Assembly (NCBI RefSeq): GCF_900106095.1
Contig: NZ_FNUD01000002.1
Location: forward strand, 889,501 to 953,500
Origin: Pseudomonas deceptionensis
GTDB taxonomy: Bacteria; Pseudomonadota; Gammaproteobacteria; Pseudomonadales; Pseudomonadaceae
Length of the DNA stretch: 64,000 nucleotides
Direction: 5' to 3'
This document shows, piece by piece, positions 1 to 64,000 of the stretch. A program made the position numbers and the translations under genes. Below the pieces are notes generated by a model. That model had not been told where the DNA came from. It saw nothing but the letters and a program-made list of their open reading frames with translations, and ran no database searches. Numbering within the stretch: the first letter of the stretch is position 1; every line of letters begins with the position of its first letter.

Positions 1-597
1 AGAGATATTCATGTGGGCTGCAGGCAGCGTATTTAAAGGGATTCGCCCATGCTCGACCCATAAAACAGGGCACTTTGGCAGGCTGCATGCAATCTGCTCA
101 CGTTGCTCATTTGGGACACTATTAGATTTATTCATGACCACTAAACCAGCACTTTTCAGGGCCTCTTGCTGGGTTGCAGGCAAGGGTTTGCCCTGGGCCA
201 GTGCTTGCGCATCCAGCACCATCACACTCGGCTGCAAGGCCAAAACACCGAGCCAGGGCGCCTCGCTGAGCTGCTTCAAAATCTGTACGGGATGACCCAA
301 ACCGGAAGGTTCGATAAACAGTCGATCGGGGCGAGCCTTGCGTAATAGACGGCTCAAGCCGATCTGAAAAGGCGCGCCATTGACGCAACACACGCATCCG
401 CCTGCCACTTCGGCAATGGCGATTGCGTCATCTGCCTGGCTCATCAGGGCAGCATCCAGGCCGATTTGGCCGAACTCATTAACCAGCACCGCCCAGCGTT
501 CGTGCGCGGGTTTGTGCGCCATCAGGTGCTGAATCAGACTGGTTTTGCCGGCGCCAAGGGGCCCGGCAATCACGTGGGTAGGAATGTTCTGCAGCAT
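1..597 (-). CDS. COG0523 (CobW-like) GTPase, C-terminus beyond window
   Basis: The reading frame starts at an ATG at 597 and stays open to the left edge, so only the first 199 residues are visible. Walker A GPLGAGKT is at residues 12-19 and the COG0523 metal-binding motif CVCC is at 68-71, followed by VNGAPFQ. Family members are GTPases that insert or hand over metals, mostly zinc or cobalt. The expected guanine-specificity motif NKxD reads NKSN here. The gene follows the DUF1826 gene by 40 bases and the second COG0523 gene, so it is probably the third cistron of a Zur-controlled operon. The substrate metal and client protein cannot be read from the sequence. Confidence is high for the family and low for a specific role. 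Confidence 0.88.
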   Translation of the reverse strand, partial: MLQNIPTHVIAGPLGAGKTSLIQHLMAHKPAHERWAVLVNEFGQIGLDAALMSQADDAIAIAEVAGGCVCCVNGAPFQIGLSRLLRKARPDRLFIEPSGLGHPVQILKQLSEAPWLGVLALQPSVMVLDAQALAQGKPLPATQQEALKSAGLVVMNKSNSVPNEQREQIACSLPKCPVLWVEHGRIPLNTLPAAHMNIS

Positions 598-637
598 GAT
601 CGCCAGCTTCTGTAGAGGTCCAAGCGAGCAATATGCC

Positions 638-1288
638 TCAGGCCAGCCAGTCGAGGGTCAAAATCAGACGTCGTTCGCCCTGCGCCAGAGCAGGCGAACG
701 ATGGATCAAGCCCGCTCCCTCGTTACCCTGCCACTTTTCGCCCTTGAGCAAGGCCACTTCACCGGCATTTATTTGCTGAATCAACCCGACCTCGTTTGGC
801 TCGGCCTGTACCTGCCCCAGCTGACGACGCTCCATAACGCCTTCCTCCAGCCACTGGCTACCAATCCCCGCATAAGTGGTAATAAGCCGCACAGGTACGT
901 GATCCACATGAAAGCGTGGACACATGGCCTTATCCAGGGCCCTGAGACGCAGCCCAATGCGTTTTGCGCCCAACAGACACGCATAGGCACTGACCAGCCA
1001 GGAAACATCGGCAATAAAGCCTGCATAGCCTTCCAGATCATGAAACCTGGATGCCAGGCCGTGGAGGTTGGGTCGCGTATCTTCATTGGCTACTTCCAGA
1101 ACGATGGCGTCAGCCAATGGCTCGTCCAGGGAGAGCAATAACGCTCCGAAATCAACAATTTGCACAGGCAACTGACGCTGCCAGATCGCCAGATTCACCG
1201 CTTCATCAAGGATTCGCGTCATGGCATCCGGGGTTTGCCCGCGAACCTGATGAATCAAAGGTTGAGCCGTCTGAGCAAAGGCATTCAT
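638..1288 (-). CDS. DUF1826 family protein
   Basis: A 216-residue soluble protein of the DUF1826 family, whose function is not established. The ATG at 1288 overlaps the zigA stop (TGATG) and is preceded by AGGTGG; a GTG at 1291 would also be in frame. The second half carries PRFHVDHVPVRLITTY and, about 80 residues later, HRSPA then RRLILTLD. The HxD plus distal H spacing resembles a 2-oxoglutarate-dependent oxygenase metal site, but that is inference. Its place between two COG0523 GTPases under a Zur box suggests a job in zinc-limited cells. Confidence 0.82.
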   Translation of the reverse strand: MNAFAQTAQPLIHQVRGQTPDAMTRILDEAVNLAIWQRQLPVQIVDFGALLLSLDEPLADAIVLEVANEDTRPNLHGLASRFHDLEGYAGFIADVSWLVSAYACLLGAKRIGLRLRALDKAMCPRFHVDHVPVRLITTYAGIGSQWLEEGVMERRQLGQVQAEPNEVGLIQQINAGEVALLKGEKWQGNEGAGLIHRSPALAQGERRLILTLDWLA

Positions 1289-2496
1289 CACGCAGCCACC
1301 TCTTCATGCCATTCACCGAACGGGTCGCTCAGCTGTTTCCAGCCTTCTGCGCCCAGTGCCATCTCTGCATCGCTGAGCAAACAGGCATCGAGCTCAGCCG
1401 TCAGCAAGGCAAAGTCGATGTGTTGACCAATAAACACCAACTCCTGCCGGCAATCGGCGGTGTCCGGCAGCCATTTCTGAAGAATTTCGGCCTTCGCTTC
1501 CGGATCTTGTGGCCACTGGTCGCGGGGGACATAGCGCCACCAGCGCCCGGCAAACCCGTAACGCATCAAACCACCCGCCTGGGACCAGCTGCCCGCTTCC
1601 TGATATTTACTGGCCAGCCAAAAAAAACCTTTAGAGCGCAGCAATTTACCGTTGGTCCATGGACGCTCAATAAAATTAAAAAACCGTTCCGGATGGAAGG
1701 GCCGGCGCGCGCGATAAGCGCTGGAGGCAATGCCATATTCTTCGGTTTCGGGCACATGCTCGCCGCGTAACTCCTGTAACCAGCCGGGAGCTTGGGCCGC
1801 ACGCTCAAAGTCAAAACGTCCGGTATCCAGAATTTTATTGAGCGGAACTTCGCCCATCACCATAGGAATGATTTCAGCCTGGGCGTTCAGCCGCTCCAGA
1901 ATGGCGATTAATTCCTGACGATCAGCACTGCTGATGAGATCAATTTTGCTGATCAAAATAACGTCAGCGAACTCGATTTGCTCAATCAACAAATCAGTAA
2001 TTGACCGTTCGTCGGATTCCCCAAGGGTTTCGCCCCGTGAGTCCAGGCTCTCTGCGGCTTGAAAATCCTGCAAGAAATTCAGGCCATCCACCACCGTGAC
2101 CATGGTGTCCAGCCGGGCAATATCGGCCAGGCTTTGGCCCGCTTCATCGCGAAAAGTGAAGGTTTCTGCTACCGGGAGCGGTTCTGAAATACCGGTTGAT
2201 TCGATCAGCAAATAATCGAATCGTCCGTCCTTCGCCAATGCACTGACCTCCTCCAGCAAGTCTTCCCGAAGGGTGCAGCAGATGCAGCCATTGCTCATTT
2301 CGACGAGTTTTTCTTCTGCACGATTCAAGGTCACGTCGCGCTGGACTGCCCCGCCATCAATATTTATTTCGCTCATGTCATTAACGATCACCGCCACGCG
2401 CAAGTTGTCGCGGTTACGCAAAATATAATTTAGCAGGGTGCTTTTTCCTGCTCCGAGAAATCCGGACAGCACTGTCACCGGCAGACGTTTAGGCAT
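1288..2496 (-). CDS. zigA: Zinc-responsive COG0523 GTPase (ZigA-like)
   Basis: A 402-residue GTPase of the COG0523 metallochaperone family. Walker A GFLGAGKS is at residues 12-19, the metal motif CICC at 71-74, and the G-domain motif ISKID follows. The C-terminal CobW_C domain contains [13 protein letters not shown] lies seven bases before the ATG. It is the first gene of the leftward operon zigA-DUF1826-cobW and faces folE2 across the Zur palindrome, whose site overlaps the probable TATAAT of this gene. In P. aeruginosa the orthologous position is PA5535. The family is induced by zinc shortage and is thought to supply scarce zinc to selected enzymes. Confidence 0.9.
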
Positions 2497-2565
2497 GGGA
2501 GTTCCTCATCAGGGTTGGCAGGTCAAAGCGCCCGCTTGTTGGCTCGATCATTTTCGATCGTCGAT

Positions 2566-2584
2566 AATGATACATTATAACAAT
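2566..2584. promoter_or_regulatory. Zur operator (zinc uptake regulator box)
   Basis: AATGATACATTATAACAAT is an imperfect palindrome. It matches the usual gammaproteobacterial Zur core (AATGTTATANTATAACATT) at 15 of the 18 defined positions. It lies in the divergent gap between zigA and folE2, two genes typically repressed by zinc-loaded Zur, so a single operator probably shuts both directions. Confidence 0.85.
2574..2579 (-). promoter_or_regulatory. Probable -10 hexamer of the zigA promoter
   Basis: Read on the minus strand this is a perfect TATAAT, about 78 bases before the zigA ATG and entirely inside the Zur palindrome. No good -35 hexamer is evident 17 bases upstream. The overlap would let Zur block polymerase binding directly. 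Confidence 0.5.
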
Positions 2585-2643
2585 ACAAAGCATTAGAATT
2601 GTTATTGAGTAACAAAACGCCAACTCCCTCGATGGAAGCCTTT

Positions 2644-3540
2644 ATGAATGCCCTCACCCTTCCCGACATTGCGTCACAAAACGCCCGACAAGCTGTCCCA
2701 CTAGAATGGGTTGGAATGTGCGGCATTGCGCTACCGGTTGTGATTGACGGTCAGCGACTCACCGCAACAGCCGACGCAGGTGTAAGCCTGGATGACGGTG
2801 AAGCGCGCGGGATTCATATGTCGCGACTTTATTTAGCGCTAGAAGTACTCGAGTCGCAGGACCTGAACCCTCTCGTTTTTAAAAAAGTTTTGCAGCAATT
2901 TCTCGACAGCCATGACGATTTATCGATCTGCGCATACCTGCGAATTCACACCCACGTACTGCTTAAACGCCCCGCCTTAGTCAGCCCTTTGAGTGGCTGG
3001 AAGAGTTACCCGGTGAGTATCGATGCCTCCCTGAAAAACGGAATGTTCCACGTGGAACTAAAAATTGACGTGGATTACTCATCGACTTGCCCGTGCTCAG
3101 CCGCATTGGCCAGGCAGTTAATCCAGCAACAATTCGTTAATGACTTCGCCAACAAGCCACTGCAACACGCCGAAGTTTTAACCTGGCTTGGCAGTTCGCA
3201 GGGCATTGTTGCAACGCCCCATAGCCAACGAAGCACCGCCTACCTAAAGACACTTCTCAGCACTGAGCTGCAGCAGTTCCCAATCAGCATGCTGATCGAT
3301 CAAGCAGAAGCGGCATTGGGTACCGCCGTACAAACCGCAGTGAAGCGCGCAGATGAACAAGCCTTCGCGTTAGCCAATGGTCAGAACCTGATGTTCTGTG
3401 AGGATGCAGCGCGCCGACTGAATGTCGCGTTAAAGGTTGTCCCAGGGGTGAAAGGCTTTAGCCTCAAAGTGGTCCACGCCGAAAGTTTGCACAGCCATGA
3501 CGCCGTGGCCGAGAGCCACTGGAACTGGAGAACACGATGA
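2644..3540 (+). CDS. folE2: GTP cyclohydrolase FolE2 (type IB, zinc-independent)
   Basis: A 298-residue FolE2 that makes dihydroneopterin triphosphate from GTP, the first step of folate synthesis. FolE2 accepts metals other than zinc and replaces zinc-dependent FolE under starvation. Visible family features are GIHMSRL (residues 56-62) and STCPCS with Cys149 and Cys151. I chose the ATG at 2644 because GGAAG lies five bases upstream and the protein then begins MNALTLPDIA, as in homologues; in-frame ATGs at 2599 and 2632 are less likely. It follows the Zur box, and its stop overlaps the next gene by four bases. Confidence 0.93.
   Translation: MNALTLPDIASQNARQAVPLEWVGMCGIALPVVIDGQRLTATADAGVSLDDGEARGIHMSRLYLALEVLESQDLNPLVFKKVLQQFLDSHDDLSICAYLRIHTHVLLKRPALVSPLSGWKSYPVSIDASLKNGMFHVELKIDVDYSSTCPCSAALARQLIQQQFVNDFANKPLQHAEVLTWLGSSQGIVATPHSQRSTAYLKTLLSTELQQFPISMLIDQAEAALGTAVQTAVKRADEQAFALANGQNLMFCEDAARRLNVALKVVPGVKGFSLKVVHAESLHSHDAVAESHWNWRTR
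3044..3059. other. parS-like site inside folE2 (15/16 match)
   Basis: TGTTCCACGTGGAACT differs from the Pseudomonas parS consensus TGTTCCACGTGGAACA only in the last base. ParB would be expected to bind it. It lies within the coding sequence, about 37 kb left of the dnaA-side origin. Confidence 0.75.
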
Positions 3541-4097
3541 TCCGCAAAAATCCGTCCGGTGATTTACCGCAGATCGCCGAGTCAGCGTACGTCGATAGAA
3601 CCGCGATTATTTGCGGCAAGGTGGTGATCGGCGAAAACGTATTTGTCGGGCCTTATGCCGTGATACGCGCCGACGAGGTAGACAGTGAAGGAGGCATGCT
3701 CCCGATCACTATCGGGGCCAATTCCAATATCCAGGACGGGGTGGTGATTCACTCGAAGTCCGGGGCGGCAGTCACTATTGGTGAGAGCACCTCGATAGCG
3801 CACCGCTCCATCGTCCACGGGCCATGCCGTGTGGGCGATCGAGTCTTTATCGGATTCAACAGTGTGCTGTTCAATTGCGAGCTGGGTGACGGCTGTGTGG
3901 TGCGGCATAACTCGGTCGTCGATGGCCGCGACCTGCCTGAGAATTTTTACGTTCCGTCCACGACCCGCATCGGGCCAAACACTGACCTGAGCCAATTCGC
4001 TCCAGTCAGTGTCAGTGCATCGGAGTTTTCAGAGGATGTAGCGCGCACCAATGTCGATCTGGTGCGCGGCTATAAAGCGCTGCAAAACGAGTTCTGA
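3537..4097 (+). CDS. Gamma-class carbonic anhydrase-like hexapeptide protein
   Basis: A 186-residue left-handed beta-helix protein of the gamma-carbonic anhydrase family. Repeating hexapeptides (for example VVIGEN, VTIGES, CRVGDR) run through residues 25-150. The three histidines expected to hold the active-site metal fit H72 (VVIHSKSG), H89 and H94 (IAHRSIVHG). Its ATG overlaps the folE2 stop (ATGA), so the two are co-transcribed under Zur. In P. aeruginosa PA5539-PA5540 have the same order. Gamma enzymes can use iron or cobalt, so it may stand in for zinc-dependent anhydrases; activity is inferred. Confidence 0.87.
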   Translation: MIRKNPSGDLPQIAESAYVDRTAIICGKVVIGENVFVGPYAVIRADEVDSEGGMLPITIGANSNIQDGVVIHSKSGAAVTIGESTSIAHRSIVHGPCRVGDRVFIGFNSVLFNCELGDGCVVRHNSVVDGRDLPENFYVPSTTRIGPNTDLSQFAPVSVSASEFSEDVARTNVDLVRGYKALQNEF

Positions 4098-4616
4098 TCA
4101 GGTACGTGGTTTGACTGTTCCACAGTTTTGTCCCAGCCAGACAGCGCGGGTATCCATGCTGCCCTTCTGCTGAATCCCGGTCGCATTAAAGGTGCCATTC
4201 ACTTGGGTGGTGAATTCACGATCACTGGCAAATGTTGCCACACCTGCGCCCTGGGCTTTTGGACAACTAAAGCGAAACTTCCACTGATTTCCACTACGCT
4301 CAGTGATCTGCTGGTTACAACCAGACTTGGGATCTGTCAGCGGGATGTTGTCTGATTTCACTTGATCGGGTGTCAGGCACACCCGAACACCTTTACCCCC
4401 CATGGTCAGCCCCTGGTTCTCCAACTGGGCTTTTTGTTCCGGGGTCAGCATGTTCTGTAATTGACCTAACATTACCTGCAGTTCAGGCAACTGCTGGCCA
4501 TCAACCTGCATATTGCTGGAGGTCAATTCCCAAAGCCCCGGCTGAAGCATTTGGGCTTGAGCCACCGGGATCGATAAACCACAGGCCATGAACAACCCAA
4601 GCAGACGAACATTCAT
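4098..4616 (-). CDS. DUF3617 family exported protein
   Basis: A 172-residue protein with an N-terminal signal peptide (hydrophobic residues 4-20, predicted cut after AQA) and the DUF3617 pattern: LQPGLWELTSS at the mature start, then VRVCLTPDQ, a cysteine pair around SGCNQQ and FSCPKA, and a C-terminal beta-rich part. AGGAG stands seven bases before the ATG at 4616; an in-frame TTG at 4619 is not preferred. It converges on the carbonic anhydrase gene with no gap. The family is periplasmic and of unknown function. Confidence 0.82.
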   Translation of the reverse strand: MNVRLLGLFMACGLSIPVAQAQMLQPGLWELTSSNMQVDGQQLPELQVMLGQLQNMLTPEQKAQLENQGLTMGGKGVRVCLTPDQVKSDNIPLTDPKSGCNQQITERSGNQWKFRFSCPKAQGAGVATFASDREFTTQVNGTFNATGIQQKGSMDTRAVWLGQNCGTVKPRT

Positions 4617-4740
4617 CAAGTTACTCCTACGCTATTGTTCGCGTTAGACGTCAAAAATGGGTAAGTGTTGCACCCGCAACCAATCAATACATTCAGGTCG
4701 GTCAAGACTTGGCATTGGACATTGAGGAGCAAGGATACGC

Positions 4741-6180
4741 ATGGATTATCTAGGCCCGCACGTATTTGGTTATCTGATTTTACTGATCCACAGCTTAGGC
4801 CTGATTGCCGCCGTACATGCGGTGCTCACCGTCAGGACGGCGCAGGGTTCGATCGCCTGGGCCATGTCACTGTTCTTCATTCCTTACTTCACCCTGATCC
4901 CGTATCTGATCTTTGGTCGCAGCACATTTGATGATTACATTCGCGCCCGGCGTGATGCCAACAAGGAAATGCGCGACGCCATCACCGACCTGGACTGGCG
5001 ACCGTGGGTCGAAGAAGCACTCTCTGCTCGCAACTCAAAAGCCTATACCTCGTTGCGGGCAATGCCGAAGTTGGGACGCATGCCCTGCCTGGCAAACAAC
5101 TCGGTGCGTTTGTTGATCAATGGCACGGCTACGTTCGACGCCATTTTCGACGCCATTCGCTCCGCCAAAGAAGTGGTGCTGGTCCAGTTCTTTATCATCC
5201 ACGACGATGACCTTGGCATGAAGCTGCACGCACTGCTCCTTGAGAAAGCAGCCCAAGGCGTCGCGGTGCATGTGTTGTACGACAGTATTGGCAGCCATTC
5301 GCTGCCCAAAAGTTACGGGGAAAGCTTGCGCGCAGGCGGTGTACAAACCTATGCATTCGCCACCCGTGGTGGCTGGATCAGTCGCTTCCAGGTGAACTTT
5401 CGCAACCATCGAAAAGTGGTGGTCGTGGATGGAGTGCGAGGCTTTGTCGGTGGGCACAACGTAGGCGTTGAATACCTGGGTGCCAAACCACCTCTGTCAC
5501 CCTGGCGCGACACTCACGTCGAAGTCACCGGGCCTGTGGTTGCCTGCCTGCAGGAATCATTTGCTGAAGACTGGTTCTGGGCCGCTCGCAAATTGCCGCC
5601 CCTGATATTGCCCCAGAGCTATCCGGAAGATGGCGTGCTCTGCCAGTTCCTGGCCAGCGGCCCGGCGGACCCATACGAAACCTGCTCGCTGTTTTTCGTT
5701 GAGGCCATCCATGCCGCCAACCGCCGGGTATGGATAACGACCCCCTACTTTGTCCCCGATGAAGCAGTGTTCGCTGCGCTGCGACTCGCCGTGCTGCGCG
5801 GGGTGGATGTGCGCATCCTGATACCGTCCCGCCCGGACCATAAAATCGTCTACGCCGCGTCCAGCCTGTATGCCTTCGAAGCCGTACGCGCAGGCGTGCG
5901 GATCTTCCGTTACCAACCCGGCTTTGTGCATCAAAAAGTGGTGTTGGTCGACGACGAAATCAGCGCCATTGGCAGCGCCAATATGGACAACCGCTCGTTC
6001 CGTCTCAACTTTGAAGTGATGCTGCTCACCGTCGACGATGCGTTCGCCAGACAGGTCGAGCACATGCTGCTCGATGACTTCGCACTGGCCCGCGAAATTA
6101 CGGAAGCGGATATCAAGGCCACTCACCGCTTGCAGCAACTGGCCATGCGGGTTGCGCGGCTGGTTTCGCCTGTTTTATAG
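4741..6180 (+). CDS. cls: Cardiolipin synthase
   Basis: A 479-residue inner-membrane enzyme that joins two phosphatidylglycerol molecules into cardiolipin plus glycerol. Two N-terminal membrane segments (about residues 7-28 and 38-58) are followed by two phospholipase D motifs, HRKVVVVD near residue 223 and HQKVVLVD near 397, each with downstream [11 protein letters not shown] elements. Length and layout match ClsA. GAGGAGCAAGG lies before the ATG. It appears to be a single-gene unit; the next gene has its own hairpin and ribosome-binding site. Confidence 0.93.
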
Positions 6181-6255
6181 GTTTAGCCAGCGCATGCTGT
6201 AGGAAGGGTCTGAATCAACTGGCGTGATCCAAAGGGTCAAACAGGACTCCTTAAA

Positions 6256-6287
6256 CTGAGCGGCACGGAATCCTCCGTGTCGTTCAG
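6256..6287 (+). promoter_or_regulatory. Strong hairpin just before a ribosome-binding site
   Basis: CTGAGCGGCACGGA (6256-6269) and TCCGTGTCGTTCAG (6274-6287) pair over 14 base pairs, two of them G-U, around an ATCC loop. AAGGA of the next gene begins four to five bases after the stem. There is no U-tract, so it is a poor intrinsic terminator for cls. It may stabilise or gate the downstream message. Confidence 0.6.
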
Positions 6288-6303
6288 CATAAGGACAACA
6301 ACA

Positions 6304-6789
6304 ATGAAGTTCCCGCTATTGGGTTTTGTCTTCAGCATCAGCACGCTTGCTCAAGCTCAAACGCCTGCCACTCCTCCCGCCAAGCCTCTGATAAACGTGG
6401 AGGTCGGTCAGCCGACTTACATCCACCGGCTGCACTACAAAAAAATGTACAGCGAAAAGCCTTTTGAAGAAGCTGTGCTCTATTACTACAACAATGGCGT
6501 CTACAAAATCATTTCCCCGGGCGAGAACCACTACGGCGTGTATGTGGTTGAGGGGGACTTCACTGACGACCAATACCGCATCAGCTACATCTCCCTGCCC
6601 TCACCCGACTGGGGAGGTAACGTTGCCCGCCACGACCTTGTCTTCAAAAAAAGCTCACAGACCTTCGATCAAAAAGCCCTGGCCCAGGTTGATCAAAATA
6701 TCGGTATCCAGAACGGGCGTTTCGTCCTGGATAAAAACCCGGAACAAGACCCGGGCCCCATCACGTGGGAAACCCACTCTCAGCGATAA
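6304..6789 (+). CDS. Small exported protein of unknown function
   Basis: A 161-residue protein I do not recognise. A signal peptide spans about residues 1-19 (cut after AQA), followed by a proline-rich linker and a tyrosine-rich body (LYYYNNG, HYGVYVVEG). There is no lipobox, no cysteine in the mature part and no membrane segment, so it is probably free in the periplasm. I chose the ATG at 6304 because AAGGA lies eight bases upstream; an in-frame ATG at 6277 falls inside the hairpin. Its 3' end overlaps the convergent cfa gene by ten bases. Confidence 0.7.
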   Translation: MKFPLLGFVFSISTLAQAQTPATPPAKPLINVEVGQPTYIHRLHYKKMYSEKPFEEAVLYYYNNGVYKIISPGENHYGVYVVEGDFTDDQYRISYISLPSPDWGGNVARHDLVFKKSSQTFDQKALAQVDQNIGIQNGRFVLDKNPEQDPGPITWETHSQR

Positions 6790-7964
6790 ATATCCGCCCT
6801 GGTCGGTGGCAGCTCCAGCGAGCCATCGGCATGAGGTTTGGTCGCCAGGATCTGGTCAATGTTGATCCATCCATGAGCGAAGGCGTAAGCACAACCCGCC
6901 AGATACAGCCGCCAAATACGCAGGGCCTGTTCCGGGACCTGTTTGGCGGCAGCCTCAAGGTTGTGCTCCAGTCGCTGGCTCCAATGCTCCAGCGTGCGCG
7001 CGTAATGCAGACGCAAGCTTTCAACATCGACCACTTCCAGCCCCACCTCGCTGATCTCGGCAGTCATCATCGACAGATGCGGCAACTCACCGTTAGGGAA
7101 CACATAACGATCGATAAACTCACCGGCCCCGCGACCGACCTGACGGCCATCGGTGTGCTTGGATGTAATCCCGTGGTTCATCACCAGCCCGCCCTCACGC
7201 ACGGCCCTGGACAGAATTTCGCAATACTCGCGCAGGTTGGCGTGCCCCACGTGCTCGAACATCCCGACGCTGACGATTTTATCGAACCGGCCATCTTGGG
7301 GCAGATCGCGGTAGTCCAGCAGTTGCAGATCAACCTTGTCCTGCAGACCTTCGGCTTTGACCCGTTCACGAGCAAGTTTGAGTTGCTCCTTGCTCAAGGT
7401 AATCCCGAAGACCTTGACCCCATATTCCCGCGCGGCAAAACGCGCCAGCCCGCCCCAGCCACAGCCAACATCCAGCAAGTATTCACCGGGTTTGAGTCGC
7501 AGCTTGCGGCACAGCAGGCGGAACTTGGCTTGCTGTGCTTCATCCAGGCTCTCTTCACCGGTTTCAAAATACCCACAGGAATAAGCCATGTCGCGGTCGA
7601 GCCACAACTGATAGAAGTCGTTGGACAGGTCGTAGTGATAAGAAATGGACTCGGCATCGGTGGCCTTGTCGTGATAAACGCGAGGAGGCGCGCTGGCCGT
7701 GTCATCACTCACCAGCGCCTGGCTCAATTCATCGCATACGCGAATGGCTTCGCTGATTGAGCCTTCCAGTTCAAGCCGGCCCTCAACAAAAGCACTGCCC
7801 AGCAGGTCGAGACTGGGGTTGGTAAATTGAGCCACGAGGGTCGGATCCTTGACCACAATCGTGACGCTGGGCGTCGGGCCAAAATTGAACTCGTGGCCGT
7901 CCCACAGCCTTAGCCGTAATGGAAGTTGAAGTTTCTGTAAGGCCGGCGGAAGTTGCGCGAGCAT
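6780..7964 (-). CDS. cfa: Cyclopropane-fatty-acyl-phospholipid synthase
   Basis: A 394-residue enzyme that transfers a methylene group from S-adenosylmethionine to double bonds of membrane phospholipid acyl chains. The SAM-binding motif DVGCGWGG is near residue 165, preceded by YHYDLSNDFYQLWLD and followed by VGMFEHVG, all typical of the family. GGAGG is seven bases before the ATG. The C-terminal ten bases overlap the 3' end of the convergent exported-protein gene. Cfa acts at the inner leaflet and is usually a stationary-phase function. Confidence 0.93.
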   Translation of the reverse strand: MLAQLPPALQKLQLPLRLRLWDGHEFNFGPTPSVTIVVKDPTLVAQFTNPSLDLLGSAFVEGRLELEGSISEAIRVCDELSQALVSDDTASAPPRVYHDKATDAESISYHYDLSNDFYQLWLDRDMAYSCGYFETGEESLDEAQQAKFRLLCRKLRLKPGEYLLDVGCGWGGLARFAAREYGVKVFGITLSKEQLKLARERVKAEGLQDKVDLQLLDYRDLPQDGRFDKIVSVGMFEHVGHANLREYCEILSRAVREGGLVMNHGITSKHTDGRQVGRGAGEFIDRYVFPNGELPHLSMMTAEISEVGLEVVDVESLRLHYARTLEHWSQRLEHNLEAAAKQVPEQALRIWRLYLAGCAYAFAHGWINIDQILATKPHADGSLELPPTRADIYR

Positions 7965-8077
7965 CTGTGTTCCTCCTTCAGTTCAGATATCAAAACTATA
8001 GGTTAGACGATTAACCAAAACTGTCAGCTTCGTGGACCAGAGGTAGACGCTAGAGCGTGCGCTACCACTTATCCGAA

Positions 8078-9994
8078 TTAATCGCAGGCCGGTTTAAGTG
8101 CCACCAAAGGCTCATGAAACCGCAGTAAGCGCCCTGCATTGCCCAGCACCAATAACGTGCTGAGGTTATGCAACACGGCGGCAATCATTGCCCCCGCCAC
8201 GCCCAGCCAGCCAAAAGCCGCAGCAGCCACAATGGCCAGGGTCCAGCCCAGACCGATGATCACATTGACGTGCAATGTGTGACGGCACTCGCGGCTCAGG
8301 CGAACGCAGGTCCCCAGCCGTCTCAAGTCACTGCCTATCAACACAATGTCCGAGGATGCCAACGCGATATCCGCCCCCCCTGCGCCCATCGCAACGCCCA
8401 CCACACCAGCCTTGAGCGCCAGCGAATCGTTGATGCCATCACCCACCACCATGGGCCGGAAACCGCTGTCTATTTCGCTCAATACACGGTTGAGCTTGTC
8501 TTCGGGGAGCGCCTGCGCCTGCACCTCGCTGATGCCTACCGTGTGTGCCAAATGCTGCGCAACGCTCTGGCGATCGCCGGTCAGCAGGACCTGACGGCCA
8601 AGCCCCAGCTCGCGCAGCTCACCCAACGCCTGTCGGGCTTCGGGTTTGATGCTGTCCGCCAACAACAGCCAGCCGAGAAACGCATCATTGAGCGACAGGC
8701 CTGCAATGGGCCCGTCGTGATCAGGCACGGTGGTCGTGCTGATACCCAACTGGCTGAACAACTCGGGGCGGCCCAAGGCCGCTTCGCCCTGCTCCGTGCT
8801 GGCAACTACGCCCAACCCCTGACGCTCACGAACATCGCTCAGCGCCAGCATGTGTTCGTGACTCACCAGACCGGCCAGGGCCCTGCTCACCGGGTGACTG
8901 CTGGCGGCGCCCAAACTGGCGGCCAGTTGCAGTAGCGGTTGTTGGTCGGTCTGCTCCGTTTCAATCCCTTGCAGCCGCAAGGTGCCGTAAGTCAGGGTGC
9001 CGGTTTTATCCACAACCAAAGACGTGAGATCCGCCAGCTCTTCAAGGAACGCCGAACTGCGGATCAAAATCCCGTGGCGTGCAGCCACGGCAATGCCGGC
9101 AATCGCCGTCGCCGGTGCCGACAGGACCAACGCGCAAGGGCACGCCGCCACCAACACGGCGAGCATTACCTGTGCATCGTTGGTGATAAACCAGGTCACT
9201 GCCGCGATCATCAACACCAGCACCATGTAGCTGCCGGCGTAGCGCTCAAGCAACCGCGTGATCGGCGGTTTGGCGCGCTCGGCGCTTTGCATCAAAGCGA
9301 TGACTTTACCCAGGGTCGACTCCTGACCGGTGCGCGTGACTTGCACCCGCAGCAAGCCATCAAGGTTGATCGCCCCACCAAAAATCGGCTGACCGACACT
9401 GACTTCAAGGGGTACCGACTCACCGGTGATCGAAGCCGTGTCGAGACTGGCCTGCCCCGCCAGCACCACACCATCGGCGGGTACCCGGTCACCCGCGCGC
9501 ACTTCAACCTGGTCACCGGTTTCAAGTGTGGCGTTGTCGACTTCCAGCAAACTGCCGTCAGCCTGAAACAGGCGCGCCTGGCTGCGGGTCAGCTTGCCCA
9601 GTGCGTGGATCGCTTCTTGTGAACCGATCACGCTGCGCTCTTCAAGCACGTGGCCGAAGATCATGATGATTGGCAGCAGTGCCGCCGTCAGCAAATCTCC
9701 GGTGGCCCAGGCACCGAGCATGGCCAGGGCAATCAGCTGATCAGTGATCCCATGCAGGCTCGGGTAGCGCAGGCTGTACCAGGCCGAACGCATGACAGGC
9801 ACGGCCACCAATAGGGAAGCGAAGCCCAGCAGCAACTGACTGACGCCGATTTGTGCGGGCATCAGCCAGCGCCATACCAGCCCCAAACCCAACAAGCCCA
9901 GCGCCAGCATGGCCAGGGTCAGTTGGCGCGCGGCGCTGCGTTGCTCGGCACCGCTGAGCAGGCTGACGGCGGGTTGAGTGGCGGACGTACTCAT
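8078..9994 (-). CDS. P1B-type metal ATPase (HmtA-like)
   Basis: A 638-residue P1B ATPase with the actuator motif ITGES, membrane motif ACPCALV, phosphorylation motif DKTGTLT, the SSHP dipeptide and GDGIND hinge. It has no N-terminal heavy-metal-associated domain. The last membrane span reads HNLSTLLVLGN, which is neither the MxxSS of copper exporters nor the DxG of ZntA. Last gene of a leftward operon, it overlaps the preceding SPFH gene by four bases (ATGA). From memory, P. aeruginosa HmtA (PA2435), a zinc/copper importer, lies beside SPFH genes PA2437-PA2439, so import is the favoured direction. Metal and direction are inferred, not shown. Confidence 0.85.
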   Translation of the reverse strand: MSTSATQPAVSLLSGAEQRSAARQLTLAMLALGLLGLGLVWRWLMPAQIGVSQLLLGFASLLVAVPVMRSAWYSLRYPSLHGITDQLIALAMLGAWATGDLLTAALLPIIMIFGHVLEERSVIGSQEAIHALGKLTRSQARLFQADGSLLEVDNATLETGDQVEVRAGDRVPADGVVLAGQASLDTASITGESVPLEVSVGQPIFGGAINLDGLLRVQVTRTGQESTLGKVIALMQSAERAKPPITRLLERYAGSYMVLVLMIAAVTWFITNDAQVMLAVLVAACPCALVLSAPATAIAGIAVAARHGILIRSSAFLEELADLTSLVVDKTGTLTYGTLRLQGIETEQTDQQPLLQLAASLGAASSHPVSRALAGLVSHEHMLALSDVRERQGLGVVASTEQGEAALGRPELFSQLGISTTTVPDHDGPIAGLSLNDAFLGWLLLADSIKPEARQALGELRELGLGRQVLLTGDRQSVAQHLAHTVGISEVQAQALPEDKLNRVLSEIDSGFRPMVVGDGINDSLALKAGVVGVAMGAGGADIALASSDIVLIGSDLRRLGTCVRLSRECRHTLHVNVIIGLGWTLAIVAAAAFGWLGVAGAMIAAVLHNLSTLLVLGNAGRLLRFHEPLVALKPACD

Positions 9995-11049
9995 TGTTCG
10001 GCTCCCTGAATAATCAGGCGGGAATCATCTTCAGGATCAACGCTGGTGACAGAGCCGGCCTGGCTCAAAATCCTCGGCATGCGTTCGCGGTACAGACGCA
10101 ACATCAGGCCCGGGTCATTACCGGCCTGCTGCACCTTGGCCAAATTGATGATGGTGGACGTATCCGCCTGCGCCTTGGCCAGGCGCTCACTGGCTTGAGC
10201 CTGCGCCTGCTCGACACTGCGGTCGGCTTGTTGGGTGGCCGACTGGGTGACTTTGGCAGCTTCGTTACGGGCCGCGGCCACCGCTTGTTCGGCGTGCTGG
10301 CTGGCAGTCAGTACCGCGTTGAAGGCATTGACCGCAGGGCCCGGCAAACTGGATTGCACATCCACGCGCACCACTTCCAGGCCAAGGCTCTGGCCTGTCG
10401 TACTCAGGGCGGCAAGTTGTTGATTGATACCCTGCACCAGATCACCGCGCAGACGCTCGCGGCGTTCGGCCGCCTGGCTGTCGCTGCCAATCAGTTCGGG
10501 GCGAGCCACCAGGATCGTGTCCAGATCCCGGGCGGCCGTGAGGGCTACCGCGCTGCGCGTTACCAGACGGTCCAGCGCAGGCAATACGTGCTCACCTTGC
10601 AGCACAAAGGCATAGGGTTCGGTGACGTTGTAAAACACCCGCACATCCAGTTGCACCACACCCGCATCGCCCGTCAGCAGATACCCGGAGCCGGCCAGTG
10701 CATCGTTGATCGGCGTAGCAAATGTCGCCACCCGGTCGGCCTGCAGCGCGGCATCTGAGCGCATGAGGTTATCTATCCTGCGCTCACTCACGCGGTCTGC
10801 AGCAGGGACGATCACCACTTGCTCGAAGGGCCTTGGCCACGCCAGCAACAAGCCGGCATTTTGAATGCGATCCAGCGCGCCCATGCGTAACACCACCGCA
10901 CGATTTTGCGGATCGATCTGGCGCACGTTGGAAAACCCCCACGCCACCGCCGCGAAAACCGTCACGGCATACAAGCCCAAAAAAGCCAGGCGCCCGGCCT
11001 GTTGCCATGGGCTGCTGGCCCCTTTTGTCGCTTCAGGTTCCTGATTCAT
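9991..11049 (-). CDS. HflK-like SPFH/prohibitin protein
   Basis: A 352-residue protein with a short cytoplasmic N-terminus, one membrane span (about residues 18-38), an SPFH domain starting near QNRAVVLRMGALDR, and a long Ala/Gln/Glu-rich helix (about 240-310) of the kind that coils in HflK/HflC cages. It ends with LMLRLYRERMPRIL, as in HflK. It overlaps both neighbours by four bases (11046-11049 and 9991-9994), indicating coupled translation with the HflC-like protein and the ATPase. Housekeeping HflK/HflC restrain FtsH; this set is a paralogue beside a metal pump, so an FtsH role is doubtful. Confidence 0.82.
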   Translation of the reverse strand: MNQEPEATKGASSPWQQAGRLAFLGLYAVTVFAAVAWGFSNVRQIDPQNRAVVLRMGALDRIQNAGLLLAWPRPFEQVVIVPAADRVSERRIDNLMRSDAALQADRVATFATPINDALAGSGYLLTGDAGVVQLDVRVFYNVTEPYAFVLQGEHVLPALDRLVTRSAVALTAARDLDTILVARPELIGSDSQAAERRERLRGDLVQGINQQLAALSTTGQSLGLEVVRVDVQSSLPGPAVNAFNAVLTASQHAEQAVAAARNEAAKVTQSATQQADRSVEQAQAQASERLAKAQADTSTIINLAKVQQAGNDPGLMLRLYRERMPRILSQAGSVTSVDPEDDSRLIIQGAEQ

Positions 11050-12059
11050 GGCTGCGATCCAGCCTTGGCATCCAGCTTCGGCGGGCCGTCGACCAGTACA
11101 CGAAACGGCGCTGCATCGGTACGCAAAATGATTTTTGTCCCCGGGTTAACCATCGTGCCCAGCGTATCGAGCGAGCGCAGTTCGTTGTACAGCTCGGGCG
11201 AACTGGCATAAGCGCGGCCGTAAATCTGCGCCGCTTCGACCCGCGACTGGGCTTCAATATCGGCAGCCTTGATGCTGGCATCCGCCTGGAGAATCCGCGC
11301 ATCGCGTTCGGCGGCTGAACGTATCTGCGCCGCTTCACGTTTGCCAACGGCGGTGCGCTCAGTGGCGATGGTCTCGCGCTCAGCGCGCATACGGTCAACG
11401 GTGGCCGTGAGCGTCACCGAGGGCAACGTCAGCCGTTCGACACCCACTTGCAGTACGCGTACCCCGTAAGTACTGAGCAGTTGCTGTTCGATCTGCTGGC
11501 GCAGTTGCGCTTCGAAGTCGGCAATTCTGACCTGGCTGGCATCAGTGTTCACCAGGCTTGAGAGATCAAAACTGGCGGCCGTGGTTTCCAGTGCCGAGCC
11601 GACAAAGGTACGAATCTGCCGGGCAGCTTCGTCTGGCTGGTTCTGCACCGCGCGCATGAATCGCTGCACATTCTCGGCATCGGGCTGCACCTGCCACGCG
11701 ACATAGGCCTGCACAATAATCCGCAAACCATCGCGGGTGCCCACGTCCTGCAAACCGCTGGAAGTGGTACGCAAACGCAAATCCACCGGTACGCTGACTT
11801 CAAAAGGTGCCGGCCAGCGCCAGCCCAACCCCGGTTCTAGCAACACCCGGGCCGGGTTGCCAAAGCGGGTGATGACCGTCGCTTCACCGGAGCGTACTTG
11901 CACCAGGCTGGCAGCGGCGATGGCAAACAGCACCAGCAGCGCGGCCCAGCCCATGCGTCGCCACGGGAACGGGCTCGGCTCGTGGTCGTCACCATGAGCG
12001 TGATGGCCGTGGTGTGAACAGCCATGATGATGGCCGCTGTGATCGTGAGATTGAGACAA
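11046..12059 (-). CDS. HflC-like SPFH protein with His-rich N-terminus
   Basis: A 337-residue protein. Its first 26 residues hold 11 histidines and a cysteine (HDHSGHHHGCSHHGHHAHGD), followed by one membrane span (about 37-54) and an SPFH domain (VRSGEATVITRFGNP onward), then a charged helix (MRAERETIATERTAV) typical of HflC. The start is a TTG at 12059: AGGAG lies eight bases upstream and the next ATG would fall after the His cluster. By HflC topology the His tail should be cytoplasmic, so it may bind metal there. The ATPase encoded two genes later lacks its own metal-binding domain. Confidence 0.8.
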   Translation of the reverse strand: MSQSHDHSGHHHGCSHHGHHAHGDDHEPSPFPWRRMGWAALLVLFAIAAASLVQVRSGEATVITRFGNPARVLLEPGLGWRWPAPFEVSVPVDLRLRTTSSGLQDVGTRDGLRIIVQAYVAWQVQPDAENVQRFMRAVQNQPDEAARQIRTFVGSALETTAASFDLSSLVNTDASQVRIADFEAQLRQQIEQQLLSTYGVRVLQVGVERLTLPSVTLTATVDRMRAERETIATERTAVGKREAAQIRSAAERDARILQADASIKAADIEAQSRVEAAQIYGRAYASSPELYNELRSLDTLGTMVNPGTKIILRTDAAPFRVLVDGPPKLDAKAGSQP

Positions 12060-12071
12060 AATAAGGGCTCC

Positions 12072-14006
12072 TTACTGAGCAGCTTTACGCGGCGCGACAG
12101 GATCGGCCGGCAGCGTGAAAGAACGCAGATCGAGGGTCGGCGCACTGCTGCCCCCGAGGCGATGGTCGAGGATCAGCAATCTGGCGTTGTTCAGTCCCAG
12201 GCTTAACTGGCTTAAATACTGCTCAAGCAAAAACGCATGGCCGGCGCTGGCGTAGGCTTTTTGTTCAGCGCCAAAACGCAGATCCGCCGTCTGTGCGGTA
12301 GCGTTCACTTCACGTGCCAATGCATGGGCCTGGTCCAGCGCGACACTGGCCTGCAATTGCGCCACGTTGGTTTGTTCACTGGCGGCCCCCCGCTCACGGG
12401 CAATCAAGGCCTGCGCACTGATTTGGGCAGCCTGGACACCGTGATACGCATTGGCTGCACCGGCCGGTGGATGAATGGCTTCAACCACGGTGGCCAGAAT
12501 TTCGACCCCGCTGTCGAGCGTATCCAGATCAGCCTGGACGGCGCGACCGATGTCATCGGCCAACGCGCTGCGCTGTTCACCGAGCACACCATCGAGTGTG
12601 CGCGAGGCAAAGTCGTGGACCAGAATGCGACTTGCGGTACTGCGGATCAGCGTCGGGACGTCATCGCTGTGATAAGTGGCGGCCATGGCAGCACGGTCAC
12701 TCAGGCCAATGCGGTACACAAAACGCACGTCCATGTTGACGATTTGAAAGCCCTGCCTGTCGCCGCTGTCGCTGGCAATCACCTGAGACTTGTCATTCAC
12801 ATGGGTGGCGTCCCACAACCGGTTGGCCGTAAGCGGTGGCAAGCCATCGGCAGGCGTGAGCAACGGATCGATGGTCGATTCAGTGCTGGTCGCCAATTCA
12901 TGCACCACACCATTTTCGACCGCCAATACCCGGCCCAATGGCCAAGGCAAACCGGCGTGCAGTCCCGGCCCCAACACGTCAACCGGTTTACCGAAGCGCT
13001 CATAAATCCCGCGACCTTGAAGCGGGATTTCATTCACGCCGCTCAGTACCCAGCCGACCGCAACCACCACCGCCAGCACCGGGAAGAACGCTTTACGCAT
13101 GTACGTAAACGCCCAGATTTGACGCAGGTCGATACCAAAGCGGTTATGCAGTTCGTGCTGCAGCGCCAGCAATGGTTGAGGCGGCCAACGCAACATGCCC
13201 GCAACAAAACTTTGGGCAATCATCCGTGGTTCGAGCTTGTCGCGACGCGGACTGAACAACGCCGCCACCGCACGCAGGATCAACTCAATCGCCACAGCGG
13301 CAGGCAGCAGCCCCGTCAACACGGCCAAACGGGCTGGCCACAGCGCATCGTCGCTGCTGAATAACAGGCAAACGGCGCTCAGTAAAAAAGTCAGAATCGG
13401 GACGCGAGCCAACGGCGCGAGCACGTGTGCTTCCGGCCATTGCGCAGGTAACTGCTGTGCCAGATAACGCTCGAACACCAGCAGCGCAAATGCGAGCGCA
13501 ATGGCGAGCCCTGCCGCGATACTGCCCCACGCACCCATCGCGTAGCCCGGCAATGCCAGGCTCCAGGTGTGTTGCACGCTCCACCACGCAGCGCCGCCCA
13601 CACCGGCCAGCCACAACACCGGCTCACCGATCGTGGCTAACAGGCGTTGTGCCCCTGTATTGATCCGCTGGTTCAAGCGTTCAATACCTTCGGGTTGTTC
13701 GTCGGGTTCGTCCTGGAACACTTCAGGCGCAGGGTTGAGTGCCTCGCGACGCCAACGTGCCACCCAATAGGCCGATTGAGCACCAGCCCCCAGCACCAGC
13801 AGAGCTGCCGCATTGTTATTAAGCAGCACCGGCCACAGCGACTCCGATGAGAACAGCCCAATGGAAAAGGCCAGCGCCCACGCCAAAATCACTAAAACCG
13901 CCAGCACTGCACTCAGTTGATAGAGCTGGCTGGCCTGTGCAGAGGCACTTTGAAAACGAGGCAAAGACTCAAGCCTCTCCTCCTCGGCATCTAAATCGAC
14001 GCGCAT
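12072..14006 (-). CDS. Polytopic SPFH (HflK-like) membrane protein
   Basis: A 644-residue protein much larger than HflK (about 400). It has about seven hydrophobic segments: roughly residues 30-52, 57-80, 125-145, 155-178, 203-218, 226-250, and 310-330. An SPFH domain begins at GRGIYERFGKPVDVLGPGL and a C-terminal Ala/Gln-rich helix follows. The ATG at 14006 is preferred; a GTG at 14018 is also in frame but has no ribosome-binding site. It is the first gene of the four-gene operon, 12 bases before the HflC-like gene. Six extra spans in front of an SPFH domain are unusual. Function unknown. Confidence 0.78.
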   Translation of the reverse strand: MRVDLDAEEERLESLPRFQSASAQASQLYQLSAVLAVLVILAWALAFSIGLFSSESLWPVLLNNNAAALLVLGAGAQSAYWVARWRREALNPAPEVFQDEPDEQPEGIERLNQRINTGAQRLLATIGEPVLWLAGVGGAAWWSVQHTWSLALPGYAMGAWGSIAAGLAIALAFALLVFERYLAQQLPAQWPEAHVLAPLARVPILTFLLSAVCLLFSSDDALWPARLAVLTGLLPAAVAIELILRAVAALFSPRRDKLEPRMIAQSFVAGMLRWPPQPLLALQHELHNRFGIDLRQIWAFTYMRKAFFPVLAVVVAVGWVLSGVNEIPLQGRGIYERFGKPVDVLGPGLHAGLPWPLGRVLAVENGVVHELATSTESTIDPLLTPADGLPPLTANRLWDATHVNDKSQVIASDSGDRQGFQIVNMDVRFVYRIGLSDRAAMAATYHSDDVPTLIRSTASRILVHDFASRTLDGVLGEQRSALADDIGRAVQADLDTLDSGVEILATVVEAIHPPAGAANAYHGVQAAQISAQALIARERGAASEQTNVAQLQASVALDQAHALAREVNATAQTADLRFGAEQKAYASAGHAFLLEQYLSQLSLGLNNARLLILDHRLGGSSAPTLDLRSFTLPADPVAPRKAAQ

Positions 14007-14147
14007 GGAAATTCTCACTTATGAAATATCTAGTAACGATATCGCAGAAGTGATGAAACTTTTGTCCAGCCAACGCATTCTTCATCTTTGCCGAGAGGGG
14101 TAATCGCTGCGCATAAAAACTTATCCACAGCGATTACAGGTGCTGCA

Positions 14148-15482
14148 TTACTGCGGGTGATCGATCAACTGTTTGGCCAGGGCCTCAAACGCCGGAATGG
14201 TCACCGGGTCGTTCGCTGAATTGCTGGCAATCGGGTTGGACGCATAACGCACAATCACCATCTCGGCTTTGGGGTCGATGTAGGTGCGTTGGCCGTACAC
14301 ACCACGCGCCATGAAAGCACCGTCGGCGTTGTGCGTCACCCACCACATATTGCGATAACTGCTGCCTTTGAGCAGGTCATAACCAGCCTTGGAAAAGGCC
14401 GACTTGTCACCGCCGGCACGAATTTCATCCACCACCGCTTTAGGCACGATTTGTTGGCCCAGATACTGGCCATCATTGCGGATCATCTCGCCAAAGCGCG
14501 CCATATCACGCAGCCCGGTATTCAGGCCACCGCCTGCGAAAGGCGTTCCAATGGAGTCGACGGTGAAATACGCATCCTGTTCAGCGCCGATACGCTGCCA
14601 GATTTTTTCAGACATTAGTTGTGCGACATTTTTTCCGGTTACCCGCGCAAGCACCCAACCCAGCACATCGGTATTCACTGTTTTATAAGCGAACGCTTCA
14701 CCGTGCTCGCCCTGGGGTTCAACCGTCTGCAAATACTCCATGTAGCTTTGCGGGCCGGTGTAATCCTTGGGTTTAGGCAGCGGGTTCCCGGCCTGTGCGT
14801 GCTTCCAGACTTCAGCATTCGGGTCGGCATAATCTTCGCTGTATTTGAGCCCGGTGGTCATGTCCAGCACCTGACGCAAGGTGGCGTTGCCAAAAGCCGA
14901 CTTGGCCAGCTCCGGAACATACTCTGCAATTTTTTTATTGGCATCCAGCGTGCCATCAGCCACCAGCATCGCGCCCATGGTGCCCACCACCGATTTAGTC
15001 ATCGACATTGCGGCGTGCTGGCCTTCGGGGTTCAACACGCCGAAGTAACGCTCATAAATAATTTTTCCGCGGTGCAGTACCACAATACCGTCGGTGTAAT
15101 TAGCCGCCAGTGACTGCTCCCAAGTCATTGGTTGCTTGCTGCCCAATGGCACAAAGGTCAAACCGTCGATATCCGTACGCAAGGCGCTGGCCAGCGGCAC
15201 GGGATCACCCAAGCCACGGGAAACATTGGTGGTGGGCATCAATTGGCGAAAATTGGAAACACTCCAGCGCATGGCCGGAAAATTAAAATAACTGCCGTCG
15301 GCAAAACGTACGATGCGATCAGGAGGTGGTGGCGCACCGACCATCCAGCCCATGGTTTTGGGATCACTGGCAGCGGCATCGGGGTAAGTGGTTTTGTCGC
15401 CAGCGCAGGCAACCGAAGCCGCCAGGCAAGAAAATAAAAAAACCGCGCTGGTGCGGGCGGGTTTGAAAAAATGTTTAAACAT
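14148..15482 (-). CDS. Exported serine hydrolase, beta-lactamase (class C-like) fold
   Basis: A 444-residue protein with a signal peptide (about residues 1-27, cut near ACA). The SxxK nucleophile motif is SMTK at residues 160-163, in the context AAMSMTKSVVGT. The general base region reads FAYKTVNTD, and a late KAEMVIVRY strand closes the fold. It resembles 6-aminohexanoate-dimer hydrolase and esterase-type members more than true AmpC. AAGGA precedes the ATG by eight bases. The LysR gene lies directly upstream in the same direction. The natural substrate cannot be told from sequence. Confidence 0.85.
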   Translation of the reverse strand: MFKHFFKPARTSAVFLFSCLAASVACAGDKTTYPDAAASDPKTMGWMVGAPPPPDRIVRFADGSYFNFPAMRWSVSNFRQLMPTTNVSRGLGDPVPLASALRTDIDGLTFVPLGSKQPMTWEQSLAANYTDGIVVLHRGKIIYERYFGVLNPEGQHAAMSMTKSVVGTMGAMLVADGTLDANKKIAEYVPELAKSAFGNATLRQVLDMTTGLKYSEDYADPNAEVWKHAQAGNPLPKPKDYTGPQSYMEYLQTVEPQGEHGEAFAYKTVNTDVLGWVLARVTGKNVAQLMSEKIWQRIGAEQDAYFTVDSIGTPFAGGGLNTGLRDMARFGEMIRNDGQYLGQQIVPKAVVDEIRAGGDKSAFSKAGYDLLKGSSYRNMWWVTHNADGAFMARGVYGQRTYIDPKAEMVIVRYASNPIASNSANDPVTIPAFEALAKQLIDHPQ

Positions 15483-15586
15483 AGAATTTTCCTTTTCAGT
15501 TCAAGGCCGCACACCACCTTGCGATGCAAACAGAAGGGAGATGTATAGCGCACCACACTCCCACAGGTTGGGCTGAGCCGCAGAAA

Positions 15587-16501
15587 TCATATTTTTATTT
15601 TTTCAATCAACGCTTCCAGCTGATGAAAATCGCTGTGGATATTTCTTTCTCGGCTCCAGATCATGTCCAGAGTAAATGTCGGAAAACCAGCTGGCGGTTT
15701 AAGCATTTTTATTTTGGGTGAAACATTTAGCGTCGCCACTATTTTTTCCGGAACAACGATCAGTGCAGGTACCGCCAATAAAATATTGACCCCCGCATGA
15801 TAGGAATTGGCGCGGGTTAAAATAGTTCGCCTGCGGGACTGCTTCTCCAGCCAGCCATCCACCATGTTTTTTTCCGACAACCAAGGTGTTGGAAATATTT
15901 GAGGGGTTTCACAAAACTCGTCGATATCCAAAGCAGTTTTCGGCTGATGTTTTGGCACACTGGACAAGCACACAAAAGCATCTTCATTCAGGCTGCGGTA
16001 ATTCAATAACGGGTGTCGCTGGTGATATCCCGGGCCGAAGCCAAAGCAGACATCGATGTCTGAGGCCAGCAACTCATTGATCGGCAAATCCTTGCCCAAA
16101 CGGCTCATGCTCAGCGACCAATTGCGCCCGGTTGAACGCACCTGCTGCAACAGCGTGGGCAACATCAGGATTTCAAAATATTCGGGGGCCGTGATATTCC
16201 ACTGACGCGGCACACTGCTCTGCCCCGCCCCTTCTATGGCGCATTGGTTAATGCACTGCATGATGTTTTGCAGATAAGGCTTCATCGCCAGCACCCGCGC
16301 TGTAGGTTGCATGGCGCCCTCACTGCTTTCGAACAGTTTGTCGTCGAAACAGTGTCTGAGTTTTTTCAGGCTGTAACTGATACTCGACTGACTGAGATTT
16401 AAAATTTCTGAAACCCGCTTGGCGCTGCGGTTTTCGATCAACAACAAAACAATCGAAATATCCTGCATATCCAACTGTCTCAGAGCATTGGTGTACAGCA
16501 T
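15587..16501 (-). CDS. LysR-family transcriptional regulator
   Basis: A 304-residue LysR regulator. The N-terminal winged helix-turn-helix covers about residues 5-65, with SAKRVSEILNLSQSSISYSLKKLR as the recognition region, followed by a periplasmic-binding-like effector domain. AAGGAGG lies five bases before the ATG. It reads toward the serine hydrolase gene, 104 bases downstream, rather than away from it as is usual for LysR genes, so the target is uncertain. A DnaA box (16520-16528) and a 13-bp inverted repeat lie just upstream. Confidence 0.85.
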   Translation of the reverse strand: MLYTNALRQLDMQDISIVLLLIENRSAKRVSEILNLSQSSISYSLKKLRHCFDDKLFESSEGAMQPTARVLAMKPYLQNIMQCINQCAIEGAGQSSVPRQWNITAPEYFEILMLPTLLQQVRSTGRNWSLSMSRLGKDLPINELLASDIDVCFGFGPGYHQRHPLLNYRSLNEDAFVCLSSVPKHQPKTALDIDEFCETPQIFPTPWLSEKNMVDGWLEKQSRRRTILTRANSYHAGVNILLAVPALIVVPEKIVATLNVSPKIKMLKPPAGFPTFTLDMIWSRERNIHSDFHQLEALIEKIKI

Positions 16502-16832
16502 GCCGCCTCCTTGCTGACGTTATCCACAGGCCAGAAACCACTCGACCCGCAGAGCGGGTCGAGTGGGTGTGAATCCAGAGAATTAAAACTGTTGCACCCA
16601 GTAATGACAAGACATCCACATACATTTGATATGGGTCTCTGGGTCAGATTAAAGGGAACAACGATGCATCGCTGATCATTGTGACTGATAGTCGGCTTCA
16701 TCAAGGCTTGAGCGTTTGACTGGTTCGGGTTCGGCATTACTCACGTTATGTCTTAAAATAGCCGGTTGCCGAAGAACCGTCATGAGCATAGCCGTGAAGG
16801 GCTTCCATCCTTTACATATAAGTGTGGTCAAG
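16502..16832. other. Intergenic region between LysR gene and GNAT-Rnk gene
   Basis: A 331-base divergent gap. It holds an exact DnaA box (16520-16528), a perfect 13-bp inverted repeat (16538-16566) and, near 16630-16665, the stretch GGGTCAGATTAAAGGGAACA. I recall that stretch from the flanks of Y1/REP-associated transposase genes, but no transposase is present here. Short ORFs in it lack ribosome-binding sites and are not called. Confidence 0.5.
16538..16566. repeat. Perfect 13-bp inverted repeat upstream of LysR gene
   Basis: CCACTCGACCCGC and GCGGGTCGAGTGG are exact reverse complements around AGA. The repeat lies 37 bases before the LysR start with no U-tract on either side. It could be an operator, a leader hairpin or a small REP-like unit. 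Confidence 0.65.
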
Positions 16833-17744
16833 ATGAACAAGCCTTTCATTTCTCTGTGCCCTGAAATTACTCGTGCGCACGCGTTAACGTTGATGGATTG
16901 GTTGGAGGATGAACGCGTCACCTGCTATCTGAGCGATTCGCGTCATGTCTCCCGCTCCATCGAACAAGTCATCGATCGGACTCAATTGCCGATCCTGACC
17001 CATCTATTCAACCAGGGCGGCCGATTCTTCATGGCCTATGACCGGCATGACGCTCCGGTGGGCTTTGTCCGTCTAATCAAGACCGGCTCAAATTGCGAGA
17101 TAGTCCTGGTCATCGGAGACAGCGACAAATGGGGCCGAAACCTTGGCGCCCGCACGATCCGCGAAGGTATGAAACTGGCCTTTCTCGACATGCGGGCAAA
17201 GAAACTCATCGCCAAGATCCACCCGGACAACGCACGCTCGCTGAAAGCCTTTCTGCGCAGCGGCTTTGTGCTTGAGAGCGAAACGCCGACATTGAAGTCA
17301 TTTTCCATGACGGCGAAGCACTATCTCCAGCTCTTGCGCGAAGGTACCGTTGGCGACTCCACCAGGATCTACATCACTGAAATCGACAAAGCCAGGCTCG
17401 AGAGTCTAATCGCGCTCGAGCAAGGCCCGGTCGTTGTTGAACTCGAACATGAGCTTGAGCGAGCCATTGTCGTCAAGCCGCAGCAGGTGGCGAGCAATGT
17501 CGTCACGATGAACTCCAGGGCCTTGCTGCAGCTGGACGACGAAGAGATCGAAGTGGCCTTGGTCTACCCTGAAGACGCGGACAGCAACGCAGGGAAGCAT
17601 TCCGTGTATTCCGACATTGGCGCCGCCATCCTGGGCTATCAGGAGGGGGATTCCATCGACTGGCGAATTTCTGATAGGACCCGCCGGATTGAGATCAGGA
17701 AAGTGCTTTACCAGCCGGAAGCTGCGGGCGATTTCCACCTGTAA
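16833..17744 (+). CDS. GNAT acetyltransferase fused to Rnk/GreA-GreB-type domain
   Basis: A 303-residue two-domain protein. Residues 1-165 form a GNAT fold with FFMAYDRHDAPVGFVRL, a probable acetyl-CoA loop GRNLGARTIREGM and IHPDNARSLKAFLRSGF. Residues 178-303 match the nucleoside diphosphate kinase regulator Rnk and the GreA/GreB C-terminal domain (LDDEEIEVALVYPEDAD, then SVYSDIGAAILGYQEGD and IDWRI). Rnk-type domains bind RNA polymerase near its secondary channel. The start at 16833 is chosen by homology (MNKPFISLCPE); in-frame ATGs at 16716 and 16782 exist and no strong ribosome-binding site decides. The acetylation target is unknown. Confidence 0.82.
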   Translation: MNKPFISLCPEITRAHALTLMDWLEDERVTCYLSDSRHVSRSIEQVIDRTQLPILTHLFNQGGRFFMAYDRHDAPVGFVRLIKTGSNCEIVLVIGDSDKWGRNLGARTIREGMKLAFLDMRAKKLIAKIHPDNARSLKAFLRSGFVLESETPTLKSFSMTAKHYLQLLREGTVGDSTRIYITEIDKARLESLIALEQGPVVVELEHELERAIVVKPQQVASNVVTMNSRALLQLDDEEIEVALVYPEDADSNAGKHSVYSDIGAAILGYQEGDSIDWRISDRTRRIEIRKVLYQPEAAGDFHL

Positions 17745-17942
17745 TTACGCCTTCCTGCTAGTTCATCAGGCGCGAGGATCCGCACAAGACGGCGCCTCGC
17801 TTTGCATGCCTGAGCAATCCGTTGGGTGGTCAAAGACAGGAGCGGAGCCAGTAGCGAAAGGCAGGAGGCGGTAGGACAGACCTAGCCGGCTCCTGCGACA
17901 GTTTTATTTCTCTAAATCCACTACCAATAGTCGCAGCAGCAT

Positions 17943-19778
17943 TTATTCCACAGTGACGGATTTGGCCAGGTTACGCGGCTGGTCTACGTCGGTGCCCTTG
18001 AGCACGGCCACGTAGTAAGACAGCAATTGCAGCGGGATAGTGTAGAGAATCGGCGCCAGCACATCGTGGATGTGCGGCATGTTGATCACATGGGTGCCTT
18101 CGCCATTGGTCATACCGGCTTGCTCATCGGCAAACACGATCAACTCACCACCACGGGCACGCACTTCTTGCAGGTTGGATTTCAGTTTTTCCAACAGCTC
18201 ATTGTTCGGCGCAACGGTAACCACCGGCATGTCGTTATCCACAAGCGCCAGAGGGCCGTGCTTCAACTCGCCCGCTGGATACGCTTCAGCATGGATGTAC
18301 GAAATTTCTTTGAGCTTGAGTGCACCTTCCATTGCCACCGGGAACTGAGCGCCACGGCCCAGGAACAGGGTGTGGTGCTTGTCGGCGAACAGCTCGGCCA
18401 CTTTTTCGATAATCGAATCCATCGCCAGGGCTTCACCCAAACGCGCAGGCAAACGACGCAGCTCTTCAACCAGTTGTGCTTCAACGCCTGCTTCCAGGGT
18501 GCCGCGAACCTGGCCCAGGGACAGGGTCAACAGCAGCAAGCCAACCAGCTGGGTGGTGAACGCTTTGGTGGAAGCCACGCCAATTTCACGACCGGCTTGG
18601 GTCAGCAGCGTCAGGTCAGACTCACGCACCAGCGAGCTGATACCTACGTTGCAAATCGCCAGGCTGCCAAGGAAGCCCAGTTCTTTTGCATTACGCAGTG
18701 CGGCGAGGGTGTCAGCGGTTTCGCCCGACTGTGAGATCGAAACAAACAGGGTATCCGGCTGCACCACAACTTTGCGGTAGCGGAACTCGCTGGCCACTTC
18801 GACCTGGCATGGAATACCGGCCAGGCTTTCGAGCCAGTAACGGGCAACCATGCCCGCGTGGTAGCTGGTACCACAGGCAACGATCTGAACATTGCGTACT
18901 TTGGCGAACAATTCTTTCGCCTGTGGACCGAAGGCTTGTACCAGTACGTGGTCCTGACCCAGACGGTTTTCCAGAGTGCGTTGTACTACAGCTGGCTGCT
19001 CGTGGATTTCCTTGAGCATGTAGTGGCGATATTCGCCCTTGTCAGCAGCTTCGGCGCCATCACTGTATTGCACGGCTTCACGCTGAACGCTTTGGCCATT
19101 CACATCCCAGATCTGCACGCTGTCACGATGGATTTCAGCGATGTCGCCTTCTTCCAGGTACATGAAGCGGTCAGTCACTTGGCGCAGTGCCAATTGGTCG
19201 GAGGCCAGGAAGTTTTCACCCAGGCCCAAGCCAATCACCAGCGGGCTGCCGCTACGTGCAGCTACCAGGCGATCCGGTTGTTTGGCGCTGATCACGGCCA
19301 GGCCATACGCACCGTGCAATTCTTTAACGGTGGCTTTGAGGGCCGCGGTCAGGTCGCTGTTGTCTTTGAGTTTGTGATTGAGCAGGTGGGCAATGACTTC
19401 GGTGTCAGTGTCCGAAGTAAATTCGTAACCCAGGCCTTTAAGTTGCGCACGCAGGGCTTCGTGGTTTTCGATGATGCCGTTGTGTACCACGGCCAGATCG
19501 GAACCGGAGAAATGTGGGTGAGCGTTACGCTCGCACGGCGCGCCGTGGGTTGCCCAACGAGTATGGGCAATACCCAGACGCCCTGCCAGGGGTTCACCGG
19601 CCAGCGCTTGTTCCAGCTCGGCAACTTTACCGTTGCGACGCGTGCGCTCCAGGGTCCCGTTGTTGGTGAAAACAGCAACGCCTGCACTGTCATAGCCACG
19701 GTATTCAAGACGTTTCAGGCCTTCCAACAGAATGGCCGTGATATTACGTTCAGCGACTGCGCCAACGATTCCGCACAT
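17943..19778 (-). CDS. glmS: Glutamine--fructose-6-phosphate aminotransferase (isomerizing)
   Basis: A 611-residue enzyme making glucosamine-6-phosphate, the entry step to peptidoglycan and LPS amino sugars. Cys2 (MCGIVGA) is the glutaminase nucleophile. The N-terminal class II amidotransferase domain spans about 1-240, followed by two SIS sugar-isomerase domains ([40 protein letters not shown]) and the C-terminal KSVTVE tail. It starts nine bases after the glmR stop on the same strand, so the pair is probably co-transcribed. No glmS ribozyme lies upstream. Confidence 0.97.
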
Positions 19779-19787
19779 AAAGTTCTC

Positions 19788-20555
19788 CTAGCTTAGGGCC
19801 GCGCATAACAGTGTTATGCCCCGGGCCTGAATCTGTTCGCGAGCCTCAAGCGGCAAGCGATCATCTGTAATAAGGGTATGGACGCTGCTCCAGGGCAGTT
19901 CCAGGTTGGGTATCTTGCGACCAATCTTGTCCGACTCGACCATTACGATCACTTCACGTGCGACGTCAGCCATGACCCGGCTCAGACCCAACAACTCGTT
20001 AAAAGTTGTCGTGCCGCGCTGCAGGTCTATGCCATCAGCACCGATGAACAGTTGATCGAAGTCGTAAGAGCGCAACACCTGTTCGGCAACCTGTCCCTGA
20101 AAGGACTCGGAGTGCGGATCCCAGGTGCCACCGGTCATCAGCAACACAGGCTCATGTTCCAGTTCGCTGAGTGCGTTGGCGACGTGCAGGGAGTTGGTCA
20201 TCACTACCAGGCCGGGTTGCTGGCCTAGCTGTGGAATCATCGAGGCCGTGGTGCTGCCGCTATCGATGATGATGCGTGCGTGCTCTTTAATCAGGCCTAC
20301 GGCCGCACGGGCGATGGCTTGTTTATAAAGAGAAACCGGTTGGGGTACATCACTGACCAGTTCTTGCGGCATGGTAATAGCCCCGCCGTAACGCCGTAAT
20401 AACAGACCGTTACTTTCGAGTGCAGCCAAATCCTTGCGAATCGTAACCTCAGAGGTTTCGAAGCGCTTGGCCAGTTCATCCACACTGACTTCACCTTGCT
20501 CAGCAAGCAAGGCCAGGATGTTGTGTCTGCGTTGTGGCGTGTTGCGTTTAGACAT
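19788..20555 (-). CDS. glmR: DeoR-family regulator GlmR
   Basis: A 255-residue DeoR/GlpR-type repressor. The N-terminal helix-turn-helix contains SVDELAKRFETSEVTIRKDL; the DeoR sensor domain (about 75-235) contains DSGSTTASMIP and TNSLHVANAL, a sugar-phosphate pocket. It sits directly upstream of glmS and downstream of glmU. In P. aeruginosa the same position is PA5550, reported as GlmR, which controls glmS and cell-surface properties. Its ligand is probably an amino-sugar phosphate, which is inference from the family. Confidence 0.9.
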   Translation of the reverse strand: MSKRNTPQRRHNILALLAEQGEVSVDELAKRFETSEVTIRKDLAALESNGLLLRRYGGAITMPQELVSDVPQPVSLYKQAIARAAVGLIKEHARIIIDSGSTTASMIPQLGQQPGLVVMTNSLHVANALSELEHEPVLLMTGGTWDPHSESFQGQVAEQVLRSYDFDQLFIGADGIDLQRGTTTFNELLGLSRVMADVAREVIVMVESDKIGRKIPNLELPWSSVHTLITDDRLPLEAREQIQARGITLLCAALS

Positions 20556-20706
20556 AACGGCTTAAGTTTCGTTTCGAAAGATAACGAAAGCAATGAAACC
20601 TTATCTCGAAATATCCGTCAAGAAATTCTTGCGCGTTATTTACTGTGAATAACTCGATATCGCCCAGTATTCATTGGTTAAAAGTATGATTTTAAGCTGA
20701 AATAAA

Positions 20707-20739
20707 AAAGCCTTATCCACAGGGCGAGGATAAGGCTTT
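20707..20739 (-). terminator. Rho-independent terminator of glmU with an embedded DnaA box
   Basis: AAAGCCTTATCC and GGATAAGGCTTT form a perfect 12-bp stem around a nine-base loop, followed on the minus strand by TTTTTTATT. The TTATCCACA at 20713-20721 spans stem and loop. Another exact box lies at 20808-20816. Confidence 0.9.
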
Positions 20740-20823
20740 AGGTAAGTTATTGATTTAAAACAGTTATAGGATGACCTGTTAGTAACCACCTATCGCCAGA
20801 TGCGATCTGTGGATAACTTTACG

Positions 20824-22191
20824 TCAAGGCTTTGGCTGTTTGACTGGACGCTTCCAGCCATCAATATTGCGCTGGCGCGCGCGACCAACGGCCAGCTGCT
20901 CAGGGCCTACATCCTGATTAATGGTTGAACCGGCTGCAGTGGTTGCACCGTTGGAGATATCCACAGGCGCGACCAGCGAGTTGTTCGAACCGATGAACAC
21001 ATCCGCCCCCAACACGGTTTTCCACTTGTTGGCGCCATCGTAGTTACAGGTGATGGTGCCCGCGCCAATATTGGTGCGCGGGCCGACTTCGGCATCCCCC
21101 AGGTAAGTCAGATGACCGCACTTGGCGTCTTCACCCAGATGGGCGTTTTTCAATTCAACAAAGTTACCCACATGGGCACGGGCATCCAGCACGCTACCCG
21201 GGCGCAAACGGGCGAAAGGACCCGCATCGCTGTTCTCCCCCATCACGGCACCGTCAAGATGGCTGTTGGCCTTGACCACCACGCCTTTGCGCAAGGTGCT
21301 GTCCTTGATCACGCAGTTCGGGCCAATCACCACGTCATCTTCAATGACCACACGGCCTTCAAGAATCACGTTGATATCGATCAGCACATCACGGCCGACA
21401 GTGACTTCGCCGCGTACATCGAAACGGGCCGGGTCACGCAAGGTCACACCCAGTGCCATCAGGCGACGGCCTTCTCGCAACTGGTAATGACGTTCCAGCT
21501 CACTGAGCTGTTTGCGGTCATTGGCGCCCTGCACTTCCATCGGGTCGTGGGCATGTTCAGTGGCAACCACCAGACCATCGCTCACAGCCATGGCGATAAC
21601 GTCAGTCAGGTAATACTCGCCCTGGACGTTATTGTTCGAAAGGCGGCTCATCCAGTTACCCAGGTGCTGGGTCGGCAACGCCAAAATTCCCGTATTGCCT
21701 TCAGTGATGGCACGCTCAGCTTCGGTCGCATCCTTATGCTCTACGATGGCGCTGACCTTGCCGTTGGCGTCTCGCACGATCCGGCCATAACCGGTCGGGT
21801 CAGCCAGGTTTACGGTCAGCAAGCCCAGTTGCTCAGGGCCGACTTGCTTGAGCAAACGCTGCAAGGTCTCGACCTCGATCAGCGGTACATCGCCGTACAG
21901 GATCAGCACGTTTTGTGCGGTCAAAAATGGCAGCGCCTGAGCCACGGCATGGCCGGTACCCAGTTGCTTGTCTTGCAGCACAAAGTTCAGGTCGTCAGCG
22001 GCGAGGCGTTCACGCACCAGTTCGGCACCGTGGCCAATGACTACGTGGATACCGGTTGGCTTGAGCTGGCGAGCACTGTGGATAACATGGCCCAGCATGG
22101 AGTTGCCTGCCACGGGGTGCAGAACCTTGGGCAGAGCTGAACGCATGCGGGTGCCCTGACCTGCAGCGAGAATAACGATATCAAGAGACAT
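20824..22191 (-). CDS. glmU: Bifunctional UDP-N-acetylglucosamine pyrophosphorylase / glucosamine-1-phosphate acetyltransferase
   Basis: A 455-residue enzyme carrying out the last two steps to UDP-GlcNAc. The uridyltransferase domain (about 1-228) has the LAAGQGTRM motif at residues 8-16 and YGDVPLI. The C-terminal left-handed beta-helix (about 250-440) has the acetyltransferase signatures [12 protein letters not shown] and the [10 protein letters not shown] loop. It lies between glmR and the ATP synthase operon on the same strand, with perfect terminators on both sides. An exact DnaA box occurs inside the gene (22077-22085). Confidence 0.97.
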
Positions 22192-22251
22192 GACTGGCTA
22201 CCAATCCTGGGTGGTCAGCGGTTGCGACCAAAAAGTTTTTCGCGGAAAAAG

Positions 22252-22279
22252 AAAAAGGGTAGCCGAGGCTACCCTTTTT
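22252..22279 (-). terminator. Rho-independent terminator of the atp operon
   Basis: AAAAAGGGTAGCC and GGCTACCCTTTTT form a perfect 13-bp inverted repeat around GA. It lies 27 bases after the atpC stop and ends in a U-tract on the minus strand. Confidence 0.93.
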
Positions 22280-22306
22280 AATCAATCACACAATAAGACA
22301 GGAGGC

Positions 22307-22738
22307 TTAGCCGCCGAACTTCTTGCGGATTTGCTGGACGGTGCGCAGCTGAGCTGCAGCCTCGGCCAGTCGTGCAGCAGCAGAACCGTAATCGAATTCT
22401 GCGCCTCTTTCGTTCAGAGCCTTCTCGGCAGCCTTGACGGCTTCCTGAGCGGAGGCTTCATCCAGGTCGGCAGCACGTTGCACGGTGTCGGCAAGAACCT
22501 TGACCATGTTCGGCTGAACCTCGAGGTAACCACCGGAGATGTAAAACACCTCGGATTCCCCACCCAGCTTGATCAGGCGGATCGGGCCTGGTTTGAGCTC
22601 AGTGATCAGCGGAGCGTGACCCAGAGCGATACCAAGATCACCCAGGCTGCCGTGCGCAATCACCATCTCGACCTGACCGGAAAAGATTTCTCCTTCCGCA
22701 CTGACGATATCGCAATGGACTGTCATCATATTAGCCAT
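22307..22738 (-). CDS. atpC: ATP synthase F1 epsilon subunit
   Basis: A 143-residue epsilon subunit of the F1 stalk, which couples rotation and inhibits ATP hydrolysis. The N-terminal beta-sandwich begins [17 protein letters not shown] and contains [14 protein letters not shown]; the C-terminal helical hairpin follows about residue 92. GAGG stands eight bases before the ATG at 22738; an ATG nine bases further in is less well placed. It is the last gene of the operon, 44 bases after atpD. Confidence 0.97.
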
Positions 22739-22782
22739 CTGATTGCCTCAACCTGATTAGCGCCCGTTGCCGGGCGCTGGAA

Positions 22783-24189
<1,407 letters not shown>

Positions 24190-25050
24190 TTAAACCGCGG
24201 CAGCGCCGCCGACGATTTCCGAGATCTCTTGGGTGATCGCAGCCTGACGCGCCTTGTTGTAGATCAGCTGCAAATCGCTGATCAAATCACCGGCGTTATC
24301 AGTGGCGTTCTTCATCGCGATCATCCGCGCAGCTTGTTCAGCTGCACTGTTCTCGACCACCGCCTGGTACACCTGCGACTCCACGTAACGTACCATCAAG
24401 CCGTCTAGCAGCTCTTTGGCGTCTGGTTCGTAGAGATAGTCCCAGTGGTGCTTGAGTTCTTGATCCGGGGTCGCCACCAGTGGAATCAATTGCTCCACAG
24501 TCGGCTGTTGCGTCATGGTGTTGATGAACTTGTTGGACACCACGGACAGGCGATCAATACGGCCTTCCAGGTAAGCATCCAGCATCACCTTAACGCTGCC
24601 GATCAAGTCATTGATCGACGGTTCTTCACCCAGATGGCTGATTGCAGCGACGACGTTACCGCCGAAGTTACGGAAAAAAGCCGCACCTTTGCTACCGACC
24701 ACGCACAGATCAATCTCGACGCCGTTTTCACGGTTTACCGCCATGTCCTTGACCAAAGCCTTGAACAGGTTGGTATTCAAGCCACCGCACAAACCACGGT
24801 CACTGCTCACAACCACATAACCTACACGCTTGATTTCGCGGTCGATCATGAACGGGTGGCGGTATTCCGGGTTGGCGTTAGCCAAATGCCCAATAACCTG
24901 GCGGATGCGCTCCGCATAAGGACGGCTAGCAGACATGCGCATTTGTGCCTTGCGCATTTTGCTGACCGCCACTTTTTCCATGGCGCTGGTAATCTTTTGC
25001 GTGCTTTTGATGCTCGCAATCTTACTGCGAATCTCTTTTGCGCCTGCCAT
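24190..25050 (-). CDS. atpG: ATP synthase F1 gamma subunit
   Basis: A 286-residue central rotor shaft of F1. The N-terminal helix ([27 protein letters not shown]) and the C-terminal helix ([13 protein letters not shown]) form the coiled coil inside the alpha-beta ring; the middle Rossmann-like part contains [11 protein letters not shown]. It lies between atpA and atpD in the standard order. Confidence 0.98.
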
Positions 25051-25100
25051 GTAACACCTATCAGGTTAGCAAGCGGGAGCCTTGCGGCTCCCGCTGCGGC

Positions 25101-26645
25101 TTACCAGGTTTGGGTGGCCTTGAACTTCTCGATACCGGCTTTGATGCCAGCGTCGATTTCGTCATTGAAGTCACCTTTAACGTTGATCTTCGCCATAAGC
25201 TCGGCGTGATCGCGGTTGAAGTAAGCAATCAGCGCTTGTTCAAAGCTACCGACCTTGGTGATTTCGACGTCAGTCAGGAACCCACGCTCAGCGGCATACA
25301 GCGACAGCGCCATGTCAGCGATCGACATTGGTGCGTATTGCTTCTGCTTCATCAGCTCGGTAACGCGCTGACCATGCTCAAGTTGCTTACGGGTCGCTTC
25401 GTCCAGGTCAGATGCGAACTGGGCGAATGCCGCCAGTTCACGGTACTGAGCCAGAGCGGTACGGATACCACCGGACAGCTTCTTGATGATCTTGGTCTGC
25501 GCGGCACCACCCACACGGGATACCGAAACACCGGCGTTCACTGCAGGACGGATCCCGGAGTTGAACATGGCCGATTCCAGGAAGATCTGACCGTCAGTGA
25601 TGGAAATCACGTTGGTCGGAACGAACGCGGAAACGTCGCCAGCCTGGGTTTCGATGATCGGCAGTGCGGTCAGGGAACCGGTTTTGCCGGTCACTGCGCC
25701 GTTGGTGAACTTCTCTACGTACTCTTCGGAAACGCGGGATGCGCGCTCCAGAAGACGGGAGTGGAGATAGAACACGTCGCCTGGGTAAGCTTCACGGCCT
25801 GGTGGACGGCGCAGCAGCAGGGAAATCTGGCGGTAAGCCACTGCTTGCTTGGACAGATCGTCATAAACGATCAGCGCGTCTTCACCGCGGTCGCGGAAGT
25901 ATTCGCCCATGGTGCAACCGGAGTACGGTGCCAGGAACTGCAGCGCTGCGGATTCGGATGCACTGGCAGCAACGACGATGGTGTTAGCCAACGCGCCGTT
26001 TTCTTCCAGCTTGCGAACCACGTTGGCGATAGTCGATTGCTTCTGACCGATCGCTACGTATACACAGAAAATGCCGCTGTTCTTCTGGTTGATGATCGCG
26101 TCGATCGCCAGAGCGGTTTTACCGATCTGACGGTCACCGATGATCAGCTCACGCTGGCCACGGCCGACAGGGATCATGGCATCGACAGCCTTGTAGCCAG
26201 TCTGTACAGGCTGGTCTACCGACTTACGCCAGATCACGCCTGGAGCAACTTTCTCGACTGCATCAGTCTCGGTGTTGTTCAGCGGACCTTTGCCATCAAC
26301 TGGGTTACCCAGTGCGTCGACAACGCGACCCAGCAGTTCCTTACCAACCGGAACTTCCAGGATGCGGCCAGTGCACTTGGCGCTCATGCCTTCAGCCAGA
26401 GTCGTGTACGAGCCCAGTACTACGGCACCTACAGAGTCTTGCTCAAGGTTGAGAGCCATACCGAAGACGCTGCCCGGAAACTCGATCATCTCGCCGTACA
26501 TTACGTCGGCCAGACCGTGAATCCGCACAATACCGTCAGATACGCTGACGATGGTGCCTTCGTTACGGGCTTGGGAGGTCACATCGAGTTTTTCGATGCG
26601 GCCCTTGATAATTTCACTTATTTCGGAAGGATTGAGTTGCTGCAT
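25101..26645 (-). CDS. atpA: ATP synthase F1 alpha subunit
   Basis: A 514-residue non-catalytic nucleotide-binding subunit. Walker A is GDRQIGKT and the ATPase alpha/beta signature is present ([14 protein letters not shown]). The N-terminus [17 protein letters not shown] is typical of gammaproteobacteria. It follows atpH by 21 bases. A 693-codon open frame on the opposite strand is a codon-bias shadow. Confidence 0.98.
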
Positions 26646-26666
26646 TGCTCTGCTGCCCCTTCAAAC

Positions 26667-27203
26667 TCAAGATTTCAATGCTTCGGCAAGGCTTGCGAGT
26701 TTTCCGCGAACCGAGCCATCGATAACCAGGTCGCCGGCGCGGATGATGACACCACCTATAAGGCTGGCATCCTCCGCAACTTGCAGGCGCACTTCCCGGT
26801 CGAGTCGTGCACTGAGAACCTTGGCGAGTTTGTCTTGCTGTTCTTGGTTCAATGCAAAAGCACTGGTCACTTCTACGTCTACCGACTTCTCTTGTTCAGC
26901 CTTGTACAGGTCAAACAGAGCGGCAATCTCCGGCAAAAGCGGGAGACGGTCGTTTTCGGCAACGACGTGGATGAAGTTCTGTACTTTTACATCGAACTTG
27001 TCGCCGCACACGTCAATAAACGTGGCGGCCTTTTCTGCGCTCGTCAGTCGCGGGGCCTTGAGCACGCGCTGCATAGTGTCGTCTTGCGACACTGCTGCAG
27101 CCAGGCCGAGCATGGCTGACCAAGAGGCCAGTTGCTGGTGGGCCTGGGCGTGCTCGAAGGCTGCCTTAGCGTAAGGTCGGGCCAACGTGGTCAATTCTGC
27201 CAT
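26667..27203 (-). CDS. atpH: ATP synthase F1 delta subunit
   Basis: A 178-residue peripheral-stalk subunit linking F1 to the b dimer. The N-terminal helical bundle starts [17 protein letters not shown]; the C-terminal signature [20 protein letters not shown] is intact. It is 12 bases after atpF. Confidence 0.97.
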
Positions 27204-27215
27204 GATCGCCCTCGC

Positions 27216-27686
27216 TTAAATTTCAGCAGCCAGTTTGTTAACCAGCTCCGCGTGCGCGTTTTGATCGATTGTGGCGCCCAGGATTTTTTCAGCGCCTTCA
27301 ACGGCCAGGCTACCCAATTGGGTGCGCAGCGCGTCTTTAACACTGTTGATTTCCTGTTCGATCTCGGCCTGAGCCTGAGCCTTCACACGGTCAGCTTCAA
27401 CGCGAGCCTGTTCACGGGCTTCGTCTACGATCTGAGTACCGCGTTTCTTGGCTTGCTCAATGATTTCAGCTGCTTGAGCCTTAGCTTCGCGCAGTTGTTG
27501 ACCCGCTTTATCTTGGGCCAACTCCAGGTCGCGAGCTGCTCGGTTAGCAGCGTCCAATCCAGCCGCAATCTTCTTCTGACGTTCTTGCAATGCCGCGATG
27601 ACCGGAGGCCACACGAACTTCATGCAAAACAGTACAAAAATGAAGAACGCAACGGACTGGCCAATCAGGGTTGCATTAATGTTCAC
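27216..27686 (-). CDS. atpF: ATP synthase F0 b subunit
   Basis: A 156-residue peripheral stalk protein: one N-terminal membrane span (about residues 5-27) then a long charged helix that dimerises. The start is a GTG at 27686 ([10 protein letters not shown]), as the homologous N-terminus requires. The preceding gene is atpE, 57 bases away. Confidence 0.96.
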
Positions 27687-27743
27687 GCCAACACCTCGCT
27701 CGTTCGTTGTCCATCACTCTAATCAACTCGAAAATTCGAGTGA

Positions 27744-28016
<273 letters not shown>

Positions 28017-28073
28017 TTACGTCGTATGGTTTAGGTTTTTAGATTAAAGCGGTAAAACAAAATCATTTTGCGT

Positions 28074-28097
28074 CCCTCTCACCCGAAAGCGAGAGGG
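28074..28097 (-). other. Intercistronic hairpin between atpB and atpE
   Basis: CCCTCTC (28074-28080) and GAGAGGG (28091-28097) form a seven-bp stem with a ten-base loop. It lies 25 bases after the atpB stop and about 70 bases before the atpE start. It has no U-tract, so a role in message stability or in differential atpE expression is likelier than termination. Confidence 0.55.
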
Positions 28098-28121
28098 GCA
28101 CCAGACTCGCCGAAGCGGATC

Positions 28122-29415
<1,294 letters not shown>

Positions 29416-29493
29416 CACAACTGCTCCTCAAAGGTCGGCTACCAAAAGTGAAAAACTTGGCATAATTTGTGCCGACAAAATGCGCGCAGAGTA

Positions 29494-29513
29494 TAGGGGC
29501 GCTTAAGCCCCTA
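29494..29513 (-). terminator. Possible terminator hairpin after parB
   Basis: TAGGGGC and GCCCCTA form a seven-bp stem around GCTTAA, 50 bases after the parB stop. No U-tract follows, so termination is uncertain; the atp operon promoter probably lies just beyond it. Confidence 0.35.
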
Positions 29514-29563
29514 TTCAACTGTCAGGTAGTGATTTCCGACTGCGCGCTACAAGAGGAATTGTT

Positions 29564-30436
29564 TCAGCGGATGTGGGCAAGCACGCCTTGAAGCTCATCA
29601 AGAGAATTGTAACCAATCACTAATTGGCCTTTTCCCTTCTTTCCGTGACGGATCTGCACCGCAGAGCCTAGCCGCTCTGCCAGACGCTGTTCGAGTCGGG
29701 CAATGTCCGGATCGGTTTTAACCGGTTCAGCCGGCTCTTGTTTGCCACTGAGCCACTGGCGAACCAGGGCTTCAGTCTGACGTACTGTCAGGCCTCGTGC
29801 GACAACGTGTCGCGCCCCTTCAACCTGCTGAGCTTCAGGCAAACCGAGCAATGCCCGCGCATGACCCATTTCCAGGTCACCGTGGGACAGCATGGTCTTG
29901 ATCACTTCCGGCAAGGAAATCAATCGCAACAAGTTAGCCACAGACACCCGGGACTTACCCACAGCGTCGGCGACTTGTTGCTGAGTCAGCTGGAACTCTT
30001 GCTGCAAGCGCTGCAAGGCGACGGCTTCTTCAATCGGATTGAGATCTTCGCGCTGAATGTTTTCAATCAGCGCCATCGCGATGGCCGTTTCGTCCGGCAC
30101 ATCACGCACCATCGCCGGGATGGTGTCCTTGCCTGCCTGTTGGCTGGCGCGCCAGCGACGTTCACCGGCGATGATCTCAAAGCGGTTGCCATCAATCGGG
30201 CGAACCACGATTGGCTGCATCACCCCTTGAGTCCTGATCGAGCTGGCCAGCTCTTCAAGCGCCTGGGGATCCATGTCACGACGAGGCTGATACTTGCCGC
30301 GCTGGATCAGGTCCAGAGGCAAGTGTTGCAGTTCGCTTTGATCAACCTTGACCGCTTGCTCTTCCAGCGAGCTGACCGTTGGACCACTCAGGAGTGCATC
30401 CAGTCCGCGTCCGAGACCTCGTTTCTTGACGGCCAT
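29564..30436 (-). CDS. parB: Chromosome-partitioning protein ParB
   Basis: A 290-residue CTP-dependent DNA clamp that loads at parS. The N-terminal ParA-stimulating peptide is MAVKKRGLGRGLDALL. The CTP pocket GERRWRA follows ENRFEIIA-type sequence near residue 95, the helix-turn-helix contains TQQQVADAVGKSRVSVANLLRL, and a C-terminal dimer domain ends the protein. It follows parA by nine bases. Its likely targets are the sites at 44370-44385 and 3044-3059. Confidence 0.97.
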   Translation of the reverse strand: MAVKKRGLGRGLDALLSGPTVSSLEEQAVKVDQSELQHLPLDLIQRGKYQPRRDMDPQALEELASSIRTQGVMQPIVVRPIDGNRFEIIAGERRWRASQQAGKDTIPAMVRDVPDETAIAMALIENIQREDLNPIEEAVALQRLQQEFQLTQQQVADAVGKSRVSVANLLRLISLPEVIKTMLSHGDLEMGHARALLGLPEAQQVEGARHVVARGLTVRQTEALVRQWLSGKQEPAEPVKTDPDIARLEQRLAERLGSAVQIRHGKKGKGQLVIGYNSLDELQGVLAHIR

Positions 30437-30445
30437 GGGATTTCC

Positions 30446-31237
30446 TTAAGTTGGCTGAGGCGTGCGGGTGGTACGACGTTGACGACGAACCAGCTCGCCT
30501 GCCAGGGCAAGGTAAGCAATCGCGCCACGGGAGTTTTTGTCATAGGCCAATGCAGGCATGCCGTAGCTCGGGGCTTCGGCCAGACGAATGTTGCGCGGGA
30601 TCACCGTGTCGTACAGCTGTTCGCCGAAGTGTTCCTTGAGCTGAGCCGACACATCGTTCATCAGGCTCAGACGCGGGTCATACATGGTCCGCAACAGGCC
30701 TTCGATCTTCAGGTTCGGGTTCAGCAGCTCGGCAATGCGCTTGATGTTATCCACAAGGTCGCTCAAGCCTTCGAGTGCGAAGTACTCGCACTGCATGGGG
30801 ATAATGACCCCATCGGCAGCAACCAGAGCGTTCAGGGTAAGCATCGACAGCGACGGCGGGCAATCGATCAGAATGTAATCGTAGCTCTCGCGAACCGGCG
30901 CCAGTGCAGTGCGCAGACGACTTTCTTTCATCTGCATTTCGAGCAGTACAACTTCGGCTGCCGTCAGATCACGGTTAGCGGGCAGAAGCTGGTAACCACC
31001 GTGTTCGGAGATATGCATGGCCTGAGCCAGGTCGCATTCACCGATCAACAGGTCGTAGACCGAATTCTCGAGACCGTGTTTATCCACACCGCTACCCATG
31101 GTGGCGTTGCCTTGCGGATCGAGGTCGATCAGAAGCACGCGGCGCTTGGTCGCGACCAGCGATGCTGCGAGGTTGATACAGGTGGTGGTTTTACCCACAC
31201 CACCCTTTTGGTTCGCTATTGCGAATACCTTAGCCAT
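30446..31237 (-). CDS. parA: Chromosome-partitioning ATPase ParA (Soj)
   Basis: A 263-residue deviant Walker ATPase that moves ParB-parS complexes over the nucleoid. Deviant Walker A KGGVGKTT is at residues 11-18 and the switch region contains DLDPQGNAT; DCPPSLSMLT is Walker B. I chose the ATG at 31237 by family length; a TTG at 31255 would add six residues. Two exact DnaA boxes occur inside the gene (30747-30755 and 31080-31088). Confidence 0.97.
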   Translation of the reverse strand: MAKVFAIANQKGGVGKTTTCINLAASLVATKRRVLLIDLDPQGNATMGSGVDKHGLENSVYDLLIGECDLAQAMHISEHGGYQLLPANRDLTAAEVVLLEMQMKESRLRTALAPVRESYDYILIDCPPSLSMLTLNALVAADGVIIPMQCEYFALEGLSDLVDNIKRIAELLNPNLKIEGLLRTMYDPRLSLMNDVSAQLKEHFGEQLYDTVIPRNIRLAEAPSYGMPALAYDKNSRGAIAYLALAGELVRRQRRTTRTPQPT

Positions 31238-31255
31238 TCTTGCTTGCGTTCCCAA

Positions 31256-31900
31256 TCATGCCGTGCGGCGCAGTATCAGCAGATGGCGTTGGCCTTGGCA
31301 ACCTGGAACGGTCAAGGCGTGTTCGCTATCTAGACGAAAATCAGACGGCAATGCTACCAGCTCATCGGCAGGATGAACGCCCTTCATTGCCAACCAGCGC
31401 GTTTCGCTGTTGCCCAGGTGGCGCGTCCAGTTGCTGAAGTTTTCCATGCTGCTGAAAGCCCTGGAAACAATTCCATTGAATGGCAGCTCTGGCTGAAACT
31501 CCTCAACGCGACTGTGGATAACTTGCAAGTTATCCAGTTTGAGCTCGAGTTTAACCTGGGTCAGAAAACGGGTTTTCTTGCCGTTGCTGTCCAGACAGGT
31601 CACTTGAGACTCAGGAAACAGGATCGCCAGGGGAATCCCCGGCATGCCGCCGCCGCTGCCCACATCCAGCCAACGGCCGTTTTCGATGAAGGGCATCACG
31701 CTGAGACTGTCGAGCAAATGGCGCGAAACCATTTCGTCCGGGTTACGCACAGCCGTGAGGTTGTAGGCCTTGTTCCATTTGATCAACAGGGCCAGGTAGC
31801 CCAGCAATTGCTGGTGCTGGCTTTCGGTCAGTGCAACGCCCAACTGGCGTGCACCTGTGGATAACTCTTCGGCGTGTTGTGCGGTAACCAGCGAACTCAA
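31256..31900 (-). CDS. rsmG: 16S rRNA m7G527 methyltransferase
   Basis: A 214-residue SAM-dependent methyltransferase of 16S rRNA G527 (formerly GidB). The SAM motif is [15 protein letters not shown]. The start is a TTG at 31900 overlapping the mnmG stop by four bases (TTGA), with GGAG eight bases upstream. Two exact DnaA boxes fall in the gene (31513-31521, 31856-31864). Confidence 0.95.
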
Positions 31901-33789
31901 GCGTTTTGCTCCAACGTGCGGCCAGCGCCGCGCTTTTTCAGGTGAATCATCAACAGGGAAATCGCCGCCGGCGTGACGCCGGGGATACGCGAAGCCTGAC
32001 CCAGGGTCTCTGGACGGGTTGCGCCAAGCTTGCTCTGGATCTCTTTCGACAGCCCGGAGATGTTCGTGTAATCGATATCCACAGGCAGTTTGGTATTTTC
32101 ACTGGCGCGCAGACGGGCAATTTCGTCTTGTTGACGATCGATATAACCGGCGTACTTGGTTTTGATCTCAACCTGTTCGGCGACCAACGGATCTTCGGCG
32201 CCCTGCCCGGTCACTTCAACCAGGCCGACGTAGTCGATTTCAGGACGGGTCAGCAGATTGAGCAAATTGTATTCATGGGTCAGCGGTGTGCCGAATTTGG
32301 CAGCAATGGCATCGCCCTGCTCAGTGCCCGGGCGAACCCAGGTACTTTTCAGTCGCTGTTCTTCTTGCGCGATGCTTTCACGCTTGGTGCAGAAAGCAGC
32401 CCAACGGGCGTCATCGACCAGGCCCAACTCGCGACCTTTTTCGGTCAAGCGCATGTCAGCGTTGTCTTCGCGCAGGATCAGGCGGTATTCGGCACGGGAT
32501 GTGAACATCCGATACGGTTCTTGAGTACCCAAGGTAATCAGGTCGTCGACCAATACCCCGATGTACGCCTCATCGCGACGCGGGCACCAGCTTTCCTTGC
32601 CCTGTGCGAGCAATGCCGCGTTGGCGCCAGCCAGCAAACCTTGAGCACCGGCTTCTTCGTAACCGGTAGTGCCGTTGATTTGTCCTGCAAAGAACAAACC
32701 GCCAATCACTTTGGTTTCGAGGCTGTACTTCAGGTCGCGCGGATCGAAGTAGTCGTATTCGATGGCGTAGCCGGGCCGCACGATGTGGGCGTTTTCCATG
32801 CCGCGAATCGATTGCACGATCTGGATTTGCACATCGAACGGCAGGGAGGTGGAGATCCCGTTCGGATACAGCTCGTGTGTGGTCAAACCTTCCGGCTCGA
32901 TGAAGACCTGATGGCTTTCCTTGTCGGCAAAGCGATGGATTTTGTCTTCGATCGACGGGCAGTAACGCGGGCCAATCCCTTCGATTACACCTGAGTACAT
33001 CGGTGAGCGATCGAGGTTGGACGCGATGATTTCGTGTGTGCGGGCGTTGGTATGGGTAATCCAGCAACTGACCTGGGCCGGATGCTGTTCTTTGTTGCCC
33101 ATGAACGACATCACTGGGATCGGGGTATCCCCTGGTTGCTCGGTCATGACCGAGAAATCCACAGAGCGGCCATCGATACGCGGTGGTGTACCGGTTTTCA
33201 GGCGGCCCACCCGCAGAGGCAGTTCACGCAGGCGGTGTGCCAAGGCTATCGAAGGTGGATCACCGGCTCGGCCGCCCGAGTAATTCTGCATTCCAATGTG
33301 GATAAGTCCACCCAGGAAGGTGCCTGTGGTCAAAACCACCGCATCAGCCATAAAACGCAGGCCCATTTGGGTCACTACGCCACGCACTTGATCCTGTTCA
33401 ACGATCAGGTCATCAGCTGCCTGTTGAAATATCCACAGGTTGGGCTGGTTTTCCAGCGTTTCGCGTATCGCCGCCTTGTACAGAATCCGGTCGGCCTGTG
33501 CACGGGTTGCCCGCACTGCCGGGCCTTTGCGCCCATTGAGTACACGGAACTGAATGCCGCCTTTATCGGTAGCCATTGCCATCGCGCCGCCAAGGGCATC
33601 GATTTCTTTAACCAGATGGCTTTTACCAATCCCGCCAATCGCAGGATTGCAGCTCATTTGCCCGAGGGTTTCCACGTTGTGGGTCAACAGCAGGGTTTTT
33701 ACGCCCATGCGTGCTGAAGCAAGTGCAGCCTCGGTTCCGGCGTGACCGCCGCCGATGACGATCACTGCAAAACGGGAAGGGAAATTCAC
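31897..33789 (-). CDS. mnmG: tRNA uridine-5-carboxymethylaminomethyl modification enzyme MnmG
   Basis: A 630-residue FAD enzyme that, with MnmE, modifies wobble uridine 34 of several tRNAs. The FAD motif [11 protein letters not shown] is near residue 12, MSCNPAIGG follows, and the C-terminal helical domain ends [16 protein letters not shown]. The start is a GTG at 33789 ([13 protein letters not shown]) with GAGG six bases upstream. The longer upstream frame is rejected because family length is about 630. The second box-rich region lies immediately upstream. Confidence 0.96.
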
Positions 33790-33879
33790 CACGCACCTCG
33801 TGCCTGTTACTAGGGAGTTTTTGGATAGACCGCGAAGTATAGGGACTTCGCCCTTCTTAAAGAACCCTTTGCACAAAAT

Positions 33880-34165
33880 TTAACCAGCTGTGGATAAGGC
33901 AAGATAGATAAATAAATAGAGAAGAAATTTATAAAGCTTTGTTTTTATGTTTATTTCTACTGAGGCACATTTCTGTGGATAGATTGCTACAGGCTATATT
34001 CTACGTACTGTACAGAGATTCAAAAGTCTGTGGTTATACACCGATAAGGGGTTGGGATAAGTGCTTTAAGCCTGTGGGTAAAACAGGTGGTTATCCACAG
34101 GGGTGGTTATCTTCAGTTTTCAGGCCTACTTACCCACTGACCTGAGGGCTAGTTATGCACAGAGC
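33880..34165. other. Second oriC-like DnaA-box cluster upstream of mnmG
   Basis: Within the 503-base gap 33790-34292 there are exact boxes at 33889-33897 (minus), 34091-34099 (plus) and 34153-34161 (TTATGCACA, plus). One-mismatch boxes lie at 33974-33982 and 34073-34081. Bases 33900-33960 are strongly AT-rich (AAGATAGATAAATAAATAGA and following), a plausible unwinding element. The layout, AT stretch to the left of the boxes, repeats that of the rpmH-dnaA origin. Short ORFs here lack ribosome-binding sites. Confidence 0.7.
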
Positions 34166-34213
34166 TTATTCGACGATTTAGAGGGTTTTTGGCCAGTAAA
34201 CAGGCAGCCGAAA

Positions 34214-34243
34214 ACCGCTTGAATGGTCAATCCATCAAGCGGT
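34214..34243 (-). terminator. Terminator of the ABC-F gene
   Basis: ACCGCTTGA and TCAAGCGGT pair, extended by TGG/CCA with a bulged A, and the minus-strand copy runs into GGTTTTC. It lies 50 bases after the ABC-F stop. Confidence 0.7.
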
Positions 34244-34292
34244 CGGACGATCGGTCAGTGATTAAAGTGATAAACGGTACAAGTCAGCACCG

Positions 34293-35909
34293 TTATTGAG
34301 GCGTAATCAGCCAGCCTGTGGGTGATGCCTCAAGTCTGTGGGTAACTCCAATTGCAGTCAGGAACACCTCATCGTGGGAGGTGACAACCAGAGTTCCCGA
34401 GTACTGTTTGAGCATGCTCTCCAGCGCCTGAACCGAAGGCAGATCCAGGTGATTGGCGGGTTCATCGAGCAACAAGAGCTGTGGCGGGGACGCGGCATAA
34501 AACACGCAAGCCATGGCGGCTTTCAGGCGTTCACCGCCACTCAACCGGTTACATGGCTGGTTGATTCGATCCGCGTTTAGGCCTAATTGCGCCAGCCGAG
34601 TGCGTAATTCTCCTTCATTGAGCTGCCGATTGAGGGGCTGCAACTGCTCAAGAACTGTTTGCTCGGGCTTTAACAGTCCCAGGTGCTGGTCGAGATAAGC
34701 GGTGGTTACGAAGGTCCGGGCCTGACCTGAAACAACCGGCAGCTGACCGACCAGTACCTTGAGCAAGGTCGACTTGCCGCAGCCGTTCGGCCCCACCAGG
34801 GCAATACGCTGGCCACGAGTCAGCGTGACATTGATCGAGCGTAAATGCTCAGCTCCCTGTGGCAGACGAGCATCAATCAACTCAGCGATTTGCACCGGTG
34901 CGCTTTGGCAGGCTTGGGGCGGGTAGACAAAGATGGCCTGTTGCTCTTCTACCTGACTCGCGGCCTGGCGCACTTGAGCAGACAATTGTTCCCGTGCCGC
35001 GTCCTGTTGTACCCGCAGTTTGCCGCTGCTGGCCTGGCTGCGTTCCTTTTGCCGGCCCAGCAAAACTTTGGCCTGATTAGCATCACTGGCCTGTTTATGG
35101 CCGCGGGATTGACTGCGTTCCAGACGCTCTTTTTGCTCACGCAGGGCCTGTTCCTGTCGCTTGCGTTCAAGCTTGGCTGACGCCAGTTGTAGCTGCGCCG
35201 CTCGAAGTTGCTCGGCTTTTGCCTGTGTATAAAACGAAAAACCACCTCCATAACGGGTGAGCCCCATGGAAGACAACTCAACAATAACCTCCATGTTCTC
35301 CAACACATCGCGATCGTGGCTGATCACCAGCAAGCCGTTGGGCCAGTTCAGCAACTGCTCATGGAGCGCACGACGGTGCTGGTGATCCAGATGATTAGTG
35401 GGCTCATCCAGTATCAACAGGTCGGCTTGAGACAAGAAAGCGCCCATCAGGGCCACGCGCATGGCTTCGCCCCCACTGAGGTCTGAAGCAGGGGTTGAGG
35501 GCGTCAGGTGTGCAAGATTGTTTTTGGCCAGCTGGTCGAGCAGTTGCTGACGGATGCCCCAGCGTTCGCCGATACAATCGAAGTCCGCTTGCTCAGTGCT
35601 GCCCTGCTCTATTCGCTCAAGGGCGCTGATAACGGGCCGTACACCGGCAAGGTCGGCAACGGTATGACCGGGTTCGGGGCTAACGTGCTGAGCCAGGTAA
35701 TACACGGTGCCACTACGTGTGCAACGGCCTGTGGAGGGGGAGATATGCCCGGCAATCAGGCGTGCCAACAGGCTTTTGCCCACACCATTACGCCCCACCA
35801 GACCGGTACGGCGATGGTCGATATGCAGATCAAGGTCTGTGAACAGGGAACTGCCATCGGGCAGTTGGTAAGAAACGCTTTCCAGCGTTACAGAGGTAAC
35901 GAGAGCCAT
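34293..35909 (-). CDS. ABC-F family ATP-binding protein
   Basis: A 538-residue soluble protein with two ATP-binding cassettes and no membrane domain. Cassette 1 has GRNGVGKS, LSGGEAMRV and LILDEPTNHLD; cassette 2 has GPNGCGKS, LSGGERLKA and LLLDEPANHLD. The linker between them is an Arg/Gln/Lys-rich helix pair (KLERKRQEQALREQ). ABC-F proteins act on the ribosome E site as translation factors or antibiotic-protection proteins. The subfamily cannot be fixed by eye. GGAG lies five bases before the ATG at 35909; a GTG six bases upstream is also in frame. Confidence 0.9.
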   Translation of the reverse strand: MALVTSVTLESVSYQLPDGSSLFTDLDLHIDHRRTGLVGRNGVGKSLLARLIAGHISPSTGRCTRSGTVYYLAQHVSPEPGHTVADLAGVRPVISALERIEQGSTEQADFDCIGERWGIRQQLLDQLAKNNLAHLTPSTPASDLSGGEAMRVALMGAFLSQADLLILDEPTNHLDHQHRRALHEQLLNWPNGLLVISHDRDVLENMEVIVELSSMGLTRYGGGFSFYTQAKAEQLRAAQLQLASAKLERKRQEQALREQKERLERSQSRGHKQASDANQAKVLLGRQKERSQASSGKLRVQQDAAREQLSAQVRQAASQVEEQQAIFVYPPQACQSAPVQIAELIDARLPQGAEHLRSINVTLTRGQRIALVGPNGCGKSTLLKVLVGQLPVVSGQARTFVTTAYLDQHLGLLKPEQTVLEQLQPLNRQLNEGELRTRLAQLGLNADRINQPCNRLSGGERLKAAMACVFYAASPPQLLLLDEPANHLDLPSVQALESMLKQYSGTLVVTSHDEVFLTAIGVTHRLEASPTGWLITPQ

Positions 35910-36059
35910 ATGCACTCCAAAGATGCCCAGAACTGCCCCTGCGGTGAGGGGGATGAGATCTGGCCGCTAACATCGCGGCGGCATCAATTGCGCATTGGAC
36001 TAACACCTCGTGGGATTGAATCGCCAAAACTATAGGACAAAGGCAGAACAATGCCAACC

Positions 36060-36145
36060 TGTGGGAACGGGCTTGCCTGCGATGGCATCACTGAGGTTCA
36101 ACTGTACCCTTGAGGTGCCCGAATCGCGAGCAAGCCCCTCCCACA
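36060..36145. repeat. REP doublet (Pseudomonas-type palindrome pair)
   Basis: TGTGGGAACGGGCTTGCCTG (from 36060) and GCGAGCAAGCCCCTCCCACA (to 36145) are imperfect reverse complements separated by about 40 bases. This is the usual inverted REP pair of fluorescent pseudomonads. It fills the gap between mnmE and the ABC-F gene. Confidence 0.85.
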
Positions 36146-36158
36146 AACGTCGAGCTGG

Positions 36159-37526
36159 TTACTTGCCTATACAGAAACTGGAGAAAATCCGCCCCAGCAA
36201 GTCATCAGAACTGAATGCACCGGTAATCTCGCCCAGCGAATGCTGTGCCTGGCGCAAATCCTCAGCCAGCAACTCCCCTGCGCCCGCCAGGGTCAGTTGC
36301 GCCCTGCCGTGTTCAAGTGCCTTGCTGGCGTGCTGCAACGCCTCCAGGTGGCGGCGGCGCGCGCTGAAGCTGCTTTCAGAGGTCTGCTCATAACCCATGC
36401 AGGCCTTGAGGTGTTCACGCAGCAAATCCAGGCCATCCGTTGATCGGGCGCTAAGGCTGATCGTCACGTGGCCATCGTCACACAGCTGCAGGGCAATGTT
36501 CTCACCGCTCAGGTCGGCCTTATTACGGATCAACGTCACTTTCGCCGGATCTGGACGCTGCTCAAGAAACTCAGGCCACAGCGCAAACGGGTCGTCCGCT
36601 TCCGGTGCAGTGGCATCGACCACCAACAGCACCCGATCGGCTTCGCCAATGGCCTTGAGTGCCCGTTGCACACCGATTTTCTCCACTTGGTCGTCTGTAT
36701 CTCGCAGACCTGCGGTGTCGACCACATGCAACGGCATGCCATCGATGTGGATATGTTCACGCAACACGTCACGGGTTGTGCCGGCAATCTCGGTCACGAT
36801 GGCCGCTTCACGTCCGGCGAGGGCGTTGAGCAGACTCGATTTCCCCGCATTTGGCCGGCCGGCAATCACCACGGTCATACCATCACGCAGCAAGGCACCC
36901 TGCCCGGCTTCGCGCTGAACGGTGGATAACTCTTCGCGAACCTTATCGAGCATGCCAAGCACATGGCCATCGGCCAAAAAGTCGATTTCTTCTTCCGGGA
37001 AATCAATCGCCGCTTCGACATAGATACGCAAACCGATCAATTGCTCGGTCAAGTTATGCACACGCTCAGAGAAAGCGCCTTGCAAGGAACGCAATGCGTT
37101 ACGTGCAGCCTGTGCAGAACTTGCCTCGATCAAGTCGGCAATCGCCTCGGCCTGGGCAAGGTCGAGTTTGTCATTCAGAAACGCCCGCTCGCTGAATTCC
37201 CCCGGACGAGCCAGACGGCAACCGAGTTGAATGCAGCGCTGCAGCAACATATCCAGAACAATCGGGCCGCCATGGCCTTGCAGTTCCAGCACGTCTTCGC
37301 CGGTAAACGAGTTGGGTCCCGGGAAGTACAGCGCAATGCCTTCATCCAGCACTTCACGGTTTTCGCCGTAAAAAGGGCCGTAATGGGCGTAGCGAGGTTT
37401 CAGTTCACGCTCGCTGAACGCTTGCGCCGCAACACTGGCGAGCGGGCCGGAAATACGCACGATTCCCACACCACCTCGGCCCTGGGCAGTCGCTACTGCG
37501 GCAATGGTCTCAGCCGGAACACTCAT
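36159..37526 (-). CDS. mnmE: tRNA modification GTPase MnmE
   Basis: A 455-residue GTPase partner of MnmG. The N-terminal tetrahydrofolate-binding domain begins [21 protein letters not shown]. The inserted G domain has [17 protein letters not shown] and NKADL. The C-terminal motif CIGK holds the conserved cysteine. It is downstream of yidC on the same strand, separated by a strong terminator. Confidence 0.97.
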
Positions 37527-37558
37527 AAACAGGCCTCAAAACAAAAGTGACGGATAGC

Positions 37559-37583
37559 AAAACGCCCCACTAGGGGGCGTTTT
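37559..37583. terminator. Terminator between yidC and mnmE
   Basis: AAAACGCCCC and GGGGCGTTTT form a perfect ten-bp stem around a five-base loop, with T-runs at both ends. It sits 22 bases after the yidC stop. mnmE therefore needs readthrough or its own start within the 32 bases before its ATG. Confidence 0.9.
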
Positions 37584-37605
37584 GAGTGGTGTTCACCAGA
37601 GTAAG

Positions 37606-39291
37606 TTACTCGGCTGCTTTTTTGGTAGCAGCTTCAACTTTACGGGTGATGTACCACTGTTGAGCGATGGACAGGCAGTTGTTCACAACCCAGTACAGCA
37701 CCAGACCAGCAGGGAACCACAGGAAGAAGAAGGTGAAGATGATAGGCATCAGCTTCATCACCTTGGCCTGCATCGGATCCGGCGGAGTCGGGTTCAGACG
37801 CTGCTGGATGAACATGGTTGCGCCCATGATGATCGGCAGAATGAAGAACGGGTCTTTGATCGACAGGTCGGTAATCCAGAGCATGAACGGCGCCTGGCGC
37901 ATTTCAACACTTTCCAGAAGTACCCAGTACAAGGACAGGAAGACCGGCATCTGCACCAGAATCGGCAAGCAGCCGCCCAGTGGGTTGATCTTCTCTTTCT
38001 TGTACAGCTCCATCATCGCTTGCGACATTTTCTGGCGGTCATCACCGAACTGCTCTTTCAGAGCGGCCAGTTTTGGTGCCACGGCGCGCATGCGAGCCAT
38101 CGATTTGTAGCTGGCGGCCGACAGAGGGAAGAAGATCCCTTTGATCAGCATGGTCAGGAAGATAATCGACCAACCCCAGTTACCTACCAGGCTGTGGATA
38201 TGTTGCAGCAGCCAGAAAATAGGCTGGGCAATGAACCACAGAATGCCGTAGTCGACGGTCAGTTCCAGACCTGGGGATAACTCTTTGAGTACACCCTGGC
38301 TTTTTGGACCGGCGTACAACGTAGCGCTGGTTTCAGCCGTTTTGCCCGGCTCAACGGTCAAGGTTGGGCCAGTAAAACCGATGATGTAGTTGCCTTGGTT
38401 GTCTTTGCGGGTCTGAACGACGTTGTTATCGCCTTTCTGAGGAATCCACGCAGTCACAAAGTAGTGTTGCAACCAGGCAACCCAGCCGCCTTGAACGGTT
38501 TCTTTCAGCTGAGCCTTGTCGATATCTTTCATCGACACTTTTTTGTACGGCTCTGAACTTGTCCACAGGGCAGCGCCCAGGTAAGTCGCAGTGCCGGTGG
38601 CGGTGCTGGAAGAAGGATCGGAGCTGGCGTCACGCTTCAATTGCGCGAACAGGTTGCCGTTCCACGGCTTGCTGCTCTCGTTATCAATCAAATAGCTGAC
38701 TTGTACATCGTACAGACCACGCTTGAGCGTGAAACGCTTGATGTAATTGATGCCGTTTTCGCTGAACTTCAGATCAACAACCAGTTGATCCTGGCCTGGG
38801 GCCAGCTCGTAAGTCTTTTTCTCAGTGCTGAAAACAGGACGACCTGACGAACGGGCGTCCGGGCCATCAACGCCTGTCAGGCCACTTTGTGCCAGATAGG
38901 TGCGTTCGTTGCCGTTATCGAACAACTGGAAAGGAACATCCGGGTGATCCTGGCGACGTGGATACAGCGGCAGACGCAGCTGGGCAATATCACCACCCTG
39001 CGGATCAATCGCGATGTCCAGAACATCCGTTTTTACGTGGATGAGGTCTTTGCTTGCAGCCACCGGAGTTTCAGTGGGTGTGCTGGTATCTGTATTGGCG
39101 CTGGGTACATCGGCACTGTTCGAAGCGTTGTTACCTGAAACCGTATCGGGCAAAGCCGGTGCGGTTGTGCTGCTGGCGGCAACATTCTGAGTCGGCAAGG
39201 CAGCTTGGCCGTAGTCCTGGTTCCATTTCAGAACCATAACGTAGGACACGACTGCGAGAGCGACGATCAGGATCGTGCGTTTAATATCCAT
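37606..39291 (-). CDS. yidC: Membrane protein insertase YidC
   Basis: A 561-residue insertase that places proteins in the inner membrane alone or with SecYEG. The N-terminal span (about 5-24) is followed by a large periplasmic beta-domain (about 60-340) and five C-terminal spans (WGWSIIFLTMLIKGIFFPL onward). I chose MDIKRTILIVAL at 39291; the upstream extension in the open frame is not conserved. It lies 13 bases after yidD. Confidence 0.97.
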   Translation of the reverse strand: MDIKRTILIVALAVVSYVMVLKWNQDYGQAALPTQNVAASSTTAPALPDTVSGNNASNSADVPSANTDTSTPTETPVAASKDLIHVKTDVLDIAIDPQGGDIAQLRLPLYPRRQDHPDVPFQLFDNGNERTYLAQSGLTGVDGPDARSSGRPVFSTEKKTYELAPGQDQLVVDLKFSENGINYIKRFTLKRGLYDVQVSYLIDNESSKPWNGNLFAQLKRDASSDPSSSTATGTATYLGAALWTSSEPYKKVSMKDIDKAQLKETVQGGWVAWLQHYFVTAWIPQKGDNNVVQTRKDNQGNYIIGFTGPTLTVEPGKTAETSATLYAGPKSQGVLKELSPGLELTVDYGILWFIAQPIFWLLQHIHSLVGNWGWSIIFLTMLIKGIFFPLSAASYKSMARMRAVAPKLAALKEQFGDDRQKMSQAMMELYKKEKINPLGGCLPILVQMPVFLSLYWVLLESVEMRQAPFMLWITDLSIKDPFFILPIIMGATMFIQQRLNPTPPDPMQAKVMKLMPIIFTFFFLWFPAGLVLYWVVNNCLSIAQQWYITRKVEAATKKAAE

Positions 39292-39304
39292 GATTACTCG
39301 GCCA

Positions 39305-39538
39305 TCAAGAAGAACGGGAGGTAGGGATAGGTGGAACCGGGTCGTAACCACCGGGATTCCACGGGTGACAGCGACCTAAACGACGAAAGGTCAGCCAGCC
39401 GCCGCGCAGAAGGCCATGATTTTCGATGGCTTCCAACGCGTAGCAGGAACAACTGGGGTAGAAACGGCAGTGGCTGGCCATCAAAGGACTAATGGCATAG
39501 CGATAAAACTGGATCGGAACGAGCGCCAGTTTACGCAT
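39305..39538 (-). CDS. yidD: Membrane protein insertion efficiency factor YidD
   Basis: A 77-residue protein with the full YidD signature: [20 protein letters not shown], three cysteines in the first half and [14 protein letters not shown] at the end. It overlaps the rnpA 3' end by eight bases and precedes yidC. It is a peripheral inner-membrane protein thought to aid insertion. Confidence 0.95.
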
Positions 39539-39938
39539 CAGGACTGCCTACCCCTACAGTTTCGGTTTTTACTGCTGGAACTGGCGTATTACGGGCCAGA
39601 CGCTTCCAGAGTTTGCCGAAATGCTGAATCAATTCGGGGTTCTCTACGTCACCCAAACCTTTGCGCGCGACGATAACGATATCCCAACCAACCAGTAAAT
39701 CCTGGTGGAGACGAAACGATTCACGCATCAAACGCTTAAGGCGATTGCGCTCAACGGAGAGCTTTACGCTCTTTTTCCCGATCACTAACCCCAGGCGGGG
39801 GTGATCAAGATCGTTGCTACGCGCAAGGAGCAGGAGATTTTTCCCCGGAACCTTGCCGGTGGGGGAGTCAAAGACTGCCTTGAAATGTCGGGGAGTGAGT
39901 AACCGCTTTTCCCGACTGAAGTCCTGACTCACCACCAT
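39531..39938 (-). CDS. rnpA: Ribonuclease P protein component
   Basis: A 135-residue basic protein that partners the M1 RNA in tRNA 5' maturation. The RNR motif [16 protein letters not shown] is present. I chose ATG 39938 ([14 protein letters not shown]); GTG codons follow directly and are possible starts. The longer open frame runs through rpmH in another frame and is an artefact. Confidence 0.94.
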
Positions 39939-39948
39939 TGTCTGATTA

Positions 39949-40083
39949 TCAAACTGCCAGACGTGCACGGCCTTTGGCGCGGCGACGCGACAGGACTGCA
40001 CGGCCGTTTTTAGTAGCCATGCGTGCACGGAAACCGTGAGTGCGGGCGCGTTTGATAGTGCTTGGTTGGAAAGTACGTTTCAT
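39949..40083 (-). CDS. rpmH: 50S ribosomal protein L34
   Basis: A 44-residue protein reading [19 protein letters not shown] and ending [11 protein letters not shown], the full L34 sequence. It starts 564 bases from dnaA on the opposite strand and ends ten bases before rnpA, the canonical origin arrangement. Confidence 0.98.
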
Positions 40084-40240
40084 GTCGTGCTACCTGGTTC
40101 GTCCACAACGGGCCGGAATGGCCCCCGTTTTAAGAGACCGGCGATTCTAGAGAAAGCAAGCCAATAGGTCAATTTCCAACCAGCGTTTACCGGTAAATAG
40201 ATGTTTGGCGTTTTGCACAAGCCTTTCGCCTGCCAACTAT

Positions 40241-40580
40241 AGAAATAAAAAAATGAAGTATTTAAAGCTCTTTTAAAGATGTAACTACTCTTATAGGAGC
40301 CATTTTCTGTGGATAACTTAATGCAGCCCTTGTGGATCAAGGCTTTCAGCGATCAGAAAGGTTGTCCAAAAACCGTGCTCTGCCTGTGCTGCACCCGCGG
40401 ATAAGCTGTGCATTAAAGGCCTATTTATCCACAGGCCAGTTATGCACAGAGTTTCGACCCCACTTGTGCAACGGGCTTAGGCCCGCTTATCCACAGACCT
40501 TATGCACATACCATTTGTCGCTTTGTTTACCGTAAAAAGCCGGATTCCTCCTTATAGGCAGGCAACCTACATGTGGATAA
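40241..40580. other. oriC: Chromosomal replication origin oriC (rpmH-dnaA)
   Basis: The 563-base rpmH-dnaA gap (40084-40646) holds exact DnaA boxes at 40308-40316 (minus), 40425-40433, 40440-40448, 40487-40495 and 40500-40508 (all plus), and 40572-40580 (minus). Near matches lie at 40331-40339 and 40407-40415. Two plus boxes are TTATCCACA and two TTATGCACA, alternating in pairs 15 and 13 bases apart. AT-rich DNA at about 40241-40300 is the likely unwinding element. Position and content match known Pseudomonas origins. Confidence 0.93.
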
Positions 40581-40646
40581 GTAGGCCAGCGGCCGTTACA
40601 ATGGCGCCTGTTTTTGCCTCACCGGCTTTCAACTTAGGGGATATCC

Positions 40647-42155
40647 GTGTCAGTGGAACTTTGGCAGCAGTGCGTGGAGCTTTTGCGCGATGAGCTGCCT
40701 GCCCAGCAATTCAACACCTGGATCCGTCCACTACAGGTCGAAGCCGAAGGCGACGAGTTGCGCGTGTATGCACCCAACCGTTTCGTTCTCGACTGGGTTA
40801 ACGAAAAGTATCTGAGCCGTTTGCTTGAACTGTTGAACGAGCACAGCAATGGCATGGCGCCTGCGTTGTCCTTGTTAATAGGCAGCAAACGCAGCTCGGC
40901 GCCTCGTGCTGCCCCCAATGCGCCACTGGCCGCTGCGGCTTCTCAACAAGCCCCGGCGCCAGCGAGTCCATCGAGCAGCCAAGCCTCTGCTCCCGCCCCT
41001 GCCCCTAAACAGGCGGCTCAGGCGAGCGAAGAGCCTTCGCGTGCCAGTTTCGATCCAATGGCTGGCGCCAGCTCGCAGCAAGCTCCCGTGCGCGCCGAAC
41101 AGCGCACTGTTCAAGTTGAGGGTGCGCTCAAGCACACCAGCTACTTGAACCGTACCTTTACCTTCGAAAACTTCGTTGAGGGCAAGTCCAACCAACTGGC
41201 TCGCGCTGCGGCGTGGCAGGTGGCGGACAACCCCAAGCATGGTTACAACCCGCTCTTCCTTTATGGCGGCGTTGGCTTGGGTAAAACTCACTTGATGCAC
41301 GCGGTGGGTAACCACCTGTTAAAGAAGAACCCGAATGCCAAGGTCGTGTACCTGCATTCCGAGCGTTTTGTAGCCGACATGGTCAAGGCCTTGCAGCTCA
41401 ACGCGATCAACGAGTTCAAGCGTTTCTACCGTTCGGTAGACGCCTTGCTCATCGATGACATTCAATTCTTCGCGCGCAAAGAGCGGTCCCAGGAAGAGTT
41501 TTTCCACACCTTCAACGCCCTGCTTGAAGGTGGTCAGCAAGTGATTCTGACCAGCGACCGTTACCCGAAAGAAATCGAAGGCCTCGAAGAGCGCCTCAAG
41601 TCGCGTTTTGGCTGGGGTTTGACGGTAGCCGTCGAGCCGCCAGAGCTTGAGACCCGGGTCGCGATCCTCATGAAGAAGGCCGATCAGGCCAAGGTCGATC
41701 TGCCCCATGATGCGGCGTTCTTTATTGCCCAGCGTATTCGCTCCAACGTGCGTGAACTCGAAGGCGCGCTCAAGCGCGTTATCGCTCACTCGCACTTCAT
41801 GGGCCGCGACATCACCATCGAGCTGATCCGTGAGTCCCTGAAAGACTTGCTGGCGCTGCAGGACAAGCTGGTCTCTGTGGATAACATTCAGCGCACGGTG
41901 GCTGAGTACTACAAGATCAAGATTTCGGACCTGCTGTCCAAGCGCCGCTCGCGCTCGGTAGCGCGACCACGTCAGGTTGCCATGGCACTGTCCAAAGAAC
42001 TGACCAACCACAGCTTGCCGGAAATCGGCGACGTGTTTGGCGGTCGCGATCACACCACGGTCTTGCACGCATGCCGCAAGATCAACGAGCTCAAGGAATC
42101 CGACGCGGACATCCGCGAGGACTACAAGAACCTGCTGCGTACACTGACAACCTGA
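40647..42155 (+). CDS. dnaA: Chromosomal replication initiator DnaA
   Basis: A 502-residue initiator. Domain I begins [28 protein letters not shown]; a Pro/Ala/Gln/Ser-rich domain II linker covers about 88-150; domain III has Walker [10 protein letters not shown] and Walker B LLIDDIQF; domain IV has the box-binding signature [11 protein letters not shown]. The start is a GTG at 40647 after TAGGGGATA. An exact DnaA box lies within the gene (41876-41884). Confidence 0.98.
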
Positions 42156-42193
42156 TGACACCAGCGCAGCTTATTAAGGCAAGGGACTAGACC

Positions 42194-43297
42194 ATGCATT
42201 TCACCATTCAACGCGAAGCCCTGTTGAAACCCCTGCAACTGGTCGCAGGCGTCGTTGAACGCCGCCAGACCTTGCCGGTATTGTCCAACGTGCTGTTGGT
42301 TGTCGAAGGCCAGCAACTGTCGCTGACCGGTACCGACCTTGAGGTCGAACTGGTTGGCCGTGTGCAGCTTGAAGAGCCGGCCGAGCCAGGCGAAATCACC
42401 GTGCCTGCGCGCAAGCTGATGGATATCTGCAAAAGCTTGCCCAACGATGCACTGATCGACATCAAGCTGGACGACAACAAGCTGGTGGTCAAAGCAGGGC
42501 GTAGCCGCTTTACCTTGTCCACCTTGCCTGCCAACGACTTCCCGACGGTTGAAGAAGGCCCGGGTTCGCTGACCTGCAACCTGCAGCAAAGCAAATTGCG
42601 TCGCCTGATCGAGCGCACCAGCTTCGCCATGGCCCAGCAAGACGTTCGTTACTACCTCAACGGCATGCTGCTGGAAGTGTCGGCCGGGATCATTCGTGCC
42701 GTGGCTACCGACGGTCACCGTCTGGCCATGTGTTCGATGAAAGCCGATATCGGCCAACCGGACCGTCACCAGGTCATCGTGCCGCGCAAAGGCATTCTGG
42801 AACTGGCCCGCTTGCTGACCGAGCCGGACGGCGAAGTGAGCATCGTCTTGGGGGCACATCACATCCGTGCCACCACCGGTGAGTTCACCTTCACCTCCAA
42901 GCTGGTAGACGGCAAGTTCCCGGATTACGAGCGCGTGCTGCCTAAAGGTGGCGACAAGATCGTTATCGGTGACCGTCAGGCACTGCGTGAAGCGTTCAGC
43001 CGTACTGCGATTTTGTCCAACGAGAAGTACCGTGGTATCCGCCTGCAATTGGCCAATGGCCAACTGAAAATCCAGGCCAACAACCCGGAGCAGGAAGAAG
43101 CGGAAGAAGAAGTAGGCGTCGACTACAACGGCGGCTCGCTGGAAATTGGCTTCAACGTGAGCTATCTGCTGGATGTGCTGGGCGTGATGACCACTGAACA
43201 AGTGCGTCTGATCCTGTCGGACTCCAACAGCAGCGCCTTGGTGCAAGAGTCGGACAACGACGACTCGGCCTACGTTGTTATGCCGATGCGCCTGTAA
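42194..43297 (+). CDS. dnaN: DNA polymerase III beta sliding clamp
   Basis: A 367-residue clamp subunit with the three-fold repeated fold. It begins MHFTIQREALLKPLQLVAGVVERR and ends DSAYVVMPMRL, the conserved C-terminus. It lies 38 bases after dnaA on the same strand. Confidence 0.98.
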   Translation: MHFTIQREALLKPLQLVAGVVERRQTLPVLSNVLLVVEGQQLSLTGTDLEVELVGRVQLEEPAEPGEITVPARKLMDICKSLPNDALIDIKLDDNKLVVKAGRSRFTLSTLPANDFPTVEEGPGSLTCNLQQSKLRRLIERTSFAMAQQDVRYYLNGMLLEVSAGIIRAVATDGHRLAMCSMKADIGQPDRHQVIVPRKGILELARLLTEPDGEVSIVLGAHHIRATTGEFTFTSKLVDGKFPDYERVLPKGGDKIVIGDRQALREAFSRTAILSNEKYRGIRLQLANGQLKIQANNPEQEEAEEEVGVDYNGGSLEIGFNVSYLLDVLGVMTTEQVRLILSDSNSSALVQESDNDDSAYVVMPMRL

Positions 43298-43318
43298 CCC
43301 ATGCACAGCCCACGCTAG

Positions 43319-46845
<3,527 letters not shown>

Positions 46846-46885
46846 TGTGTGATGGGCCGGGGTAGATCTTTGACCTCAACCCAAT

Positions 46886-46924
46886 AAAAAACCCGCCATG
46901 TCTCACGACACGGCGGGTTTTTTT
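46886..46924. terminator. Bidirectional terminator between gyrB and LysR gene
   Basis: ACCCGCC pairs with GGCGGGT, extended inward by TGTC/GACA after one mismatch and outward by A/T runs. The downstream run has eight Ts for gyrB. The upstream As give a U-tract for the leftward LysR gene, which stops at 46927. Confidence 0.93.
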
Positions 46925-46926
46925 TG

Positions 46927-47814
46927 CTACGGCGCCAGCAAGACCCCCTGCTCTTCCTTGCACAACTCCAGCAAAAAATCCCATACCACCCGCAATCTCA
47001 CCGACTTGTGCAATTCGCGGCGGGTACTGATCCAGTAGCTGCGTTGCACCGACTCTTCGGGCAGAACACGCACCAGTTCCGGGTCGTTACTGGCCATGTA
47101 ATTGGGCAACACCGCGATGCCCAGTCCGGCCCGCGCGGCTTGTTGTTGCGCAATGACGCTGGTGCTGCGAAAGGTGACGGTCGGGGTGCGACAGAAGTTG
47201 TTGAGGAACAACAGCTCCTGGCTGAACAGCAGGTCGTCGACGTAGCCGATCCAGTAGTGATTGGCGAGGTCCTCGCGGCTGTTCAAGGGCGGTGCCTTGT
47301 CGAGGTAAAGACGGCTGGCATACAGCGCCAGCGTATAGTCGGTGAGTTTGCGAGTTATCAACAGGTCAGCGTTGGGGCGGTCCAGATGGATGCTGATTTC
47401 AGCTTCGCGGTTGAGAATGCTGACAAAGCGCGGTACCGCCACCAGCTCCACTTCCAGCCCAGGGTAGCGCTCAAATAACCCGCGCAGCCGCGAAGTGATG
47501 AACATGATCCCGATACCTTCAGTTACGCCAAGACGGATCTTCCCCATAGGGGCGATGGCCTGGGTGATTTCTTCCTGCGCCAACAATGCGGTATTTTCCA
47601 TGGCTTCGGCGTGCCTGAGCAGCGCTTGGCCGGCGGGCGTCAGTTCGTAGCCCTGGGCGTTTTGCACAAACAGCGCTGCGCCAAGGTGCTGCTCGATGCT
47701 TTCAATATGGCGGGCGACGGTGCTGTGGGTCGTGTTCAGGCGCTTGGCGGCCGTCAGCAGGCGCCCGCTGCGCTGCAGCTCCAGAAAGTAGCGCATGTCA
47801 TTCCAGTCGAACAT
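46927..47814 (-). CDS. LysR-family transcriptional regulator
   Basis: A 295-residue regulator. The helix-turn-helix region reads GRLLTAAKRLNTTHSTVARHIESIE, and a substrate-binding domain with GKIRLGVTEGIGIMF follows. I chose ATG 47814 (MFDWNDMRYFLEL) with GGGGGA just upstream; the longer open frame is not conserved. It is divergent from the GMC dehydrogenase gene (132-base gap) and so probably controls the dehydrogenase-transporter pair. Confidence 0.88.
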   Translation of the reverse strand: MFDWNDMRYFLELQRSGRLLTAAKRLNTTHSTVARHIESIEQHLGAALFVQNAQGYELTPAGQALLRHAEAMENTALLAQEEITQAIAPMGKIRLGVTEGIGIMFITSRLRGLFERYPGLEVELVAVPRFVSILNREAEISIHLDRPNADLLITRKLTDYTLALYASRLYLDKAPPLNSREDLANHYWIGYVDDLLFSQELLFLNNFCRTPTVTFRSTSVIAQQQAARAGLGIAVLPNYMASNDPELVRVLPEESVQRSYWISTRRELHKSVRLRVVWDFLLELCKEEQGVLLAP

Positions 47815-47946
47815 GCCATCCCCCAAGCGATAGTGATGAACGGGCTGTGCAAAAACGCACAAGCCATGGGTGAAATCACGCGTTTCAAACTCGAAAATAA
47901 TCAATACGATGGAGCAAGACAAGAACAATAAAAGGCGAGGTGATGG

Positions 47947-49608
47947 ATGCCATCAGCCAATAAAGTGTACGACTTCATCGTCGTGGGCGCCGGACCTGCG
48001 GGCTCCGTGCTGGCCAACCGGCTGTCTGCCGACCCCCGTCACAGCGTGTTGCTGCTCGAGGCGGGTGGGCAAGATAACTACCCGTGGATTCATATCCCTG
48101 TGGGTTACCTGTATTGCATCGGCAACCCGCGTACCGACTGGTGTTTCAAAACCGAGGCACAGGCCGGCTTACAAGGTCGCAGCCTGAGTTATCCCCGGGG
48201 CAAGGTGCTGGGCGGCAGTTCGTCGATCAACGGCATGATCTATATGCGCGGCCAGGCGGGCGATTACGACCGTTGGGCCGAGCAGGGCAATACTGGCTGG
48301 GCCTGGAACGATGTCCTCCCGCTGTTCAAACGCAGCGAAAAACACTTTGCCGGCAACGGCGACCTGCATGGCGGTGATGGCGAATGGCGGGTTGAGCAAC
48401 AGCGTTATACCTGGCCCATTCTGGATGCGTTTCGTGACGCGGCTGCACAAAGCGGGATTGCCAGCGTCAGCGACTTCAACGGTGGTGACAATCAGGGCTG
48501 TGGATACTTTCAGGTCAATCAACGATCCGGTGTGCGCTGGAATGCTTCCAAGGCATTTTTGCGCCCGGTGCTTAAACGCCCGAACCTGACCGTATTGACC
48601 GATGTTCAGGTCGATAAAGTGCTGCTTGAGAACGGCCGGGCGACGGATGTCAGCGCTCGCTGGCAAGGTGCCGAGCACCGCTTCGCGGCGGGTCGCGAGA
48701 TTATCTTGTGCGCGGGCTCCATTGGCTCTCCGGGGATCTTGCAGCGCTCGGGTATCGGCCCGCGGCCCCTGCTGGAAAGCTTGGGGATAACTGTGCAGCG
48801 CGAGTTGCCTGGCGTGGGTGGCAACCTGCAGGACCATCTGCAACTGCGGCTGATTTTCAAACTGACCAAGGCCCGTACCCTAAACCAGGTGGCCAATAGC
48901 CTGTGGGGAAAAGTAGGCATGGGCCTGCGGTATGCCTACGATCGCAGTGGCCCTTTGGCCATGGCGCCAAGTCAGTTGGGCGCGTTCGTTAAGTCCGACC
49001 CTGATCAGCCCTCGGCCAACTTGCAGTACCACGTTCAGCCGCTGTCCCTTGAGCGCTTTGGCGAACCGCTGCACACCTTCCCTGCTTTTACGGCTTCAGT
49101 GTGCAATTTGCGTCCTAAAAGCCGGGGCCGGGTCGATATCAGTTCGGCCAACCCAGATGACGCGCCGCTGATCGACCCCAATTATCTGAGCCATCCTGAC
49201 GATTTAAGGGTCGCGGCAGATGCGATTCGCCTGACCCGGCGTATCGTGTCTCGCCCTGCCCTGCAGGCCTTTACGCCCGAGGAATACCTTCCGGGCAAGG
49301 ATCTGCAAACGGAGCAAGAGCTGTACGAAGCTGCCGCCCGTATTGGTACGACTATCTTTCACCCGGTGGGAACCTGCCGCATGGGCCAGGACGCCGAGGC
49401 AGTGGTCGATGCCCAATTACGCGTTCATGGTGTCGCGGGTTTAAGGGTGGCAGACGCATCGATCATGCCGAGCATCGTGTCGGGTAATACCTGTTCACCG
49501 ACCCTGATGATTGGCGAAAAAGCCGCGCAGTTAATTCTGCAAACGTTGAATGACGCGCAGGACAAAACAGCAGGCGTTAGCCGCGCGGTAGTAGCACCGG
49601 TCGCCTGA
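47947..49608 (+). CDS. GMC-family FAD-dependent alcohol dehydrogenase (choline dehydrogenase-like)
   Basis: A 553-residue flavoenzyme. The FAD motif [15 protein letters not shown] is near residue 12. GMC signature 1 [18 protein letters not shown] is near 80-97, and signature 2 [15 protein letters not shown] is near 260. The catalytic histidine region is HPVGTCRMG, and the C-terminus has [19 protein letters not shown] precedes the ATG by about six bases. Relatives oxidise choline or other primary alcohols. No betaine aldehyde dehydrogenase gene is nearby, so choline is not supported. It is probably co-expressed with the MFS gene 90 bases downstream. Confidence 0.88.
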
Positions 49609-49698
49609 ACGCGATCGTGGTTTCGGGCGCAGTCATCCGGAACCGACAGTGGACAACAACAATAATCACTGTGGCCCACAGGGCTGAGGACATTGAAC

Positions 49699-51321
49699 AT
49701 GTCAGACGCAATTGCACAACAGGCGGCTCCCGCCAAGGCAACAACCGGCCGGGAAGAGCGCAAGATTATTTTTGCCTCATCCCTCGGGACTGTCTTCGAG
49801 TGGTATGACTTTTTCTTGTATGGCGCTTTGGCGACCGTGCTCAGCAAGCAATTCTTTGCCGGGGTGAACGACACTACAGCGTTCATTTTTGCCTTGATGG
49901 CCTTTGCTGCCGGTTTTTTGGTCAGACCGTTCGGGGCACTGGTGTTTGGCCGATTGGGCGACATGATCGGGCGTAAATACACATTCCTCATGACCATTAT
50001 TCTGATGGGCTTATCGACCTTTGCTGTCGGCCTGCTACCTACCTATACCAGTATCGGCATTGCGGCCCCAATCATGCTGGTGTTGTTGCGCATGCTCCAA
50101 GGGCTGGCGCTGGGCGGAGAATATGGTGGCGCCGCTACCTACGTGGCCGAGCACGCCGCTCCCGGCAAGCGCGGTTTCAATACCAGCTGGATTCAATCCA
50201 CCGCCACACTGGGTCTGTTGCTCTCGTTGGTGGTTGTACTGAGCTGCCGTTACCTGACCGGAGACCAGTTTGAGGTCTGGGGCTGGCGCCTGCCGTTCCT
50301 GCTGTCCATTGTGCTGCTGGGCATCTCGACCTGGATTCGTATGAGCATGCACGAGTCGCCGGCGTTTGTGAAAATGAAGGCCGAAGGTAAAACCAGCAAA
50401 TCGCCGATCCGTGAGTCGTTCGGCAAATGGGAAAACCTCAAGATCGTATTGATTGCGCTGTTCGGGATCAACGCCGGCCAAGCCGTGACCTTCTATACGG
50501 CGCAGTTCTACGTGCTGTTCTTCCTCACGCAGATGCTCAAGATTGACCCGGCCCAGGCCAACATGTTGCTGATTATCAGTGTGATCATCGGTGCACCGTT
50601 CTTTATCTTCTTCGGCTGGCTATCGGACAAGGTGGGGCGCAAACCGATTTTGATGCTTGGCCTGTTGCTGGCCACAGTGCTGTATTTCCCGTTGTTCAAA
50701 GGCCTGAGCCATTACGCCAACCCGCAGATCGACACCGCCAGCCGCCAGTCACCGATTGTGGTGATGGCCGATCCGTCCACCTGCACCTTCCAGTTTGACC
50801 CGGTAGGCAAGGCGCGTTTTGACAGCCCGTGTGACAAGGTCAAAACCTTCCTCGTGAAACAGGGGTTGCCGTACACCTCTCAGGCCGTCGCATCCGGGTC
50901 TGAGGTGATGGTCTCGGTGGGTGAGCAACAGATCAAGGGCTTTGACGAGGCCGCCATGCGTGCGGCGATCACCGAGGCGGGCTACCCGGCCAAAGCTGAT
51001 CCAAGCATGGTGAACCAGCCGATGGTGGTACTGATCATGGTGCTGCTGACCCTTATTGCCACCATGACCTATGGCCCGCTGGCCGCGGTGATGGTCGAAC
51101 TGTTCCCGACCCGCATCCGCTACACCTCAATGTCCCTGCCGTACCACATTGGTAATGGCTGGTTTGGTGGCTTCCTGCCAACGGTGTCATTTGCGCTGGT
51201 GGTCTACACCGGGGATATCTTCTACGGCCTGTGGTATCCGGTGGTGATTACCGGGGTCAGCCTGGTGGTGGGCCTGCTGTGCCTCAAGGAGACCAGGAAC
51301 GTGGATATCGATAAGGTCTAA
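49699..51321 (+). CDS. MFS transporter (metabolite:H+ symporter type) with long extra loop
   Basis: A 540-residue member of the metabolite:H+ symporter branch (ProP, KgtP, ShiA-like). MFS motif A appears twice, GRLGDMIGRK and GWLSDKVGRK. GEYGGAATYVAEHAP-type sequence and VFEWYDFFLYG near the N-terminus are typical. About 12 membrane spans are seen. Between the spans around LYFPLFKGLSHY and PMVVLIMVLLTL lies a hydrophilic segment of about 100 residues with two cysteines (TCTFQFDP, SPCDKV). GAGG lies nine bases before the ATG; a TTG six bases upstream is possible. The substrate is likely that of the GMC dehydrogenase. Confidence 0.87.
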   Translation: MSDAIAQQAAPAKATTGREERKIIFASSLGTVFEWYDFFLYGALATVLSKQFFAGVNDTTAFIFALMAFAAGFLVRPFGALVFGRLGDMIGRKYTFLMTIILMGLSTFAVGLLPTYTSIGIAAPIMLVLLRMLQGLALGGEYGGAATYVAEHAAPGKRGFNTSWIQSTATLGLLLSLVVVLSCRYLTGDQFEVWGWRLPFLLSIVLLGISTWIRMSMHESPAFVKMKAEGKTSKSPIRESFGKWENLKIVLIALFGINAGQAVTFYTAQFYVLFFLTQMLKIDPAQANMLLIISVIIGAPFFIFFGWLSDKVGRKPILMLGLLLATVLYFPLFKGLSHYANPQIDTASRQSPIVVMADPSTCTFQFDPVGKARFDSPCDKVKTFLVKQGLPYTSQAVASGSEVMVSVGEQQIKGFDEAAMRAAITEAGYPAKADPSMVNQPMVVLIMVLLTLIATMTYGPLAAVMVELFPTRIRYTSMSLPYHIGNGWFGGFLPTVSFALVVYTGDIFYGLWYPVVITGVSLVVGLLCLKETRNVDIDKV

Positions 51322-51360
51322 AGCGGGCTTCTACAGGGATTTACCTGAATCCCAGACACA

Positions 51361-51389
51361 AAAAAACCGGCGTATAAGCCGGTTTTTTT
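51361..51389. terminator. Terminator of the MFS gene
   Basis: AAAAAACCGGC and GCCGGTTTTTT form a perfect 11-bp inverted repeat around GTATAA, followed by Ts. It could act on both strands. The 127 bases from here to the acyltransferase stop hold only an exact DnaA box (51505-51513). Confidence 0.93.
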
Positions 51390-51519
51390 ATGTGCTTAGA
51401 AAAACTTATGCACGTTTTTCGCTAAAAAAACTGTTGAAGAAATAAGTATCTAAATCATCAGGTTACGACTGTTTTTAGAAATAAATCCAAAACTTGTGCA
51501 CAACTTATCCACAATTTGC

Positions 51520-52290
51520 TTAGCTCACAATCGTCTCAACCCGCGCAGCCAGTGGCGGCAGTGAGCCCATGTCTCGCTGAGTCTGTTCGTTCCAGGCTTG
51601 AACCCGGTCGTTCAGCTCGGCAATCGCACGCGGGCCAGTGCCGTTGGCGTACATCGGCTCACCAATCACCAGCTCAATCGTACCGGGCTTTTTAGCCCAG
51701 CCGGTCTTGGGCCAGTACTTGCCAGCATTGTGGGCAATCGGCAGTACCGGTAGCTCGGCGTTGACCGCCAAGGCCGTACCACCGCGGGAGAACTTGCCCA
51801 CCTGGCCAAACGGTACGCGGGTGCCTTCCGGGAAGATCAGTACCCAGATGTTGTCCTTGAGCAGCTCGTCACCCTTTTTGGCGATGTGCTTGAGCGCCGC
51901 CTTGGGGTTGTCGCGATCGATGGCAATCGGGCGCAGCATGGCCATCGCCCAGCCAAAAAACGGCACGTACAGCAGCTCGCGCTTGAGTACCTGGCTCAAC
52001 GGCTGAAAGTAGGCCGAGAGAAAAAACGTCTCCCAGGTACTTTGGTGGTTGGCCAGAATCACGCAGGGCTGCTGCGGGATGTTTTCTGCACCCGTCACGC
52101 GAACGTCAATTTTCAAAAACACTCGCGTCAGCCACAGCGCGCAGCGGCACCAGTACACGTTAATAAACCGATAACGCGCACGGAACGGCAAAAAAGGGGC
52201 GACAAAAAAGCTCAGCGAGCACCACAGCAGAGAGCTGGTGCCCAGCAGCAGGTAAAAGAAGAAGGTTCTGATGGCCTGCAGGATCGACAT
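51520..52290 (-). CDS. 1-acyl-sn-glycerol-3-phosphate acyltransferase (PlsC/HdtS-like)
   Basis: A 256-residue acyltransferase with an N-terminal membrane span (about 7-30). Motif I is NHQSTWE (HX4E in place of the usual HX4D) and motif III is FPEGTR. It makes phosphatidic acid from lysophosphatidic acid. The P. fluorescens homologue HdtS was once reported to make acyl-homoserine lactones, but the family assignment is PlsC. I chose MSILQAIRTFFFYLLLG at 52290; the open frame extends 13 residues further. P. aeruginosa has the orthologue (PA0005) directly after gyrB. Confidence 0.9.
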   Translation of the reverse strand: MSILQAIRTFFFYLLLGTSSLLWCSLSFFVAPFLPFRARYRFINVYWCRCALWLTRVFLKIDVRVTGAENIPQQPCVILANHQSTWETFFLSAYFQPLSQVLKRELLYVPFFGWAMAMLRPIAIDRDNPKAALKHIAKKGDELLKDNIWVLIFPEGTRVPFGQVGKFSRGGTALAVNAELPVLPIAHNAGKYWPKTGWAKKPGTIELVIGEPMYANGTGPRAIAELNDRVQAWNEQTQRDMGSLPPLAARVETIVS

Positions 52291-52367
52291 AGCGACTTTT
52301 ACCGTTGCGGATAAAGCACGACTGAACAACCCAAAACGCAGAGTGATGGGGAGTGTTCAAACCTGCT

Positions 52368-52901
52368 CTATTTGTGGATAAGTTCTGCGGCAACTGCCGC
52401 CAGATCGTCAAATATTAGGGTATTAACCGGTAATGATTTGGCCAAAGTTTGTAGGCCTTTTCCGGTTTTTACCAAAACGGGCTGAGAATCGACGGCTTGT
52501 GCAGCCTGCAAGTCACCCAAACTGTCACCGACAAACCAACATTGGGCCAAATCAGCGCCGTAATGTGTGGCAATCGTTTGCAACATGCCCGGCTTGGGTT
52601 TGCGGCACGCACAGCCCTCGTCGGGACCGTGGGGGCAATAAACGATCAACCCGACCTCGCCTCCCTGCTCTGCCACCAGCGCCCGTAAACGGGCGTGCAT
52701 GGCGTCCAGCGTGGCGACATCGTAATAGCCGCGGGCAATGCCGGACTGGTTGGTCGCGATGGCGACTGTCCAGCCGGCCTTGCTCAACTGCGCAATGGCC
52801 TCGATCGCGCCGGGGAGCGGGATCCACTCCTCGACTGACTTGATGTAAGCGTCGGAGTCGTAATTGATCACTCCGTCCCGATCGAGAATCAGCAGTTTCA
52901 A
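52368..52901 (-). CDS. gmhB: D-glycero-beta-D-manno-heptose 1,7-bisphosphate 7-phosphatase
   Basis: A 177-residue HAD phosphatase of LPS-core heptose synthesis. The nucleophile motif is DRDGVIN (Asp7, Asp9) and the zinc loop reads CPHGPDEGCACRKPKPG. The start is a TTG at 52901 (MKLLILDRDG), with AAGGGG six bases upstream; the frame extends further but the family begins here. It starts ten bases after the glyS stop. A DnaA box (52373-52381) overlaps its 3' end. Confidence 0.93.
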   Translation of the reverse strand: MKLLILDRDGVINYDSDAYIKSVEEWIPLPGAIEAIAQLSKAGWTVAIATNQSGIARGYYDVATLDAMHARLRALVAEQGGEVGLIVYCPHGPDEGCACRKPKPGMLQTIATHYGADLAQCWFVGDSLGDLQAAQAVDSQPVLVKTGKGLQTLAKSLPVNTLIFDDLAAVAAELIHK

Positions 52902-52911
52902 CGGTAACCCC

Positions 52912-54966
52912 TTAGCCCAGCAGTGAAATATCGGCAACGCCCAGGAACAGGCCGCGCAAGCGCGCCAACAATGCGTAGCGGTTAGCCCGCACGCTAGGGT
53001 CTTCAGCGTTGACCATCACCGCTTCAAAGAACGCATCCACTGGCTCGCGCAGCGAAGCCAGACGGGTCAGGGCCTCGTTGTACTGACGGGCAGCAGCCAT
53101 TGGCTGAACGGCTTCGTCGGCTTTCTGGATGGCCGAGAACAGCGAGAACTCACTGGCATTGTCGAAATAACGGGCTTCAACATGAGTTGAAACCGTGCCT
53201 TCAACCTTGCTCAGCAAGTTCGATACACGCTTGTTCACAGCGGCCAGGGCAGCAGCTTCCGGCAATTGACGGAAGGCTTGAACGGCTTGTACCCGCTGAT
53301 CGAAATCCAGCGCCGAAGTCGGGTTGAGGGCACGTACCGAGAGGTAAGTGGCCACGTCCACGCCTTCGTCTTCGTAACGCGCACGCAGGCGGTCGAAGAT
53401 GAATTCCAGTACCTGATCCGCCAAACCGGCTGACTTGATCTTGGCACCGAAAGCGCTGACAGCGAATTTCACGGCTTCAGTCAGGTCGAGGTCGAGTTTT
53501 TTGTCGATCAGGATGCGCAAGATACCCAGCGCGGCACGACGCAGTGCATACGGGTCTTTGCTGCCGGTCGGCAGCATGCCGATGCCGAAAATGCCCACCA
53601 GGGTGTCGAGCTTGTCAGCGATGGCCACCGCAGCACCGGTCAGGGTGCCTGGCAACTCAGCGCCAGCGCCACGCGGCATGTACTGCTCGTTCAGCGCCAG
53701 TGCAACGTCTTCTGGCTCGCCATCGTTGAGGGCGTAGTAGTAGCCGGCAATGCCTTGCATCTCCGGGAACTCGCCGACCATTTCAGTGGCCAGGTCGCAC
53801 TTGGACAGCATACCTGCACGGGCTGCGCGCGATGCGTCGCCGCCAATGCGCGGAGCAATGAATGCCGCCAGTTTGGAAACGCGCTCGGCCTTGTCGTAAA
53901 CGCTGCCCAGTTGAGCCTGGAACACCACGTTTTGCAGGCGCAAGTTGAAGCTTTCGAGCGTCTGCTTCTTGTCTTGCTTGAAGAAGAACTCGGCATCGGT
54001 CAGACGTGGGCGAACCACTTTCTCGTTACCCGAGACGATCTGCTGCGGGTCTTTGCTCTCGATGTTGGCCACGGTAATAAAACGCGGGAGCAACTTGCCA
54101 TCAACGTCCAGCAGGCAGAAATACTTCTGGTTGTCCTGCATGGTGGTGATGAGGGCTTCTTGCGGTACATCCAGGAAGCGTTCTTCAAACGAGCACACCA
54201 GCGGGACCGGCCACTCAACCAGTGCGGTCACTTCGTCGAGCAGGCCAAGCGGCACGATGGCAGTACCTTCCTGCATCGTCGCCAGCTCGGCCACGCGCTT
54301 GGAGATCAGCTCACGACGCTCATTGAAGTCTGCCAGCACGTAGGCTTTGCGCAGGTCTTCGAGGTAGTTGGCCGGCGCGGTGATACGCACGTTTTCCGGA
54401 TGGTGGAAACGGTGACCACGGGAATCGCGACCCGATTTTTGCGCGAGGATCGTGCAATCGATCACTTCATCGCCCAGCAGCATGACCAGCCATTGGGTTG
54501 GACGCACGAACTCGACCTTGCGAGCACCCCAGCGCATGCGCTTGGGGATTGGCAGATCATTGAGCGAGTCTTCAACGATGGTCGGCAGCAGGCTGGCGGT
54601 CGGCTTGCCGACGATCACCTGGCTGAAACGCAGTTTCGGGCCGCTCTGATCGATTTCGCTCAGCTCAACGCCGCACTTCTTGGCAAAACCAAGAGCTGCT
54701 TGTGTCGGGTTGCCTTCAGCATCGAACGCTGCCTGACGCGGCGGGCCGTCGATGTTGATGCTGCGGTCCGGTTGCTGGATTTCGAGCTGGGTCAGCAGCA
54801 CGGCCAGACGACGCGGTGCGGCGTAGACTTTTTTGGCGCTGAAGCTCAGACCTGCAGCTTGCAGGCCTTTTTCAATCCCGGCCAGGAATGCATCTGCCAA
54901 GGTATTGAGGGCTTTTGGCGGCAGTTCTTCAGTGCCCAGTTCAACCAGAAAATCTTGAGCACTCAT
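52912..54966 (-). CDS. glyS: Glycyl-tRNA synthetase beta subunit
   Basis: A 684-residue beta subunit of the alpha2-beta2 synthetase. It begins [19 protein letters not shown] and ends with a DALR-like tRNA-binding region. Its ATG overlaps the glyQ stop by four bases, so synthesis of the two subunits is coupled. Confidence 0.97.
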
Positions 54967-55916
54967 TGTGCAGCCTCCAACTTAGCCAACACTTCATCAC
55001 GCAAATCAGGTGGAGCCATCGGGAAGCCCAGCTTGGCGCGAGCTTCGAGATAGGCCTGCGCCACGGCACGGGCCAAGGTACGCACACGCAATATGTACTG
55101 CTGACGCGCGGTCACGGAAATGGCCCGGCGAGCATCCAGCAAGTTGAAGGTGTGGGACGCCTTGAGCACCATTTCGTAGCTTGGCAACGGCAGCGGCTGG
55201 TCGAGTTCGATCAGGCGCTTGGCTTCGCTTTCGTAGAAATCGAACAGCTCGAACAGTTTGTCGACGTTGGCGTGTTCGAAGTTGTAGGTCGACTGCTCGA
55301 CCTCGTTCTGATGGAACACATCGCCGTAAGTCACTTTGCCGAACGGGCCGTCAGTCCATACCAGGTCGTAGACGGAATCTACGCCCTGCAGGTACATCGC
55401 CAGACGCTCAAGGCCGTAGGTGATTTCACCGGTAACCGGGTAGCACTCAATGCCGCCTACTTGCTGGAAGTAAGTGAACTGGGTGACTTCCATACCGTTG
55501 AGCCAGATTTCCCAGCCCAGGCCCCAGGCGCCCAGTGTTGGCGACTCCCAGTTGTCTTCCACGAAACGGATGTCGTGAACCAGCGGGTCCAGGCCGATAT
55601 GTTTCAGCGAACCCAGGTACAGCTCCTGGAAGTTAGGCGGGTTTGGCTTCAATACCACCTGGAACTGGTAGTAGTGCTGCAAACGGTTCGGGTTTTCGCC
55701 GTAGCGGCCGTCAGTCGGGCGACGACTGGGCTGCACATAAGCGGCGTTCCAGGTTTCTGGGCCCAGGGAGCGCAAAAACGTGGCGGTATGGAATGTGCCG
55801 GCGCCCACTTCCATATCGTAGGGCTGAAGCACCACACAACCTTGCTCGGCCCAGTATTGCTGGAGGGCGAGGATCAAGTCTTGGAAGGTACGCACTGCTG
55901 GCGTAGGCTGGCTCAC
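54963..55916 (-). CDS. glyQ: Glycyl-tRNA synthetase alpha subunit
   Basis: A 317-residue catalytic subunit that activates glycine. Class II synthetase features include [20 protein letters not shown] and [19 protein letters not shown]. The start is a GTG at 55916 ([14 protein letters not shown]) with AGGTG six bases upstream. It is divergent from tag across 81 bases. Confidence 0.97.
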
Positions 55917-55997
55917 AAATTCACCTGTTTCTTGGGCTGCGATTTAAAGAGCGGGAGTATACCCGATTCGGTCGCGCCTCCACCCTTTGGAGCCTAT

Positions 55998-56555
55998 ATG
56001 GCACGTTGTTTCTGGTGTTCAGAAGACCCGCTGTATGTGGCGTATCACGATCAAGAGTGGGGCGTGCCGTTGCGCGATGCGCATGGGCTGTTCGAGTTGT
56101 TATTGCTCGAAGGGTTCCAGGCGGGTTTGTCCTGGATCACGGTTTTAAAGAAGCGCGAACACTATCGCAAGGTGATGTTCGGCTTCGATGTGCAGCGTTT
56201 GGCGGCCATGACTGATGCCGAAATAGAGGCGCTGTTGCTCGATCCGGGGATTATCCGCAACCGTCTCAAGGTGGCTGGCGCACGGCGCAATGCCCTGGCC
56301 TGGCTGGCGCTGGAGGACCCCGTCGAGTTTTTATGGTCGTTTGTGGGCGGCAAGCCGAAGATCAACCACTTCACCGAGCGCCATGAATTCCCGGCGGTTA
56401 CGCCGCAGGCTGAGGCCATGAGCAAAGCCCTGAAAAAAGCCGGGTTTACGTTCGTCGGCCCGACCATTTGCTACGCCTTCATGCAGGCCAGCGGGATGGT
56501 CATGGACCACGCCACCTCGTGCGACCGTTACGCCGAACTGGCAAACGGCGGTTAG
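55998..56555 (+). CDS. tag: DNA-3-methyladenine glycosylase I
   Basis: A 185-residue base-excision enzyme that removes 3-methyladenine. The zinc-snap residues are visible: Cys4 and His17 in ARCFWCSEDPLYVAYHDQEWG-type sequence, and a C-terminal His and Cys in DHATSCDRY. The helix-hairpin region includes PGIIRNRLKVAGARRNA. GGAG is six bases before the ATG. The open frame upstream is the antisense of glyQ. Confidence 0.95.
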   Translation: MARCFWCSEDPLYVAYHDQEWGVPLRDAHGLFELLLLEGFQAGLSWITVLKKREHYRKVMFGFDVQRLAAMTDAEIEALLLDPGIIRNRLKVAGARRNALAWLALEDPVEFLWSFVGGKPKINHFTERHEFPAVTPQAEAMSKALKKAGFTFVGPTICYAFMQASGMVMDHATSCDRYAELANGG

Positions 56556-56580
56556 AATGCTGGCCTATTGCATTGAACCC

Positions 56581-56678
56581 TGTAGCCGCTGCCGAAGGCT
56601 GCGATAAGGTCCGAAGGACCTACAACAGTGAGGCTGCTGCGCACCCTGTCGCAGCCTCGTTCCTCGTCAGCGGCTACA
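56581..56678. repeat. REP doublet
   Basis: TGTAGCCGCTG at 56581-56591 and CAGCGGCTACA at 56668-56678 are exact reverse complements, with inner arms GGCTGCGA and TCGCAGCC. It lies between tag and the HtrB-like gene. The same family recurs at 61693-61837. Confidence 0.87.
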
Positions 56679-56708
56679 TAGTCGTTTTGTTTTGAATGGG
56701 AAAACCCT

Positions 56709-57596
56709 GTGGAAAAGTTTAAAGGCGCCTTGCTGGTCGGGGCTTTGCGATTGTTTGCCATGCTCCCGTGGGGTGCAGTGCAGCGCGTGGGGTCGGCCAT
56801 TGGCTGGTTGATGTGGAAACTGCCCAATCGATCGCGCGATGTCGTGCGTATCAACCTGGCCAAGTGCTTCCCCGAGATGGACCCGGTCGCCCGCGAACAA
56901 CTGGTGGGCCAAAGCCTCAAGGACATCGGCAAAAGCCTGACCGAGAGCGCTTGCGCCTGGATCTGGCCGGCCCAGCGTTCGATCGACCTGGTGCGTGAAG
57001 TCGAAGGGCTGGACGTGCTTAAGGACGCCCTGGCTTCAGGCAAGGGCGTGGTCGGCATCACCAGCCACCTGGGCAACTGGGAAGTGCTCAACCACTTCTA
57101 CTGCAGCCAGTGCAAACCGATCATTTTTTACCGCCCGCCCAAACTCAAGGCCGTTGATGAATTGCTGCGCAAACAGCGCGTGCAACTGGGCAACCGCGTG
57201 GCCGCATCGACCAAAGAGGGCATTCTGAGTGTCATCAAGGAAGTGCGCAAAGGCGGTCAGGTCGGTATTCCGGCTGACCCGGAACCTGCAGAGTCGGCCG
57301 GTATTTTTGTGCCGTTCCTGGGCACCATGGCCCTGACCAGCAAATTTGTGCCGAACATGCTGGCGGGTGGCAAAGCGGTCGGGGTGTTCCTGCACGCCTT
57401 GCGCCTGCCAGACGGTTCGGGCTTTAAAGTGATCCTGGAAGCGGCACCCGAAGAGATGTACAGCACCGACACGGCAACCTCGTGCGCGGCCATGAGCCAG
57501 GTGGTGGAGAAATATGTGCGGGCTTACCCGAGTCAGTACATGTGGAGCATGAAGCGCTTCAAAAAACGTCCACCGGGTGAGGCACGCTGGTACTGA
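56709..57596 (+). CDS. Lipid A biosynthesis acyltransferase (HtrB/LpxL-like)
   Basis: A 295-residue inner-membrane acyltransferase of the HtrB/LpxL family, which adds secondary acyl chains to lipid A. The catalytic HX4E reads HLGNWE; RPPKLKAVDELLRKQR and the late SQYMWSMKRFKKRP are family features. One N-terminal span lies at about residues 6-25. The start is a GTG at 56709. The P. aeruginosa counterpart by position is PA0011. The exact chain and position acylated are not readable from sequence. Confidence 0.9.
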   Translation: MEKFKGALLVGALRLFAMLPWGAVQRVGSAIGWLMWKLPNRSRDVVRINLAKCFPEMDPVAREQLVGQSLKDIGKSLTESACAWIWPAQRSIDLVREVEGLDVLKDALASGKGVVGITSHLGNWEVLNHFYCSQCKPIIFYRPPKLKAVDELLRKQRVQLGNRVAASTKEGILSVIKEVRKGGQVGIPADPEPAESAGIFVPFLGTMALTSKFVPNMLAGGKAVGVFLHALRLPDGSGFKVILEAAPEEMYSTDTATSCAAMSQVVEKYVRAYPSQYMWSMKRFKKRPPGEARWY

Positions 57597-57610
57597 AACG
57601 GATGAAACCT

Positions 57611-57638
57611 TGTGGGAGCGAGCCTGCTCGCTCCCACA
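57611..57638. repeat. Single REP hairpin between convergent genes
   Basis: TGTGGGAGCGAGC (57611-57623) and GCTCGCTCCCACA (57626-57638) pair perfectly with a two-base loop. Its place between convergent stop codons suggests it also ends transcription from both sides. Confidence 0.87.
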
Positions 57639-57652
57639 TTAGATCTGCAGTG

Positions 57653-57964
57653 TCATGAGGCTTTATCCAGCTTCTTCAAAAATACCGTCATTTCTTTCTC
57701 GGCCTGTTTGTCGCCATGGGCCTGGGCCGCTGCAATCCCCTGCTCCCACGCCGTGCGCGCGGCTACACGATCGCCGGCTGCCAACTGCGCCTTGCCCAGC
57801 AACTTCCAGGCTGCCGAATACTTGGGGTCAAACGTCACACAACGTTGCAGGTGCTCCGCCGCCTTGAGGTTATCCCCAAGGTCGAGGTAGCCCTTGCCCA
57901 GACCAAAGCGCAGCAATGAGTTATCCACACCCTTGGCCAGCATTTTTTCCAGCGAATCGAGCAT
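57653..57964 (-). CDS. Small tetratricopeptide-repeat protein
   Basis: A 103-residue soluble protein with about two TPR helix pairs: LLRFGLGKGYLDLGDNLKAAEHLQRCVTF and SAAWKLLGKAQLAAGDRVAARTAWEQGIAAA. No signal peptide is seen. AGGAG lies before the ATG at 57964, 18 bases after trkA is initiated on the far side; it is downstream of trkA on the same strand. Partner unknown. An exact DnaA box lies near its start (57921-57929). Confidence 0.8.
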   Translation of the reverse strand: MLDSLEKMLAKGVDNSLLRFGLGKGYLDLGDNLKAAEHLQRCVTFDPKYSAAWKLLGKAQLAAGDRVAARTAWEQGIAAAQAHGDKQAEKEMTVFLKKLDKAS

Positions 57965-57982
57965 CCCTGACTCCTTTTCCTG

Positions 57983-59359
57983 TTAGAAAAAACTCAATCC
58001 CACGTGGAACAGCTTCTCCACGTCGCGAATATGCTTTTTATCCACAAGGAACAAAATAACGTGGTCGCCAGCATTGATGATGGTGGCGTCGTGGGCAATC
58101 AGCACTTCTTCGTCACGAATGATCGCGCCAATCGTGGTGCCTGGTGGCAGATGGATTTCGCCGATGCTGCGGCCAATCACCTTGCTCGATTTCGAATCAC
58201 CGTGGGCAATGGCCTCGATGGCCTCCGCCGCGCCCCGGCGCAATGAGTGCACGCTGACGATATCGCCACGGCGCACGTGGGCCAGCAAGGTGCCGATGGT
58301 GGCCAGCTGCGGGCTGATAGCGATGTCGATTTCGCCACCCTGAATCAAATCCACATAGGCCGGGTTGTTGATGATGGTCATCACCTTCTTCGCGCCCAGA
58401 CGTTTAGCCAGCAGCGACGACATGATGTTGGCTTCGTCGTCGTTGGTCAGGGCCAGAAACAGGTCGGCATCCGCGATGTTCTCTTCGAGCATCAGGTCAC
58501 GGTCCGAAGCGCTGCCTTGCAGCACCACGGTGCTGTCCAGGGTGTCGGACAGATAGCGGCAACGCGCAGCATTCATCTCGATGATCTTGACCTGATAACG
58601 GCTTTCGATGGCCTCGGCCAGACGTTCGCCGATCTGACCGCCGCCGGCAATGACAATGCGTTTGTAGCTCTCGTCGAGGCGGCGCATTTCGCTCATCACT
58701 GCGCGAATGTTTGCCTTGGCTGCGATGAAAAACACCTCATCGTCGGCCTCAATAATAGTGTCCCCACGAGGCGTAATCGGCCGGTCACGCCGGAAAATAG
58801 CCGCTACCCGCGTATCTACATTCGGCATGTGTTCGCGCAGCTGGCGCAGTTGCTGACCAATCAGCGGGCCACCGTAGTACGCCTTGACCGCGACCAATTG
58901 TGCTTTGCCTCCGGCGAAGTCGATCACCTGCAAGGCGCCGGGGTGTTCGATCAGGCGCTTGATGTAGTTGGTGACCACTTGCTCGGGGCTGATCAATACG
59001 TCGACCGGGATCGCATCGTTATCGAACAGCTCTTCGCCGCGTGTCAGATACGCCGCCTCGCGCACCCGGGCGATTTTGGTCGGGGTGTGAAACAGCGTGT
59101 AGGCCACTTGGCACGCGACCATGTTGGTCTCGTCGCTGTTGGTCACCGCCACCAGCATGTCGGCGTCATCCGCCCCTGCCTGGCGCAGTACATTGGGCAG
59201 CGAGGCGCGGCCCTGCACGGTACGGATATCGAGGCGATCACCCAGGTCGCGCAGGCGATCACCGTCGGTGTCGACCACAGTAATATCGTTAGCCTCGCTG
59301 GCCAGATGCTCGGCCAGCGTGCCGCCCACTTGTCCGGCACCGAGGATGATGATTTTCAT
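57983..59359 (-). CDS. trkA: Trk potassium-uptake regulatory subunit TrkA
   Basis: A 458-residue cytoplasmic regulator of the TrkH/TrkG potassium channel. It has two tandem RCK units, each with an NAD-type Rossmann fold ([13 protein letters not shown] near residue 7 and [13 protein letters not shown] near 239) followed by a TrkA-C domain. The order rsmB-trkA-TPR is leftward. An exact DnaA box (58038-58046) and a degenerate parS-like palindrome (57996-58011) fall in its 3' end. Confidence 0.96.
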
Positions 59360-59382
59360 GCCGTCATTCCCTGTTCAAACCA

Positions 59383-60693
59383 TTAGCCGCGAGCTGCAGC
59401 GATCTTGATCAATTTGGCGTAATAGAAACCGTCGTGCCCGCCCTCTTGTGCCAGCAACTGGCGACCGTGGGGCTGCTTGATGCCGAACTGCCCTGCGATA
59501 TCCAGCTCCCGTGCGCCCGGGGTGCGGGCAAGGAAGGCTTCGATCACTTCGGTGTTTTCGGTCGGCAACGTCGAGCACGTGGCATAGAGCAAGATGCCAC
59601 CGACTTCCAGCGTTGGCCACATCGCGTCCAGCAGTTCGCCTTGCAAGGTGGCGAGTGCGGCGATGTCATCCGGTTGGCGGGTCAGCTTGATGTCCGGGTG
59701 GCGGCGGATCACCCCGGTGGCCGAGCACGGAGCATCGAGCAGGATGCGCTGGAATGGCTTGCCGTCCCACCAGGCAGCGGTGTCGCGGCCATCGGCGGCG
59801 ATCAGCTCGGCGCTCAGGCCCAGACGCTCAAGGTTCTCGCGCACACGCACCAGGCGCTTGGCTTCCAGATCAACCGCGACCACGCCGGCCAGTGCAGGTT
59901 CGACTTCCAGGATGTGGCAAGTCTTGCCGCCCGGTGCGCAGCAGGCGTCGAGTACGCGCTGGCCCGGCGCCAGGTCCAGCAGGTCGGCGGCCAGTTGTGC
60001 GGCCTCGTCCTGCACGCTGATCCAGCCTTCGGCAAAGCCCGGCAGATTGCGCACATCGCACGCCTGGGCCAGCACGATACCGTCCTGGCTGTAGACGCAC
60101 GGCTGGGCTTCGATATCGACGTCGACCAGCAATTGCAGGTACGCGTCGCGGGTTTTATGGCGACGGTTAACCCGCAAAATCATTGGTGGGTGTGCGTTGT
60201 TGGCCGCGCAAATGGCTTCCCATTGCTCAGGCCAGAATGCCTTGAGGGATTTTTGCAGCCAGCGCGGGTGGGCGGTACGTACCACCGGGTCGTGCTCAAG
60301 CTCGGCCAGCAAGGCTTCGCTCTCGCGCTGGGCGTTGCGCAGTACGGCGTTGAGCAGGGCTTTGGCCCACGGCTTTTTCAGCTTGTCGGCGCAGCCTACG
60401 GTTTCGCCGATGGCAGCGTGGGCCGGAATGCGGGTATAGAGCAGTTGATACAAACCCACCAGCAGCAGTGCTTCAACATCGGCGTCAGCGGCCTTGAACG
60501 GCTTTTGCAGCAGCTTGTTGGCCAGCGCCGACAAGCGTGGGTGCCAGCGTGCGGTGCCGAACGCCAGGTCCTGGGTCAGGCCGCGATCGCGCACCTCAAC
60601 CTTGTCCAGTTGCAGCGGCAAGGAGCTGTTGAGCGATGCTTTGCCGTTCAGCACTGCAGTCAGTGCCTTGGCGGCGGCCAGACGAGGGTTCAT
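59383..60693 (-). CDS. rsmB: 16S rRNA m5C967 methyltransferase
   Basis: A 436-residue methyltransferase (Sun family). The N-terminal NusB-like domain covers about 1-135. The SAM domain has [10 protein letters not shown] and the catalytic cysteine in [11 protein letters not shown]. Its start overlaps the fmt stop by four bases, so the two are translationally coupled. Confidence 0.96.
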
Positions 60694-61649
60694 TGCGCGT
60701 TTTCCGTTTGACCGAGGGTGATGCCGACAGCGAATTTCTCACGGCGACTGTTGAAAAAATCACTGAAGTTCAGCGCTTTGCCGCCAGGCAATTGCAGGCG
60801 AGTGAGGCACAGCGCGCCTTCACCGCAGCCGACGATCAGGCCGTCTTTGCTGGCAGCAATAATTTGCCCCGGCGCGCCGTTGGCGTCCGCTACGGTGGCG
60901 GCCAGCACTTTCAGGGCTTCGCCACTGAGCGTGCTGTGGCAAACCGGCCATGGGTTAAAGGCACGAATCAGGCGTTCCAGCTCAACAGCCGGGCGGCTCC
61001 AGTCGATGCGAGCTTCGTCTTTGTTCAGCTTGTGGGCGTAGGTCGCCAGGCTGTCGTCTTGCACCTCGCCTTGCAGCGTACCGGCTGCCAGACCGGCAAT
61101 GGCCTGGATGACGGCGGGCGGGCCCAGCTCGGCGAGGCGGTCGTGCAGGCTGCCGCCGGTGTCGTCGGCGCTGATTGGGGTGACGGACTTGAGCAGCATG
61201 GGGCCGGTGTCCAGACCCGCCTCCATGCGCATCACGGTCACGCCGCTTTCACTGTCGCCTGCTTCGATGGCGCGCTGGATCGGCGCGGCCCCACGCCAGC
61301 GTGGCAGCAGCGACGCGTGGCTGTTGATGCAGCCCAGGCGCGGAATATCCAGTACCACTTGCGGCAGGATCAGGCCGTAGGCCACCACCACCAGCAAGTC
61401 CGGCTTGAGGGCAGCCAGTTCGGCCTGGGCCTCAGGGGCACGCAGGGTTGGTGGCTGCATCACCGTGATGTTGTGTTCCAGCGCCAGCTGCTTGACCGGG
61501 CTTGGCATCAGCTTTTGCCCGCGCCCGGCCGGACGATCCGGTTGGGTGTAAACCGCGACGATCTCGTAAGGCGTGTTCAGCAGTGCCTTGAGGTGTTCGG
61601 CGGCGAATTCTGGGGTGCCAGCAAAGACGATGCGCAATGGCTCAGTCAT
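60690..61649 (-). CDS. fmt: Methionyl-tRNA formyltransferase
   Basis: A 319-residue enzyme that formylates initiator Met-tRNA using 10-formyl-tetrahydrofolate. The catalytic core reads [20 protein letters not shown]; the loop region [12 protein letters not shown] and the OB-fold C-terminal domain are present. It is downstream of def, with a REP doublet in the 215-base gap, and upstream of rsmB. Confidence 0.97.
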
Positions 61650-61692
61650 GGATTACTCACTTGGAATGGGGGGGAGAGTCCTGCGAGATACC

Positions 61693-61837
61693 TGTAGCCG
61701 CTGACAAGGAACGAGGCTGCGATCGGGTGCGAAGCGGCCGCCAATCAGACGACTCGGTGTGTCAGCGGCATTCAGGGCGCGGGTTTTACGGCTGCTACGC
61801 ACCCGATCGCAGCCTTCGTTCCTCGTCAGCGACTACA
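61693..61837. repeat. Long REP doublet between def and fmt
   Basis: The left arm (61693-61731, starting TGTAGCCGCTGACAAGGAAC) and the right arm (61799-61837, ending GTTCCTCGTCAGCGACTACA) are reverse complements over about 39 bases with few mismatches. It is the longest inverted repeat in the window and belongs to the same family as 56581-56678. Confidence 0.88.
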
Positions 61838-61864
61838 AGAGCAGCGCTGACCTCAGAGAACCGA

Positions 61865-62371
61865 TCAAGCGTTCTGGCGGTGCAGTTTTTCCAGCTTCTT
61901 CTTGATCCGGTCACGCTTGAGCGTAGACAGATAATCGACGAACAGCTTGCCGTTGAGGTGGTCGCACTCATGCTGAATGCACACCGCCAGCAGGCCTTCG
62001 GCAATCAGCTCGAAAGGCTTGCCGTCACGGTCCAGGGCCTTGATCTTGACGCGCTGCGGGCGATCAACGTTCTCGTAGTAACCCGGTACCGAAAGGCAGC
62101 CTTCCTGGTACTGGCCCATCTCGTCGGTCAGGGTCTCGAACTCGGGGTTGATAAACACCATCGGTTCGCTGCGGTCTTCACTCAGGTCCATGACCACGAT
62201 GCGTTTGTGGACGTTGACCTGAGTGGCGGCCAGGCCGATGCCCGGCGCCTCGTACATGGTTTCAAACATGTCATCGATCAATTGACGGACTTCGTCGTCC
62301 ACAACCGTCACAGGTTTGGCGATGGTGCGCAGTCGCGAGTCCGGGAATTCGAGGATGTTTAAAATAGCCAT
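61865..62371 (-). CDS. def: Peptide deformylase
   Basis: A 168-residue metalloenzyme that removes the formyl group from nascent proteins. All three motifs are intact: [18 protein letters not shown] and HECDHLNG (the HExxH-type metal site). I chose the ATG at 62371 ([15 protein letters not shown]); the open frame extends 11 codons upstream without homology. Confidence 0.97.
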
Positions 62372-62751
62372 AAGTTTGATTGGTGCACTGTGTGAAAGAT
62401 TCAAAAACGGTTGTCAGGTGGGTCCTGTGGACTCGAGCAACCTGTGCAAAACGTCTCCTTCAGAGAGAACCCGCTCGGGCTCTGGCGTTTCACGCGAGCG
62501 CACATAATAAAGGGATTCACCCGCGGATGAAACGACTAGCTGCCGTGCTGCACGGCCGCATGTCTCAATTTGAAACCAACGTGCGCAGCCTCTGTACGAC
62601 GTTCAACTAAGGTTGGGTTTCTACATTCGATTTCAAGGGTCGCCCGGGTGCTCAATCCGGCGTTTCTCATCGTTTTCCAAACAACTTGTTAACAGACTTA
62701 TCCACAGCTTGTTCTTTGCGTTTCGATAAAAAACAGATCAAGGATGATCCC
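62372..62751. other. def-dprA intergenic region, without the usual LysM gene
   Basis: A 380-base divergent gap. It has an exact DnaA box (62698-62706) and short ORFs without ribosome-binding sites. In P. aeruginosa a LysM-domain gene (PA0020) lies here between def and dprA. I found no LysM-like reading frame. Confidence 0.6.
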
Positions 62752-63849
62752 ATGCCGCTGTCAGATTTTTCTCCGGCCGAGCTGGAAGCCCGGTTGCGCC
62801 TGCAACGCTTGCCCGAGGTTGGGCCACGTCGCTATTACACCCTCTTCAGAGCCTTCGGCTCGGCCAGTTCGGCGCTTAGCGCGCCGGCCAGTGCATGGAC
62901 CGCCCTGGGGCTCCCCGCCGCCAGTGCCCAGGCGCGGCGCAGCCCTGAAGTTCGCGATGGCGCCAGCGCTGCATTGCGCTGGCTTGAGGGCTCCAGCCAT
63001 CATGTGCTGCTGCACGACCATGCCGATTACCCGGCACTATTGAGTGAGCTAAGCGATGCGCCGCCGGTGTTATTTGTGGCCGGTGACCCTTCCATACTGG
63101 AAAAACCGCAGTTGGCAATGGTCGGTAGCCGACGCGCCTCACGGCCGGGTCTGGACACGACCTCAGCCTTTTCCCGCAGCCTGGCCGGTGCCGGTTTTGT
63201 GATCACCAGCGGGCTGGCGCTGGGGGTAGATGGCGCGGCGCATCAAGCGGCGCTGGACGTCGGCGGGCAGACGGTGGGGGTATTGGGCACCGGCCTGCAA
63301 AAACTTTATCCACAGCGCCACCGCGCCCTGGCGGACGCGATGATTGCGAGTGGCAGCGCGGTGGTTTCGGAGTTCCCTCTGGATGCCGGGCCGCAGGCGG
63401 CCAACTTCCCGCGGCGTAATCGAATCATCAGCGGTTTGTCACTTGGGGTGCTGGTGGTCGAAGCCAGCGTGGCCAGCGGTTCGCTGATCACCGCCCGCCT
63501 GGCCGCCGAGCAGGGGCGCGAGGTGTACGCAATACCCGGCTCAATCCACCACCCCGGTGCGCGGGGTTGTCATCAATTGATCCGCGATGGCGCCACGCTG
63601 GTCGAGACGGTCGAACATATTCTGGAAGGCCTGCGTGGCTGGCGCTCAATGCCGTTATCCACAGCGGATTCGTTTACGCCAAGCTGTCATCCATTAGTGC
63701 AACTGTTGCAGGCAGCGCCTTACACCAGCGAAGCACTGGTCAGCGCCAGCGGTTGGGAGTTGCCCCGATTGCTGGCCGCCCTCACCGAACTTGAGCTGGA
63801 GGGGCGTGTGGTGCTGGAGGGTGGGCGTTGGTTTGCTCGCGCCAGCTAA
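62752..63849 (+). CDS. dprA: DNA-processing protein DprA
   Basis: A 365-residue RecA loader acting on incoming single-stranded DNA. An N-terminal helical domain ([22 protein letters not shown]) is followed by a Rossmann-like core with [11 protein letters not shown] and [17 protein letters not shown], and a C-terminal winged helix (about 300-365). AAGGA precedes the ATG by seven bases. Exact DnaA boxes lie inside it (63306-63314, 63655-63663). Confidence 0.95.
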
Positions 63850-63884
63850 GTACACTGCGCACAGTACATATCTGGAGACATTCA

Positions 63885-64000
63885 ATGATCAGCACCTGGC
63901 GCGTCCAACAAGCTGCAAGAGCCATTCGCGCAGGCGCGGTGATTGCTTATCCGACCGAGGCAGTCTGGGGTTTGGGCTGCAACCCGTGGGATGAAGAGGC
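63885..64000 (+). CDS. tsaC: Threonylcarbamoyl-AMP synthase TsaC, 5' part only
   Basis: The first 38 codons are visible, reading [16 protein letters not shown] then [18 protein letters not shown], the YrdC-family substrate pocket. The protein makes threonylcarbamoyl-AMP for the t6A37 modification of tRNA. GGAG lies eight bases before the ATG. It starts 35 bases after dprA and runs off the right edge. Confidence 0.93.

Follow-up and report, generated by a model that had tools for sequence, protein, structure and literature searches.

Four leftward genes at 14006-8078 of the window (the whole analysed stretch of 64,000 nucleotides of Pseudomonas deceptionensis DNA) are inherited, moved and kept together. 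They encode three SPFH proteins and a P1B-type ATPase. That they are one functional unit is well supported, and so is the role of this unit in zinc scarcity; the metal pump and its three membrane scaffold proteins are probably one zinc-scarcity machine. Its most likely form, to which we give a probability of slightly under one half, is a zinc-acquisition assembly of an SPFH ring and the pump, in which we infer both the enclosure of the pump and the import direction.

The sequence-only reading had described four genes separated by a 12-base gap and two four-base overlaps, and their reading frames and junctions (both overlaps being ATGA) were confirmed. Pfam likewise confirmed the protein classes, with Band_7 in all three SPFH proteins and E1-E2_ATPase plus Hydrolase, without an HMA domain, in the ATPase. 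The gene of the seven-helix protein starts with ATG (an alternative GTG at 14018 is possible), and that of the HflC-like protein with TTG, preceded by AAGGAG. Features are collected in Table 1. Window neighbours scanned with Pfam encode a cyclopropane synthase, a PF00144 hydrolase, a LysR regulator and a DUF3617 protein. In contrast to the flotillin-NfeD pair, NfeD is not among the scanned window neighbours of this operon, and it is absent among the annotated neighbours in four plasmid loci.

Table 1 Features of the operon and its surroundings (window positions)
Feature	Position	Strand	Remarks
Zinc-scarcity cluster near operon	1-4097		CobW-type GTPase, DUF1826, ZigA, FolE2, hexapeptide protein
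CobW-type GTPase	1-597		cobW in Pfam; window edge cuts gene
DUF1826 protein	638-1291		Pfam
ZigA, zinc metallochaperone GTPase	1288-2496		674.8 bits (cut-off 600)
FolE2	2599-3540		319.7 bits (cut-off 215)
Zur-like box	2599-2615		overlaps listed FolE2 start
Hexapeptide protein like gamma-carbonic anhydrase	3537-4097		Hexapep in Pfam
cfaB, 3' neighbour of operon	6780-7964	same as operon	113 bases from operon
P1B-type ATPase, 638 aa	8078-9994	-	TIGR01525 E 2e-155; putative orthologue of HmtA/PA2435
HNxST motif (H609-T613)	8156-8170	-	H609, N610, T613 in 99/99; S612 in 97/99
CPC motif, membrane metal site (C285, P286, C287)	9134-9142	-	each residue in 99/99 family members
HflK-like SPFH protein, 352 aa	9991-11049	-	Band_7 E 3.4e-16; putative orthologue of PaFlo7/PA2437
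HflC-like SPFH protein, 337 aa	11046-12059	-	Band_7 E 8.6e-31; putative orthologue of PaFlo6/PA2438
His-rich N-terminal tail of HflC-like protein, residues 1-33	11961-12059	-	11 His + 1 Cys; predicted cytoplasmic by analogy with HflC
Seven-helix SPFH protein, 644 aa, first operon gene	12072-14006	-	Band_7 E 5.7e-20; putative orthologue of PaFlo5/PA2439
SPFH/Band_7 domain of seven-helix protein, residues 331-541	12384-13016	-	Pfam; predicted periplasmic
Six-helix membrane domain, residues 21-250	13257-13946	-	CDF-transporter-like, predicted fold only
Degenerate Zur-box-like element GCGATATCGTTAC	14033-14045	-	27-39 bases before ATG

Hits to all four genes in the same order were found in 79 of 80 named loci, in 13/13 unnamed family loci and in 3/3 loci from another family or class. 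The single exception among the named loci, L037, is at a contig end; the HflK-like match in L082 is partial, and the ATPases of L046 and L067 are cut by contig ends. With thresholds set to leave out paralogues, three of the genes occur in the identical 19 of 148 family genomes, two in the identical 11 of 398 phylum genomes, and all four on the identical 10 of 72,556 plasmids, where coordinates show them adjacent and ordered in every case. The block is present in alpha-, beta- and gammaproteobacteria. An even class sample matched it in one of 274 genomes, its own (among the rows listed, no more than four candidates per genome were scored); hence, it is rare outside its lineages. Homologues commonly found apart would have spoken against a joint function, and the proposal withstood this check with all-or-none linkage in every sample searched, which also rules out a chance neighbourhood.

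Judged by sequence, the operon is orthologous to the P. aeruginosa hmtA cluster PA2439-PA2435, its SPFH proteins corresponding to PaFlo5-7; this bears out the earlier statement that HmtA has SPFH neighbours. The assignment rests on P. aeruginosa protein P0278, with which the seven-helix protein shares 56% identity, and on the published gene order. The published table lists HflK-family, HflC, HflC-family and P1B ATPase in this order for PA2434-PA2439, and the window has SPFH-HflC-HflK-ATPase with an orthologous ATPase. Locus L113 of genus g230 is 82% identical to P0278; five of the seven g230 loci have a small gene between the HflK-like gene and the ATPase that is absent in the window. PaFlo5-PaFlo6-PaFlo7 of PA14 are described as a trio of SPFH proteins from a single predicted operon; their organisation and context are said to be shared in few species, horizontal transfer is suggested, and the abstract reports no conserved context for the entire SPFH set (PMC13086221). 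In that text, zinc occurs once, for FtsH, and the word ATPase is absent, whereas here the pump lies within the block in every complete locus. None of the papers searched mentions hmtA together with SPFH.

The zinc response is printed for P. aeruginosa, where the cluster is recorded as zinc-starvation induced and Zur-bound: it rises 5.6-14.4-fold without ZnuA, its proteins are more abundant upon zinc depletion, and Zur with Zn binds the PA2439 promoter. In the window, GCGATATCGTTAC agrees with GTTATATCGTAAC at 10 of 13 bases; the latter stands at the same distance in L034 and upstream in 68 of 97 rows. Upstream regions could be used for 96 of the 97 rows (L080 is too short), and a Zur-like palindrome precedes 82 of these 96 operons against 0.5% in shuffles, the 96 regions being related and not independent. 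The Zur-like pattern GTTATNNNATAAC gave no clear excess genome-wide in two genomes (3 vs 4 and 9 vs 8 in the reversed control). Four 9-of-10 matches to the Zur-like pattern lie in the window, and only the one at FolE2 sits at a zinc gene. Zinc-scarcity islands with ZigA accompany the operon in two separate neighbourhoods, the window and a Paraburkholderia plasmid, where the operon lies beyond an island of TonB receptor, Fur regulator, ZigA and zinc ABC transporter. Against metal-responsive expression, hmtA mRNA was constantly low in one P. aeruginosa zinc time course, and the box in the window is degenerate.

The AlphaFold2 model of the first protein, whose pLDDT averages 66 but is good for the membrane part and for pieces of the SPFH domain, has six long membrane helices at residues 21-249 and one more at 294-322. 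The term seven-span can stand but does not fit cleanly: Kyte-Doolittle at 1.5 detects only some of the helices. By sequence, HflK proteins are the PDB relatives of the SPFH domain; in Foldseek, HflK was top in one comparison and level with prohibitin in another. The first six helices resemble CDF zinc transporters (YiiP, ZnT) in predicted fold only, a lead that is new here. CDF metal ligands are located in helices 2 and 5, and helices 2 and 5 of the six-helix domain have no conserved Asp or His. Homology to CDF proteins by sequence was dropped because none of 37 domain members matched Cation_efflux (PF01545) at E up to 10 and hhalign gave a probability of 2 against 29 of 32 CDF proteins.

The HflC-like protein has no His beyond its first 33 residues. 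In 97/97 rows, 8-19 His precede its membrane helix, and the composition of the tail is kept while the sequence drifts. One of five plasmid loci lacks this tail, and the ATPase of that locus bears one. A His-rich N-tail of the ATPase was found in all seven g230 loci and in L146 and L149-L151 (one of the tail scorings covered 94 of 97 rows, without L037, L073 and L146). The statement that the ATPase has no metal domain of its own hence fits the window protein, which lacks HMA domain and tail, but is not general.

In the alignment of 99 of 101 ATPases (L046 and L067, cut by contig ends, were left out; the motif counts also do without L037), the pump family shows a membrane-site signature peculiar to it, CPC and HNxST, which is new here. 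The AlphaFold2 model of the ATPase was poor (pLDDT 57) and was left unused. The best PDB relative is the P1B-4 pump sCoaT (7qbz). The P1B-4 class is defined by the lack of a classical HMBD and by SPC and HEGxT motifs (PMC8880997). Like sCoaT, the window ATPase has no classical metal-binding domain, and its H609 corresponds to sCoaT H657. It differs in having CPC for SPC (99/99) and HNxST for HEGxT (N610 in 99/99, S612 in 97/99), and sCoaT E120 and E658 are replaced with T and N, N610 occupying the E658 position.

These residues bear on the direction of transport. The pump might be an exporter, like other P1B ATPases, which in zinc scarcity rids the cell of a competing metal (Cu, Co, Fe) or loads periplasmic enzymes, the cytoplasmic His tail feeding it. 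A review states that P1B pumps are usually efflux pumps and that import by HmtA needs confirmation; the nearest relatives with solved structures are exporters according to their names or papers, and a His tail in trans, in several lineages in cis, fits metal delivery to the pump. sCoaT E658 has been proposed for ion release (PMC8880997), and its replacement in 99/99 members speaks weakly against export. At the position of the second release residue unlike sCoaT, T103, the genome's four other P-type ATPases have Thr in three cases and Glu in one, which looks ZntA-like by eye; T103 is therefore no mark of import and counts rather for export, and the loss of release carboxylates as a mark of import is weakened. 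Against export, HmtA overexpression is reported in the review to raise cell zinc and copper. We consider export doubtful, though the likeliest of the rivals.

The SPFH proteins could also act without the pump. Like HflK/HflC-FtsH, the operon has SPFH paralogues, likely periplasmic SPFH domains and a membrane-enzyme partner, and two papers tie the P. aeruginosa genes to FtsH (HflB). Being of HflK/HflC-like families, they might be zinc-starvation forms that control or shield the zinc protease FtsH, with the ATPase only co-regulated. HflK/HflC are two proteins with FtsH as partner, whereas the operon has three, one with six extra helices and one with a His tail, and a P1B ATPase as partner gene. 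All three remain below equivalog cut-offs (HflC-like, 93.6 < 134.4 bits, TIGR01932; HflK-like, 98.1 < 159.4 bits, TIGR01933; third protein, 59.6 < 159.4 bits), while the canonical pair, also in the genome, scores well above (376 and 280.8 bits); this comparison was separate from the tree, for which only operon groups were used. The ATPase gene is the one with which they show all-or-none linkage, and no ftsH is annotated beside the operon in four plasmid loci. This reading is quite unlikely. Only a little less unlikely is that the SPFH proteins merely shape a lipid microdomain or keep the pump stable, with neither cage nor metal handling. Such a general role has been proposed for SPFH proteins, and P. 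aeruginosa SPFH deletion mutants were nearly normal, without a marked phenotype, which also counts against the assembly; the abstract and section headings do not name zinc limitation among the conditions tested (PMC13086221). Against it, three distinct SPFH genes are retained in every complete locus, save for the partial match in L082, and His tail composition is kept despite sequence drift. The preferred reading and its rivals overlap, and their probabilities do not have to sum to one.

In the zinc-acquisition assembly, the three SPFH proteins would assemble into a hetero-oligomeric ring or cage at the periplasmic side of the inner membrane, like HflK/HflC around FtsH, and this would hold the ATPase. 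The pump would bring Zn, and possibly Cu, from the periplasm into the cytoplasm. There, a His-rich tail would take up, buffer or sense the metal; it belongs to the HflC-like subunit, in some lineages to the ATPase as well, and in one case to the ATPase alone. Docking of the pump in the membrane may fall to the six-helix domain of the largest SPFH protein. A stricter version, an ATP-driven zinc importer made of a dedicated SPFH cage around the P-type ATPase, with a CDF-derived six-helix domain fused to one SPFH wall protein and a cytoplasmic His-rich metal receiver on another, is improbable.

Should three SPFH proteins be the constant partners of HmtA, studies of the pump by itself have dealt with an incomplete system, and the published SPFH deletions may have been tried in the wrong medium. 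SPFH proteins would gain a concrete candidate client and a measurable output, the metal content under zinc limitation.

All four leftward open reading frames described by the sequence-only reading were found. Three of the products carry an SPFH/Band_7 domain, and the fourth is a P1B ATPase. The gene order agrees with that of the P. aeruginosa hmtA cluster, and the seven-helix protein is 56% identical to its P. aeruginosa counterpart P0278. Within the coiled part of its SPFH region, P0278 has some 50 residues repeated, which could be an assembly error. The cluster itself is already known, and the available part of PMC4542158, like other papers matching hmtA and HflC, lists the genes together. 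A literature search returned no paper combining hmtA and SPFH, and among the matches listed for SPFH with P-type ATPases, with operons or with microdomains, none described the pair.

Features of the window discussed in the text
Feature	Position	Remark
P1B ATPase	8078-9994 (-)	
HflK-like protein	9991-11049 (-)	
HflC-like protein	11046-12059 (-)	
Seven-helix SPFH protein	12072-14006 (-)	644 aa
Zinc-scarcity cluster: CobW-type GTPase, DUF1826 protein, ZigA, FolE2, hexapeptide protein	1-4097	4 kb from the operon's end
Zur-like box TTGTTATTGAGTAACAA	2599-2615	overlaps listed FolE2 start
Beta-lactamase-fold (PF00144) hydrolase gene	14148-15482	upstream of operon
ORF, GNAT-like first part (by eye), Rnk/GreA-type second part	16716-17744	

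To follow the linkage of the genes, the same samples were searched with different operon genes, using thresholds set to exclude paralogues. The seven-helix protein, the ATPase and the HflC-like protein separately matched the same 19 of 148 genomes in the family sample. In the phylum sample, both the seven-helix protein and the ATPase matched the same 11 of 398. Among 72,556 plasmid records, the ATPase, HflC-like and HflK-like searches gave the same 10; the seven-helix search gave these 10 and one canonical hflK in Tistrella. Conserved co-occurrence, which the earlier reading had proposed to look for, was borne out in the homologue neighbourhoods of these samples. By coordinates, the four genes are adjacent and in order in 10/10 plasmid loci, five of which were studied in detail. 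The order is also kept in 13/13 family loci, in 3/3 loci from another family or class, and in 79 of the 80 named Pseudomonas loci (best 80 of 206 stretches), the sole exception being a contig end; in locus L082 the HflK-like match is partial. In the tree, locus L146 is a close partner of L150, and L147 of L151, in all three SPFH groups, while L152 pairs with L153 in two of the three groups; movement of the whole block as one unit would give this pattern. The ATPases of Entomomonas, an insect symbiont, and Utexia are 84% identical. In five of seven loci of genus g230 (L113 11981-12469; L116-L119), a small gene separates the HflK-like gene from the ATPase gene. Its product has 150-175 aa, an apparent signal peptide and often ITLKRPKP or ITLKRPRP; the window operon has no such gene at this place.

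Upstream of the operon, 82 of 96 mutually related regions contain a Zur-like palindrome that fits the pattern at 9 or 10 of its 10 scored bases, versus 0.5% of shuffles. It is perfect in L089 and L147 (another family), weak in L095, L112 and L113, and likewise weak, at 6-7/10, in the four plasmid loci scored. The window's own box is degenerate, and L032 (P. fragi) and L033 (from a strain of P. psychrophila) share its exact sequence; in L034 (P. psychrophila HA-4) the box is intact. For P. aeruginosa, the sections seen of PMC4542158 report the hmtA-containing cluster PA2434-PA2439 as 5.6- to 14.4-fold up in a znuA mutant, PA2436 being absent from the table rows seen, and its Zur site as weak. 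In the portion seen of PMC8531726, the promoter of PA2439, with which the hmtA locus begins, is shifted by Zur with zinc; the hmtA mRNA level is constantly low nonetheless.

The surroundings also relate to zinc. In the window's first 4.1 kb, ZigA and FolE2 each score above their NCBIfam equivalog cut-off, and the CobW-type GTPase is the second of this type beside ZigA. The hexapeptide protein resembles gamma-carbonic anhydrase and falls under every NCBIfam cut-off shown. The true FolE2 start is probably a later ATG. According to PMC4542158, expression of comparable genes (PA5532-PA5541) rises when zinc is scarce, and folE2 carries a Zur site. Next to the operon, cfaB and cls each occur in 76 of 87 loci of a large Pseudomonas group, over 17 kb, a placement counted as one event. 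An independent case of the operon in a zinc context is a Paraburkholderia plasmid (L198, L152), where it ends a zinc-uptake island of ExbBD, a TonB receptor, a Fur-family regulator, ZigA, a GTPase, a zinc ABC transporter and a PCu(A)C copper chaperone. Two perfect Zur-like palindromes were seen 15-17 kb from a relative's operon (G343:C1:5932207 and 5933960).

In the window's HflC-like protein, all 11 His lie within the first 33 residues, ahead of the single membrane helix. This tail holds 8-19 His in 97/97 rows (96 loci and the window) and is variable in sequence; as the counts cover the open frame, they do not fix the start codons. An ATPase N-tail with at least seven His occurs in 7 of the 94 rows scored, all from g230, and a His-rich one also in L146 and the plasmid loci L149-L151. 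Four of the five plasmid loci have the HflC-like His tail; in the fifth, Klebsiella L151, it is absent and the ATPase His tail is present. This distribution suggests that a His tail may act for the pump, either in trans or in cis. By analogy with HflC, the HflC-like tail is predicted to be cytoplasmic; the charges around the helix (two before, two after) leave its orientation undecided.

The closest solved structure to the ATPase is the P1B-4 pump sCoaT. In the consulted part of PMC8880997, its ion release is thought to pass E658 and E120, and H657 is a built-in counter-ion. H657 is retained as H609, whereas E658 and E120 are replaced by N610 and T103 in 99/99 family members, and SPC is replaced by CPC. 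Likewise, the lysine and aspartate positions of the P1B-2 pump SsZntA are T585 and H609 in 99/99. Judged by these residues, the pump family is a distinct P1B group. As a control, four other P-type ATPases from the same genome were compared, and three of them have Thr at position 103 too, so the E120 to Thr change alone is no mark of import. Taken as a whole, the membrane-site signature would fit an altered exit path, but it says no more than that. That the pump exports is one main rival; import by HmtA is still to be confirmed according to the excerpt of PMC10393844. The other is an FtsH-directed role of the SPFH proteins. N-acetylcysteine induces the three SPFH genes along with the Zur regulon, and they are termed FtsH modulators (PMC9431628, in part). 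However, the genome also holds a canonical HflK/HflC pair (376 and 280.8 bits). In the available text of PMC13086221, where the word ATPase is absent, the three SPFH proteins of the cluster are named PaFlo5-7 and their deletions are almost without phenotype.

The four genes are inherited together as a unit, in which the metal-type tails are conserved and the P1B site is unusual. A zinc-starvation response is in print for the orthologue in P. aeruginosa. In our reading of a metal-importing assembly, the SPFH proteins would form a ring round the pump, which would carry zinc inward, and the His tail may act as a metal receiver or buffer.
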